Assembly (NCBI GenBank): GCA_947650285.1
Contig: CANTFL010000167.1
Span: 1-64,000 of the forward strand
Direction: 5' to 3'
DNA from: Hyaloperonospora brassicae
Lineage: Eukaryota > Oomycota > Peronosporomycetes > Peronosporales > Peronosporaceae
Length of the DNA stretch: 64,000 nucleotides
The translations under genes were made by a program, and so were the position numbers. This document shows positions 1 through 64,000 of the stretch, in pieces. How positions within the stretch are numbered: position 1 is the first letter of the stretch; every line of letters begins with the position of its first letter. The notes under the pieces are model-generated. The model saw only the letters and a program-made list of their open reading frames with translations, was not told the DNA's origin and did no database searches.

Positions 1-2524
1 ATAAAATTTGATTAATCACTTTGCCACGTATTCTTCATCCCGTAATAGCATTCCGTGTAGCATCCACATGGCGATCGGGAAGTGCGCAGGGCATGTTGTC
101 ACTCTTGGTAGGAAATTGATCAATTGTATCGTCGTCGCCCTACCCTTGCTATTATATATGGCTGTAGGCAGCATCCGGGCAACCGGCTAATCCTCGTTTT
201 TGTGTGTAGCTTCAACGATAATTTTTCGCTGAAGGTGGAACACTTTTGACAGCCGTTGCTTAATGTGCATGGCATCTCCGGGTTATCCTGTGGCCTCTCT
301 TCCCCATTCCTGTTCATCGAAGCCTATTGATGACTTGATTGGTGGTACAACAAGCTTTTCGGGAAACTTGACCGTCGATTTGAAAAGGTCCAGTCGAAAT
401 CTGGCTGGTATAATAAAGTCAGTTCCAAGAATGAGATCCACTCTTGCATGATGCGGCATGGTTCACACTTTACATTGTTCGATTATCTCCACCCAGAGTT
501 ATATTGACGGTAACTCGCGCAATTTGTAACCACATTAAACCAGCCGTATCCTTGTGCAATCATAAGCTTATTTTTACTCCTTCGTCCCTCTAGTTAAAGC
601 TTTCTCGCCTACAGTTCACTGAAGCCCTGAGAAATATATCCTGTGCCAAGCTATATCATTGTGCATTCTTCATTCACCTCTTTTATTTTTATGCTCTCAT
701 TCTCACATTTTGATTTAATTTTTCTCGTTGACCATCATCCTAGTCGCTCTCCTTGTTACAACGTCAGCTGTCTCGCTGACTCCATCTATAATATGGGTAA
801 GGTGATGCGCTACATTACAAGTATCGCCCTCCCATCGTCTGATCTTTCGTCTGCTGTATACGGCAGCTGTCGTTCCTTTATTCCATCCTATATTCCATAC
901 ACTTCATCGTCGGCCGATCTCGTTTCCTACTCCTATTGTGGGACCGGTAAATAGTGTCACCGATCTGTAGGATGTTACACCATCGTCACAGAGTCATATC
1001 GCACCACCTGGTCCCATATGTACCTTTGGCAACCATTTCCATCTGCGACTCGTCCCAGATTGGTCATTAGTAATCATGCCTTTCTACTTCTCGTCCACAA
1101 TCGTTCCATGTTCATCATTCTAGCGACAGTTGGATTGGATCGTTGATCTCTGTGGGGATCACCTTCCGAATCCCATTGGATCGCTAGACCACCTGGTGTC
1201 GTTTCTGCCAGTAAGTGATGTCCCAACTGGGTGGACACCGATCCACATCCCAAAATTGATTAGCGACTTTACCACATATCCATTCAGGTGAAGGAGAAAG
1301 TCGCACGCGCTCTCTCACTGATGAAGTTTTGCCGGGTAAAATCTACACCTCGCCGACAGATCGTACTGACTTGGATGCCTCACTTATCCTCAATGAGAAT
1401 GATTTGCACCAGTTGTTCTGAGGTTTGCACGTTCCTTTCATCTTGTAGGTGAAGTTTTTAATTAACTTCAGGGCTTACTCGGACCGTTACATTATTTTTT
1501 TTCGAATTGGCGATGCATGCGTTCGTAATCCAAGTGCCAGTCCCTGATCACTCACCAATACATCAAATCTCAGTCGAAGGTTGCAATTGCTCGTCAATTA
1601 CTTCCTCGCTATTAATTGGTCCAATCTTCCTCGTCTACTATATAAAACGCTCTTATGCCTTCCTCAATCATTTGTAAAGACTTCTTTCTTGTCGAAAGGG
1701 TTGACTTTGGCAATTCTGTGTGGACGTCCTCAAAATACGGCAAATTTATAACTCGAGATGATGCTACCGGTGATCTTTCGTCCTGCGCATCCTTGCGAAA
1801 TGTGCTTAACGCTCAATTTTCGCTAGAATCTACCGTCGGTTCATAAAGTGACGGTATTGCCGCCTTTTTTTAAAAGGGTTTTACCCGTCATGAGTAGACC
1901 ATTTTTGTGTATTGAACAATTTGCCATAACAACACGACTTACTGGTCTCTCAGCTACTAAAAAATATTTTATCTCTACCTCTGCAGACCTTAAACAAAAT
2001 TTGCCCCTACAATCTTGGAATCTGGCAATATCTGCACTTGTATCCTGTGCTTCCACGAGCAATATAGTGTAGGTGGAAGCGCCGCTATGCTCAGTTCGTT
2101 ATCGTTAGTGCACAGTACCGTATTAGGGTCTACCCATTTAGTCTTATTCGAAATTTAATGTCGATCGTTCCAATTAACTTTCTCCTCTTCATTATATAGC
2201 TACTCGATGAAAGGACTCGATTATCTCAAGGCGTCGTGAGCTTCGTCGAGGGTCGGAAAATTGCTTAAGTGAGGTCTGCTATGGCATCGATAGAACCTCT
2301 TCCGGAACTTTCTCGTACGCAGCCTTCACCATGTCCTTTACCGCATGCACGCGACATTCCCTCATTGTCTGCGCATGACTGACCAGCCCTGCATGCAATG
2401 CACGTCCTTCTTTATATTTACCAAATTCTTTTATAGCGTTGAATATGACTCCCTTATCTTGATCTTCCACTCCATGGCTATTCCTTACGAGCTCGCCAAT
2501 ACCGGGTTCCCGCTCAATTACAGC
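1..2524 (-). repeat. Heavily decayed Gypsy-type remnant
   Basis: No intact gene is visible. The stretch lies on the 3' side of the minus-strand gag fragment at 2525-2737, so it is probably the decayed body of the same element. The only longer minus-strand reading segments are at 2470-2279 and 2062-1841. Neither shows a clear protease or reverse transcriptase motif. The assignment is inference from position. Confidence 0.4.
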
Positions 2525-2737
2525 TTAATTTTGGTGTGGTTCTCTCTCGCTCGGCTCTACTTGGCGGGCGAGGACCTTCCAGCAGTCGCTAATATTCTGT
2601 CCCTCGCTTGTTTCTAAATGGATGACCATATTACTAGAAATTGGTTGCTCGGTACCTGCTAAATAATCACACATCCTAAATTCCTGGGTCACGGCACCAG
2701 GCATGGTATGACAATTAGTCAGATATGTGTCATACAT
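2525..2737 (-). pseudogene. Gypsy-type gag N-terminal fragment
   Basis: This 70-residue segment contains YLAGTEQP followed by MVIHLETSEG and a DCWKVLARQVEPSE stretch. The same segment occurs at 47340-47460 on the plus strand and at 57350-57480 on the minus strand, next to the same LTR family. It is therefore the conserved start of the gag of that element. In this copy the MVIHLETSE segment has no internal stop, whereas both other copies carry a TAG four codons after the equivalent ATG. It was not recognised as any cellular protein. Confidence 0.5.
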
Positions 2738-2792
2738 CCTTTACGCACCCACACATCAATTGCCGTGTAAATTCGGCAAAACAAGATGATAC

Positions 2793-3436
2793 GCTACGAT
2801 TAATTTCTCCGCATTTCGGCACTTCTGGCTCAGTTGTAGCTTTCGCCTATCTAATCCTTGCAACCGAATTTTTTATATCCTGCCTGAAGCTAGAAGCTTT
2901 TAATTATCTCAAATATTGTGACTTCACACTAAATGGCATTAGCCAACGCTTAACGTGCTTTTACAGGTCACCGACCCACTAGAAAATTTACAGTTCTCTT
3001 GGTTAAGGACGACCGGCTTTTAACTTTAACAAATCTTTTGAGAACAATGCCTTCATCTGAGGCTGTCCGGCTCGTCATCTACGAGACTCACAATGGTCCC
3101 TTTACTAGGTTTACCGGCTCTTCGATGACTAGACTCCTTCTTTCGCTAGTAGCGAGCGCTGCGCAACCCGGGCCTCCCTTAACTCTTGGAGCTACTAGTC
3201 GATACCTCTACAAGCTATACCTATCGAGTTTTGACGGCGGGCATAATCTAGCCCGCGCAGGGACCCACATTAATTGTACGCGTGTCTTGAAATTAAAAAT
3301 TTCTGCACTTAATGGATTTATCTCTTTTGCTATCTCGCAGAGCCAGTTTGAGTGGCTATCTGTACTTAGGAGTACCTACTACAAATTCCTTATGAATCTA
3401 ACGTTCGATTTTCTAGACTTCAGCGATATAACGTAG
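2793..3436 (-). repeat. LTR of Gypsy family 2, copy A
   Basis: This segment is homologous to 40745-41284, 46508-47193 and 57592-58100. The best shared block runs from the 'GTCCGGCTCGTCAT' region near 3066 to the 'GGGACCCAC' region near 3268. Orientation follows the gag fragment immediately to the left. Copy ends are fuzzy because divergence is high. Confidence 0.5.
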
Positions 3437-3600
3437 GTGCGTCAAACTTCTGTTCGCCAACCCCCACTTTGTTGACATCCAGCTCGCTGACCTACACTTC
3501 TTTGATACCCCGTTCGTCGACCCCCCGTTTTTTAACGTTTAGTTTGCTGACCTTCCGTTTATTAAACGATACTAGTAAAGGTAGTTTTAACTTATCGACA
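3437..3600. repeat. Imperfect short tandem repeats
   Basis: Variants of a unit like GTTCGTCGACC or GTTTGCTGACC followed by CCGTTT recur about five or six times at roughly 20-30 bp spacing. No ORF or motif is attached to it. Confidence 0.4.
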
Positions 3601-4312
3601 CCACAACTTCATATTGTAGTTCACCAAAATTAATGCGATATATAACACGCCCCTATGCAATGTCAAGTCTTCGTCAATGAATCGGATATAGCTTGCAAAT
3701 CTTCCAAGCACGCGTTCCCGCTACTGGATTTGCAACTCAGTCTTATAACTTTGGACGTTGTTCCCGGTGACCACTACGCTTTTTCCATATACAGTGCTGG
3801 CGGCTGCACGCTGTCATCACAATCTATATATAGGGGCGCTAATATTATAACATTTTGAAAAAATTAAAATTAGTGATTAATAAAATGACAAGTTATACAT
3901 TGTTTATTTTGTTCTTGTTACTCAACTGCTCGTGAATTCTTTCCATATCCATCTTTCATATATAGTACATATATGCAACATGTAGAAAGTCCGATCCTCA
4001 AAGTGATATACGCTTTCCCTGCAAAAATGATCGCTTCTCACAGCACTTTTGAGGAAGTCTTTTGTTTGTGAGCTCTTTTTTGCACAAGCAAGCACAAAAA
4101 GAGACTGATAGTGCCGATTAGACCCATGAGATCAGCTCTGAGAGCTGAATATGATGGCCTTTGATGCTGACGCAGTCGTTGGTATAGAGCTGCAAGTGAG
4201 CAACGACTCATTAAAGACACGCGAGTTTTGCTCGACCTACACGCACTGACAGAGGCACATTTCGCTTCGTCCGTGTCATACTACGAACGATGTAAAATGC
4301 ATACAAGAGCGC
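3601..4312. other. Unassigned AT-rich spacer
   Basis: I see no convincing gene. A short inverted match (ATAGGGGCG type) lies near 3645 and 3830 around a TATATA-rich stretch and might be a decayed small transposon, but it is too weak to call. Confidence 0.3.
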
Positions 4313-4777
4313 TGTAGTGGGGCACGCTCTTACCATATTACTGATAAGACTTTGTGTTGATAGAACACAAGGCTGCATTCTCCCGACGTCACGTAAACGT
4401 AGCCTGAGGAAGCGCGAGAAAATAAACAGAGCTAGGGGAGATTTTTAAGGGGCCATGGAGAACTGTATTCAATGTATTTAATTTTATTTTAATAAGCCAT
4501 CTTTGTCTACATCTAACTATATAAACCTACAATCTCGTATGTGCGTTTCTTTCTCACCACCCATTGCGCGCGCCCAGCAGCGATTGGTAGTAAACTTGGA
4601 TTATGTACCGTGTTTCATCTTTCAAGAAGTGGAGCACTCAAGAATATTACCCTCGAGGGTAAATTCTGCCAAGATCACCTCTTCTCGAGTAACATTGATT
4701 GATTAGTATCTATGTAAATACTATGCAAAAATCAATACATTCGTATCAATTTTATGTAACGGTCTCACCCTGTTACA
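4313..4777 (+). mobile_element. Solo LTR with 5-bp target duplication
   Basis: The 465-bp unit begins TGTAGTGGGGCA and ends CTGTTACA. It is flanked by the perfect direct repeat AGCGC (4308-4312 and 4778-4782). No internal coding region remains, so it is a solo LTR left by LTR-LTR recombination. A diverged copy in the opposite orientation lies at 39086-39548. It shares the CACCACYCATTGCGCGCG and GCGATTGGT core with the chromovirus LTRs in this window, so the families are related. Confidence 0.85.
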
Positions 4778-5043
4778 AGCGCAGTCACTGCCAGAAGAGG
4801 GGATGCAGCTTGGGAAGCCTATCATTGGGAAGTGCTCGCGTCAAGACGCACAAGGGTAACTGCGCGCAGAAGATGGAACGTCCATGCCCATCCGCACCAG
4901 TCATGACGTTGTTGAGATATTGGCAGCAGATCATCATCACCATCGAGTAACAATTTCTGTGGAAACATGCTACTTCAACGGAGAGCAGTCGTCACAAAGT
5001 TAACCCAGTCATTTTGTACGCACCGCGAGCGGCACGTGGTGTC

Positions 5044-5458
5044 TGTAACGGGGCACACCCTTGCCTGAACTTAACGCAAGGGTATCGTGCATCGACAAGC
5101 GTACACGAGGCAACCGAGGAAGCGGTAGGTAAGACAGAGGCAACACTGTCTTACGGAAAAGTAGAACAGTTATATTAATATAATTAAGTCTTTTAACCAC
5201 TGTCTCTCTGTTTGACTTAAATTAATTATACTAATCTAACTGAATGTATGACGACGTCTGCTCACCACTCATTGCGCGCGTCTTGCGGCGATTGGTGGGT
5301 TGATATCGTCAAGATATCAACCAATGAGCAGACTCTTTGGTCGACCCATCAATATCACCACTATTGGTGATATTGTTAAAATAATATTCAACGTAATATT
5401 CTTTATTGTCATTATCTCTTCAAATGACAATTTCCATGTAACGGGCTGCCCCGTTACA
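5044..5458 (-). repeat. Chromovirus 3' LTR
   Basis: TG...CA bounded, 415 bp, identical to the LTR at 12658-13072 except for four substitutions. It holds nested perfect stems, e.g. 5298-5307 with 5313-5322 (10 bp), 5351-5359 with 5366-5374 (9 bp) and 5405-5413 with 5423-5431 (9 bp). Confidence 0.95.
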
Positions 5459-5472
5459 TCACCCCCCCTAAA
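5459..5472 (-). other. Polypurine tract of chromovirus
   Basis: On the minus strand a G-rich run (TTTAGGGGGGGTGA type) directly precedes the 3' LTR. The second copy has the equivalent run at 61740-61752. The position fits the plus-strand primer of LTR elements. Confidence 0.7.
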
Positions 5473-5594
5473 TGATAGTCACCGTGTGACTATCAAAAAT
5501 ATGACGGCTACCCGTTAAGCACCATTGGGACAGGGAGAACTTGTTGGGTCCGTTCCATTCACTTTCCACCCGACCTTGCATAGTTAACAGGTCT

Positions 5595-7190
5595 ATGCGG
5601 GGTGACTCAAGACACGCACAGCCCGCTGCTGTGCCAGCCTCTGCGACAGACGATTCGTCGTCTGCTGCTCGTTCTCCGCCTGCAGCAACAGGTGCTGCAG
5701 GTGCACGCGGTATCACGCCGCGTGCGCATGATGACCCTGACATAGAGGTCATCTATTCTGGCGGGTCAGACGTGTCTGACTCGGAAAAGCCTTTGGAGGC
5801 ATCGCGTTCACCTGCGATGCCTCATTCATCCACTACACTGCCGGACGTACGGACTCGTTACATGCGTCACAGTCTGTTCGGCAGTGATGATGAGTCTGAT
5901 GATGAGTATGATTGCTCATCACCGCGATCAACTCGTGCTCCTTCGCACGAGCGACTTGACGATGGTGCAAGCCATCGTCATACTGACAACCGTGGTACCG
6001 ACAAGGGTACCACTGTGAAGCGTGATGAGCTGAAGCCGTGGCGTTTGCCTGAACGGCTCATCAATGGCTTGTCTCACGAGACAAGCCGACACCATCGAAT
6101 AACCTAATTCGATGCGACTGAGCTTCACGGCTTGGATCCCAGCGCGAGTAACTTTTGCGCTGAAGAAGATTTTTATCTCGATGTCTTCCTTAGACATCGA
6201 TGGTACAACGGCAACCAAAAGCGTAACAAGGCCTCGCTTTTAGCTGCGTGGAACGCGTTCGTTTAAAACGTAAAGAATTTTGGACGAGAAGGGTGGCTCA
6301 AGAAACTCGAGGCGACACGCCTCAGGTTCGAAAGGCGAACACCAACCGGTGCAAGGTACCGGTTGCACTGTTTGTCGAGTGAGTCAGACATTCCTTGCAT
6401 CATATGGGGAGACCCTTGTGCGAGTAGTGTTGACAACTCGCAGCGTGCATCTAGGAATGTGTATTCCCTAGATTCGCCCTGGGGAAGGGCACACATCTCG
6501 AGTGAGATGCGGGACGCGGTTGCAAATTTGCAATCCGTCTACAAGCGCCAGAAGCGCGTGTTTACCGATGGGCCCCAGGACCAATCGGATAAGTCTCGTC
6601 ATACTGGTGGACGAGACCGGGCACATCCATCATCAGCTGGGAGCGGGGCTCCCAGCTGTTCCAAGAAGATGGATACCCCCGCCACTGGACGAGGTAGCTC
6701 GTCCTTCACCCTAAATCGTCACGGTGGTTCAAAATACGCTCCTCTAGAAAGCGTTGACCACCGTGCGAGTCCACCAAAGGATGTGGTGGAGGAGGAAAGA
6801 CCTCCACCAGACCCCCAGGCCCACCATCTCGACCCTTACGAGATGGATCGCGCAATCGACGAATTGCGCGATGATTTGACGCACGAGAGGAACAGGCGTT
6901 ACGACCTGTCTGATTCCTTGCAGAATCACCGCAAGGAACACGAGACGGAGCATGCGAAGCACCGCGCTGAGTATGCGGTCTCGCAGCTGCAGGTCGAGCG
7001 CGACGCCCGCTTCCTCGTTGGCGAGCTGGCGACAGCTCGCGGAGAGATCTCTCGTTTGAGTTCTGAGGTCTCTCATCTACGCGACCAGACGGATCGTCTG
7101 AAGCGCGAACGCAAGAACCTGATGGAGGTTCTTGAGCGTGGGGGCTATCTTCATCGGAAGAAGAAGGCTCGTACTGACAGTTCGGCCTGA
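5595..7190 (+). pseudogene. Antisense ORF of chromovirus, copy 1
   Basis: One plus-strand frame spans about 532 codons, broken only by TAA at 6105-6107 and TAA at 6264-6266. The N-terminal third is Ser/Asp-rich with acidic runs. A middle block after a DELKPWRLPE motif is well conserved with the copy at 61870-63473 and includes a WGDPCAS-type Cys motif and SPWGRAHIS. The C-terminal third is charged and likely coiled coil, ending in a KKKARTDSS-like basic tail. The first two thirds lie outside pol. The last third (from about 6560) overlaps the chromodomain and integrase linker on the other strand. I do not recognise the family. Antisense ORFs are known from some plant Gypsy elements, but whether this one is related is unknown. 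The start is the ATG at 5595, matching the second ATG of copy 2. Confidence 0.7.
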
Positions 7191-7539
7191 GCCTCCCCAC
7201 GTAAAACGTAGGATGCGTGCGCATCCTACGTGGCAATTCGAGTGTGTATGCATTGCCCTTTCGATGCAACACTCGAAATGGCCCAATGTACTTCGGCAGT
7301 AGTTTACTACTGCCGACACTAGTGACTGCATGTCCAGGTAAGTTTACCGTAGACAGTAGTACTAGGTCATTAACTTTAAATGAAAGAACATTTGCTCTTC
7401 CATTCTTGTCTACGTTTCGTTTCTGACGATCCACCGCATTTGCGATGGAGTCTTGAACGAAGTGGACTATCGCCTCTCGAGGAAGCAGGAAGTTCTCTGC
7501 TGACTCTTTGTTTTGTCTTTCAGTGCGCTTCGTGCGCAC
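6706..7539 (-). pseudogene. Integrase C-terminal tail and chromodomain region
   Basis: Early in this segment the GPY/F-like stretch [19 protein letters not shown] is followed by a PTFYVGRLR segment, typical of the integrase tail of chromoviruses. A long disordered Ser/Arg/Pro-rich linker of about 150 residues follows. A TGA at 6708-6706 stops the frame just before the chromodomain, whose core ([11 protein letters not shown]) remains readable downstream to about 6560. In the second copy (62845-64000) the same codon is not a stop and the chromodomain is continuous. The antisense ORF runs on the opposite strand across the linker and chromodomain. Confidence 0.85.
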
Positions 7540-7541
7540 TG

Positions 7542-9563
7542 CTAAGAGATTGTTCTCTTCTTCAGCGAGGTCGTCTTCTTCCTCTCTGGCATAATCTTTG
7601 ACGATGCTGAATATACCAGCATCGTCATCATCATCCGAGTCAGTATTAGCGTCGCCGCTATTATTGAGGAGATTTTCTTCCTCGATGTAGACCTGATCGA
7701 CATCGGTATACTACGTGACGACGTTAGCGTCGACACATGATGAGCAAGAGCTAAAACGGTTTCTGCTCGAGCGAGTCCCTCCCCCTTTATCCAAGAGTCA
7801 CTCTTTAGAAAGGTGGGCATACGTGGATGGCGTAAATCATTCACGTAAAGCGGTGTGTGCTGTGTCGAGACATGCACCGAATTGTTGATGGCGAATTCCA
7901 CCATCGGAAGGAATTCGCTCCAACTCGAAAACGAGTGGACGTGTCCTCGAAGCATCTCTTCGAGGACACGGTTCGCACGTTCCGTCTGACCATTTGTTTC
8001 GGGATGGTCAGAAGTGGACATCGTCAACCGTGTTCCGAGAGAACGGAACACGGATTGCCAAAATTCCGCCATGAACCGAGGGCCACGGTCGGATACGAGT
8101 TCACGGGGTAACCCATGGAGTCTAAAGACCGTGTCGAGAAAGACACGAGCACAACCTTGAGCCTTGATCGACTCGGTTACAGCAGCAAGATGGGCCATCT
8201 TGCTGAACCGGTCAAAAAACACAAGAATACCATTATTCTTGTGAGCGTCTTCGGGAAAACCGAAGACGAAGTCCATTGAAACGGACTGCCAGCACTCTGT
8301 CGGAATAGGCAGAGGTTGCAATGGTGCACGGGATGAAGGACTAGGCTTCACCCGTTGAAAAACCTCGCTAGCACGTATGTACTTGCGTACAAACTGATAC
8401 TGGCGTGACCAGTAAAAGTCACGACTTACCATGAGGTAAGTCTTTTCTCTCCCTCGATGACCACCTGTTGGGGCATCGTGACGCTCGTACATGATGCGCA
8501 ACCGCAAATCAGTATGAGCGGGGACGACGACACGAGGCGTGTCGCCGTCAACAACTGTATAATATAATAGTCCGTTGCGTGTCGTATACCGATCCGAGGA
8601 GGATCGGTACAAAGCCGGTAAATCTTTTAATGATTTACTGGATGGATTTAACAGATGATCCATTAATCGCAGAAGATCCTTATCTTCTGCGGATGCCTTT
8701 CGTATGTCGTCAAGTAAGCTTGACGACGGAACACTGGCTCTCAGTGTCGCAACCGTGGGCTTATCCTCACTGTTAGGTTGTGCGTCCGGCTCGAAATCGG
8801 ACCGGCGCAAAAGCGCATCAGCGACGACATTGAGTCGTCCTGGTTTATACTCCACGGAGAAGTTATACTCCGCGAAGAAAGATAGCCACCTCGCCATCCT
8901 TTGCGAGAGATGTGGGCTGTTTACGGCCGTGCGTAATGACGCATGGTCCGTGTAAATGATGAACGGTCTATCTCCCAAGAGATATACGCGAAACTTAGCC
9001 AGTGCGTACTTCATGGCAAGGAGTTCCTTGTCATGCACTGGGTAATTACGCTCAGCTGCTTGCAGCTGACGCGACTGATAACAGATGACGCGCTCCGCGC
9101 CATCTGCATCGAACTGCATTAACGCACAGCCGATTGCGAAATCGCTGGCGTCACAGACCACATGAAATGGTTTATCCTGATCTGCAATCGCCAAGATCGG
9201 CGATTGCATCAAGCTTTGCTTGGTACCCTCAAAGGAACGCTGTAACTCAGCGTTTCTGACCACTTGACATTTTTCTTGAGCAGACAAGAAATATGAACGG
9301 TCATCTCGGCGTAGTTGCGCGAGTACTTGTGCAAGTACGCCGATAGCCCAAGGAACTTCCTTAGTCCCTTGACATCGACTGACACTGGCCAGTCGGTGAT
9401 CGCCTTGATCTTTCGGGATCAGGGCGTACGCTGTGTTTACCCACGATGCACCCAAGAAGTAGTATTTCGCTAGCCGCGAATATACACTGCTTGAGGTTGG
9501 CGTACAACTTATGCTTGCGCATAAGTTGAAAAACCTGACGAACGTGAGTTCTGTGAACTTCAA
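7542..9563 (-). pseudogene. RNase H and integrase of chromovirus pol
   Basis: RNase H is marked by VCDASDFAIGCALMQ near 9160-9110 and ends near RLNVVADALLRR. The integrase core has the expected acidic residues in SMDFVFGFP (near 8265), SDRGPRF (near 8090) and TERANRVLEE (near 7990). In the preceding zinc-binding region the expected second pair of Cys is absent (RASEVFQR in place of a C-x2-C), so the HHCC finger is probably non-functional. The segment above about 9270 is out of the true pol frame because of a frameshift. Another frameshift near 7703-7712 separates it from the integrase tail. Confidence 0.9.
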
Positions 9564-11403
9564 CGTCCGTCTTTCCGTCTATATCCTGGCTATGGACGGA
9601 TACATCGTCGAAGTAACTCGGTGCGAAGTCTCGCACCGGTCTCAACAGATTTGTGACACATCTGTTGAATGTTGCAGGGGCATTGCTCATCCCCTGTGGC
9701 ATCACTAGCCACTCCCACAGCATACCGCTGGGGGTGCTCACTGCTGTGTACGGGATATCCTGTTCACGCATGAGGATCTGATAGAATCCATCCATCAGAT
9801 CCATGGACGAAAAGATGGTACTCTTTGACATACCATCTATGATGACGTCCTTCCTCGGTATCGGCGTCTGAGCCGGTACCGTTGCAGCATTCAACTTGTT
9901 GAATGCGTGCACTATCCGCCATCCTCCTGTGGCCTTTCGCACACAGAAGGTCGGAGAGCTGTGAGGGAATGTTGATTCCCTCACATGGCCCGCTGCTAAG
10001 CGATCGGCAAAGAACTTGTCGATCGCTAGTACTTGTTCACGAGGCAGTGGCCACTGCTTCATGACACAGTACTTCGAGCCCGGTCTTAGCTCGATCTCGT
10101 GTCGAGTGCCTTTGTCCTTAGGCAACTCGCAAGGTACGGATTCAGGGAATACGTCCTTGAATTCGATCAAATCCTTATACAAAGGATTTGCCTGAAGCGG
10201 CTCCCAGGATTGAGACGTGTATCGCTCAATCCGAGTCTTCTCATCGAGGACACTTTCGTCCATCGATGAGCTGCTGAGAACCCGTTCGTTCTCAGCAAAT
10301 ACTGTGGCCGACCGAATATCGGCCACATACTCATCCTCTGTGACGAGTATGCAGATCTGCTTGACTTTGCCACCACGCAGATCACGCAAGAACCGTTTCG
10401 GTTCTAGCGTTGGCAACTGAGTTATCTCCGAAGTCAACTTCGGAGGCACAATCAGATCAAGTGTATAAGCGCCTACACTTGATCCGTCATTGACCAAGAC
10501 GTTCAACGTCTCGATTTCTTCCTGGTAACTTGCTTCCACAGGTTGCTGAGGGCCTGATCCTTCAACAAGCGACTCTTGAGGAATTCCTTCCTCAAGCACG
10601 TGGGGAATTATTCCCTCGACGTCTTCTGACTGTGACTGTGCAACCACAGTCAGGCACCGATCCTCTACGTTCGACTCTCCAGTCGACCTAGGATGTCCAT
10701 GTTGCCCTTTGAAGGCAACAGGTTTATTTTGTCTAAGATGCTGCCCGCTAGGCATGCATCCATGTCCCGGTCCACTCGACTTCTTCGAGTGGTGGACCTT
10801 CGGCGCAGCCTGTACTTGTGTACAGCCGCTGGGAGCTTGCCCCACAGTGTAGTGATCAACTACACTGTGACCTTGTGCAGTCGTGCTAACGACCGTACCG
10901 CAAGTGAGGCCATCGCACTCACTCGCAGTACATTTACACGCTTGTGGACGCTCCAAGATGTTCATCAGATGGCCATCTGATGAACAAGCGGCAGGCATCT
11001 TCACGGATCGATGCTGCCAGCTCACTCTTGGCTCGTACCTTCTGAGCCAAGGTAATCCCAGGATGACATCAAATTTGTCATCCAGATCCAATACGATGAA
11101 GTCATCATCGTACTGTTCGCCCTCTAACGTGTAGTGGATTCCTACTACACGTTTCTCAACGGTAATCGATGCGCCTGTTGCAAGGCGCACCGTCATCCTC
11201 GTGAGGGGAATGTCGCGCTCAACGAACTTGAGCCTACGACCCTCTAGTGACTGGCGTCGAACAAAGTTGTTCGACGCCCCACAGTCTACTAGGGCACGAA
11301 GTGACAAATCATTTGTCGCTTCCAACTTCAAGGTGATGAGCGAAACGTCATTACCAGGTGCAGAGACACACAATGATTGTGTATCTGGAGCAACTTTCGT
11401 CAA
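9361..11403 (-). pseudogene. Protease and reverse transcriptase of chromovirus pol
   Basis: The aspartic protease active site reads LVDCGASNNF near 11286. The reverse transcriptase fingers and palm follow, with the catalytic box SYFDDVSVHS at about 9603-9614. The frame is lost near 9411-9421 by a one-base change and regained near 9255-9275, so the RT connection/thumb is garbled. Upstream of the first candidate start the frame stays open and overlaps the end of gag in the -1 frame. The ancestral element could therefore have used -1 frameshifting or a now broken single ORF. Confidence 0.9.
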
Positions 11404-11453
11404 GAGATTTGCAAATTCTCTTGAGGTTGCTGGATCAGTAGGGCGCTCCGCCC

Positions 11454-12607
11454 CTACTGACCCCGACCATTTTTTGATGGTCCGTCTCGCTGTTGCGGTT
11501 TCGCAACAGCGCTGGACCCACGCCCATTGCCCTTTCTGGCAAATGGTCGTCCATTTCGCTCAGTACTGTTTGGTACTGGGCGTGGAGCACTACACTCATA
11601 TGCGTAGTGCCCTAACATCTGACAGCAATTGCACCTCTGGAATCGCTTGTTGTTCGAAGAGCGAGGTCTCTCGCTCTCAACATAGCAGAGGTCCATTGGT
11701 TCTGGACCTCCGATCTCTTGTCGTCTCGGTGGACGATAAGAGTTTGAGCTAGCATGAGCCTGTCTCATGCTAAAGTCTTCCTGTTCCGCGACTGATTTCG
11801 CTTCTTCAAGCGTATTTAGCTCTAGGCGGAACAGGTGGCTCCTGACGGGCCCTTCTGCGAGCCCTTGCATGAACACCGTAATCAACGTGTGTTCATTTAC
11901 CGGGTTGGCAGTTATACTAATCGCAAGGAGTCGTATATGTTGGGCGTAAGCGTGCACATCACGCTTACCCTGCTTGAGTTTCAGTAGCTCTGAACGAGAT
12001 CTGAACTCAGCGCGTGGCGGCTCAAACGTTTGTCTGAGCCGGGCCTTGAAGTCATCTAGCGACCTAAACACATTTGGGTCGCTACTCTCGAGCCCTAAGG
12101 CCCAAGTTTTGGCACGTCCTGCCAAGTGGGTTTGAGCAAATGCAAGTTTCATTTCCTCATCGTCGACAAGACGTGCCTTCAAGTCTCTGTCGAGTTCGAC
12201 GAACCACAATAACACAGAGTCCTCAGGGACTCCTCTGTACTTTGATATGTCAACCTTCATGACCTCGGGACGACGCGAATGTGTCGTCCTGCCCACAGCA
12301 GCATGGAATTGCTGCTGTCTCAACAGCTCTGTCTGTTGAGCACCGAGTTCTCTCAACTGCTCGGCCTGTTAAGAGCCTTGCTGGTGAAGCAAGGCTACTT
12401 TCTCCCTCTCGATGGCAAGTTTAATTGAATGAACTTGGCTATGGCGGCATGTTGTTGGTCTCTGTTGAGAGACTCCAACATGGCGCTAATAGCGACCTCG
12501 CCTACGGTAGAACTCATGCGTTCTACCGCACTCCATTCGATGTCACTCAAATAGTTACACCCCTCACGCATGGCGTGAAAGTTCTCCTCATCATCCAACA
12601 TGTTCAT
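11454..12607 (-). pseudogene. Chromovirus gag
   Basis: Gag starts at the ATG at 12607, about 36 bp inside the putative primer-binding site. It carries a retrotransposon gag domain (VDISKYRGVP... LAGRAKTWALGL) and a CCHC zinc knuckle CNCCQMLGHYAYEC near the C terminus. A frameshift near 12415 and an in-frame TAA at 12371-12369 break the N-terminal part. The frame from 12368 to 11454 is open. The knuckle would bind nucleic acid in the virus-like particle. Confidence 0.85.
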
Positions 12608-12642
12608 GGTGGATGATGTGGAGGTGGTCGCTGGAAGGACTA

Positions 12643-12655
12643 CAAAGTGCTACCA
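12643..12655 (-). other. Putative primer-binding site
   Basis: On the minus strand, two bases after the 5' LTR, TGGTAGCA occurs, complementary to a tRNA 3' end of the form TGCTACCA as in many initiator tRNA-Met. The match stops after about eight bases, so the tRNA identity is uncertain. Confidence 0.5.
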
Positions 12656-12657
12656 GG

Positions 12658-13072
12658 TGTAACGGGGCACACCCTTGCGTGAACTTAACGCAAGGGTATC
12701 GTGCACCGACAAGCGTACACGAGGCAACCGAGGAAGCGGTAGGTAAGACAGAGGCAACACTGTCTTAGGGAAAAGTAGAACAGTTATATTAATATATTTA
12801 AGTCTTTTAACCACTGTCTCTCTGTTTGACTTAAATTAATTATACTAATCTAACTGAATGTATGACGACGTCTGCTCACCACTCATTGCGCGCGTCTTGC
12901 GGCGATTGGTGGGTTGATATCGTCAAGATATCAACCAATGAGCAGACTCTTTGGTCGACCCATCAATATCACCACTATTGGTGATATTGTTAAAATAATA
13001 TTCAACGTAATATTCTTTATTGTCATTATCTCTTCAAATGACAATTTCCATGTAACGGGCTGCCCCGTTACA
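12658..13072 (-). repeat. Chromovirus 5' LTR
   Basis: 415 bp, TG...CA, four differences from the 3' LTR. It retains the perfect stem ACCCTTGCGT/ACGCAAGGGT near its outer end, which one substitution breaks in the other LTR. Confidence 0.95.
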
Positions 13073-13077
13073 GTGTC

Positions 13078-14890
13078 GGCTTGGTAACGATAGCAGTGGC
13101 TGTTCAAACGCAGCGGATGAAACACGCTCTTCTCTGGCTCACCCAGAGGCGAGACAGGTACGGGGCGGCGTGGAAATTTCGGACGTTTCGAGATGCTCGG
13201 TTTGACGCCTCTATCGCGATCACACCACTTAACCCTCTTCATTCTAGCAGTCAACAGAGCAAGATACGTGGTGCTAGGTTGCGGGCAGATATTTGTGCTT
13301 GGCTTCGACCGTCGGATATGGAGCATGAAGCCATACAAATTCGTCATCGTCGACAAATGCAAAGGCTATTCTCACAGATCACGTGCTGGCGGGACGGCGA
13401 CCGGCTAACGATTTAATTAGCGGAGCCGCTTCCTGCCCTTACCTGGGAGATAACGGCCGTGACCTGCCGGTGTTGGCCTACATATTCGTGGGCAGACAAC
13501 CCATGGCTCTGCGATGGTACCGGTCATCGGTTGTTGAGGACGAAATACGACCGCATCCGGCCGTGCTCGCTGGAAGAACTTGCGTTTGAGCGAAGCGTCC
13601 CAACAGCATACATTTGTCACGTCCTGTTGGCTGAGGGGGCGGCCAAGCACCACACGGACCGCAAACTTGGGCGCTGGGCTTTGGCAATTTTGATGGGTAG
13701 TCCTTCGTTGGCTATAGGCCGGACATTCGAGGTTCTACCCACTGTGACTCTACGACCCCCCCCCCCCGAAACTCCGGCTATCGTACGACTGGGTGCTGGA
13801 CGGACCTGGAGCAGTCCGAGGTGTGGCACGTACGCCGCCGGGTATGTCCTCACGGGGAATCGTGCTCAAGCAGGAGGCCGACGAAATTAATTGGACAGTC
13901 GACGACTCCGATATCATACCTCCGGAGTATGGCCACGATGTGGCCGTCCTCCGGAGCTCGCAACGGTCTCTCGTTCTGGTCTTGGATGCTCATCCGTCGA
14001 CCCACAGCTTTTCGTGGGATGCCTCACCGAACGTGGCGAATCGGCACGTATTGCGATACCTTAAGCGCCAGCCGTACTGCAAGGCGAAGACGGGGCTCGG
14101 CAAGGCATTAGAAGGTCTGCTCCAAAAGTTACAAACCTGTGCAGCCCGGGGTGACTGGCACTCAGCGGTTCTTCATCAAACACCGAAGCAGCTGTGGGGC
14201 CCCCAAAATGCGATAACGGAGTATCAAGTGTGGGTCTATTGCCGTCTGGTACTTCAACAGCCCAATTTATTCTTCCCGGGCAGGGAACTCGACACCAGTT
14301 GCCGCAGGCTGACCGTCTGCGCCGGTCACAAAGAGACACTGGAGCACATTTTCTGCTACTGTCCGGTGGCCCAGGGATGCTGGCAGGCGGTCCTGTCCTC
14401 GTAATTTGGGTCCGATGTGCGGCTGAATGACGTGAGTCAGTATGCGGGGAACTGCTTAGCACGACAGCCGCCGCCTCTGTCTAGGACACTGTTACAACGG
14501 CTGCAGCGGGCCTTTGGTGATACTGTGGAGGAATATATTGCTCAGTGGAAGCGCATATGGTGGATCCTCTGTTCCGTCTGTGTCTCGACTCTTTGGATAC
14601 AGCGCCGTCGGGCTGTTCACGAGCAGCGACAACTCTCACTTCTGGGCAGTGTCCACGAGTTTTGCTCTAACGGACTTCGGCAATTACGAGCGCTCTCGGC
14701 AAGAGAGCGCCGAACGCTACAATCCAGGGTGCAAGGCATTTGGCTATGGCAGTGCATTGAGTTACTCGATGACACCACTGCGCCTTCTAGAGCATCACAT
14801 CATGTGGTGAGTCACGTACAACCACCGGGCAATTCGACACCGGCGTTGCTAATCTGGCTTAGGGCATTCCAGAGGCCTTGTTTTCATTAA
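13078..14890 (+). pseudogene. LINE ORF2 C-terminal region
   Basis: Joined to 4981-5043, the frame reads continuously across the chromovirus insertion site (...APRAARGVGLVTIAVAV...). This resembles the post-RT part of a LINE reverse transcriptase. Further on, CAGHKETLEHIFCYCP (about 14319-14366) is the Cys/His zinc-binding motif typical of the C terminus of L1-like reverse transcriptases. It is followed by a Trp-rich KRIWWILCSVCVSTLWIQRRR segment. Frameshifts near 13420 and 13790 and a stop at 14404 break the protein. The catalytic RT domain is missing because of 5' truncation. Confidence 0.8.
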
Positions 14891-14938
14891 TACCGTGTAA
14901 TAGGCTCTCTGTTCCTCTCTCGATCATCACCATCGAGT

Positions 14939-15269
14939 CACGTCGTCATGTCAATGTTGCAGCGCTTTTCGCCCGTCGGCCGTCCAGGCTTTCACACACC
15001 CATAAACACACCCACCCACACAGATAGAGAGATGGGCCAAAAACGATAGAAAGAGACAGAGTGGACAGTAGCGCTCGACGTTACCTGCGGGTCCGACTGT
15101 GTGGTGCTACGGAACGGACGGCCAGAGCCAAAGGCTGTCGGGCCTCGTGAGTTGGTCCTCCTGCCCCTCTTCCCGCCACGTCACACGTCGCAGAGTCGTA
15201 CGTAGCGAACCACTTCACCGTCGACCCACCCGCCAATCACTCGCTCTTTGCCGTTCAGCTGCTACCCAC
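14939..15269 (+). promoter_or_regulatory. 5' flank of the membrane-protein gene
   Basis: This 331-bp stretch separates the LINE insertion from the next gene. It contains a CA-rich low-complexity run (about 14994-15023). It also has a TCACTCGCTCTTTGCC element at 15237-15252 that resembles the oomycete initiator plus flanking region, about 20 bp before the chosen ATG. The LINE and chromovirus now sit directly upstream of this promoter. Confidence 0.4.
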
Positions 15270-16067
15270 ATGGCCGACGTCGCACAGACGGCCGACGACC
15301 GGCCGCCCCAGGGCCCTGTCAAACTCGCCCGGCAGCTCGTGATCGACACAGCCGCTGCCATGGCCGCCTCGCTCGGCGTCGCGCCCTTCATCACGATCGT
15401 GGACCGCGCCATCATCGAGAACGCCAGCGGCGCGCGACCGCTGGGCCGCGGCCTCAAGGAGCTCAGCGTCGCGTTCCTCCAGCACCCGCTGCGCTTCGTG
15501 AGCAAGCGCGAGTTCCACCTCATCTTCGGCCTCTACACGGCCACGTACGTGGCGGCGAACGCCGTCGACTCGGTCTGCGAGTACGTCGAGACGGACAACC
15601 AGATGCCCAAATTCATTGGCACCACTGCGGTCAACATGTCGCTCTGCATCGCAAAGGATCGCGCGTTCGCGCGCATGTTTGGCGTCATTGCACCCGCAGC
15701 GTTTCCCCTGTCGTCCATCGGTCTGTTTGCCGTGCGGGACTCGATGACGTGCGCCGCGTCGTTCAATGCCCCCAAAGTGCTGGCGAAGCAGATCGAGGAC
15801 AACGGTCTGATGGACAAGTCTGGAGCAGGGACCTTCGCACAGATCTTTTGCCCTGCAGCCGTGCAGCTCTTGTCCACGCCACTGCATCTATTGGGTCTCG
15901 ACTTGTACAACAACAAGGGCCACGCTATGGCCAAGCGCGTGGGCTTTGTACAGCGCGAGTACGTCAAGTCTGTGCTTGCTCGTGTCGGCCGCATCGGACC
16001 TGCCTTTGGCATTGGCGGCGTGGGCAATAACTACTTTCGCACCTCGCTCCGTGCAAAGCTCGAGTAG
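15270..16067 (+). CDS. Conserved membrane protein, function unknown
   Basis: A 265-residue single-exon gene. The frame is open upstream to 15099, but the ATG at 15270 sits just after an initiator-like promoter element and starts the conserved part. The protein is mildly hydrophobic, with probable membrane segments around FGVIAPAAFPLSSIGLFAV and FCPAAVQLLSTPLHLLGLDLY, a YTATYVAANAVDSVCEY motif, and a GPAFGIGGVGNNYFR end. The pattern recalls a fungal/oomycete family of multi-spanning, probably mitochondrial, membrane proteins without a characterised function. I recognise the pattern but not a named gene. GC-rich codon use matches the other island genes and differs from the neighbouring repeats. 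Confidence 0.85.
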   Translation: MADVAQTADDRPPQGPVKLARQLVIDTAAAMAASLGVAPFITIVDRAIIENASGARPLGRGLKELSVAFLQHPLRFVSKREFHLIFGLYTATYVAANAVDSVCEYVETDNQMPKFIGTTAVNMSLCIAKDRAFARMFGVIAPAAFPLSSIGLFAVRDSMTCAASFNAPKVLAKQIEDNGLMDKSGAGTFAQIFCPAAVQLLSTPLHLLGLDLYNNKGHAMAKRVGFVQREYVKSVLARVGRIGPAFGIGGVGNNYFRTSLRAKLE

Positions 16068-16480
16068 CTCTTTACTGGAAATAGGACAAACAGCAGTAGG
16101 AACAGCTAACGAGCGCGGCGAGTTAGATGCAAACGAGTAGCGACGCACCCGTAGACGAGGGTGCAGCTGGCGTGGTAATGGAAATGGTAGAGCCACTACC
16201 TTGGCAGTCGTCCTTGGCTCTTCACTGCCTGGGGCTTGTGCATCCGGTTGGAGGGTGCTACCCACTGCTGTCTGCAAGTTGAAGGCGTTTGTTCTGCTTG
16301 ACATTGACCGAAGCACTTTTGTTAATGGACCACTACTTTTCGCCAACGTTCGTTTTCGCTACAATGTCAGTGCTGCGCTCCATGTCGTCTTACTGCTTTG
16401 ATAGCAACGCACTGGCAAAAGACTGCCTCAAGTGTGCTACCAGCAACAGGTGCCATGACTCACCCTGCTGCACCTCTTTT
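16068..16480. other. Intergenic between convergent genes
   Basis: The 413-bp space between two stop codons presumably holds both 3' untranslated regions. No repeat or RNA gene is seen. Confidence 0.5.
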
Positions 16481-17703
16481 CTAATCATCCGCTGTGTCGC
16501 CATCGTCGTCTCCTTCTCCTTCATCTGATACGTCGTTCTCTTCTTTGAGCGCAAGAGCTTCGACCTCTTCGATCTCTCGCTCAAGCTCAGCAAATTTCTT
16601 CAGCAGCCCCCGTATGCTTCGATCTGCCTTCGCTGCATTTATCCGGGCTGCCGACGCACGCGCCTTTTGCAGATCTTTTAGAAGCGGCGTGTTGGGGCCC
16701 TGATGTGTATCGTTGTTTACGCACACAGTCGTCAACATCTTTTTCACAGCAACATCAAACACACTTTCTCCTCTACGAACCTCATGCTCGATCAAGACTT
16801 CCATTTGCTTGTCATATGCGCGCAGCAGCAACTTTAGTAAATCTTCAGAAGACATGGCGAGGAAGTGCAGGAGCGACGGCTTCCCCACCGATGACCGGGT
16901 ATCGATAATTGAGCCCAGATCGTCACCCTACATGGCACCATCCGACATAAGTATCACACACCGTTAGCATTTGACGCTCTCCCCTTTACTTATAGATACC
17001 AGAACACTTGCCTTCACGCGAATATACGCGCCAGGAAACCCGTCGAGCTCTTGAACACCATGTAGTTTCTAAGCAGTTAATGAAAAGTGTAACAAACCCG
17101 AGCTCATGTGTCAGACAGATACGCCAACCGACGTGTCAGTACTTCCCCCAGTTACCGTCACCTACAGAAGATAATTTCTTGACGGGTGGCCACTCCATCG
17201 CATACCACCAGCGACACAGCAGTTCTTGTGCAAGTCTGCCCTTCAGCGACTCGTACAGCTCCTCCGTACACTCTTGTTGCCGTATTTTAATCTACACCAA
17301 AGCGGATTAAAGACCAGCAAACCGTATGCTTATTGTCACATAACGAGCTTGGCGTCGCTCTCACCTGGATCACTCTCTTCTTTCCTTTACGTGGCGTGCT
17401 TTTAGGCGCTGTCGAGCGAGCAGTGGACACTCTCACCTGCTCCTGCTTCACTTCTGTCTCCGCTTTCAGTTTATGACGCTTCACCAATCCACTGATCGGA
17501 ACGTCATCGTCACTGTCGCTCTCGGGCGCCGTCTGCCGCTTCGTCGTGTCCGCTCCACGCGTCGGCGCTTCCACTTTCACCTTCTCAGCAGCCGCTTCCA
17601 CTTCCGCTTTGGGCTCCGCTTTCGCTCGCAGTAGCGACAGCGGAACGTCGTCGTCACTGTCGCTGTCGCTGCAAACGTAACAACTGCGTAAGATCCTTTT
17701 CAT
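16481..17703 (-). CDS. Four-exon acidic nuclear-type protein
   Basis: Exons rebuilt from splice sites and phase are 17703-17365, 17291-17166, 17068-17012 and 16927-16481, giving 322 residues; all junctions are phase 0. Intron 3 (17011-16928) has a GC donor (AAG|GCAAGT), a GCTAAC branch-like site and a TAG acceptor. Without it an in-frame TAG would split the gene. Exon 1 holds two near-identical acidic repeats (SDSDSDDDVPLS and ESDSDDDVPIS) with Lys-rich linkers, consistent with a phosphorylated nuclear protein. Exons 2-4 hold a globular region with LLCRWWYAMEWPP, ELDGFPGAYIRV and DDLGSIIDTR motifs, then a helical, acidic C terminus. I recall similar motifs in uncharacterised oomycete proteins, but no function is known to me. 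The ATG at 17703 was chosen because it begins the acidic domain; an in-frame ATG at 17805 would add 34 residues. Confidence 0.75.
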
Positions 17704-18018
17704 TTTACCACAGCATCGCCTTTGGATCGACACAGCGCAGACGAGCGACACACGCGACGACGCGGCACGACTCTGCGCGATGCTATGCCAGTGACTGGGA
17801 ACCATCCCGGCGACAATCGGCAGTGCACGTACTTGTCAATGACGCGCGGAATGGACGAGAGCGTCGCACTCATTCTTCGGATTGATAGGATAATCCATGC
17901 GGGTGGCGCGAGCGATGGCACTATCACGGGGGAATGGGTGCAGGACGTATGCCCCGTCACTACTGACATCTCGAGCACTCGCACGAATAGCGACTGGACG
18001 ACAAGAGTGCTCGCGACG
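17704..18018. promoter_or_regulatory. Bidirectional intergenic region
   Basis: 315 bp separates the divergent start codons of the acidic protein gene and RPC5. Both promoters must lie here. No clear consensus element was found. Confidence 0.5.
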
Positions 18019-19771
18019 ATGAGCAGCAGCAGCAGCGCGCGCCGAGAGGAGGAGGACGGCGACCCCGTTGTGCGTGAGATCCCCGTGCATCTTGCCGATC
18101 AGCTGCGCCACAATCTGTACGTCCACGACACCTGCGCACTGAGTGACGGTGCGCTCGACGGCAGTGTCTGCTGCAGTCTGCACGTCGTTGGGTGGTGCTT
18201 TCGACTAACGAGCTGACTCTTTTGGAACGAGCAGCCACATGGTACAATTCCCGCTACGTCCAACGTACCGGCCAGTGCCAGATCCCCCAAAGGCTGCGCG
18301 CATGAAGCCTCGGAATCAGATGATGCAGCTCGACTTTCCGGTGGACCAGCGCTCGGAGCACTACGACCAGGACGCAGAGGACTATCTGAAGCAAAAGCAA
18401 CTGCGGATGCAGTCGTCTAACATTCCGACGCTCACGAACTACGTTGTGGGCGTTTTCCGACAAGGACAGCTGCATCTCACGCCTCTGACTTCGGTCATGC
18501 AGATGCGACCCAGTCTTGGGCACATTGATGATGCGGTGGACGCAGAGGAGGAAGACATAGATGTAGAAGAGAAGGTCGAGCCGCCGCCAGCGGAGCTGAA
18601 GGAGGTGCAGTTTCAGTTCAAGAAGAAACAGTCGGAGCGCGCAATCTCAGCGATCCAGAACTCATATGCGTACAAGAAACAGCAGGTTGACGCCGAGAGC
18701 TGGATTGAGCTCCAGGTGCAGGACAAAAATGTACGTTGCCAAGTAAAAAGAATGCGGTTTGTTATCAGAAGAATAGTGGTTAATCAACGAGTGTATTGCG
18801 GCACGCCCACGACAAAATTTTGTTGTTGACAGAGCGCTGGCGCGGAGAATGAGTTTGAGAGCTTGTTTAGTGAAAGAGAAGAGGAAGTGATGTCAACGAT
18901 GACGCCAGATGAGTATATCCAGGCGATGCAGTACCGTGCGATGAGCTCTGCACATAAGTCTGCAGCTACGAGCACCTCGGCGCAGTACGTGTCACTCTAT
19001 TGACAGATGTGCATGATTTGCACGGCTCATCTTTTATTTTGCTGAACAGGGCAAATGACGACGTCGAGGAGAAAGTAGACGAAACAAAGGAACCCATCAT
19101 CGGCCAGCTGCTTGACGGTGTTGATGCAAAATACTCGGACGTCTTGCGACTGCTTGCAACCGATCAGATCATGCATTTTGATACGCTTGCAACGCTCTTG
19201 CCCGCGCGCAGCGAGAAAGAGCTTTTGGATGCACTCAAGGAAGTAGCCGTGCATGTGCGGGGGCGCCTGATGCCGACTAGGTTGGTCGTTGTGCAACTGC
19301 GAACGGGCTTTTTGTCGAACGATTACCCTTAATGACTGACTATTATCTTTTGGTGCGGGCTATGACGAAGCAGCACCTTGGTATGCCGAGGAGAGACCAC
19401 AGTGCGCACCCGCAACGAAATCATTACAGCAGTACGTTGAGGCTGAGTACCGCTGCTTTGAAACTCGCGATTGACGTTTGATTTCTTTGCAGTTAGCGAC
19501 GACACCCGCTGGCTTATCGCGCTCGGATCTGGTAGAAAAACGCTGCGTGGATGCTGACGTAGCTAAAACCATTTTGGCTGGTAGGTGGATGCGCAAGTAT
19601 TGTTGCTCTGTGCATGGTCCTAACTGCTCCGTTGTTGACGTTGTATGTGATGCAGAGTTTGCTAGTTTGGAGCCAAAAACACGTAAGTGGACTTTCCGCC
19701 TGGGTCATGACGACACTTTTACAAAGCGGTTCCCTGCCGTCGCAAAGATCATGAAGCTTGAGTCAGCATAG
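18019..19771 (+). CDS. RPC5: RNA polymerase III subunit RPC5
   Basis: Seven exons were rebuilt: 18019-18116, 18235-18730, 18833-18984, 19050-19280, 19371-19431, 19493-19580 and 19656-19771, giving 413 residues with phases consistent at every junction. Several donors are GTACGT. The protein matches the RPC5/POLR3E (Sin-like) family: VVREIPVHLADQLR at the N terminus, then VQFPLRPTYRPVPDP, ARMKPRNQ and the LDFPVDQRSEHYD segment of the dimerisation domain that pairs with RPC4. A C-terminal winged-helix-like region contains ATTPAGLSRSDLVEK and RKWTFRL. It acts in the nucleus in transcription of tRNA and 5S genes. The seven-exon structure is denser than in its neighbours. The family assignment is firm; the exon 4 to 5 junction (GTTGGT donor) is the least canonical. 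Confidence 0.88.
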
Positions 19772-19946
19772 TGGTGAGTGTGTTGGGAATCAGCTTGATA
19801 GAGATACAACTGCATTATATTAGTCGATTGAACATGCCGCCGCATGTTTAAATATCCGAGGCAACAAATTCTTTCGTCTTCCGAGCACCTTTCTGTCATG
19901 CACAAATTGCTGCACTTGCGGCCAAAACACATAGCTATGGCGAAAG

Positions 19947-21050
19947 TCAATGCTGACTGCTGCTACTTTCTGGCTTCTCTTGCCTCTTCTTGTTGCGCAT
20001 GAACTCTAGTGCGCTTGCCCTCCACACAGCATATTCTTCAGCAGTGGCAACCGCCACCTTCTTGTCCATCTGACCAGTACTTTGCCCAGTTAAACTAGCA
20101 CGAGACGCTCGTACTTTTGCGAGCATATGCTCTTGCGCCGCCGTCTGGGCGACCACACCATTTGAACTAGTCCTGTGCCGCTTTGCACGCTCCTCCTCTT
20201 CGATCTGCTCAAGACGATATTGCTTCAATAAGTTCTTTGACGCCCTCTTGCCTTCCACCACACGACGTTTCTTTCGATCCATTGCTGCGCCGCTTAGCGA
20301 CAACTGGCACTGAACCTGTACGTAAAAAAATGCCAAGGAAGATATGAGCAGATGTACACCAGCACAAATGTGCAATTGTCCAGAACCAGTACAGACCTCG
20401 ATCGACGACACAATTGCATCAAATTCTTTTGCGTTGCCACACACAGCTTCTAGCAGCTTGTCTTGGTTCACATGCATCTGACAGTAGCTGTCAGCAATAG
20501 GTTCTCCAACAAACAAGTGACAAGTCAAGCTTAATCTCTCCCAACCGTCTCTCCGCACCTTCGCCTGCTTGCTAACCGCAAACAGACACGCAGCAGCAAA
20601 CACTGGATCTTCGCTATTCATTGTCCCTATCTCTGGACCCATCGGTTGCTTCAACCGCTTCCTCCTGTTCAATGCCGCCACGTGTGCCATGTACGCGCGA
20701 TACTCCTCCAGCACGCGATGCACAATCTCTGTAAGCGCTTCACAGCCAAATTTGATGCACAGCGCAGCCGGAGACGTCTTCACGACGGTCTGGACACCCA
20801 CAGCGTCCACCACTTTGCGCACAGTAGGCTCAATGAGCCGTTTGTTCGCCCCTGCACACTGAGCCAGTCGGGTCTTGTCCACCTGCTCGTCCAGCGCGCG
20901 AGCCGCTACTACAATGCACGCTACGGGTCCAGCAAATTGGTCCATTCCCGACGACTTTTTGGCTCTCGTGATGCGCCAATTCTCTTCTGCACGCGCAATT
21001 ACACGCGCTGGGAGCCCGCCGTACTTGGCGGCGATGGTCTTGACGTCCAT
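19947..21050 (-). CDS. ORC6: Origin recognition complex subunit 6
   Basis: The frame is open throughout, but alignment of motifs to known ORC6 suggests three exons: 21050-20546, 20461-20397 and 20315-19947, giving 312 residues. The two introns (84 and 81 nt) are multiples of three without stops, so retained-intron translation of 367 residues is formally possible. The N-terminal two thirds has the paired cyclin-like/TFIIB-like helices of ORC6 (RAEENWRITRAKK, AGANKRLIEPTVRKVV, PVFAAACLFAVSKQAKVRRD). The C terminus is Lys/Arg/Glu-rich helical and would contain the ORC-binding tail. ORC6 is part of the complex that licenses replication origins. The start is the ATG at 21050, 188 bp from the divergent golgin gene. 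Confidence 0.85.
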   Translation of the reverse strand: MDVKTIAAKYGGLPARVIARAEENWRITRAKKSSGMDQFAGPVACIVVAARALDEQVDKTRLAQCAGANKRLIEPTVRKVVDAVGVQTVVKTSPAALCIKFGCEALTEIVHRVLEEYRAYMAHVAALNRRKRLKQPMGPEIGTMNSEDPVFAAACLFAVSKQAKVRRDGWERLSLTCHLFVGEPIADSYCQMHVNQDKLLEAVCGNAKEFDAIVSSIEVCTGSGQLHICAGVHLLISSLAFFYVQVQCQLSLSGAAMDRKKRRVVEGKRASKNLLKQYRLEQIEEEERAKRHRTSSNGVVAQTAAQEHMLAKVRASRASLTGQSTGQMDKKVAVATAEEYAVWRASALEFMRNKKRQEKPESSSSQH

Positions 21051-21238
21051 GTTACAGGTGCAGGTGTCTGTGGGTCACTCAATTTACGTGCGACACATCA
21101 CGGAACCCTCTGTCTCTACACGTGGTGTGCCATTTATGTACCACCGTGCGTCACACCGGTGTTTGATAAGATGGTGTGCAGCTGGTGTACCACAACGGCT
21201 TGAAACCACATTTTGCGCATTGTCAGTCGCTCGTCTCG
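21051..21238. promoter_or_regulatory. Bidirectional promoter, ORC6 and golgin
   Basis: Only 188 bp separates the two divergent start codons, so the promoters must overlap or abut. It includes GCGCATTGTCAGTCGCTC just before the golgin start (21215-21232), which may be an initiator. Confidence 0.5.
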
Positions 21239-23345
21239 ATGGACGTCGCCGCCGACGCCACGTCGCTGCCCGCGTCACCGCCAACGATCGAGCGAGAGGT
21301 GGAGGAAGGCAAGAGGATCAGTATACACAATTTCTGTTGTGCTGTGTTGGGTGACGTGCGCTGTGTCTCTTTGTTGTGAAGACGTTTCGAGTCCAGACGA
21401 CGTCGAGACTCAACCAGAAGAACACGTCGAAGCGCTGCCGCAGGAAACGCCTGAGAAGCAGCAAGCGGCTTCTCCTGAACATTCGGATGGTGATGCAGAC
21501 AATCGTATGCAGCTGCAGGCTTGGAAGGAGCGAAGCACGCGCATGGAACAGCTGCTGGCGAAGAAGAACACTAGAATCCAAGAGATGGAGGAAACGGTGA
21601 GCTCCACGGCTATTTTTGCTGTCGACATCGCTGCAGTGTAAGCTATGATCTTGTAACGGGACTTAATGATGCAATGGGATAGGAAAATAAGCTCAAGCGG
21701 CTACTGGCTATGGCCAAGCGCAGTATTGACAACAGCAAGCAAGAGCTGACAGAAAAAGATCGAGTCATCCAGAAGCTGCATATGGATCTGGGACAGAGCC
21801 AACAGGCGAAGCAATCGTGGTCTGTGGACACGTCCACACGAGACCCGAAACAGCTGCTGCTCAAAGTGGCGCACGGCAATGTGATCTGGTGTTTTGTGGA
21901 ATATGCAAATGAAAACGAGCTGGATGAGTCAAAGGAGTTTGCCTGGCACTGCTTTCGTTCAGCAGAAGAGATTCAGGCATACGCTGACCGCGCATCGGGT
22001 CAGCCTCTCGCGCTGCCGGAATATTCGATGACGCCGTTGGAAGTGGAGTGTGTTGTACGGTCGTTTGTGATTGGTAGTTGAAATGATAAGTGCGTTTCTG
22101 ATAATCTATGCTTATTTGTGTGATTGTAGAAAAAAAAATTGAAGGTTGAAATCGACCGCGTCCAGGAAGAGTTTCGCCGTTACCGTGTTCGGTCGGAGAT
22201 CACGCGAAAGCAGAAGGATGCTGAAATTCGAAAGGTGTGCTGGAGTGGTAAACTGCAGAAAAGGTGTTGGGAAGTAAAATGAACGTCTGCACTTGCTGCT
22301 CGTGATCCAGATGAGTGCAAATATGACGGCGAAGCAGACAGAGAAGATTTCTGAGACTGATTTGTTAGGAGAATTGCAATCATCGAAGGCTCAAGTTCGC
22401 CGGCTGTCGAAGGCTCAAGCAGAAGCTGAAGAGCGGGTACCATATGTTTGACAACTTGCAGTCGCGCATGTGCGTATTTGTGCTGAGTGATTTTGATTTT
22501 GTTCCGCAGGAGTCTGAATGGCGACGAAAGTTTGACAGGCTGATGAAGGATTACGAGAAGCTGAGTGGGACGATGGGTGAGACGGTACTCGCGATGGAGT
22601 GGAGAGAGAGGTAAATTGCTATGCGTAGAATGAGCGTGGCATATCGAGACTTTGCGTGGCTGATTCAGCTGCGTTTTGGCTGCAGATACGAGCAGTCACT
22701 CCTCGAGAAGCAAGAGTTAGAAAAGACAGTGATGGAGCTGAGGCATGTGATGAATGGTGCGGTTGGCAATGCGAGCGATAAAGGCAATAGTGATCTACAG
22801 GCGCTACGACAAGAGTTTGCGGAGTACCGGAAGCGCGCTTTGAACGCTGTAGACCAGAAAGATAAGGAGCTGAACAGCATTCAAGCGCACTACCGCGAAG
22901 GTGGAGATGATAGCAGCAGTGCGAGCCGCACAAACAGTTTCAGGGAAACTCGCGCTCGTCGCATAAGTATGGAGTCCAACAGCAGCCTGTCTGGTTTTGA
23001 CACGCCCAACATAATGAAGACGAACGAGTATTTGAAGAACATAGTGTACAAGTACATGTCGTCGAGTCAAAACGAGGTGCGAGCTAGTATGCGGATGTTA
23101 TGTTCGAAGATGACACTGATGCTACCTTTGGGTGCTTATGGGTGCAGGCGAAAGAGCACATGGAGAAGGCCATTGCGACTATTCTAAACTTCACGCCAGC
23201 CGAAGTTGCTTCTATCCAGGTACGCTATGGGGTCAGCTACGTATTTTGTCTCCGGATGCAGCCGTGTCTGACCAATGCGTTTTACCTCTGGTGGCTTTTG
23301 TAGGAAAAGCGAAAACAACAGGGACAGCAAGGATGGTTTTGGTAG
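21239..23345 (+). CDS. GRIP-domain golgin
   Basis: Nine exons were rebuilt: 21239-21320, 21382-21596, 21683-22054, 22130-22234, 22311-22436, 22510-22610, 22686-23076, 23148-23219 and 23304-23345, giving 501 residues in continuous phase. After an acidic, disordered N terminus, most of the protein is predicted coiled coil (e.g. MEQLLAKKNTRIQEMEE, EENKLKRLLAMAKRS, QALRQEFAEYRKRAL). Exon 3 includes a tyrosine- and tryptophan-containing insertion. The C terminus carries the GRIP domain: EYLKNIVYKYMSS followed by EHMEKAIATILNFTPAEVASI. Its invariant tyrosine is the contact for Arl1 GTPase, which recruits such golgins to the trans-Golgi. The gene acts in vesicle tethering. The exon 3 donor (GTACGG) is the least certain boundary. 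Confidence 0.85.
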
Positions 23346-24210
23346 CTTCAACATGTACCTCTCGACACACGGCTATTATAATGGTTGTGACTTTCACATT
23401 CTTGGCCTTCCGGACCTCGAAGCTGCGGTCCAAGTTTGCACCTTGGTTGTCTGTTGTTTCTGCGATTGTGCTTATGGAAACAGCGTACGTACGTACTTTC
23501 CTCCGAACGCTAGGGTCGTTTACTCTCGTAGTTGTAGCTAGCTGACGGTCTTGCTACTGAGCGCATTCCTGGCTAGTAGGCGAACAACGCATACATTTTT
23601 GCTGCATCAGATCATGTTGGACAAGACGTAAATGGGGTGTGTGCATGCCGCATCTACCAGGCCGACGCATCAACACAGCAGTCAACGCTACAAGCAAGTC
23701 AAACGATGTGCTTGCAAGCGTGTGACCGACAAGCGAGAGAGAGAGAAGATGTAAACCCGTGATCCGTTTTAAATGCGTATATCATTGCGTGGGCAAACTA
23801 CTACCCCGACGTCGAGTCTGTGGTGATGATCGTCGAGCGTCCACTGCGGACGCAGGACACGAGTGTTCCCGCTGCACAGGTGACCCGGTCAAAGCAACGG
23901 ATTCACAAGCACTCGAAGCTCGAGCAGCAAAGGCACGTGGCCAATGAATGCAGTGCCCGCAACAAACAACTGGCAGTTGCTTCGCATCGGCTGCACGTGC
24001 TGTCGTCTACGACCACGCGCTTTTTATGCCACCGCTGTGTCGAGGCTTTCGGTATATGATAGGGCGACTGACGCGACGGCGTCATGTGTCGTTCTTAGCG
24101 CATAAAAGAGCGCAGCGACAGCTTGGGTGACAACCATTGGCTGAAAAGACCACCCGTTTCCACCAGCCAGTCAGTCGGCCCAGCAAGTCCTTTTCGACCA
24201 GAGCAGCGGC
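23346..24210. other. Intergenic, golgin to ESF1
   Basis: 865 bp with no convincing gene. It contains a short GA run near 23731-23745 and the ESF1 promoter at its right end. Short ORFs here lack recognisable features. Confidence 0.45.
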
Positions 24211-26604
24211 ATGAGCGCTCCCGTGCGCGACCAGCGCTTCCAGAAAGTGCACCATGACCCGGTGAGTGCTTGTGTCTTGCGCGGTGGTGGATGTGGATAT
24301 TGACACACTGATGCGTTTTGTGTGTGCAGAGATTCGCTCGCACTTCGAAGCGCAAGAACAAACTGCAGGTTGACCGCCGGTTTGCTGCGGCCCTCACGAA
24401 CGAGCGATTCCAGAGCGCGCAGGGAAAGTACGATAAGTATGGACGTCGCATCGAGAAGAGGTGCAATGAGATGAAGGAGTTTTATCGTCTGGAGGAGAAG
24501 GAGGTGGAGGGAGAAGAAGAAGAGGAAGAAGAGGAGAAAAACGAGCAGAAGAATGACAGCGATACAGACGATGGAGAGCCGAAGACTGTGTCCACACTGA
24601 GATTTGATGACGATCTTGAAGAGTCTGATCCTATAGTGGCAGAGAACCACGACAAGCTCTCGCGTCTCAGCTACTTGAATCGCATGGCTCGTGGTGAACT
24701 TGGCTCTGGCTCGGACAGCTCCGACTCGGACGACAGCAGCGGCGACGAGGTGGAAGCTGATGTGCAAGAGGAAGAAGAGGAAATTCCCATGGGCGAAGAA
24801 ACTAGACGTTTTGCTGTGCTCAACTGTGACTGGACGCGTATCCGTGCTGTGGATTTGTTTGCACTCTGCAACTCGTTTGCACCTGCTACAGGCGCCGTAC
24901 AGAACGTGACTATCTATCCTTCAGACTACGGTCTTCAGAAGCTTGTATGTGCACGTGTGGTGATCCGAAATGATGAAGCGGAGGCAGGCTAACAATTGTG
25001 TGATGCGTTTGCAGAAAGAAGAAGAGCAGCATGGACCACAGAACCTATGGGATCATGACGTCAACAACCAGTTAAACGAGGAGAAGCAGGAAAATGACGA
25101 TGATCCGACCGATGGTGACAACGAGGAGGCGATTGCTAGTAAGGATAGAGACGGCGATTGCGGCGATGACGAAGAGGAGGGCTATGACTCCGATGACCCG
25201 CTTGGCATAAAGAAGAGCGTGACACTAGAAGATGAGTCGGACGGTTTCGACCGCGAAAAGCTGCGCAAGTATGAACTGCAGAAGCTGCGGTATTACTATG
25301 CTATTGTGACTTGTGATTCAGTGAAGACGGCTAGCGCAATCTTCGACCAGTGCGACCAGCTAGAGTACGAGACCTCGTCTAACGTTCTTGACCTCCGCTA
25401 CGTACCAGATGACACGACGTTCACCAACACACCCAAAGAGTCGTGTGAGGGCGTGCCTGACCGGTACAAGCCAGCTATCTTTGCCACGCTAGCGCTCCAG
25501 CAAACGGATGTGAAGCTCACATGGGAAGAAGATGATGATCAGCGTCTCGAGTTGCTGACACGTCCCGCTGACTGGAAGGATGCCGATGATGATGACTTTA
25601 GGGCGTACCTCGCATCTGACGTGTCGGACGCATCGGAAGTTGAGACTGGTAGCGAAGATAGTGATGAGGAGAATGAGGCAAAGAGCAAGACCGATGTCAG
25701 CGATTTGGACAGCAAGAAGAAGTCGAAGAAGGAGGTCAAAATAAAAAAGCTGCGGAATCGTTACCGATCGATGCTGCTCGGTAGCGACGCGGAGGAGGAC
25801 GACGACGGTGATGTAGTCGAAGGCCATACGGGGGGAAGCACTGACGACGAAGATGGAGCTGGTGACGAGGGTGATATGGAGATGTCGTTTACGCCGGGTG
25901 CGGGCGATGTCCTGAAGTCAAAGCGGCAGAGGGAGCTTGAGGCGACCGAGACGCCGTTCGAACGGTACACACGTGAGAAGAAACAGGAGAAAAACCGCAA
26001 GTTGCACGAGAAGCGGACACGGCAGAAACAGCTGGAGCGTGAGCAGCGTGAAGTGCTCAAGAATAAGGGTCGTGGTGCGAAGGAGGTGAACTTGCTGCGC
26101 GAGGCTATCAATGGTGGTGGCAAGAACAGCGATTGCGACAGCGGCGATAGCGACGAGGACGAGCGCAACTTTGACATGAAGATGATTGCCAAGCAAGAGA
26201 AGGTCAAGTCTTTGAAGGGTAAGCGCCGCGTCAAGGAGATGAAGAAGCTGGTGAAGAAACGAGCGAGTGGCGATTTGCAGGAGGGTTTCGAGTTTGACGC
26301 GGCCGACCCGCGTTTCGGTGCGCTCTACGCTAAGGGCTCGCAGTTCCAACTTGATCCGACGGACCCGAAGTACAAAAAGACAGAGGCCACTCAGGCTATC
26401 TTTAAGGAACGGCGGCAACGTTACGACACGGATGCCATTGGGGCCGAGCCTACTGATTCTGGCGTAAATGATGCAAGTTGCGTCAGCGGCAAACACGCGT
26501 TGAATGCTCTGGTCGAAAATCTCAAGCGGAAGTCACATCAGCAGCTCAGGAAGAAGGCCAAGAAGCAGAAGAACAGATCAGCGACGGCGGGAGACAAGAG
26601 CTAG
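24211..26604 (+). CDS. ESF1: Pre-rRNA-processing protein ESF1
   Basis: Three exons, 24211-24261, 24330-24944 and 25015-26604, give 751 residues; all junctions are phase 0. The start MSAPVRDQRFQKVHHDP continues into RFARTSKRKNKL as in ESF1 proteins. An RRM-like block (RFAVLNCDWTRIRAVDLFAL ... VTIYPSDYGLQKL) ends exon 2. The long third exon has acidic, Asp/Glu- and Ser-rich tracts. Near the C terminus is the NUC153 motif (DPRFGALYAKGSQFQLDP TDPKYKKT), followed by a Lys-rich tail. ESF1 is a nucleolar factor of early 18S rRNA processing in the small-subunit processome. Length and domain order match the family. Confidence 0.93.
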
Positions 26605-27003
26605 AGCGTATGATGGATCGAAGGTGTCTGAATATAAAGAGTTTTGCCTTGTCGCTGGCTGTTCCCACACTGCCATTCCATTGTGGGTGGGCAAACCAGA
26701 CAAAGAGCCGCATTTCTACATGGCCGATCCATGGATTGCATGACGGCATTTGTAGAGGGTTGAAAATGAGAAACAAGCACGCATTGTTGACTGATACAAT
26801 TGACGTGTCCCGATAAGTTTTAGGAAGCAAGCGTTCCTCGCAAAAACCGTCTGGAATCGACAAGCAAACTCATAGCCCGGATCGATGTTCACGCATGCTC
26901 TTTATTTACGAGGCTGTCCGAACCATGATATAAATGATACAGAGGTGGCGACTCTGCATCCTACTTCGCAATCATCTGCTCATTGTTACGGTTCTCGTGC
27001 ATG
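26605..27003. other. Intergenic between convergent ESF1 and GET4
   Basis: 399 bp between stop codons; presumed 3' untranslated regions. Nothing else is seen. Confidence 0.5.
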
Positions 27004-28232
27004 TTACTGCACCCCACCACCAGAAAACATCTCAAGGAGAGAGCTGAGTCCTGACCGCGGAGGCTGAAGTCCGTAAAACCTCTGACCGATGATGCCTAAA
27101 TACTACGACAGTCAAGCAAAAACATACACAAATTAGACCACACTCAACCACAATTTGCGACTTCTACAACATAAGTTCGTCCGTACGCTCTTGAGACTAC
27201 TGTCACGAGCGAGCGCTAGCGCGTAACGCTCTTGGAGCATTTGGAAGAGCGGGAGTGCATCGCGCTAGCAGAAAAACCAACATCAAAGAGAGCAAGCGAA
27301 GCAGCATAAGCATCACGCGTACTCGCCAGCTTCGGCAACTCGTGCGATCGCGGTCTCACCTCGAGCGTCAGCAGCAAGAACCGCGTAAAGTTGATCAGTG
27401 GCAAGTCAACGGCGCGTCCCGCATGTTCGCACTTGGCCACATACGCTTCATACACTTTGTTGGCGTCACGCAGATTCTCCAGGCTTAGCAACCTGTTTAA
27501 TCGCAACATCGTAGCGCACATCCAGCGCAATCACAGCATCACTTTCACATCTCCACAACGATACTACGACCATCCAACGCCTCCTTACTGCAGCACAGCT
27601 CGAGCAAGGTACAAGTCGGATTCACTCGGATACCCCGTTTTCGACCACTGAAATAGCGCATCGGCCAGCTCTTCCGGCGTCTCAGCGTGCAGAAAGTGTT
27701 TCATTGCGTGTGGAAAGTCCCCTGTCATGCAATAGGCTCGCGCTAGCAGCAGCTGCAGCTCTGGATCTCCACGTTTCCTCGCTCCTTTGACAGCCGACCA
27801 CTTGACTGCGTTCTTCAGGAACCCTGTCGCATCGGCACTAAACTGCGGCTTCTGCTCAAAGGCAGACGCGATCTGGCGCACGCTTTGCTTGTGGCGGTCG
27901 TCCACGTCATGGTCAAAGTCGACAAAAACCGAGATCATGAGGTTGGCCATCTCGACCGCTGCCGTGTTCTCGTCGTGCTCGAGCAGCACAAGCGCTGCGT
28001 CGAGCGCCAGCGCCGCTGCCTTCTCCTGCTGCTCGACACTGGGGTCGTCCACCTTCAGATACCGCATAAACAGCGTCTTGTACAGCTGCAACGCGCCGTA
28101 ATAGTCGCCTGTCTTCAGCTGTAGCTGCAGCTTCTTTGTCACGTTCTCGATACCGGCCGCGTCTTGAGAGAGGCTGTGGGGGGCCACGGCCTTGGCGCCC
28201 GCAGCCTTCCGGGCCAGCGCTCGGCGACTCAT
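27004..28232 (-). CDS. GET4: GET4-like factor of the tail-anchored protein pathway
   Basis: Exons 28232-27589, 27492-27360, 27264-27187 and 27102-27004 give 317 residues with consistent phases (2, 0, 0). The helical-repeat GET4 (TRC40-pathway) fold is recognisable by GDYYGALQLYKTLFMRYL, a FLKNAVKWS block, HAMKHFLHAETPEELADAL and, after splicing, NFTRFLLLTLERDALPLFQML. A C-terminal YLGIIGQRFYGLQPPRSG...LLEMF segment matches the end of animal GET4 proteins. Length matches the usual 310-330. GET4 links substrate hand-off with the GET3 ATPase for delivery of tail-anchored proteins to the ER. The start is the ATG at 28232; an in-frame upstream open region to 28430 is not conserved-looking. Confidence 0.9.
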
Positions 28233-28430
28233 GGCGACGAAGTTTGTGTGGAATTGGTGATTTGGTCCTATTTGCGACGCGGTTTTGTGACTGTTTCGCG
28301 GACTTATTTTTTGTAGTGAGTAAGCGTACGATTTAAAGAAATGTGTACGACAGACATCCGACGAATTGACATGGACAAAATCATCGTATTCACATGATCG
28401 ACTTTTGTACCGCCTGACGTGCCCATGCAC

Positions 28431-29038
28431 TCATACGTCTCGGTACTCGGCTGTCAGCGGCGACTTTTTGTTCATGGCGTCGTGCAGGCGCTGGTCTTTG
28501 CTCGAATTGGCCAACATGAGGTAGTTGCTCAGCCCTCGAATAGCGCTACGCAGCGGAAAAGAGTAACGAGCAGCACCGACAGTACACGACGAGACATCGA
28601 GTGTGTTAGCAGCGATGCAGCACAGACCTCGACGCACTGCAACGTACTTGGCTTTTAGCGCCTCAATCTTCTCCGGGTCCGTCTCGCTGCGGCCCTTGTC
28701 AAACTCTCGACGCACGAGCTCCTTGATGGCCTGCCCCTTCTTGCTCTGCCACGTTGCGACACGCCACACGTCGTGCAATAATCGTCACTGTTAGTAGCTC
28801 TCGACGTGCAAGACACCTACTAGCATCACCAGCAGTGCAGAAGGAGAAACGATAGAAAGAAGTTACCGTGCCGCCAATGTGTTTGGCCAGACGCATGCAG
28901 TCGCGATACAGCTGGACAAGAAGGCGTCAACGTGGGTAAAGTATGGAGCTAAGCAGCTGATACAGCCTATACTGATCAACCAGCAGTATGTGCGCGGACC
29001 TGAATCGTAGTACGCGTCACTTGGTTTGCAGTCGACAT
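28431..29038 (-). CDS. LYR-motif mitochondrial protein
   Basis: Four short exons, 29038-29000, 28911-28867, 28745-28648 and 28545-28431, give 98 residues. Phases are 0, 0 and 2. The LYR motif appears only after splicing exon 1 to exon 2: TTIQ|LYRDCMRLAKHIGG. It is followed by a second helix (QAIKELVRREFDKG) and DPEKIEALK and GLSNYLMLA helices, the three-helix LYRM fold. LYR proteins act with acyl carrier protein in mitochondria, in Fe-S delivery or complex assembly. Which LYRM subfamily this belongs to cannot be decided here. The stop lies 199 bp upstream of the GET4 start, same strand. Confidence 0.85.
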
Positions 29039-29314
29039 AGCAGCGGGTGGCAGCGGACGAACAGTGATGCAGTGCGTGCGTCTCTGCTAAACAGAATTGA
29101 CCCGCGCTCAATCGCTTTTAGAGGGATACCGACAAATACCGACATAAACCGGTCTAACAAAGTTTGGATCACGTTAACTTTTTTATCCTATTCTGATCAC
29201 TTACCCATTATTGTCCCCGCTTGAAATTGATGATGGTCACCTTGCGTTTGCATTTATACTGGCGGCAGTTGTTTAAACGACACATGCGAGGAGCTCTATC
29301 AACCCTCGTTCCTT

Positions 29315-29503
29315 TATTGGCGAATCTGCAAGATGGTGAGAGTTTGACGAAGTTCGGCCGACCACTCTCGGCAGGAAGATGCAGCCACAATCGGTTTATA
29401 AAGTGGTTGTATGGTAGAGAGCGTAAGAAACATTGTTTGTAGGACGTTCAAACAAAGATCACTTCCAGTTTCAAAGCATCCTCTATACCTATAAAGTCTA
29501 ACA
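29315..29503 (+). repeat. Copia 5' LTR
   Basis: 189 bp, starting TATTGGC and ending TCTAACA. Both LTRs begin with TA instead of the usual TG. Confidence 0.85.
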
Positions 29504-29504
29504 A

Positions 29505-29516
29505 CTTATGAGCCCA
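29505..29516 (+). other. Copia primer-binding site, internal tRNA type
   Basis: CTTATGAGCCCA directly after the 5' LTR resembles the complement of the anticodon stem-loop of initiator tRNA-Met. Copia-like elements use this internal site when priming from a half-tRNA. Confidence 0.65.
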
Positions 29517-30679
29517 AATGGCGAAGAAGTTGCTGCGGCTGAAGGTCGTCAGCAGCGCAGGGCAGATGCCGGTCGCGAAAGGGCTGGCGCCCTGGAGGAG
29601 AAAGAAGAGGTCAAGGAAGAACCAAGGAACACGCAGGGCAAGCTGCTGGACCTTCTCACGGGCCTCACGGAGCGCATGGAGGCGTCGCGAGGGCGATCGG
29701 AGGAGAATGAGCGCTTGAAGGGCCATGAGTCCAGCGTTTTTGGTTCGGTGTTGGGGCAAGGCAAAGCAATGACCAGAGAGGCGTTGGATGTGTCGCCACC
29801 GAGGCGTGTGTCACCCGGCGTATCGCCATCAACGTACTTTGGTGCAAGACAGCCTGGATACGCTGGTGCAGCGGCCAAAGTTGAGATGGCGCAAGCGCCG
29901 CAACCAGTACTGCCTCAGCAATACGTGCCACCACCCATGTACCAGCCGGCGCCCCCACCACACATGGCACCAGGATTATAATACAATCGTGTGCCGGATA
30001 CGCGACAGAGGAAGCTGGGCATCCAACCTTTTGATGGCAAGGAATTGTATCAAGGTCTCGGAAGTGGGGTTTTATTGTGGGCAAGAGATTTGTAAGGCAG
30101 ATCAAGTTCGCGGAGCGAGCAAGTGGTTTCCAGTGGAGTTAAGACGTCAAGGTAGACGTGCTAGGGCACCACTTGACCGGTATGGCCGAACGATTTTACA
30201 ACCAACAGGTCGAGGGGTAATTTGAAGAACAGCCGACGCTAGAGCATGCGATGCAGCGTCTACTCCATACGTTTGCGACCAAGATAACTCCCGCACAAAG
30301 TATGAAGATTTTTACAGCTCCCAAGAATTACAAGCGAAGCTAGATGGATCATTACCTGTATTTGGTGGCGGTGAGTGAAGCGTGTGGAGGTGCCGACAAC
30401 CTAGTTCAAGACAACATTGTGCATTACGCCGACCCCAGTATGAGGGTGTCGATGTTGGCGAGGTTAAACCTCACGCGCATAGACTATTTGCGGCAGGCGG
30501 AAGAGCTTGCGCACTTCGCACAGTCGACCGAGATCGAACTGCGCGGGAAGAATATTGGAAAGGACGTGGTCAATACCGTCGAAAATGGACGCCGAGCCTA
30601 TCCCAAGACCCGAACGCACAATCGCAAGGACCGTCGAGATATGCGCACGTGCTACAAATGTGGAAACCAGGACATTTGA
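29508..30679 (+). pseudogene. Copia gag
   Basis: An ATG at 29508 lies inside the primer site and opens a 157-residue Glu/Arg-rich then Pro-rich segment. Stops near 29981 and frame changes follow. A zinc knuckle start CYKCGN at about 30650 is cut by a frameshift, its second half (KPGHLKIACP) lying in the frame at 30382-31305. Confidence 0.7.
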
Positions 30680-31305
30680 AGATAGCGTGCCCCGCGGGCA
30701 GTGCTGAGACAAGAGCGACGGATGATGTGGACTTCGCTCTGGCCATAGGCGGATCAAGTGTCAAGGAAGATTACTGGTTCCTCGGTAGCGGATCGAGTCG
30801 ACACCTAGTTAATGACGCTTCATTACTGGAAGAACTTGAGAAACACATCAGCAAGTGCGTCGCTGCGGATGGTGGACACCTGCGCATAACGATGCGTGGA
30901 AGTGCGACTATTGCTACGACAGTACTGGGTAAAAGAACCAAAGTGCGCTTGACGGATGTTTACTTCGCAAAAAACCTCGAGAGAAACATTAGTTCGTATG
31001 GACTATTGGAGAGTAAAGGATGTGGTATTTCATACCGGGGCGAGTACCGTGTGGTAGCCGCATTGGACGAAAAGCCAGCTGTTTTCGACGTGGGAATACA
31101 CAATAACGTGTTGGTCTTGCGTGCACAAAAATGCGAATTAGTTACGAAAAGAAGTGACGTGCTGATGTCAGCACTTGTACAACACGATGGGGACGTCGGA
31201 CAAGATGCGCAGGAAGGATCGCTGATGCACTTTCATAAACGCCTTGCGCATCTTAATTACGACACTGTAGTTAGGATGTCCAAGCATCCCGCATCAGAAA
31301 TATAG
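30680..31305 (+). pseudogene. Copia protease and GAG-pre-integrase domain
   Basis: The protease core reads WFLGSGSSRHLVND, where the family has an Asp in place of the first Gly of GSG. The catalytic aspartate is therefore lost. The downstream MHFHKRLAHLNYDTVVRM segment is the His-rich GAG-pre-integrase (zinc-binding) motif. A TAG at 31303-31305 ends the frame. Confidence 0.85.
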
Positions 31306-32016
31306 CTAACGGATGAGCTGCGGGCAAACTGCTTGGCTTGCGCCCAAGGGAAACAAACCAAGAACCCGCAGTCTCGAAAGGTCACTGAAAAAAACGCACC
31401 GATCGACGTGATTGAAGGAGTTATATGCTCCGACTTGAAGGGACCGATGACCCCACGGGACAGGTTGGGCAACCGCTACATGGTGAATTTCATCAATCAC
31501 CGGACAAACTACTGTCGCGTTTTCTTGGCCAAGTCCAAGAATGTCGCAGCTCAGAAGTTCAAGCACTTCATAGGCTTTTTTGAGCGACAATTCAATTGTC
31601 TTAATCACGTTTTAAGGACGGAAGGTGGAGGAGAATACAAGACTTTGGATCTATTATGCAAGGACACTGGCATTGCGCGTCAGGTGAGCGAGCCACGTAA
31701 TCAAGCAAGTAACGGAAAAGCGGAGCAAATGCACCGCACCATTATGAACATGGTGCGGAGCATGCTTTTTTCTTGTGGATTACCGCTAAATTTCCGGAAA
31801 GACGCCGCGGAATATGCGGTGTATATTCTTAACCGGAGCCCGAGCAAAGCGAATATGGGAAGACAGTCACCATTTCAAATGCTTACGAAGAGCATCCCAG
31901 ACTTGAGCGACATAGTGATTTTGGCTCGCCATGCACGGTCCATAGAGATGCGAGTAACAAGTCGCTGGGGTAGCGTGGAATTTAAGGCATCATCATCGAC
32001 AAGAGCGATGATATGA
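31306..32016 (+). pseudogene. Copia integrase
   Basis: Contains CLACAQGKQ, then the core with CSDLKGPM (first acidic residue), LRTEGGGEYKT (second position is Glu where Asp is usual) and NGKAEQMHRTI (third). The C-terminal part is frame-disrupted near 31990. Confidence 0.85.
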
Positions 32017-32412
32017 AGGGCTACATGGTTTATCTGCTAAGGGAGAAGACCGTTATCGTCACACAGCACGTTCTAAACGTGGAGACACTGACCAAGGAGC
32101 AGAATGCGCAATTACGTCGTGTGCATCCAACGGTGGAAGTCGGAGAAATTGGCGAGCGTGGCGGTTATGCGTCGATGAATAACCCAATACCGGTTCCAAG
32201 AGAAAAAAGCAATAGACGAGGACAAAGAAAAACCTGGACGCGCGATGCTCACATGGCCAGGACGGAGGCGCAAAAGACACGCAGAAACGATGAAGAAAGT
32301 AACCAGCCTGGTGAAGAGATTAATAGCGTGCGGGAGGCGGACCCAAAGAATTATGGGCAAGGCATGAAGAGTGAGCATAGGGAAAGTGGCTTACTGCAAT
32401 GTCGGAAGAGCT

Positions 32413-33843
32413 ACAAGCGCTTGAAGACAACAGAGTTTGGTTGCTCGTAGTGCCACCAAATAAAGTCACGTGCTGCAAACAAAATGGGTCTATAAGACCA
32501 AAACGGACGCTGATGGAGCTATTCAGCGATTCAAGGCGAGATTGCTTGCCTGTGGAAATGAGCAGGTGTATGGCGTTGACTATGGTCTTACGTTTGCTGC
32601 TGCTATGGAGTTGAGCACGGCGAAGGTGTTTCTTGTGCTTGCGTTGCGTTGGGGAGTACCGGCGAGACACGGGGGTATTATAAACGCGTACGTGAAGGCT
32701 GATAAAGAAGAGCACTTGGATATCTACTTGGCTATTCCACAGGGGATGAAGATCCAAGATGGCATTTTACGACAATATGGCGTACAAGACAAATCGTACT
32801 TAGCCCTACAGCTGAAGAAGTCTCTCTATGGGCTTAAGCAGGCGGGCCGTCTGTATGGCGAATTGCTACACACCAGGATGGAGGAGGCTGGATTCACGCA
32901 GTGTAAAACCGATATGTGCTAGCATTGTAAGCGCCAGGGAGACGATGTAAATATTTTCGGCGTTTACGCGGACGACTTACTAGTTACAGCGTTCAGTGCG
33001 AGGATGGTATAGCTGTATTTCGATGCGATGTCATGTTTATCGATCAGAGCTTTGGGCGAGGTTCGCAAGTTTCTCGGTATGCGAGTTAGTTTGGAGGACG
33101 AAAAGACGTGCACAGTGGATCAACAAGCGACCATTGAAGAAATGCTTGTGAGTCATGGTTTGAAGGAGGCAAATGGTGTTCGTGAGCCTACCAGTGAAGG
33201 AGATAATGAAGTGGAAAATGACCCTTTGTTACTGACAACGGTACCGAAACAAAGAGGTGAACCAACGATTCGCGACTTTCAGTCGCTTGTGGGGAGCTTA
33301 CTTTGGATTTCAAGATGTTCACGTCCGGATATCAGCTTTGCAGTTCACAAGGCCACGCGGCGCACTCATCAGCCTACTATGAGTGGCTGGAAGCTGACAA
33401 AGAGAGTAGCAAAATACTTATAAGAGACCGATAACCTCAAGATAATTGTTTCAAGAAATGAAGGAAACAAGATCAATTTGGCGAGGCGAAGCGACTCGGA
33501 CTATGCGGCTGATAAGGTGGACCGAAAGTCTGTCACAGGCGGAGTTTTAACGATGGAAGGTGCTATTGTGCAGTGGGTGTGCAATTAGCAGACCGGGGTG
33601 TCGCTATCGACAATGGAGGCGGAGTTTGCGTCGGCCTCGCACGTTGGGCGAGAATTGCTAGGACTGAGGGAGCTAATGCGTGAGATTGGACTTCAAGTGA
33701 AGGCCCCAATGTCAATGCTCATGAACAACCACGCTGCTAAAGTGAAGGCCCCAATTTCAATGCTCATTAACAACCAGGCTGCTGTCAGACAGATGGAGAC
33801 TGAAGGAAGTATGTCGAGTGTCAAGCACATTGATGTGCGATGA
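32413..33843 (+). pseudogene. Copia reverse transcriptase and RNase H
   Basis: TKWVYKTKTDADG and RFKARLLACGNEQ mark the RT N terminus, KSLYGLKQAGRLY the palm, and VYADDLLV at about 32963-32986 the catalytic box. RNase H follows with SDSDYAADKVDRKSVTGG and STMEAEFASASH. In-frame stops occur near 32922, 33009, 33421 and 33586. A 45-bp block is tandemly duplicated at about 33698-33784. Confidence 0.88.
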
Positions 33844-34022
33844 AGTTTAAATGCGATTATGCGAGAAAGGAAATCGTAAAACCAATTTTTGTGGAATCGA
33901 GCATTATGATGGCGGACTTGCTGACAAAATTATTGGCGGCGCCAAGGATTGCAGAACTACGAAAGCTGTTCAATTTGCTGTAGACATTGAGTGTGGGCGA
34001 GTGTGCGACGACCGAGGAGGGG

Positions 34023-34210
34023 TATTGGCAAAAATGCAAGGTGGTGAGAGTTTGACGAAGTTCGGCCGACCACTCTCGGCAGGAAGATGCAGCCACAATC
34101 GGTTTATAAAGTGGTTGTATGGTAGAGAGCGTGAGAAACATTGTTTGTGGGAAGTTCAACAAATATCACTTCTACTTTTAAAGTATTTTCTATACCTATA
34201 TGGTCTAACA
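34023..34210 (+). repeat. Copia 3' LTR
   Basis: 188 bp, about 90 percent identical to the 5' LTR, preceded by the polypurine run at 34013-34022. Confidence 0.85.
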
Positions 34211-34215
34211 TCCTT

Positions 34216-34760
34216 CATGTGCACGTTCTGGCTCGCGTTCATATTTCTTCTTTCTTCAGAGTAATGTGCTTAAGACACTTCGATAAGGCGGAGATCATCT
34301 ACATATAATTACTTATAGCAACATCGAGGGACCCTTATGCAAAAAATTGGTCCAAGTTATAAGCGCAGCGCAAAGCTATGAGGCAAGTACAGAACTTTGT
34401 GTGTAGCATAGCGAACTTGCCGAGGTGAGCTTGAGAACGATGCCCTACCGCTGCATGTATGTTAAATAATTGCAGTTTACAATGCAATTGCCGAGGTGAT
34501 AATGGGAAGCGTTCTTCACTGTGAGTCAGAGTTATGGTCGAGGCATTGCGTGTTTCTGATATAACGTCAAAATTTTAGCGCAAACTAACGCTTATAGGAG
34601 AAAAAGGAGAGACACGAATTAAAATTTATGTTGGAAAAATGAGTGTGACGTTGACAATCACATACCCTAAATTTGACACTAGTGTGTGGAGAAATGCTGA
34701 CGCTACAGTGCTCACCGTATTCAGTGTCCGTTCAGAATTAGTGTCGCGCCTCAATTAGTG
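34216..34760. other. AT-rich spacer
   Basis: Nothing coding is seen. The right end (from about 34730) has the AATTAGTGTCG motif that recurs near both ends of the adjoining transposon. Confidence 0.4.
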
Positions 34761-34870
34761 TCGTGGACACTAATTCACGTGTGAATCACACATTAGTTAA
34801 AACTCAAAATAGCGACACCCAAAATTAGTGCCCTAAAACTGTGGTTGGCAAACTTGAGAATTAAAGCACA

Positions 34871-35110
34871 ATGAGCGAGCTACCGTGTGGCGGCTGCCAC
34901 GAGGACGTGGGCCCTAAGCACGCATGCCCGATATGTTCGGCACGTATGCATCTTTGGTGTGGCATGCCACAAGGCGACGAAGGATTTGGTCAGCCTGTGC
35001 TGTGTCCATCCTGCGAGCAGCTCCAGAATGCAGAAGTTATTGACTCTGCCTCTCCAACAATCGCGGCTTTCGGTACAGCTTGCTACGACCAAAATAACGC
35101 CGCCCATTAG
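34871..35110 (+). pseudogene. Zinc-finger N terminus of transposase-like protein
   Basis: 79 residues with four Cys/His pairs: CGGCH, CPIC, H-x-W-C and CPSCEQ, spaced like a small treble-clef or PHD-type finger. It probably continued in the frame through about 35500, where RRRIVRWMESKFADGT and a DLRKAARWWKVR block look like a DNA-binding helix-turn-helix. This is a common arrangement in oomycete DDE transposases. The present stop at 35108-35110 is likely a lesion. Confidence 0.6.
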
Positions 35111-35503
35111 CAGGCCGCTGACGTTGCAAAAGGAAGCGACTGCGAAAGTGCTTCTAGCAATGATACGAAGAGTGACCGCTTAGCCGCTCCAAAGTGGCAG
35201 AAGGCACGCCAATATGTAAGTACCACTCACATCAGACGGCGCATTGTGCGCTGGATGGAATCCAAGTTCGCCGACGGCACCAAAACAATGTTTGCAACCA
35301 CTTTGGATGCTTTCCCCGATGTATTAAACTCTCCATTGTGCCAGGGTGATTTGAGAAAGGCCGCTAGGTGGTGGAAGGTGCGCAAGAGTTTGCTGAGTTT
35401 GCCTCGAGGATTTAAAACGGTGTCAAAAGTGATGCAGAACGGCCGTCAGCTATCAGATTCAAGGCTCGGAGCGGACGTGGTAGAAAGGCGAGTCACTGGG
35501 TGA

Positions 35504-37639
35504 CGTAGATGTACCCACGTGTCCTGTATGAGTTTTGTCGACTGCGCAAGGTCGGGATCCAGTTTGACATTCCTGTTCTGCTCCAAGTTTCAGTCCAAGT
35601 TTTGACCGAGTCAAAAGAAATGTACACTGTGCACAGTCGAGATGAAAACGGTGTTTTGCTCAAGGACAAATAACTCCACGGTGGATCCAGAAATTTATGG
35701 AGAAAAACCAGATTGTGCTCTGTGCCCAAATCGGCAAGAAACAAGTGCCGTCTGAGAAAACACGCGTGATTTGAGCTGCAGTTGTGGCAAAGTCACTAAT
35801 CGAATTTTGGAACGTGGATCGGTGACCACCCAGTTAGGACGTGACTTACTGGCGGAAAACGGCACCAAGCGATCTAGCGATCCAGTAGGAGATGAAAGAT
35901 GTTTTCAAAGAGGATCAGCGATCGATCCAACTGTCGCCAGACTGATGTACATGGAATGATATGGGACGTGGAGCAGGAAGGGACGATTTCAATGGACCAA
36001 TCTGGGACGAGTCGCAGAATATACATGATTGCCAAAGGTACATCTGGGACCAGGTAGTGCGATATAACCCTGCGACGGAGGTGTAACATCCGTCAGATCG
36101 GTGGCAGTCTTTACCAGTCCCACAATGGGAGTACTGATTTTGGTTAATCATAGCCCGATCTGGAAGTGTGAATGTTCACGGGAGCCCAGGATGTTATGCC
36201 AAAATATGTGGAGAGTCTCGTGGACCCGATAAACCCTAAAGGAAGAGATTTGAGCACGTACAATGAACAGATGGATACCTACTGTTGAATCGTACCGTGT
36301 CGATCCCCAACGATCTCGAATTGAGCGTCAAATCGGTCATGTTCCCTGTTGATTATGGATATATCGATGATGGAGATTTAGGATCATGATGAATAGGATT
36401 GCTGAAGGTCCATGAGTGATGCCTCAAAAGTTCAGACCGAAAGAGCCAGTGAAAGCTGTCGAATTGATGTCGCAAAATGGATTTAGACACATTTGGTATT
36501 TGAGTACTATTTAGTGCTCTCCAGTACCAAAAATGGGAATTTGGTACCGTATTTGGAATTTGGTTCTCATTTGGTGTTTAGGTACGATACCGGGGATATT
36601 TGTTTTATCTTTGGAGTACAGGTCATGAAATTTTGACACGTGTTCGAGGGGGCGGTCAAGCTTAAAGGTGATATCGGTTTGGAAAGTGAACTGAAGTTTG
36701 GAATAGGCGTGAGGATAGGTCGGCTATCAATTTGGGTGGTAGATAAGCAGACTTGAACTCTACCTCTTCTGCACACGACGCGCGTTCCCCCTCTCTTTTC
36801 CGGGCAAGATTAATTTGGCTTCCCCAGCGGTGTAAGGCACGCGTGTTGGAAGATCACAGAAGACCGATCTTGGATTGTTGGCCAAGATCGGGAAGAGCGA
36901 TCACGGGATATATGGCCCGGATCGATCAAGTACTCACACTCAACTCAACTGCTAGGGTAGCAGCAGCACAAGGAACGGACTGGACACAAGATGGCGAGAC
37001 GGCTCAAGTGTTCAGAAGATCTGGAAAAGGCGTTCAATACATGACCGAGCAAGATCGAAGCGATCTACAAGGCAGATTGGCACGTTTCACTTTGGCGAAA
37101 CAAGAAACCTATCTGGCCCAAATTGCGCACTTCCAGCAAGATCGGCCGATCCCAAGACCAGATCGGACCGATCCCAACGCAAGATCGACGCAAGACTATT
37201 ATTTGCTGAGTGAAGATTTCCGCGCAGCAAAGACCCCGACTTCGAGGATAAATCGAGATCGGTGTGATTTAAGATCAAGATCGCGACATCTCCACATAGT
37301 GATTGTCGCGACTCAAGATCAAGATAGCAGAACCCCTGTTAGTGATGTGAAGATTTCTGCATAGGAAGCGAACGCTCAACCCCAAATTCTCAGCGAGATC
37401 GACATCATCCAAGGCCGTTACGAAGAGCTCAAGCCAGCCCAAACCGACGGGCACACAAGGTGACTACAAGTCTATACAACAAGGCACGGATCGGAGTACC
37501 CTCTCCGTGAGTCGGCAAGTCTGGGCAAGTGGACGATCGAACCTCATGCGAAACAATTTTGTGAGATCGACTTTACCACACAGCAGCCAAGCACCTCGGT
37601 GAGCTAAAACGTGGCTTTGAAAGTGGTGATCTGATCGAA
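35504..37639. repeat. GATC-dense insert within the transposon
   Basis: Between about 36850 and 37640 I count 24 GATC sites, with more at 35815-35925. At 36480-36600 there is a run of TTTGGTATTTG/AATTTGGT-type repeats. A plus ORF at 36753-37364 is Asp/Arg/Gln-rich (MTEQDRSDLQGRL ... KQETYLAQIAHFQQ) and may be a gag-like or transposon-internal remnant. It was not recognised. Confidence 0.4.
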
Positions 37640-38400
37640 GATTGCATCGAGAACATCGACGAATCACACTTTGTTATCGATTTCGAAACGGGCAGAACTA
37701 TCGGCTTTGTTCGGGAAACGTTAATCAAGTACGCAGAAGTTGTGTCCGGAGGAGAAGGGATGACAAAAGTTGTTCGCCTTGGCGAAAGTCCATCAGCTCG
37801 TGTGCGTCCGCCCATGATGATATTCACGAACGTCAGCGCATAGCATCCAGTTCGAGAGCTTCCGGACAACATTTGGTGGCGTCTGCTATCAAACGTGACC
37901 AATAGAATGGATGGATCAGTAAATCCGGTAGAATTTGACTGAAAGGAGAGCAATTCGTGCGGATATCAAAGGGCAAAAAAGTCGTTTATCTCGAAAACTG
38001 TGGTGACCACCTGAAGAACTAGCAGTGCGTCAAGGAACTGACCGGTTTAAACGCAAGACTTATTTTTTACCAGTGAACTCGACCAAATCATGTCAACCAG
38101 CAGCCTTTTTCGTCATCGCCAAGATGAAGGATATTTGGTCGCGAAATTGGAACGCCAAGAAATTTGAGTTGATCAACAAATATGAGTGGCAAGACAAGGT
38201 TCGTAGTGATGAGGGAACTGGTTAAGAAAGCTTAAGAATTCGGGTAAGTCATTATTTTTGACACTGGCGGCTGAAATTGTGCAGGAATTAAACACGAAGC
38301 GCGACAAAGAAGGGTTTTTTACACCTGCAAGGCCATGATTTGCTGCGGAATGTCGCTTGACGTGGATGGAAAGTGGCGTATTGAACAATTGACACCTTAA
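37640..38400 (+). pseudogene. DDE transposase catalytic domain remnant
   Basis: ENIDESHFVIDFETGRTIGF, then YAEVVSGGEGMTKVVRL and PPMMIFTN, match the start of a DDE_1-type core. CQPAAFFVIAKMKDIWSRNW, after stops at 37841 and 38022, matches the later part near the third acidic residue. Multiple stops show it is dead. Confidence 0.65.
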
Positions 38401-39085
38401 CTCTAAAAACATGTGCAGAAATATCGTGCGGAATTTGAAAATTAGCAAGTAGTACAGTGCATTGGCAATTTTTTGGGTTCTCGAAAATACAATTGGTAAA
38501 TCAAGGATTATCAATTTCTTCATACAAAAATGGTGGTCAAATCCAAATTAAGTATGTCAAAATGGTGATTCTGAATGAAATACAACTAAAACAATTTCAT
38601 TGTCGCACTACTGCACAACTAATCATTCACAGCCCCATGCTCGGCGTTCACCCCTGACTACACTGTAGGTCGTTCGCATTCCGCAAACTTAACTACGTGC
38701 TCACGAATTTTGCGGGGGTATCCTCGGCTTAATATTCTCCAATTTTAGCTAAGTATTTGTATTGTACTTGGTCCCCACTTCGATACACAATGACGCAGAC
38801 ACTAATTCTGAAATTGCTTTAAAAAGTGTTATAGATTCTAATTTTACCGCACAAAAATTAGTGTCTCACCATAATTAGTGTCATGGACACCATATCCTGT
38901 GTTTGGACTCGAAGATAACTACACATGAATTAGTGTCGCGGACATTAGATACGATGTCCACTATACCGTTGGCATTAACGTCGGCGAAATACGCCTTCGC
39001 ATCGTTGTTATAAACTCACAGAAATTTAAGATTGCGCATTAAAAGTGAATCTTGCTATGCATGAGTGGTGTAGCAGAATGTAAAT

Positions 39086-39548
39086 TGTAATGGGGTGAGC
39101 CTGTTACATAAATATTGATACGAATGCATTAAGTTTTGGATAGTATTTACATAGATAATAATCAATCAGCATCACTTGAGAAGATGTGATGTTGTCGTAA
39201 TATTACTTCCAGGGTAATATTCGTGGGTGCTGCACTTCTTCGCTAATCTACACGGTGAATTAAGTAAATTAGCCACCAATAGCTGCCGGACGCGCGCTAT
39301 GGGTGGTGAGCAAGAAACCCACATAGGAGATTGTAGTTTATTATAGTTCGATCAACCCAAAAGATGCTTACAAAAAACTTAATTATATTGAAAACTGTGC
39401 TAATTTTTATCTTAGATAAAGTTTTCGGATTCTGTTTACTCCCTCGCACTTCCTCACGCCACGTGTACGTGACGTCAGGAGTACGCAGCCTTGTGTTCAG
39501 TCAACACATGGCCTTACCAGTTGTCTGGTAAGGGCGTTTCCCGTTACA
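39086..39548 (-). mobile_element. Diverged solo LTR, inverted
   Basis: 463 bp, TG...CA, related to the solo LTR at 4313-4777 in reverse orientation. Flanks TAAAT and TATAT differ by one base and may be a decayed target duplication. The stem CCTTACCA/TGGTAAGG near 39513-39534 is kept. Confidence 0.7.
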
Positions 39549-39654
39549 TATATGTACCATCGCGTATGTGATCACTTTAATTGCGTAAAATAACGGTGGT
39601 AAAAAGATGAGCTGGACGGCATTCAAGAATCATACAAATAGGGCAACCAGCATT

Positions 39655-39838
39655 TGTTGTCTCTGTCTATAGCGTCGGAAGGGGGGCTAGATGGCTAGCC
39701 GAAAGTAGCAATCGACAGCACAGTAGGATATTGTAGATTTGTTGCGGTCTTCCTGAGATAGACAAATATAAAGAGCCCTCACTTCGTAATAATCTGGTAA
39801 TACATCCTACCCTCACATCTGTTAGTTTAAATTCAACA
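39655..39838 (+). repeat. 5' LTR of a second Copia
   Basis: 184 bp starting TGTTGTC and ending CAACA. It is immediately followed by GGTTATGAGC, an initiator-tRNA internal primer-binding site. An ATATAAAG TATA box lies near 39765. Confidence 0.65.
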
Positions 39839-39842
39839 GGTT

Positions 39843-40740
39843 ATGAGCATAATGGACTATACGTATAATATACCCAGCGCTGCAAAACGAAGCACGCTAG
39901 CCTTCTTTAGAATAAGGAGAGAAGCCGGCAAAACCCAGGCACGGTGCAAGAAACACCCTAGAGCAGTTGTCCTGCCGCAACGCCACCAAGTGGGTATAAT
40001 TCCACAGGTGGAGCATCGCAAGAGCTCGGGATGACAATGCATCGAATGCAGTACATCACCGAGATGATCCAATCTCATGCCGGATAAATTGTACCAGCCA
40101 CTACGAACCAATGCAGCAGACAGGCGTGCCTCCTCATGCACAAGCGGGACCCGTAGTACAGGCGCTACCGGCGCCCTCAGACATCTTTGGATCCTCAAGA
40201 GTTCTATTTAGAGCTCACGATATGAACATGGATGAGCCCGTGCACACCAAATTGTCGAATGCGTTCGTCACGGAGTCGTGATTACGACAAACGACAATTA
40301 GAAGCCAGCGTTAAAGATTCAAAACTAGGCAGCAGAAGAACTTTACCGCATACAACGAAGCAGAACAAAGGCTTGTTTGTGATACGAAACGTTCGGCTAG
40401 TGAGCGAATGCAAGCTCAACGTGTACAGGACATGGAACGCGCAAGGCTTGAAGTAGATGCGCGAGAGCGGAAGAATTAGCACAAGTAGCTCGTTCACAAG
40501 AGCTGACAAGACTATAGCTTAAAGGAGAAGCTAAGCAACAAGACCGAAAAGTAGAGGGACTAATAAAAGCACGACAGAAACTTCAGGCACAAGCACTGCT
40601 TCAGAAAAAGCAAAGACAAAGCATTGAAAAACCCGTAACAACACAGCAACGTCAGCTCCATGATTATGAGCAGTAAAAAATTGCCGAACATCAAAAACTC
40701 GTATACACACCAATCGCCGATTCAAGTCGGCGACAAGGGC
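39843..40740 (+). pseudogene. Gag remnant of second Copia
   Basis: Plus-strand fragments rich in Lys, Glu, Gln and Arg (e.g. ERMQAQRVQDMERA and ARQKLQAQALLQKKQ regions, in shifting frames) look like a coiled-coil gag. Many stops are present. The rest of the element was lost or replaced by the LTR at 40745. Confidence 0.45.
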
Positions 40741-40744
40741 TGGC

Positions 40745-41284
40745 TGTTAGGATAATTCTTTACGAGGTTCTCCCCTTTGGGTTAAGTTGTGGATTTCGCC
40801 TTACTGATTCCTTACAACCAATCCTCGAGATGCCTGTCTGAGCTCAGCATCTTCTAAGCCTGTCACTCCTGTTATTTCACATCAATGAGTGGAAGCCGGC
40901 GCAGAAAACGCTTTTACAGGTAACCGGGTTCAGTGTACGCCAGACCAGAAGATGTAAGGTGACCTCGGCTGATGCCCACCGGCTAGTCACTTAAACCAGT
41001 CTTCAGAAAATGGGCACTTCCCGTACGGCTCTCCGGCTCGTCATCGACAAGACTCACAACGGTCCATTCACTAGGTTTACCGGCTCGTCGACGACGAGAC
41101 TCCTTCTTTCGCTAGTAGCGAGCGCTGCCCAACCCGGGCTTTCCTTAACTCTTGGCGCTACCAGTAGATACCTCTACAAGCGATGCCTCTCGAGGTTCGA
41201 CGGCAGGCATAATCTAGCCCGCGCCGGGACCCACCTTAAGTGTACGCATATCTTGGACTCAGCAAATTCTGCACTGTATTGTTT
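40745..41284 (-). repeat. LTR of Gypsy family 2, copy B, interrupted
   Basis: Starts TGTTAGGATAA and is homologous to copies A, C and D. Homology stops at 41284, where the Tigger-type end TACAGTCGCCCCTCC begins. Orientation follows the other copies, in which gag adjoins this end. Confidence 0.55.
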
Positions 41285-43070
41285 TACAGTCGCCCCTCCA
41301 TATTAGATACTCTGTCGATGGTTATATTCCTGTCTAATGAATTTTATGTCCCGTACCAAGCTGCGTCACTTTATTTTTGTATACTGACTATATAAGAGAC
41401 TTAAAATTAGGGTACTAAAACAACGCATACCATCACCAGTTTTTCTCTATATTGGACTTGCCACAGTCTAGCATTGCCTGCCACTTTGCACATTTGCTTC
41501 CACTTCACCTTAAACATGTCGTCAAAGCAAACGATTCTTAAGATGTATCAAAATCGTCAGGTGCAGGTGCAGGTGCACATCACATTCACACCAGGCATAT
41601 GAATATTCTACAAAGAAGATTGGGTCAGGGGGAATCGTGGCCTTCATCTCTACACAACTGCAGTTGAACGGATTCTTCAGAAACCATCCAACGCGTTCCT
41701 TTCCACGGGTAGGAAGAGCAATCGAACGTTGCTGTTTCCAGCTTTTGAGGCTGCGTTCTTCGCATTCTATCGTCTCAATGATGGCAAAGCGTTTTTCACA
41801 GACGATCTACTACTAAAAGAAAGTCACTCAATCTGAGCCGCTCAAGTGACAAGCGTGAACGAACTGCGGCTTTCGAATGGGTAGCTGCACAATGATCGAC
41901 TCGACACGGCATCCAGCATAATGTGCTTTACGGCGGGGCAGAATCAGTTGATCGCGCTCGACTCGCAGTGAATCGAATGGAGCTTAAAGAGCTGATTGGA
42001 CAATATTCACCACGAGATGTATTCAATTTTGACGAATGAGCTCTTTTCTATCGCCCACATCCAAACAAAACACTGACAACTGTCAAGCGCAACGGAAAAA
42101 AGGCAGAGAGGGATCGTATTATAGTCTCAATGTATTGAAACATGACCGGGACCGAGAAGATGGTTCTCGTTGTCATAGGCAAGTCGAAGCAACCATGAGC
42201 ACTTCATAAAGCCAACACCAAGCAAATGAAGTTTTTGTACTTCAACAACCAGACTGCTTGGAGAAATAGGTCAACGTTTGCTGAGTTGCTACGGCATTTT
42301 GATGCCAAGATGCACGGGATACGAGCGCTTCTCCTGCGAAACAACGCGTCGTGTCACTATGGCACCGCTAAATGCTACAATCTCAAGCTGGCATTCCTGC
42401 CGCCAAATATGACAGCTCACTTGCAATGGATCAACGCAGGTAAGTTCGAATGGATGTTCTCTTGACCAGCAATTTCTCACGTGTTTTTTTATGATAGGAA
42501 TGATACGGTCATCTAAAGCGCGGTATAGAAAGAAATATGTTCGATTGCTCCTGGATGCAATCCACACCAGAATCGACAAAAAGTTGAATATACTGAAGAC
42601 TGTGCGCTTCGCTATATCAAGCTGGGAGGAGGTACCCGAGAAAGTGATTCGCAACTGCTGGATTAAGTGTGATATCGTGGGGGGATAACGATGGACGATT
42701 TCACCCAACTACGCGACTGCAACAAACGCATCGATGAATCTGTTGAGGACGAGCTGACCAAGCTCATGGAAGGTTTGACTTGTTGCGTCAGTGTCGTCGA
42801 TTACATCGGTGCGGATGAATACTAGCCGATCGAGTGCGACTTAGACGTGATATAGCATCAGGCGATTGAGAACGACAATGATTGCGACAGTGCCGATGAG
42901 GTGAAGATCGGGCCATCCGAGGCTCTAGACTGTTGTCTCCGTCTGTCATCATTTTTTTCGCTACAGCATGACAGTTACGAATTAACGAAGAAGCTGGCAA
43001 GTATCACCGAGCACATTAGACAGCATTTCGATGCGAAAAACTCAGTCTACCATGGATGCATTTCTTAGAA
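41285..43070 (+). mobile_element. Tigger/pogo-type DNA transposon, decayed
   Basis: The left end CAGTCGCCCCTCCATATTAG sits on a TA inside LTR copy B. The transposase begins near 41517 (MSSKQTILKMYQ). It shows VFNFDE, ALFYRPHPNKTL, VIGKSKQP, LLLRNNASCHYG (DN position changed to NN), LAFLPPNMTAHLQ and SFKARYRKK-like motifs of Tigger/jerky DDE_1 transposases. A GTAAGT...ATAG intron at about 42440-42497 still separates the NAG and MIRS segments. Many stops are present. The right end was not located. Confidence 0.7.
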
Positions 43071-43089
43071 TGGGTTCAGATTGCCCCTG

Positions 43090-43690
43090 GGTTTTCATCG
43101 AGATGCATGCCCATCAGAACACTCGACTTCAAGATCCAATGTGTACATATCCACAAATCCACGAAACAATTCATGCGAGCATTTACACTGACAGATAGCA
43201 GTCGATCACGATTATCTCCATAAAACTGGACCCACACGTCAGCAACCAAGTCCAGAGGGAGATTGGAATGAGAAGAACGGGGAGACGGTGGAGCCGATCG
43301 TGAGCTTCACCAAGCTTGAACTACCCTATAACATCGAATTCTATGGAAAGAACGCCAGGGTGCGCTGACACGGATGTGATGGATTATACACGTCAGCAAA
43401 CGCGAGGAGCCCTGCGAGTGGGACGGGAGTGGGAGCGACAAAAGAATTTGATATAAGAGACACCTGCCGGATAGGGGACTGAGAAGACGTGATACTTAAC
43501 TAGCAGCGAGCTGACCTGCGATAGAAGAAAGTAATATGCAGGCTAGATAGCATGGCAGGAGTCGAACATAAATATCGAGCGATTACATGAACTGCACGAG
43601 CACGAAGAAGAGAGTATGTAACCGCTAATGGTTCAGCCAAATCAGCAGCAGTCGGCTCCGGTGATTATGGGTAATAGACCCAGTTTCACT
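43090..43690. other. Unassigned spacer
   Basis: No gene, repeat boundary or RNA is recognised. Confidence 0.35.
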
Positions 43691-43699
43691 TAATGCAAA

Positions 43700-46361
43700 C
43701 AAATGAGGAGACGTCAACGAATAAGTAGCCGTCACTCCAGTTTTTAAACTTTTTGCTGAGGCTGACTCTGGACCGATAAACCAGTTGCTTCTCCATCAGT
43801 GAACCGGTGAGTCGTCCACTGGTGGAAGTAGCTGAGGAGCTGAAAGAAGTAGAAACAACGGACGGAGTCGACGGAGTGACGGGAGCATTTGTCTTATTTC
43901 TCGACGATCGAGTGAGGGACGCGCTAGCCGAGACATCAGGAATGTCAGCAAAGGAGGTTGAAACAAGAACTAAATCTGAAGATGGGAGCATAGAGCCTTT
44001 TAATTTATTTGACAACCTAGCAGATGACCGACTAGTGGAGACGACGAGAGGTTAACCAGCAGAGACAACGACGGCGATCGGCGGCGTCGACGAAACCACA
44101 TCAGACGTGGCTTCACTTGATGGAGTGATCGCGATGAAGACCGAAGTTCCAAGAATCGGGCTTCTGGGATCTGGTACGGCAACATAGAAGCGACTGCGGG
44201 TGGTGGTACGGGCACAGTTGCAGGAGAACGGCGATTTCGCATCCTGGAAGGTGATGTGACCGGGTCAGCAGGTGTATCATCCGCTTTCGATCTCTTCGGC
44301 CGTGCGGAAGCCTTGTGAGCTTGAAACGTTTTAGATGATGCGGTCGAACTCTAGGTAGATCGAAGGCGGACATTACACACCTTCTGACGTTACTTAGTCG
44401 GTGGAACCACCGATGGAGACGCGGGTAGAGTGATATCGGGAGTAGTGAAGGATTGCGTGGTAGATCTATTTGCCACTACTAGCCCCAGACGCTGAAAAGT
44501 CGAATTAGTCGACTGAACAAGTTCTTTAGCGAGAGCCACCAGTTCAGACGCGGACATAGGTGTCACGGCGGACACATCACAGTCAGCGAAGAAAATTAGC
44601 TCCATGCGTCGTCGCATCGGGTGAGCGGGTTGATACACCCATGAAATTCGGCTTAGTCGAAGACGGAAAACCGGGTCTATTGGCCAACAAATTTAACGGA
44701 TAGAATAGACATCAATTGTTGCGACGATGCAATGAAACCCTCCGACAACCACTTGGCCGTAGATTACCAAGCCAAACGGGAGGACAGATCAAGATCCGGA
44801 TTTACACTGGAATCTAACGCACAATCGAACGCAAAAGATTGTAACAACAGAGAATTTGGAGAAGATGCCCCTCGACGAAGGGTCTCACTGACCTTCACAT
44901 CGGTCGACGACAACGACTCTACGCCGACGGTCATCGTAGTCGATGACGAAGAAGTCGAGGACGCGGGAGCCAAAAATGAAGATGACAACGATAACGGAGT
45001 CGGTAAGAAGTGGGAGCCGGGCGCCACAAATACATCAATGAAGCGACAGGACGAGGCAAATTCATCAGGGTCACCCAAGCTAACGCTGGCGTGATGGGAG
45101 CATCAGAAGAAGGTTTAAGCCACAAAACTATATTCTAAGTTGTCGTCGATCCATTAATGAATTGACCTCGACAAAGCGAGTAGCGAGGGATTGACACTTC
45201 CGTTTTTTTATGTCTATATCCTGATAATTTAATCCACGAACTACCCATATCAACCGCTACAGCCATTGCAAGGTCCGGATTCAGCGGACACGACGCAGCA
45301 GAACCTTTTGATATCGGACGACCTGTTGCCGAATACTGAAGGTGCATCGTATAAGCGGAAGCGCATGAACATCTCCGTTGCACAAGGCCACCATCGATCC
45401 CTGGAGCTGACGGAGTACCCAGCCGCAACGCCTTGAACAGTCGTGTGACGATCTTTGGCATTGGCGAGGTCTCGCGTGAGTTGATTGATCATGCGATCAC
45501 TAGCCACAATGCCGGCTGACATCTCATCATTTAAGCGTTGGCTAGAGCAAAGACATTGTCCCGATGCTTGGTCGTTTGACGTGCGGACGACTCGAGAGAG
45601 TGTATCAACTTGTGCAGCGAGTTAATTAGCTCCGTAGTCTTGAGCGCGGCAGACTAACATGTCTTAGATCCTTCTCAGTCGTCGAAAAAGCGGTAATTCA
45701 ATTTCACTTAATCCTAAATAGCAACTGGTATCCGCCGTCGAAGGGATGCATTATCTACATTATACTGGGAAAGAGCCAAGCACAGGGACACGACATACGC
45801 AAAGTGGAATATGACAGCAGCAACATTAGCGGTCACCAGCTTGGTAGTGTCATCCAGATTGCGGACTCGGACGATGGATTGCCTCAACGACGTGTCGAGA
45901 AGTGGTCGATGAAATTTTCTCAAAGTTACGATCACTCGGATTTATTCAACTTCGCGACGTTGCATGCGATCGTCGGTACTCGAGATGAAACGTATCGAGC
46001 GATGCTCCGGATCCGTGGTCAATAAAAGTCGTGTCCTGTACGGAGTCGGCAGGGACGATGCCAGATGGAGTAGGGTCACGGGACGCCTGTTCCGACGAAG
46101 TTTGCAGCACACCGTGCAAGCTCGAAGACTAACCCACGGACGTGGTCGGCGACGAAGATGGTTCCAGACCACGCGTTGATTTTCGACTACCAACGGAGAG
46201 GACGAAGAAAGCGTGGATGTTGACGGCGAGTCCAGTTCAAGCTGTGTATCGTACATCGTCGATGGTGGGTCGTCGACAGACTGAAAAAGACAACAGAGAA
46301 CATAACATCGAACAGAGCACAACTCAATAGCCACAATGATTAGGAAAGAGAGCAGTCTCAT
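43700..46361 (-). pseudogene. Minus-strand gag-like remnant
   Basis: Minus segments include QLTRDLANAKDRHTTVQGV with SSRDRWWPCATEMF (45522-45250) and MRRRMELIFFADCDVSAVTP with LVALAKELVQSTNSTFQRLGL (44638-44390). These resemble gag proteins of oomycete Gypsy elements. Frames shift repeatedly. Which LTR belongs to it is unclear. Confidence 0.5.
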
Positions 46362-46507
46362 GGAGGCTGGTAAAATGTTAAAGCGAGAGCGATCTGTAAT
46401 GACGAAAATAAGTGGCGACGAAGAGAATGGTCTAAATACTCGCCCGTTGGGTTCGTATCGCGACTCGCAATTTTTCGGCGTATAGAATTTTAACCAATTG
46501 ATACCAG

Positions 46508-47193
46508 TGTAGGTTAAGCGAACCGGTGTCGGTGACGCAAGTGTCCTCGACTCCGTTTACTTTGAAGAATGCAACAATGTTTAACGAAAGATTCATCAAT
46601 TTTTTGTATAAGAGCTAGAGAAGGAAAGAGAGTCATTCAAACTGGCTCTGTGTTATATTAAAAGAGATGAATCAATACAGTGCAGACTTTTCTACGTCCA
46701 AGATATGCGTACACTTAAGGTAAGTCCCTGCGTGGGATAGATTATGCCTTCCGTCGAACCTCGAAAAGCATATTTTGTATAGGTATCGAGTGGTAGCGCC
46801 AAGACTTACGGAAGCTTGTGTTGGGCGGAGTGGAAGAAGAAGCATCGTCGTCGACAAGCCGGTAAACAGCAAAGGGACCGTTGTGAGTTTCTTCAATGAC
46901 GAGCCAAAGAGCCTTAAAGGAAGGCCCTGTTTTTTTAAGACTTGTCTGAGTGACTAGCCGGTGGGCATCAGCCAAGGGCACCATACATATTCTGGTCTGG
47001 CGTGCACTGAACCTGGTGACCTGTAAAAGCGTTTCCTGCGCCGGCTTCTACTCGTTGGTGTGAAATCATAGGAGGTGACAGGCTTAGAAGCTGCTGACAT
47101 CAGGAAGGTTACTAGAGGATTGGTTGTAAGGAATCGGTTAGACGAAAGCCACGACTGAACCCGAAGATTTGAACGGCGTAAATATTTATCCTA
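46508..47193 (+). repeat. LTR of Gypsy family 2, copy C
   Basis: Starts TGTAGGTTAAGC and ends ATCCTAACG. Both ends resemble each other inverted, so orientation is set by the adjacent gag. A TGGTATCA sequence on the minus strand just outside the left end would fit a primer site in the opposite orientation, so some doubt remains. Confidence 0.6.
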
Positions 47194-48085
47194 ACGTACC
47201 ACCCCTTGTCGCCCACTTAACTTGGCGATTGTTGTGTTTGTGTTCTGAGTCAGTATGATTGCAGATTTGATTAACTACTATACCACAAATGGTGCCAAGA
47301 CCCGGGATTTCAGGGTGTACGATTTTTTAGCAGGTACCGAACAACCAACTACGAGCGATATGGTCACCCATTAGAAACTAGCGAGCGGCGGGATATCAGA
47401 GACTACTGGGAGATCGGCGCGCGCTGTGTCAAACCAGGCGAAAAAAACGATACAGAGATGAAGGTGGAAGTGACAAAACAGGCGACAACAAACGATACAG
47501 AGGTGATGGTGGAAGTGAAACGAGATCCTGGGGTCGACGAGCTCGAAGGAGATGACCATGGAGAGGAATAACAAGATGGAAGAGATGAGTACAAAAGGGG
47601 ATGAGTACTCGAGGATGATGAAGAAAATATTGTGCTGCACGCGGGGCGCGTGAGTCATGTACCGGCCATGAAGGAGAATCACGATCAAGCGATGAGAGAC
47701 TTGTGTAATTTGAGCAAGGACAGGGCGAAGACGTCGAACTGAGGTTGGGTGTAGGAGAGCTGCAATCGGCTATCTTCAGGACCCAAAAAGGAGCTCTACG
47801 CCACAGGCGAACCGGGTCCTTCATTAAATTGCTGAAGAGATGAAGAACATCAAGTGTATCAATCAGTTCGACATAGAATGGTCAACTCAAGCGAAATGGC
47901 TTTACCTCAGCACCATGATAAAATATGACCTACATCGTTTTGAGCATTAAGGAACTCTCAGCGTACAATATATGTCTCTTGCGTGCATGGGATACAAGTG
48001 TAAGGCTTCTCAGGATCCCAAATCGGCGGAAGCAATCTTCCACCCACTGGTGGTTGCTAAAGAGATGAGGAAATGGAAAGCCAAG
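47030..48085 (+). repeat. Inverted duplication, left arm
   Basis: About 1.05 kb nearly identical (by eye about 97 percent) to the reverse complement of 56705-57750. Outside the block the same two elements are far more diverged. Confidence 0.75.
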
Positions 48086-49811
48086 ATATGAGACGCGGTC
48101 GAAATTGATGCGATCCCAAGCGTTAAGACGACGATGTAACAGCTGTATGGAGATGTCTCTTTGATGGAAGAGAAATATTAATACCATCGCGCTGTGAGTC
48201 GAAGGAAAGAACTATAAAGACTTGAGCTTGGACAAATTTTAAAGCAGTGATCAGGATGAAACGGAACAGGAGGCATTTTCTCGAGTAGAGAGATCACCAT
48301 ATGTTAAAGACGTCTACATGAAGACAACAAGGTAATCCCCTCGGACGAGAAGGAAGAATTTACCAATGAGAGGAAAATATGGACGAGGGCTTTACTACTA
48401 GGAAGCCGATGAGAAAAATTGGACGACGCAACAACGTGGAATTATCCAATGGAGCAACTGCAATCGTCGTTTGATCTTTGATGGATCCGTGAGTAAACAA
48501 GGACAAATACTCGAGATACGGTCGCACGCCCTGATGGAGAAGATTGCCTAGTTTGAGGGAAGGAGATATTGGTCCGAAGAGGCTCTCGAGTGAATCAAGA
48601 CGGTCAATTACTCGATAAAAGGAACTTGCAATCCCCAGGACGACTGGTGTGAGACCTTCTCGTGGAGCCGGGGGTGGGTTGACAAAATCTAGTACCGACA
48701 GTTGTTAGAGAAAATGCAGCGAACATAGAAGCTGCTCAGCAAAGCGTTTTTGGAGTATTACTATTTACAGTACGATCGGAAGGCGAGGACCAGTTATTAT
48801 TCGGCGAAGCGTCAGGAATCTGATCATGTGTGCGACTTCCTCCTTCGTCTAAATGGATACGCGCGAGCAACGCAGAGTCAATACGAGAAGGGTGGGGCCG
48901 AATCTGAAGATCATGTGAAGCACTTCTTGCTGAATTGTAAAGATATGGCTTAACGGACTTTTTCTACATACAACGACTAGGGAATATACATATAATGGGG
49001 CAGATCATCAGTGATCGACTGCTAGGCGAGAAGCGCAAGAAGCTACGGAACCGAAGGAGAAGTATTCGACTGTTTGATCCTCACCGATATGACTCCCGAA
49101 TCGCTCGCCGCAGAGACAGTCGAAACGGCAAACTCGTCGGTCAGAAAGCCGACGTAATAACAGGATCGGTAATCACCTATTCAATCACCAAAAAAATACG
49201 TGAGGATAATCTATTTGATTACCGAGAAAAACGTGAATAACACCTGCTTGTCAGCAGAGATAGACAACCTCGGCGTGAAGGACGGTCAGGGCTATACAAG
49301 CACGACAAAATCCTCCGTATCACCGGCGACTACGGAAGTTTACGGGCTGCAGTTGAAAAACTAAGACTTAGACAATACTCCGACCAGTTCATTTTGCAAG
49401 ATGAAGGAAGTGACAACAACTTCTCCTACGACTTCGATTCGGACCCTGACACCATTAATATGGAATTGGGAAGCGGTGAACAAGATGACTGTACCTGCGG
49501 AGCGCGCCGAGCCAGTACGCTTTGGTTTTATCTCTATGAGTCGAGCGGGCGTACTAGCTAGTTGTCGTGGACGGGCCGATCAACTTGATCAAGTAAATCA
49601 GCTTCTTCGAAATATCTTTTCAAGAGAAAGCCTGCCATGGGGTCCCTGTGTTGCGTGTGGTGCAGCAGGCCACGACGCCCATTTTTGCAGACGCCGTTGC
49701 AAGTTCTATAAGCAAATTAATGACGTAGGCCAATGTGAACTGCTTACGGAGTTTAAAATGCTCAATAAGTTCGTCAAGTCATTGTTTGAACTAAACATTG
49801 TGCGTGAATAG
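47254..49811 (+). pseudogene. Gypsy family 2 gag
   Basis: MIADLINYYTTNGAKTRDF and YDFLAGTEQPTTSDMVTH open the protein, with a TAG right after MVTH. Later pieces are YDRKARTSYYSAKRQESDHVCDFLLRLNGYA (48750-48953, matrix/capsid-like) and PCVACGAAGHDAHFCRRRCKF (zinc-binding end, about 49650-49710). Frames are broken throughout. Confidence 0.65.
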
Positions 49812-52499
49812 CTCCAACACATATATTCGCCTAACGTTTGGACTAGGATGCTCGACAACTTTAGCTTGGACAGAAAACAAGGGCTGCCGCAGTCTTTGGA
49901 ACCATCATTCGACGCGAACTACGTGTTCGCTTTTGCTGGAGATACAAGAAGACCCAGTGATGAAGTGTATGGAAAGGGAAATAGAATGTAGAATCATCTG
50001 GATTTGTCCATGACATATGAAATATTTAATGGCGGAAGAGCGATATCTCGGAAGAACACACCACCTAACTCTCATAGAAAGATGGAATCAGAGAAGGCAC
50101 TATAGCTTATACAAGGGGAGCGACTCGGATGGTGGTCGTCCAGGGACTTTAATCAGAGAGTGCAAAGGAGATGCTTTGTAAGGGAAGCGGTGAATGATGA
50201 TCAGACTAAGACTGCTTGACACTGGACTCAACATATCGACAATCAGTAAGTCGTTCGCATGAAAGATCAAAATTAAAAGGTCAAATGAGTACAAACAAGC
50301 AGATTGGCGTACAAGAAATTGGGAAGTCAAAGGTAGTAACGACGTCAAGTAATACAGTTCAGATAACCCTAGGGTGGAAGGTAGTCTGTGAATTCGAAGT
50401 ATGGATCATGCTACACGCGGGGGTGGGTCTGATCCTTGAACAGACTTCATGACATGAGCCGGGGTCCGTCTAAATCTCTTCAAATTAATGGCCAAGTTAC
50501 CCGATTAATTGGTTGTACCACTGCTCAAGTCTGCGAAAGAGGTCGATGAAAAGGTGTGGGGAAGAGAAGTCACAGGGGGACTTAGAGATACCATGAGCGT
50601 CGATCAATGGGTATGAAGTTTTTATAGCTGTATCGTCAACGACCACCTGGATCCACGCACGAGATGTCGATGCGTCTATTGCCCGCATTTCTACCTACAG
50701 TCATTTACGACAGGAAAAGAAAAACGACGGCGGTCAGATTGTCCAATCTTTCACCACGGGTAACGACATGTCCGGCACGTTTCCCGATCGTTGGGTGGAT
50801 GCCACACGGTACGTTACCACGAGATGAAGGATATGTACGCGCGAATTCGTCGAAGTACAGATATTGGCAAATGCTAGCATAAAAACAAGTCTTGAGAAGA
50901 AAATTCTTGCAGAAAGAGAAGAGCTTGTAAAAGGAATGGTTATCCCGACAATCACCGGCTGTGAAACGACCGATTTACATACTACCGCGTGCCATTTTTC
51001 GTCGAAATAAAGCGACTACGGGTACGCAATGTTCGACCAAAGATGAAGAGTGTAAGCTGCTGAGTGAAGACAGTGTGAGGAGACAACAAGATCATAGTGT
51101 TTTCAAGGAGGTAGAGAGGAATGAGCCAATATAAAGATGTAGTAAAGGTGCACGGGAATTTTGCGCCCGGAGGTATACAAATTAATCAGTATATTAAAAG
51201 TTCGTCATTTCAAGTAATGCTGATGTAATTTTATTTATTTTTGCACCTATTTTAGCTTTTTTTAAGTTTATTTAGTTGCTTTATGCAAATTTTTGTTGGT
51301 TGGGAAGGTGTAGGCTGTTGTTCTTAACAGATGTGATGGTCGGTTCTCTGATCGTCATCCTGAACCTGTCCAGAACTTCAAGAATGACGACGGAGGCATA
51401 AGCAAGACACTGTGTCACTCGGTTGCGGTCACGACAACGGGCAGTGAGTTAGAAGATGACTCTTCAATGCACAATGAGTCATTCCACCGGTCAGATGATA
51501 TATCGGGAGAGCAAAGCACAAGACAAAGTCTAGTTGCCGAATTATCTGCACTAGATATATCGCCACGTAATAGATAGGGAAACTCCGTCAATAATATATA
51601 AAAATGCTTTTTGTGCGTCCTGGAAGAGTCGAACGTGAAATAATGGAGGAAGTCATTGACCGCGCCAGAAGAATGTCCTAATTTTGAGCATAATACCAGT
51701 ATAGACACCATGGTTGATTTTTCGCTCGAGCTAGCTTTTCTGCCGGACCTCACAAAGTTAATACCAACACAATGGACTACGGAGGATATAATGATGTATC
51801 ATCGGCTCATCATGTAGAAACCACAAGCCATATTGATTGCTGTGCTGAAGAAACATGATCAGATAATGACATCGAGTGCAAATGCGTTGCCACATCCAGC
51901 GTACGGATAGTTTGCGACATCGATGTAAACGAACACGGTCCTCAACAACGGGATCGACTTGTACCACTCCGACATCAGACAAAGCCGTAAGGGTTACGGA
52001 AGGGACTGTTGACGGCAGGGATCATTTCATTTTCTCATATTACGTGGGCCTCACCGATTTTAATCGGTTCTTAATAGAATGGCGTCGACATAAGTTTGTG
52101 TATTAGCTACAACATGGTAAAAGCTGTGACGGTGGGCGTGTAATATGCGATGCATTTGGTGGTCGATCTACTTACGGAATTGGAAGTCTATCAATGGATT
52201 TGCTCTCTGGACGCTACTAGATGGTTTGGGCGATAATTATGACGAAGAAAGGGAGATACATTTCGGCTTTCGTATGCTCGTTGGGGAACTTTTAATGGTT
52301 GCGGATGACAATTAAATTGAAGAACACTCCGATGATCTATGAGCGATTGATTGACAATGCCCTGTTGGGCTACGTTCAACCTGAAGGAAGCTGGAGTCCG
52401 TTTTTGGAGAAGGTGCGAAATGTGGTGAAAGAAGCAGTGAACAAACAGTCGATGGTATCATCAAGATCGCTACCGCGTTTCTGACCCACACACATACCG

Positions 52500-53110
52500 T
52501 CATTAAGTTAGAGGCTAATTGTTGTATCGACACGGACCCCGACGGAGTACAAAGAATGGTCAACGAACCGAGAACAACAATTCTTTGTAAGATGAACCCG
52601 ACAGATTGACATTTGCAACGGTTTTAAGCGTCGACCGTTCGTCGATGATATTCGTGTGTGTGAGCGAGATTTTGATCACTGCTTAGAAACGACCAATCAA
52701 TTGTTAGAACGATTCTCTGATTGTTAAATAAGCGTGTGTTTTAATAAGAGCATCTTTGTTTAACCGCGAGTTGTTTTACTCTCTCACAAGGTGAACCGCA
52801 AGTAATATCAGCCGACCCAGAGAAGTTAGAAGTAATCGCAGAACTTCCCAATAATGCCAGCAAGCTTTTCTTCGAAGTCAGGAAGAGAAGTTAGTAGTCA
52901 TTGCGAAAATTCCCTCTCGACTTTGAAAAAGGCATGCAGGCATTCTTAGGAGCTCTCAACTACAATAGTCGGTGCATTCTGAATATAGCCATTTATGGGG
53001 CAGACCTTTATTAACTGAACGAGGACGATTTCCTAAGGTCACCAGCTCTGGCGACAGCTCTTAAATCGCTTAATCTTTTAATCAATCAATTTCTTAAGCA
53101 CCCATTATCC
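52500..53110 (+). pseudogene. Gypsy family 2 reverse transcriptase remnant
   Basis: The RT box RPFVDDIRV lies at about 52632-52658. It is followed by an ERDFDHCLETTNQLLERF segment and, in another frame, an AFLGALNYN-like thumb segment near 52943-52970. Stops and frameshifts are frequent. Confidence 0.65.
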
Positions 53111-54785
53111 GTCATTTTGATCAAGGTCTAGACGTTCACGTAATGATCTTCGCAAACGACTGGGCAATTTGTAGCACCCTAATGCAATTCCGCGACTACA
53201 AACTGCACCCAAAGCGATTTTGCGGCCGGGTGTTATAAGTGAATGAGAAAAATACGACCCAGCAAGACGCGAGGTGCTGGCATGATTGCAACTGATTAAA
53301 ATCGCGCATAAGCTGCTTGTGGGAAAAACAATACACGTATATACGAGGTACTCAACATTGGAGTGGGTCTTCACACCCAAATCGTTATATGGTCGAGCAG
53401 TTATCTTTGCCGTGCTTTTAAAGCCTATAGTTTGAAGATCAAGAGTCAGCGAGCCCGATGTCGAATTTTCGCGGCTTGTTTCAGGCTTCCATCACGCCGA
53501 CGGTCGGTCTCGAGGAATCGTTGTCTCCCATTTCCCCATATTGTACTTATAAGACGGCATTCCACCTTGATCCTGAGCTGTATATGCACGATTTGCTTCA
53601 GAATTTAGTGTTTTCGCCATGTCTTTTGATGGCTCATCAAAGACAGCAAAACATGGCGGATTTGGAAGTTATGTGCGAATATTGTGGAGACCCTCTGATT
53701 GGTAGGTTGTAATTACAGCGAGCGATTACCTTTCGTCAAGTACGGTAAACTTGTCAGAATACGCCGGCATGAACCGAGACTCTCAAGTATCGTTGGACTA
53801 GCATGTTTCTGATCTGATCATATTGGGGGACTCGAGGCTAGCGATACAGCAATCCATGCGACTGATCGCGTGCAAACAAAGCGCACTGTAAGTGAAATTG
53901 GCACGTCATAAAAAGTTAATCAAGAGATTTAATTTCGTACAATACTTGCACGTTATCCGCTGATACAATACGGCCGCCGATGTTTTGGCCACGTAAACAT
54001 TGGAGGACAAGACAGAGAATTTAATCTTAGGTCAGGAATGCTATCAGGAGCTACTTAAGCCAAATAGGGTGCAGTAAAAGTTGCTTGGACAGAGCAAAGC
54101 AGCTGAGGTCAGCGAAGCAATTCCAGCGGTGTTAGTGACTACACGAAGTACAACACGTCAAGTGCGATTATCCGACCTGCTGATTAAAGGACGACCGACA
54201 GAGAGGAGTGAAGAGTGGTTTGAAAATAAATAGTATATGAAGTGTGTTTGACATGCAGTGACCCAATCGCAATTCGATAATCGAGCATCATAAAATGCGG
54301 AGAATAACGACCCGACAACCGTTTAAAAATGAACAAGAGAGCCTATATTTCGACTGCACAAGATGAAGAGACGAAGTAGGTGGATCTTAGAGTGTATCTG
54401 AGAGGATAAATTGACAAATTAACACATCGTCAAGCTAGCAAGGCTAAGAAGATTGCTGTTGAATCCGTGTTAAATCAAGATAGGCTGATATACTCTGTAG
54501 GACGGCGCCGATAATTAGGATATACGCAAGAGGAAGACATCAAACTGCGACTCGCAATTCCAACGACACTGGTCGACAAAATCCTGTTAACATGTCTTCA
54601 CTCGATAGAAGGCGGTTACCAAGGAGTTGTGCGGACAAATCACAAAGTCAAGACTGGTTATTACTGGATGGCATGTATGCAGATGTGGCAATAAATGTAC
54701 AGGCCCGCGAGGAATGCAGTGCAAGTAAAATCAAGCCAGTACCTAAGGGACATTCGCCGGGGAATATTGTCTCCTAGCGACCGTT

Positions 54786-55435
54786 TCAGGTGGTGTCAAT
54801 AGAATTCGTCATACCAAGCCCGAAGACTCGACGAGAAAATATGGCGCTATTACTGTCTAAGATCATTTTACCGGTTTTGTGATAGATAAGGCTATGAACA
54901 AAACGTCGGCAATGGATGTAGTGGAAGCATTTAAAGGGAACGCATTCCGTCATTTCGTTGCTCCTAGTCTCATTTGTCACAACAGAGATCTCAGGTTGGT
55001 GAGAGAAGTGTTTTAAACTTTTGCTGAAATGATGCAAGCTAAGGCAAGAGCCACGCTCAGTTATCGTCCACAATCGTACAGGCAACAAGAGCGAAGTGTA
55101 GAGACAATGATACAGGCGGTGCGAGTGTATGTGGAAATTTAAATAAAAGCAGATTGAGACGACATTGCGGAAAATTTGTTCACGCCATTTGCAATTCAAG
55201 AGCCTCAACGGGAAAAGAGACGCCGTTCTTTTTGATACACAAGTGGGATGCCCATTTAGTGTTTAAGGCAAAGGCATGGTCAATGCAAATCTACAGGCTA
55301 AGGGACAGTGGGGGTGATGGATTTGGAAAATCCAGTCCTGTGGTGTCGCGAGTATTACGACGGTGAGAAGTAGCACTGAGAATAGCAAAGGAGTACGAAG
55401 TGAGAGAGAAAGCAAGAAAGGCGCGTGATTCTTAC
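54786..55435 (+). pseudogene. Gypsy family 2 integrase remnant
   Basis: Plus-strand fragments VVSIEFVIPSPKTRREN, KTSAMDVVEAFKGNAFRHF, APSLICHNRDLRLVREVF, SYRPQSYRQQERSVETM and KETPFFLIHKWDAH follow the order of a retroelement integrase core. In the positions of the three acidic residues, E (EFV), D (NRD) and E (QQE) can be read. Confidence 0.65.
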
Positions 55436-55439
55436 GAGC

Positions 55440-58100
55440 TACTAAGTCAATCTGCCCGTTGTTCTCCGACCTATTTCGATTCGGCGATCTTGCTAGTTGA
55501 TATGGCTAGATGAAGAGATATATTCGAGGTCATCGGGCACGGTTGATCTATCCACTGACGTCAATACGATTTTTGATGAGTTTCATCTCACGGGATACGT
55601 CTCGCTAATTCCCGGATCGTGGAATTGTTTTATAAATTATCGTCGACGCCTGCATAATTTTGCGTCATGACCTGCTGCTCCACAGGGTCCATTTGATCTC
55701 TAGGGATATTCTTTCTCGAGAGTCATTGTGGCGTAAACTCCGCTTCTTTAGCTTTCGTTTATAGGATCAGCTGTTCCTTTCGGTTGCTATGTCAGCACGA
55801 TGAGTCAGACTGGGACCAGTACGCATTGACTCAGTTAGGTCGTTGAATAAACGCGTTTGGTTCAATACTAGTCCTATCTTGATGTAATTAGACCCTGATT
55901 TCGACTCATAATCGTCAAAGTAGTTGTAGTTGCTTCCTTCAATGTGTGTTTTGTACGTCGACGGGTCGTCTTAATCGGCGTGCTTCGATCGATGCCCGTA
56001 AGTCGCGCGTGATGGCCATATCTAGAGTGACGCGACGATTTAGGTTCGCATCGCGTCTTCCTTTACCTTCTTCTCGCCGCGGCGGGTTGTCTCGTCGGAC
56101 GAGTCGTGTTTCACGCCTATACCGCTGGTCAAATAGTCAGTCATTACCCCCACGGTCGCATCGAAATTCCAATCGATGATCGTTTTCATTCTGACTGTCC
56201 CTTGGACAACTAAATCGTGATGATATCGCCTTCTTTAGAGATAAGCGACCATTTCTAGCGGTTTGTGAGTATCTAGAGTACCTACTACCGCTCAATCACC
56301 GATATATCGTAGCTCAATCGGCGATTGCATTTTTTTGATTGCTCTCTCCACTTCGTTTGGCCCAATTGCCATCTTCTTCGTCGTCGTCGGACGATGAGAT
56401 ACCATCGTCATCGTCCATTGAGATCCTCCGACCTCTAGTTGGTGCCGATTTATCCGCAGTCGCCATTTGAACATCCCTGATATATGTCGAGCTTTCAACT
56501 CGCGAAAACATCCCTTGTTTTACTTCAGCGTGCGCCGTCATTCTCGCGTTTGCTGGAACATGGCTCTCGTGCGCTTTCCGCTTTGCCTCAATCGTGCTGC
56601 TATCTCCTCGTTTTTTCATCACAGATTATTATACGATCAGTTGCTACACCGTCTGGTAAACGGTTCGAACTGCATAAATTTTAATCGCGTCTCATAGCTT
56701 GGCTATCCATTTCCTCATCTCTTTGGCAACCACCAGTGGGTGGAATATTGCTTCCGCCAATTTGGGATCCTGAGAAGCCTTACACTTGTATCCCATGCAC
56801 GCAAGAGACATATACTGTACGCTGAGAGTTCCTTAATGCTCAAAGCGATGTAGGTCATATTTTATCATGGTGCTGAGGTAAAGCCATTTCGCTTGAGTTG
56901 AACATTCTATGTCAAACTGATTGATCCACTTGATGTTCTTCATCTCTTCAGCAATTTAATGAAGGACCCGGTTCGCTTGTGGCGTGGAGACACTTTTTGG
57001 GGTCCTGAAGATAGCCGATTGCAGCTCTCCTACACCCAACCTCAGTTCGACGTCTTCGCCCTGTCCTTGCTCAAATTACACAAGTCTCTCATCGCTTGAT
57101 CGTGATTCTCCTTCATGGCCGGTACATGACTCACGCGCCCCGCGTGCAGCACAATATTTTCTTCATCATCCTCGAGTACTCATCCCCTTTTGTACTCATC
57201 TCTTCCATCTTGTTCTTCCTCTCCATGGTCATCTCCTTCGAGCTCGTCGACCCCAGGATCTCGTTTCACTTCCACCATCACCTCTGTATCGTTTGTTGTC
57301 GCCTGTTTTGTCACTTCCACCTTCATCTCTGTATCGTTTTTTTCGCCTGGTTTGACACAGCGCGCGCCGATCTCCCAGTAGTCTCTGATATCCCGCCGCT
57401 CGCTAGTTTCTAATGGGTGACCATATCGCTCGTAGTTGGTTGTTCGGTACCTGCTAAAAAATCGTACACCCTGAAATCCCGGGTCTTGGCACCATTTGTG
57501 GTATAGTAGTTAATCAAATCTGCAATCATACTGACTCAGAACACAAACACAACAATCGCCAAGTTAAGTGGGCGACAAGGGGTGGTACGTTAGGATAAAT
57601 ATTTACGCCGTTCAAATCTTCGGGTTCAGTCGTGGCTTTCGTCTAACCGATTCCTTACAACCAATCCTCTTGAAACCTTCCTGATGTCAGCAGCTTCTAA
57701 GCCTGTCACCTCCTATGATTTCACACCAACGAGTAGAAGCCGGCGCAGGAAACCCTTTTACAGGTCACCGGGGTTCAGTGCAAGCCAGACCAGAGTAAGT
57801 ACGGTGCCCTCAGATGATGCCCACCGGCTTGTCCCGCGACAAGTCTTTATGGTTTCTGCTCTTGGGTTTGTCCGGCTTATCCCTAAACAAGGCTTAAACT
57901 GTGCCGTCATTTCGGTCACAGTCTTTTCATTCGACGGTGGCAACATGCGATGGTAATGGTGCTCACTCTGAGCTGACTTAACCTCCTGGCGCTACAAGTC
58001 GAAACCTTTACAAGCTATACCTCTCGAAATTCGACGGTAAGTATAATCTAGCCTGCTTAGGGACTTATATTGAAGTGTACTTGTGCTTATTCTCGATAAA
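55440..58100 (-). mobile_element. Gypsy family 2 fragment, inverted copy D
   Basis: Contains an LTR (about 58100-57592), gag start (57532 downward) and further gag-like coding to about 55450 (e.g. minus segment 56622-56314, acidic MDDDDGISSSDDDEEDG). It faces copy C tail to tail. The gag start carries the same early TAG as copy C. Confidence 0.6.
56705..57750 (-). repeat. Inverted duplication, right arm
   Basis: Partner of 47030-48085. The arms share stop codons in gag (e.g. TAG after MVTH and TAA after FEH), so the high identity arose after inactivation. Confidence 0.75.
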
Positions 58101-58219
58101 ATATTCTCTGTATAAATCTTCCTTGTTATCTTCCAGTGGTGGCTTCGTTTGTGGCTCATATTCTCCCTCCTTCCACCTTTAAAATTAACTACTAGTTAAA
58201 TGATGGAAGATCTCTATAT

Positions 58220-58345
58220 CCTCCGGCTCCTCGAGTTCAAAACTCGTCGAGGTTCACCTCATGGAGGTAAAACTCGTCGAGGTCTAACTATTCGAAGATC
58301 GAACCGGGGAATAAGACTCGTTGAGGTCCGATTCGTCAAGAATTA
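58220..58345. repeat. Imperfect tandem repeats
   Basis: AACTCGTCGAGGT-like units recur about every 30 bp (near 58239, 58269, 58313) with decay. Confidence 0.45.
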
Positions 58346-58632
58346 TCGATTGGTTTATAATCAGCAGGAGCATTTTATCTACATCACATTGGGGTAACGA
58401 TACCGATTCAAATAAGCACATCACTGGCTATGTCATAAATCTATCAGGAGGTGCATGTTTGTGGGCGTCCAAGCTACAATCAAATAATGCAAGGTCCACT
58501 GCCGAGACTGAATATGTTGCGGCTTTTAAATCCTGGATGGAAGGCCTGACTGTGCAAATCATGCATATTGAAGTGTTTCTTGACTTGGGTGTATATTTAC
58601 CCTTAGATTTGACAACCACGCATACTTTATGA
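58321..58632 (+). pseudogene. Copia RNase H fragment
   Basis: WGNDTDSNKHITGYVINLSGGACLW and ARSTAETEYVAAFKSWMEG match the RNase H end of Copia polyproteins. No LTR was recognised next to it. Confidence 0.75.
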
Positions 58633-58639
58633 TGAAAGC

Positions 58640-61348
58640 TAGTCCTACTTATATCGACATGTTCGACACATTTAAATGCGTTGGTACTATATGCACGATC
58701 ATGCCACAATGAAGACAGTGAAAATATCGAAAGTTTGCACGAATGACAACTCATCGGACTTCCTTACAACAACACCTTAGGAGACCGCTTCATGAGAAGC
58801 TTTGTGTGCTATTATAGCAAACCAAATATACATCACCGAAGACGTGACATCGGGGATAGGGGTTGAAACAGCACCTCTTTATGTGCAGTTGGTTATGCAG
58901 TTAAATTTAAAGTGGTCGTTGTTTGAGCAGTAAGTTTACTATAAGGAACTATTCACCGCGGCGTCTTAACACAACCTCCCAGCGCAAAGTCCCATTTAAA
59001 TACCCAATGTTTTTACGAGCGAGAGAATCTTGCATATCAGTCTAAGTTTCTCCATTAATCAAACAGGCAATTGTCGTTAATTTTGGCGTCGTTCAATTGC
59101 TCACCATCAAATATAGTGTACGTAATATAAAAAGTGATAAGCCTTGCTTGACTGAATTATTATATTATTTAGCTGTCATCCCTTATAAGTAACATTAACT
59201 CAAATTCTTTACATCCTCTGCACGATGAATTTACGTGTAATTTAGTAGTGCGTACGCCTGGTACTTATGACACAAAAGCATATCAGCAATTCGGGAAGAA
59301 GTGTGCCCCATTACATCGTCACGGTTATCAACGACTAGCCCCTCCTTCCTTGATAGTCGAATTTTGGTTATATAAATTACAGTTATTTATTATTATAATC
59401 AGAATGTCTTAATATAATTGGTGTACGCATATATTTATATATTTAATGGTATCTCTCGAGCTTGTTCACTCCGTCGTACTGATTCGTTGCGGTGCATTGT
59501 TCATTATCTGTTAAGTCAGTCTGTATTTACCGACGTTGAGGTCATACATCACATTTGTATCTTGTGGTCTACCTTTTCCTTCTGTGAATAGCTGGTGCAT
59601 TTATTTCTTCGGTTTATGATAAAATACAGAGTGAATATATTATTACGTTTGCTTCTATATTTTTGCACGAGACTCAGCCATTTTCTTAGCTGATAATATT
59701 CATGATTGCGCTTGGTGTTGTCAACTTTTGTTAAATTGACAATAAAAGTAGGGAATTGCTAAATTCACACCCCTTTTCCCTGGATTCACACCCTTCCTTC
59801 AAAATCTTATGTATAAAATCCCTATTCGTTTTAAGATTTGATTTCTGACAAATGTATCACTTAATAATCTAGGCCATTAATTGGCAAGTAATACGTGAGA
59901 AGTACATAACATACTACTCACGCCTGTATCTATTCACAGATGTCAGTGTCAATAAACACGTTCCGGCAACGATAGGGCGCGTGGCTCGAGGCGCAAATAT
60001 TGGTCATGCGCGCGCAAAATGCCAAACAAGACGAGCAAATAAAGCACACGACAAGCATCCGACGCCACCGTGCCGTTTGAAGTAACAAATGCGCTGGTCT
60101 GGAAGTCGATCTAAGCTTTGCGAGTTTTTTTGCACGTGTTTAGATGGCCTCTGTCCATACGCGCAGTGATCCTAATTCTGGATGACACGAGACGAAACAG
60201 GTTGTGGAACGTAGTCAGAAGAAGAAACGAGAACACACAGCAGCACTTGTGACAGTGCGTAGCAATCGAAGTGGGAACACGCAAAGTGTGCGTGACAGGT
60301 TCAATGCCAAAGTGGTCGCACAAGAGTTGCGCTGTAACGGACCGAGCGACGTCCACTGCATTCTGTCAACACAGTACAAAGCTCACTGCAACGTCAAATG
60401 CTTTGATTGCGACAGCACTGCAGCTACTGAACCGTTCGTGGTCGGATCACACAGGTGGAGATGGACGGAAATGGCCATCGAATGCGATCGCTTTGTCTGC
60501 AGGGGGTAGCGACTCTCGTACAGATCAATTACTCTGTAGTGTATACAATACACATAGCAGCACATGCACTGCGTATGATGACAGCTACGTGGTGTAGTCA
60601 TTGGGAGAGAGAGACACTTTGTATGACGACATCTCAGCTCAGATGTTTGGGATACGAGTGCAACAAATGCATGCAGCGACTGACGATCCGGTCATGTGCA
60701 TGGTGACCACCTCGAGAAGGAACTGGTACCTGCATTTCGGCTAAGTAGTTGTCAATTTGCAGCATGTGAACAAGTAAGTGACAGTGTCAGTTCGTTTGTA
60801 TGTATATTCGACGTCATCTACTTACTGCGAGATACTGACTCGATCTCAAGATCAGTTTTCTGCACGTGCTACAGCACTTGTCTATCCATGTAGATAAGGT
60901 CTCGGACCGGAGGCTGTGTTCTGCATGAAGGAGCGCCTTGCAATGTCAACTTGACGGTTCGAAGACCTCGTAAGCCTTATCTTTGTAGCAGCAAAGAATG
61001 CAGCAAAACACTCGCTAACACACCTTACCGAGCAGCTCATACGCGCTCATCGCCACATAGCCACAGTCACTTGCTGTACTTGTGCCGCCGAAATGAACGT
61101 CTCATGAGGAACATACGGGTAGCACGGACAATAGAGGCAGCGAGTAATTCAGTTGTGATCAACTGTCCTCGAATGAATCTTTGTATCGTGACGTTTACGC
61201 TTGACGAGGTTATGTTCCAAGTCACGAAGTACCCAGTATCGATCGATCATACAGAGACAAGTACACAGAGCTGACCGTGCAGATCAAAGCAAAGTTCGAG
61301 ATGTCAACAACGTATAGTACTTCGCCTCGTATCAAAAAGCGTATCGGG
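58640..61348. other. AT-rich region without recognised genes
   Basis: 58640-59930 is A+T-rich. 59940-61340 is more balanced and has short plus ORFs (60204-60509, 60951-61274) without known domains, signal peptides or effector motifs. I call no gene. Confidence 0.4.
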
Positions 61349-61739
61349 TGTAACGGGGCACACCCTTGCGTAACTTAACGCAAGGGATTTGGGTGCCCCG
61401 ACGGACGTACACGTGGCAAGCGAGGAAGCGTAGGTAGGGTATAAGTAGAACTGTTATATTAATAAAATTAAGTCTTTAAACTACTGTCTCTTCGTTTGAC
61501 TTAATTCAATTATACTAATATAACTGCATGTATGGTGACGTCTCGTCACCACTCATTGCGCGCGTCTTGCGGCGATTGGTGGGTTGATATCATCACGATA
61601 TCAACCAATGAACAGACCCTTTGGTCGACCCTTCAATATCACCGCTTTGGTGATATTGTTTAAAGAAAATCCATCTTTATATTCTTTATTGTCACTTTCC
61701 TTAAAGTGATAATTTCATGTAACGGGCTGCCCCGTTACA
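61349..61739 (-). repeat. 3' LTR of chromovirus copy 2
   Basis: 391 bp, TG...CA, clearly diverged from the 415-bp LTRs of copy 1. The stems at 61582-61591/61597-61606, 61635-61643/61649-61657 and 61688-61698/61703-61713 are kept. Confidence 0.92.
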
Positions 61740-61869
61740 TCACCCCCCTTAACTGATAGTCACCGTGTGACTATCGAAAATATGGAGGCCACCCGTTGGC
61801 CACCATTTGGACAGGGAGCACTTGTTGGGTCCGTTCCATTCACTTTCCGCTTGACCTCGCATAGTTAAC

Positions 61870-63473
61870 ATGTCTATGCGAGGTGACTCAAGACCCACAC
61901 AGCCTGGTGCTGTGCAAGCCTCTGCGGCAGACGCTTCGTCGTCTGCCGCCCCTTCTTCGCCTGCAGCAACAGGTGCTGCAGGTGCACGCGGTATCACACC
62001 GCGTGCGCACGATGACCCTGATGTAGAGGTCATCTACTCTGGCGAGTCAGACGTGTCTGACTCGGGCAATGCTCCAGAGGCGTCTCGCTCACCGGCGACG
62101 ACTCAGTATTCGCCAAGACCACTGCCGAACGAACGGACTCGTGATTTGCATCACAGTCTGTTCGGCAGTGATGACGATGATCAGGGTGGTGAGTTCTATT
62201 CTTCACCACCGCCGGCTCGTGCGTCTTCGCACGAGCGTGATGACGATGGCGCGAGCCGTCGTCAATCTGGGAGCCGTGGTACCGACAAGGGTACCACTGT
62301 GAAGCGTGATGAGTTGAAGCCGTGGCGTTTGCCCGAACAGCTCATCAATAGCCTGTCTCACGAGACAGGCCAACACTATCTATTCCCCTTTTCGATGCAA
62401 GCGAGCTTCACGGCTTGAGTTCCAGCGCGAAGAACTTTCGCGCTGAAGAAGATATTTATCTCGATGTCTTTCTTAGACATCGATGGTACAACGGCAACCA
62501 AAAGCGTGACAAAACATCGCTTTTGGCTGCGTGGAACGCGTTCATCCAAAACGTAAAGAATTTTGGACGAGAAGGGTGGCTAAAGAAACTTGAGGCGACA
62601 CGCCTCAGGTTCGAACGGCGAACGCCAACCGGTGCTAGGTACCGGTTGCATTGTTTATCTAGTGAGGCAGGCATTCCTTGCCTCACATGGGGAGACCCTT
62701 GTGCGAGTTGTGTTGACAACTCGCAGCGTGCACATAGGAATGTGTATTCCCTAGATTCACCCTGGGGAAGGGCACACATCTCGGCTGAGATGCGTGACGC
62801 GATTGCAAACTTGCAATCCGTCTACAAGCTCCTAGGGCGCGTGTTTACCGATGGGCCACAGGACTCATCGGATGGGTCTCGTCATACTGGCGGACGAGAC
62901 CTTCAACATCCATCAACAGCTGAGAGCGGGGCTCCCAGCTGTTCCAAATGGGTGGATACCCCCGCCACTGGACGAGGTAGCTCGTCCTTGATCCTGAATC
63001 GTCACGGTGATTCAAGATACGCTCCACTAGAAAGCGTTGATCACCGTGAGCATCCACCAAAGGATGTGGTGGAGGAGGAAAGACCTCCTCCAGATGATTC
63101 GGTTCACCATCTCGACCCTTACGAGATGGATCGCGCAATCGATGAATTGCGCGATGACTTGAAGCACGAGCGCGACCGGCGCTACGCTTTGACCGATACC
63201 GTGCGGAAGAACCGCAAGGGTCACGAGGCTGATCGGGCGAGGGATCGCGCCGATTATGCCACAGCGCAGCTCCAGGTCGAGCGGGATGTCCGCTCCCTAC
63301 TCGGCGAGCTGGCGACAGCTCGCGGAGAGATCTCTCGTTTGAGTTCTGAGGTCTCTCATCTACGCGACCAGACGGATCGTCTGAAGCGCGAACGCAAGAA
63401 CCTGATGGAGGTTCATAAGCGTGGGGGCTATCTTCATCGGAAGAAGAAGGCTTGTACTGACAGTACGACCTGA
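61870..63473 (+). pseudogene. Antisense ORF of chromovirus, copy 2
   Basis: Frame one runs 61870-62418; the remainder (about 62385-63473) is open in the next frame. Comparison with copy 1 shows one base missing here near 62384-62393, so the ancestral ORF was continuous, about 530 residues. The two stops of copy 1 are absent. The conserved middle block reads EEDIYLDVFLRHRWYNGNQK, FGREGWLKKLEATRLRF and WGDPCASCVDNSQR, with two Cys spaced C-x2-C. The C terminus is coiled-coil-like ([20 protein letters not shown]). Function unknown. Confidence 0.75.
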
Positions 63474-64000
63474 GCCTCCCCACGTAAAACGTAGGATGCG
63501 TGCGCATCCTACGTGGAAATTCGAGTGTGTATGCATTGCCCTTTCGATGCAACACTCGAAATGGCCCAATGTATTTCGGCAGTAGTTTACTACTGCCGAC
63601 ACTAGTGACTGCATGTCCAGGTAAGTTTACCGTTGACAGTAGTACTAGGTCGTTAACCTTAAATGAAAGAACATTTGCTCTTCCATTCTTGTCTGCGTTC
63701 CGTTTCTGACGGTCCACCGCATTTGCGGTGGAGTCCTGAACGAAACGGACTACCGCTTCTCGAGTCAGCAGGAAGTTCTCTGCTGACTCTTTGTTTTGTT
63801 TGGCAGTGCGCTTCGTGCGCACTGCTAAGAGGTTCTTCTCTTCTTCAGCGAGGTTGTCTTCTTCCTCGCTGACATAATCGTTGGCGATGCTGAATATACC
63901 AGCATCGTCATCATAATCCGAATCAATAATAGCGTCGTCGCTATTATTGAGATGATCTTCTTCATCGATGTCGACTTGATCGACATCGGCATCATACGTG
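62845..64000 (-). CDS. Chromovirus integrase tail with chromodomain, partial
   Basis: The frame is open from the window edge (63999) to the stop at 62845, at least 384 residues. In order it has an acidic linker ([11 protein letters not shown]), the integrase-tail GPY/F motif ([18 protein letters not shown]), a long disordered linker and a chromodomain ([19 protein letters not shown], about 62970-62910) with the aromatic residues expected for methyl-lysine binding. It probably targets integration to chromatin. The opposite strand carries the antisense ORF across the linker and chromodomain. Confidence 0.85.

Follow-up and report, generated by a model that had tools for sequence, protein, structure and literature searches.

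Genome-wide hairpin tiling in a Hyaloperonospora brassicae chromovirus family, probably maintained by selection and possibly a shield against silencing

In the plant-parasitic downy mildew Hyaloperonospora brassicae, a high-copy chromovirus family is tiled throughout with short perfect hairpins, and selection very probably maintains this self-folding. Three observations lead us to that conclusion: synonymous sites in stems are protected, a young lineage avoids losing stems, and longer stems go with lower GC. As for purpose, we favour the inference that the folded state serves as a shield; the full explanation, selected genome-wide self-folding as a predicted shield against silencing, stands in our view just short of an even chance. 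The relevant features of the window (the whole 64,000-nucleotide stretch of DNA analysed here) are as follows.

5044..13072, minus strand: whole hairpin-tiled chromovirus copy, 8029 bp; 110 inverted repeats against 5.7 when shuffled
5039-5043 and 13073-13077: 5-bp target-site duplication GTGTC bracketing the chromovirus, borders read directly
12658..13072, minus strand: 5' LTR, carries hairpins; 99.0% identity with the 3' LTR
5044..5458, minus strand: 3' LTR, carries hairpins
11454..12356, minus strand: gag remnant frame (Retrotrans_gag, Ty3_capsid)
9361..11403, minus strand: pol part 1, aspartic protease and reverse transcriptase
7542..9563, minus strand: pol part 2, RNase H and integrase (H2C2, rve)
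6706..7539, minus strand: pol part 3, SH3_Tf2-1 domain
5541..7190, plus strand: long antisense ORF remnants (ORFs 5541-6107 and 6363-7190)
13051..13072, no strand: terminal hairpin, arms 9, loop 4, flush with the element border
7941..7969, no strand: example internal hairpin in pol, arms 11, loop 7
5796..5823, no strand: example internal hairpin in the antisense ORF, arms 10, loop 8
61349..64000, minus strand: second hairpin-tiled element (locus L024), 87% identical over this stretch

The second element runs past the window end, to contig position about 69326. The family resembles Ty3/gypsy chromoviruses in its LTRs, 5-bp duplication, gag-pol, protease-RT-RNase H-integrase order and chromodomain, and differs from them in its dense hairpin tiling throughout and in an antisense ORF of 539 aa with homologues. 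This ORF has that length in copy L017, and no Pfam family matched it. The chromodomain (PF00385) lies at the integrase C-terminus in L017 (pol 1606-1656) and was also found in the second window element; it was not recognised in pol part 3 of the broken window copy (6706..7539). For the flanks, described earlier as LINE halves, three ORFs on the right-hand side of the chromovirus were compared with Pfam and matched no family.

Inverted repeats were counted as perfect arms of at least 7 bp with loops of 3-16. The window copy holds 13.7/kb, and its dinucleotide shuffles averaged 5.7 ± 2.0 repeats (maximum 9 among 30); for arms of at least 9 bp the counts were 56 against 0.33. The second related element (61347 to the window end) contains 44 (16.6/kb), and the remaining 53,317 bases of the window contain 49 (0.92/kb; mean of 10 shuffles, 38.1). 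Codon-preserving shuffles, 60 for each region, were made on one young copy, L017: gag has 19 inverted repeats against 1.4 shuffled, pol 74 against 4.8, the pol/antisense overlap 11 against 1.4 and the antisense ORF 21 against 1.7. Overall, dinucleotide shuffles are exceeded about 19-fold and codon-preserving ones 8- to 15-fold. On this excess we reject codon usage, base composition and chance as makers of the hairpins and leave them practically no probability; the young copy has an ordinary GC of 52%, and the remainder of the window lies near expectation.

The preliminary description had reported a density beyond chance that held in LTRs, gag, pol and antisense ORF alike and stopped at the element borders, and all of this was borne out. 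Each part is densely tiled, the eight example arm pairs are all perfect, the last hairpin terminates exactly at 13072, and the closest hairpins outside lie at 4352-4370 and 14690-14710. Its spacing of one hairpin every 30-40 bp was overstated for arms of at least 7 bp: non-overlapping hairpins number 106-114 in the 8029 bp of the window copy, a spacing of about 70-76 bp, and 136-142 in L017, where one comes about every 56-59 bp. Discrete perfect hairpins occupy about 41% of the young copy, where about 140 run through LTRs, gag, pol and antisense gene, and 32% of the window copy.

The typical hairpin has a stem mostly of 8-10 bp, a loop mostly of 4-6, a median span of 24 nt and a stability of about -13 kcal/mol. 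The excess peaks at arms of 8-10 bp, few arms exceed 12, and pairing past the stem ends is near background. With loops up to 16, the window copy and L017 have no perfect arm longer than 14 bp, so that the long dsRNA foldback of an inverted-repeat siRNA locus was not encountered. The arms are perfect, with no preference for G-U. Arm length falls with GC (rho -0.35, P = 3 × 10−5; shuffles +0.02), which suggests that selection senses stability. An anticorrelation of -0.21 to -0.40 between arm and loop was given no weight, since stems that by chance extend inwards may produce it. Inverted repeats appear evenly spread in L017 (7-11 per 500 nt); fixed spacing or periodicity was rejected, as the non-overlapping hairpins sit like random hard rods (gap CV 1.03 against 0.99, L017). 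At 1000 nt, hairpins look more evenly placed than at random in the near-identical young copies L017 (P = 0.015) and L013 (P = 0.019). In L012 and the window copy they do not. The 3- and 4-nt loops share no common motif by eye, and the primer-binding region is not especially open (top 29% of windows). On the sense strand, loops are enriched in A in L017 and L012 (0.318 against 0.249 elsewhere in L017) and more weakly so in the window copy; this hints at a role for the sense RNA.

All 16 fetched copies of the family are hairpin-dense (12.2-17.7/kb, flanks included). As to decay with copy age, copies whose LTRs are more alike have a higher density of arms of at least 9 bp (rho 0.60, P = 0.018, 15 copies), and for arms of at least 7 bp no such correlation is seen (rho 0.34, P = 0.22); L011 and L021, with no LTR-LTR match, were left out of this correlation. 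Two other gypsy loci, about 40% diverged, carry a weaker form of the tiling, and two loci of one further gypsy family in the same genome lack the hairpins. Thirty Copia loci average about 1.5/kb against about 0.8 shuffled. The claim that the hairpins are special to the chromovirus thus survives in part: elsewhere in the window the count lies close to that of shuffles, while the second window element and, more weakly, the two gypsy loci share them. Copia elements, described earlier as free of the pattern, have at most a mild excess. Positions conserved between families were not found: at four loci from other gypsy families the stems of L017 are 42-45% paired, with similar values in the two hairpin-rich and the two hairpin-free loci, and hairpin centres are co-located in 4/19 and 3/14 cases (expected 2.2 and 1.6). 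The hairpin-rich locus L058 folds overall no better than the hairpin-free gypsy loci (7.8% against 8.4-8.5%). No related DNA was confirmed in viral or prokaryote collections.

Comparison of copies lets selection be read. Shared polymorphism at fourfold sites occurs at 4/189 sites in stems, 10/55 in loops and 53/612 elsewhere (stem against loop, P = 8 × 10−5), and paired sites in general are less variable than unpaired ones. On stems defined in the outgroup L021, 5 stem pairs were lost on the young L017 branch and 67 on the decayed window-copy branch (branch lengths about 1.9% and 5.4%; loss contrast P = 3.5 × 10−5). We did not count the kinds of substitution along the branch of the window copy as evidence of selection, since that branch decays as if unconstrained. 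Pair gains are mostly 1 per hairpin and at most 3, except for one L021 hairpin with 6. Broken pairs arose 39 times by transition and 31 times otherwise; Watson-Crick replacements are rare (9/1258 pairs), and two shared compensations retain a G-T intermediate in the sense reading.

Folding is equal on the two strands. In 66 windows of 120 nt, z was -5.70 for sense and -5.73 for antisense, with an energy difference of -0.15 kcal/mol (P = 0.79). G-U pairs make up 5.1% of sense and 5.8% of antisense pairs, against 9.9% in MS2, 15.1% in 23S rRNA and 12.3% in one shuffle. Shared stem changes went from A-T to G-T 10 times and to A-C 12 times. Equal folding of the strands, with G-U no better tolerated than A-C, implies that sense RNA alone explains the tiling poorly. 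Of the two causes offered by the preliminary description, selection for folding is supported, its folded RNA genome is right only in part, given the strand symmetry and G-T changes no commoner than A-C, and template switching as maintainer is not supported, given the mostly single-point gains, the scarce compensations and the stem losses of the decayed branch.

We propose that the family evolved a genome-wide self-folding sequence kept by natural selection, and that its folded transcripts (sense, antisense or both), perhaps also its cDNA, would pair poorly with one another and with small RNAs, which would leave less dsRNA and fewer open target sites for the oomycete silencing machinery. That shielding from hybridisation-based silencing is the main cause of the self-folding is a tentative claim, somewhat below an even chance. 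A bolder version, which we consider rather unlikely, is a position-free, strand-symmetric code to fold everywhere, with small-RNA-sized hairpins on both strands as a counter-defence. Under such a code, hairpins near small-RNA length and a set density would be selected, sense, antisense and small RNAs would self-fold into poor substrates for silencing, and related families of the genome, in which the code is strong, weak or absent, would reflect an evolving counter-defence written over coding sequence.

A shield would fit what is published for Phytophthora, rather than for H. brassicae: LTR elements there have matching small RNAs of 21 and 25/26 nt, which for two gypsy elements lie throughout and in both orientations (PMC3804510, PMC3522703). 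It would also fit work on RNA viruses in which innate sensors recognised transcripts less when these were structured (PMC3950689). On the opposite side, published P. infestans material describes inverted repeats, as annotated there, as strong small-RNA sources. In the chromovirus, 8-mer sites more than 10% open make up 5.3% of sense and 6.5% of antisense sites, against 13-14% in 4 shuffles and 16% in window 20-28 kb. Those more than 50% open make up 0.5% in antisense and 1.0% in sense, the latter no rarer than in shuffles (0.8-1.3%), which speaks against a shield. About 32% of 25-nt windows have a foldback of at least 5 bp (7% shuffled), so a shield at the siRNA level, if any, would be incomplete. 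Further observations against a shield are the A-rich sense loops, the two compensations with a sense G-T intermediate, the two hairpin-free loci of another gypsy family, and L058, which folds no better than they do.

The hairpins might instead function in the sense RNA within the particle, as dispersed packaging, dimerisation or compaction elements read by Gag/NC, with antisense symmetry a by-product of favouring perfect Watson-Crick stems. A sub-threshold zinc-knuckle match in the L017 Gag (22.4 bits against the Pfam curated cut-off of 27), hairpins alike in size and stability, A-rich sense loops and the 7-11 repeats per 500 nt, though spaced mostly like random hard rods, would suit such a role. 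We nevertheless hold it fairly unlikely: in sense RNA a change from A-T to G-T costs 0.38 kcal/mol and one to A-C 4.05, yet the two are shared about equally, the strands fold alike, and the short loops lack a common motif. Those equal counts are fitted better by DNA costs, both high (G-T 2.14, A-C 3.36 kcal/mol, from A-T pairs), and folding with DNA parameters likewise gives a large excess, the same on both strands (-28.4 sense and -28.5 antisense per 120 nt, against -13.9 for one shuffle). Selection on single-stranded DNA, in which cDNA hairpins would aid strand transfer, protection or integration during reverse transcription, is still distinctly improbable: Ty3-type reverse transcription is not known to need hairpins at such density, polymerases usually stall at strong stems, and another gypsy family has two loci that lack hairpins.

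Palindromes could also be built and repaired without selection, if the element's reverse transcriptase or host polymerases switched templates or corrected quasi-palindromes; such a process is a known creator and mender of hairpins (PMC8794818). Perfect arms without a G-U preference and the 6 simultaneous gains in the L021 hairpin accord with it. We would expect correction, however, to copy about as often as revert, and only 9 replacements stand against the 39 transition and 31 other breaks; other gains are mostly single, fourfold sites set stems and loops strongly apart, stems are longer where GC is lower as though energy were sensed, and the excess is greatest for arms of 8-10 bp, with few above 12 and near-background pairing beyond the stem. 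As sole cause it is very improbable, and as maintainer it is disfavoured, as clustered multi-base arm changes were encountered only in the L021 case. Template-switch hairpins share short perfect hairpins with the chromovirus, which differs in its mostly single-point gains, few arm-to-arm copies and visible selection.

The nearest known kind is the genome-scale ordered RNA structure (GORS) of viruses. Passages of PMC7642675 describe several hundred consecutive stem-loops along coding genomes, energies beyond shuffled controls, less variable paired sites and positions poorly conserved between relatives; the excess is given as about 15% for SARS-CoV-2 and 7.5-10.7% for HCV, with 23.4% the highest quoted. 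Viral GORS is also linked to persistence or to a shielding from RNA sensors. The chromovirus shares the excess along most of its genome (22/22 windows of 350 nt in L017, 27-68%, and 22/22 in the window copy, 15-53%), the lower variability of paired sites and the poor conservation of pairings between related families. Its excess is 48-49% in two young copies, a value obtained with shuffling and programs that differ from those of the published figures. Unlike GORS viruses, it is an LTR retrotransposon with short perfect stems, strand-equal and depleted in G-U. By our own, unpublished expectation, a single-stranded RNA genome should fold better in sense and accept G-U; the chromovirus does neither, and in the MS2 control the sense-antisense difference was only a trend (-1.49 kcal/mol, P = 0.23). 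The chromovirus folds more strongly than MS2, a well-known structured phage RNA: by the same script, MS2 coding RNA has a 30% excess, 2.8 against about 18 perfect inverted repeats per kb, z of -2.7 against -5.4 to -5.7, and the higher G-U share given above.

Arguments for genome-scale RNA structure come mainly from RNA viruses, in which its purpose is still debated. The chromovirus, an integrated element, displays it strongly and offers many recent copies that allow selection to be followed at single sites, relatives in the genome that lack the hairpins and can serve as controls, and a strand symmetry not predicted by a sense-RNA explanation. The family makes the purpose of such structure directly testable with small-RNA and probing data. 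A literature search, judged by titles and the starts of abstracts, found no description of hairpin-tiled retrotransposons. Forsdyke is said to have proposed a stem-loop ('fold') pressure for retroviral and other DNA. It would resemble the chromovirus in a stem-loop potential that both strands share and that costs freedom in coding; fold pressure is a statistical tendency, whereas the chromovirus has discrete perfect hairpins over a large part of a young copy.

Eight inverted repeats had been cited as examples in the preliminary description of the element, a Ty3/gypsy chromovirus on the minus strand of the window, and all eight were perfect. Counting every inverted repeat with arms of at least 7 bp and a loop of 3-16, we found 110 in this window copy (5044-13072; 13.7 per kb), compared with 5.7 ± 2.0 in dinucleotide shuffles, and 56 with arms of at least 9 compared with 0.33. 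The part of a second, related element that lies between 61347 and the window end held 44 (16.6 per kb), and the remaining 53,317 bases held 49 (0.92 per kb; shuffle mean 38.1, n = 10). Coding sequence had been described as accommodated to the pattern, and codon-preserving shuffles of L017, a young copy of the family, bear this out: 19 inverted repeats were observed in gag (1.4 shuffled), 74 in pol (4.8), 11 in the overlap of pol with an antisense ORF (1.4), and 21 in the antisense-only part (1.7). Each of the two L017 LTRs (391 bp each) held seven. The features referred to are:

12658-13072 and 5044-5458, minus strand: LTRs of the window copy, 99.0% alike
both flanks of the window copy: target duplication, 5-bp GTGTC
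L017:5989-7605, minus strand, and window 5541-7190 (+): antisense ORF, 539 aa in L017, overlapping the end of pol

The chromovirus encodes gag, protease, RT, RNase H, integrase, and SH3 domains, with a chromodomain present in L017 and in the second window element. The closest named RT relatives were from Peronospora matthiolae (86%) and Pythium oligandrum (79%). A 1.5-kb pol piece gave 2078 first-look candidates in the 100.56-Mb genome, of which 40 were scored; each of these was either the element itself or 93-94% identical. The antisense ORF matched no Pfam family, and it has at least 12 homologues at 32-87% identity, including three that are 43-48% identical across 92-96% and two P. matthiolae proteins (40% and 32%). 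Given these homologues, the element probably carries an antisense gene. Two bases past the 5' LTR, a TGG-starting stretch (12638-12655, minus strand) resembles a tRNA primer-binding site; the 44-nt leader of L017 contained no hairpin of at least 7 bp. Separately, a Copia-type Pol_BBD domain at 30382-31305 (+) points to a further retroelement in the window. The window also encodes a pre-rRNA-processing protein that matches one annotated for Hyaloperonospora brassicae at 100% identity with 97% coverage, in line with that downy mildew as its source.

All 16 chromovirus copies fetched, including flanks, carried 12.2-17.7 inverted repeats per kb, and three kinase loci carried 0.7-2.3. The Copia element of the window had been called free of the pattern by inspection, which needs qualifying for Copia loci of the genome: among 30 loci (L025-L054) cut out of 151 matches, densities ranged from 0 to 3.9 per kb, with 26 below 2 and four above 3 (L026, L027, L028, and L036, at 3-3.9). 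Their mean of ~1.5 per kb compared with ~0.8 shuffled, and 14 of the 30 had at least 0.5 per kb with arms of at least 9 (shuffles ~0.05), so the Copia excess is mild. Among four other gypsy loci, which differ from the chromovirus by ~40% at the DNA level, L058 and L059 reached 6.4 and 8.6 per kb, and L060 and L061, 96.5% alike and thus one family, had none. A 1.2-kb piece, L064, held 11 inverted repeats versus 1.3 expected; it was taken from a contig on which a further L059-kind copy is listed, the kind being set by equal integrase score and ORF length for that copy rather than for the piece. Chromovirus stem pairs still paired at 42-45% in the four gypsy loci, about equally in hairpin-rich and hairpin-free ones. 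The hairpins of L058 and L059 sit at positions other than those of the chromovirus family, with only 4/19 and 3/14 centres coinciding (2.2 and 1.6 expected). The trait is therefore hairpin density, rather than individual hairpins.

Measured in 350-nt windows, the folding excess was 48% in L017, 49% in L012 (a second young copy), 40% in the window copy, and 34% in L021, an outgroup copy. It was 30% in the structured RNA phage MS2, 15% in L059, 8% in L058, 8-9% in hairpin-free gypsy loci, 4-5% in two Copia elements, and -2% in a control stretch at 20-28 kb of the window. The hairpin density of L058 thus does not lift its overall folding beyond the level of the hairpin-free loci. With a like measure, a coronavirus study quotes ~15% for SARS-CoV-2, 7.5-10.7% for HCV, and 23.4% as its highest value (PMC7642675); the shuffling was not done in quite the same way, and in our analysis MS2 by itself is above that maximum.

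Loop sizes peaked at 4-6 nt, and hairpins spanned a median of 24 nt (interquartile ~22-28). The largest proportional excess of arms over shuffles began at 8 bp; L017 had 27-39 arms per length at 8 to 10 bp, a sharp drop above 10, and few at 12-14. Outside the stem, pairing was near background, save a modest excess just beyond the first mismatch. Longer arms were AT-richer (arm length versus GC, rho -0.35 in L017, -0.37 in L012, and -0.24 in the window copy; +0.02 in shuffles), and L017 hairpin energies centred at about -12.7 kcal/mol (sd 3.1). We read these two features together as selection on stem stability rather than on arm identity.

Selection was assessed across 15 copies, restricted to columns in which 12 or more of them could be read, with stems defined in an outgroup copy outside those 15, either L021 or, LTRs excluded, the window copy. 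With window-copy stems, variants common to at least two copies fell at 32 of 1670 stem sites versus 330 of 5646 others; fixed differences numbered 14 versus 234, and singletons, which are mostly newer, 137 versus 677. Among fourfold sites within gag and pol, shared variants occurred at 4/189 stem, 10/55 loop, and 53/612 other sites (stem versus loop P = 8e-5), and the singleton deficit in stems was not significant (15/189 versus 84/667, P = 0.09), both P values being guides because the copies are akin to each other. L021-defined stems gave 4/182, 9/46, and 54/617 for shared variants. Selection for self-folding, one of the two causes initially offered, is thus well supported. The window copy itself lost 67 L021-defined stem pairs, versus 5 on the L017 branch; given branch lengths of ~5.4% and ~1.9% from pairwise distances, it evolved as if unconstrained. 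Its gag and pol frames are broken and its branch is long, yet its LTRs remain 99.0% alike; it may be the offspring of an already decayed template, or its LTRs may have been converted.

The other cause offered, template switching, is described as able to create and repair hairpins (PMC8794818), but we would expect this process to copy one arm onto the other often, and such copying is rare in this family. Watson-Crick replacements in at least two copies affected 9 of 1258 pairs, next to 39 transition breaks and 31 other breaks, and for four of the nine a one-step intermediate survives in some copy. Most hairpins with stem gains added a single pair, and with one exception none added more than three, which argues against this process as the maintainer of the pattern. 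The exception, a hairpin in L021, gained six pairs at once as compared with the other copies, in a region that differs from them throughout, and is a candidate template-switch or recombination event.

The proposal of a folded RNA genome stands only in part, because sense genomic RNA alone fits poorly as the target. In 66 windows of 120 nt with 12 shuffles each, the predicted excess of folding was nearly equal on both strands: z was -5.70 sense and -5.73 antisense in L017 (difference -0.15 kcal/mol, P = 0.79), with L012 in agreement, -3.96 and -4.14 in the window copy, and +0.24 at 20-28 kb. Strand controls were imperfect, their shuffle-corrected sense-antisense differences having the expected direction but small size (MS2 -1.49, P = 0.23; 16S -2.25, P = 0.043; 23S -1.32, P = 0.049). 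Predicted G-U pairs made up 5.1% of sense and 5.8% of antisense pairs (MS2 9.9%, 23S rRNA 15.1%, one shuffle 12.3%). Single mismatches within L017 stems were G-T 17, A-C 14, and other 15 under a looser rule, and 3, 6, and 8 under a stricter one. Lineage changes at A-T pairs gave 10 G-T and 12 A-C, although their mean sense-RNA costs are 0.38 and 4.05 kcal/mol (DNA costs 2.14 and 3.36); those at G-C pairs gave 9 and 8. Sense-strand loops are enriched in A (P for purine excess: L017, 0.004; L012, 0.018; window copy, 0.58), which counts against full strand symmetry. A better fit as target is given by the two complementary RNAs together, or by DNA in single-stranded form.

As to mechanism, the hairpins may serve packaging or may act at the cDNA stage. 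We put first a possible shield against hybridisation, in which folded strands would pair slowly. Phytophthora small RNAs are reported to match LTR elements (PMC3804510, PMC3522703): one of these two studies gives 24-30-nt RNAs at 3.5-5.7 times the 18-23-nt ones for LTR elements, and the other gives 21-nt RNAs at ~2x the 25/26-nt ones, with small RNAs mapped over two gypsy elements in sense and antisense orientation. In keeping with such a shield, 8-mer sites more than 10% open made up 5-6.5% of each strand, compared with ~13-14% for shuffled sequence, although on the sense strand those more than 50% open did not decrease (1.0% versus 0.8-1.3% in shuffles).
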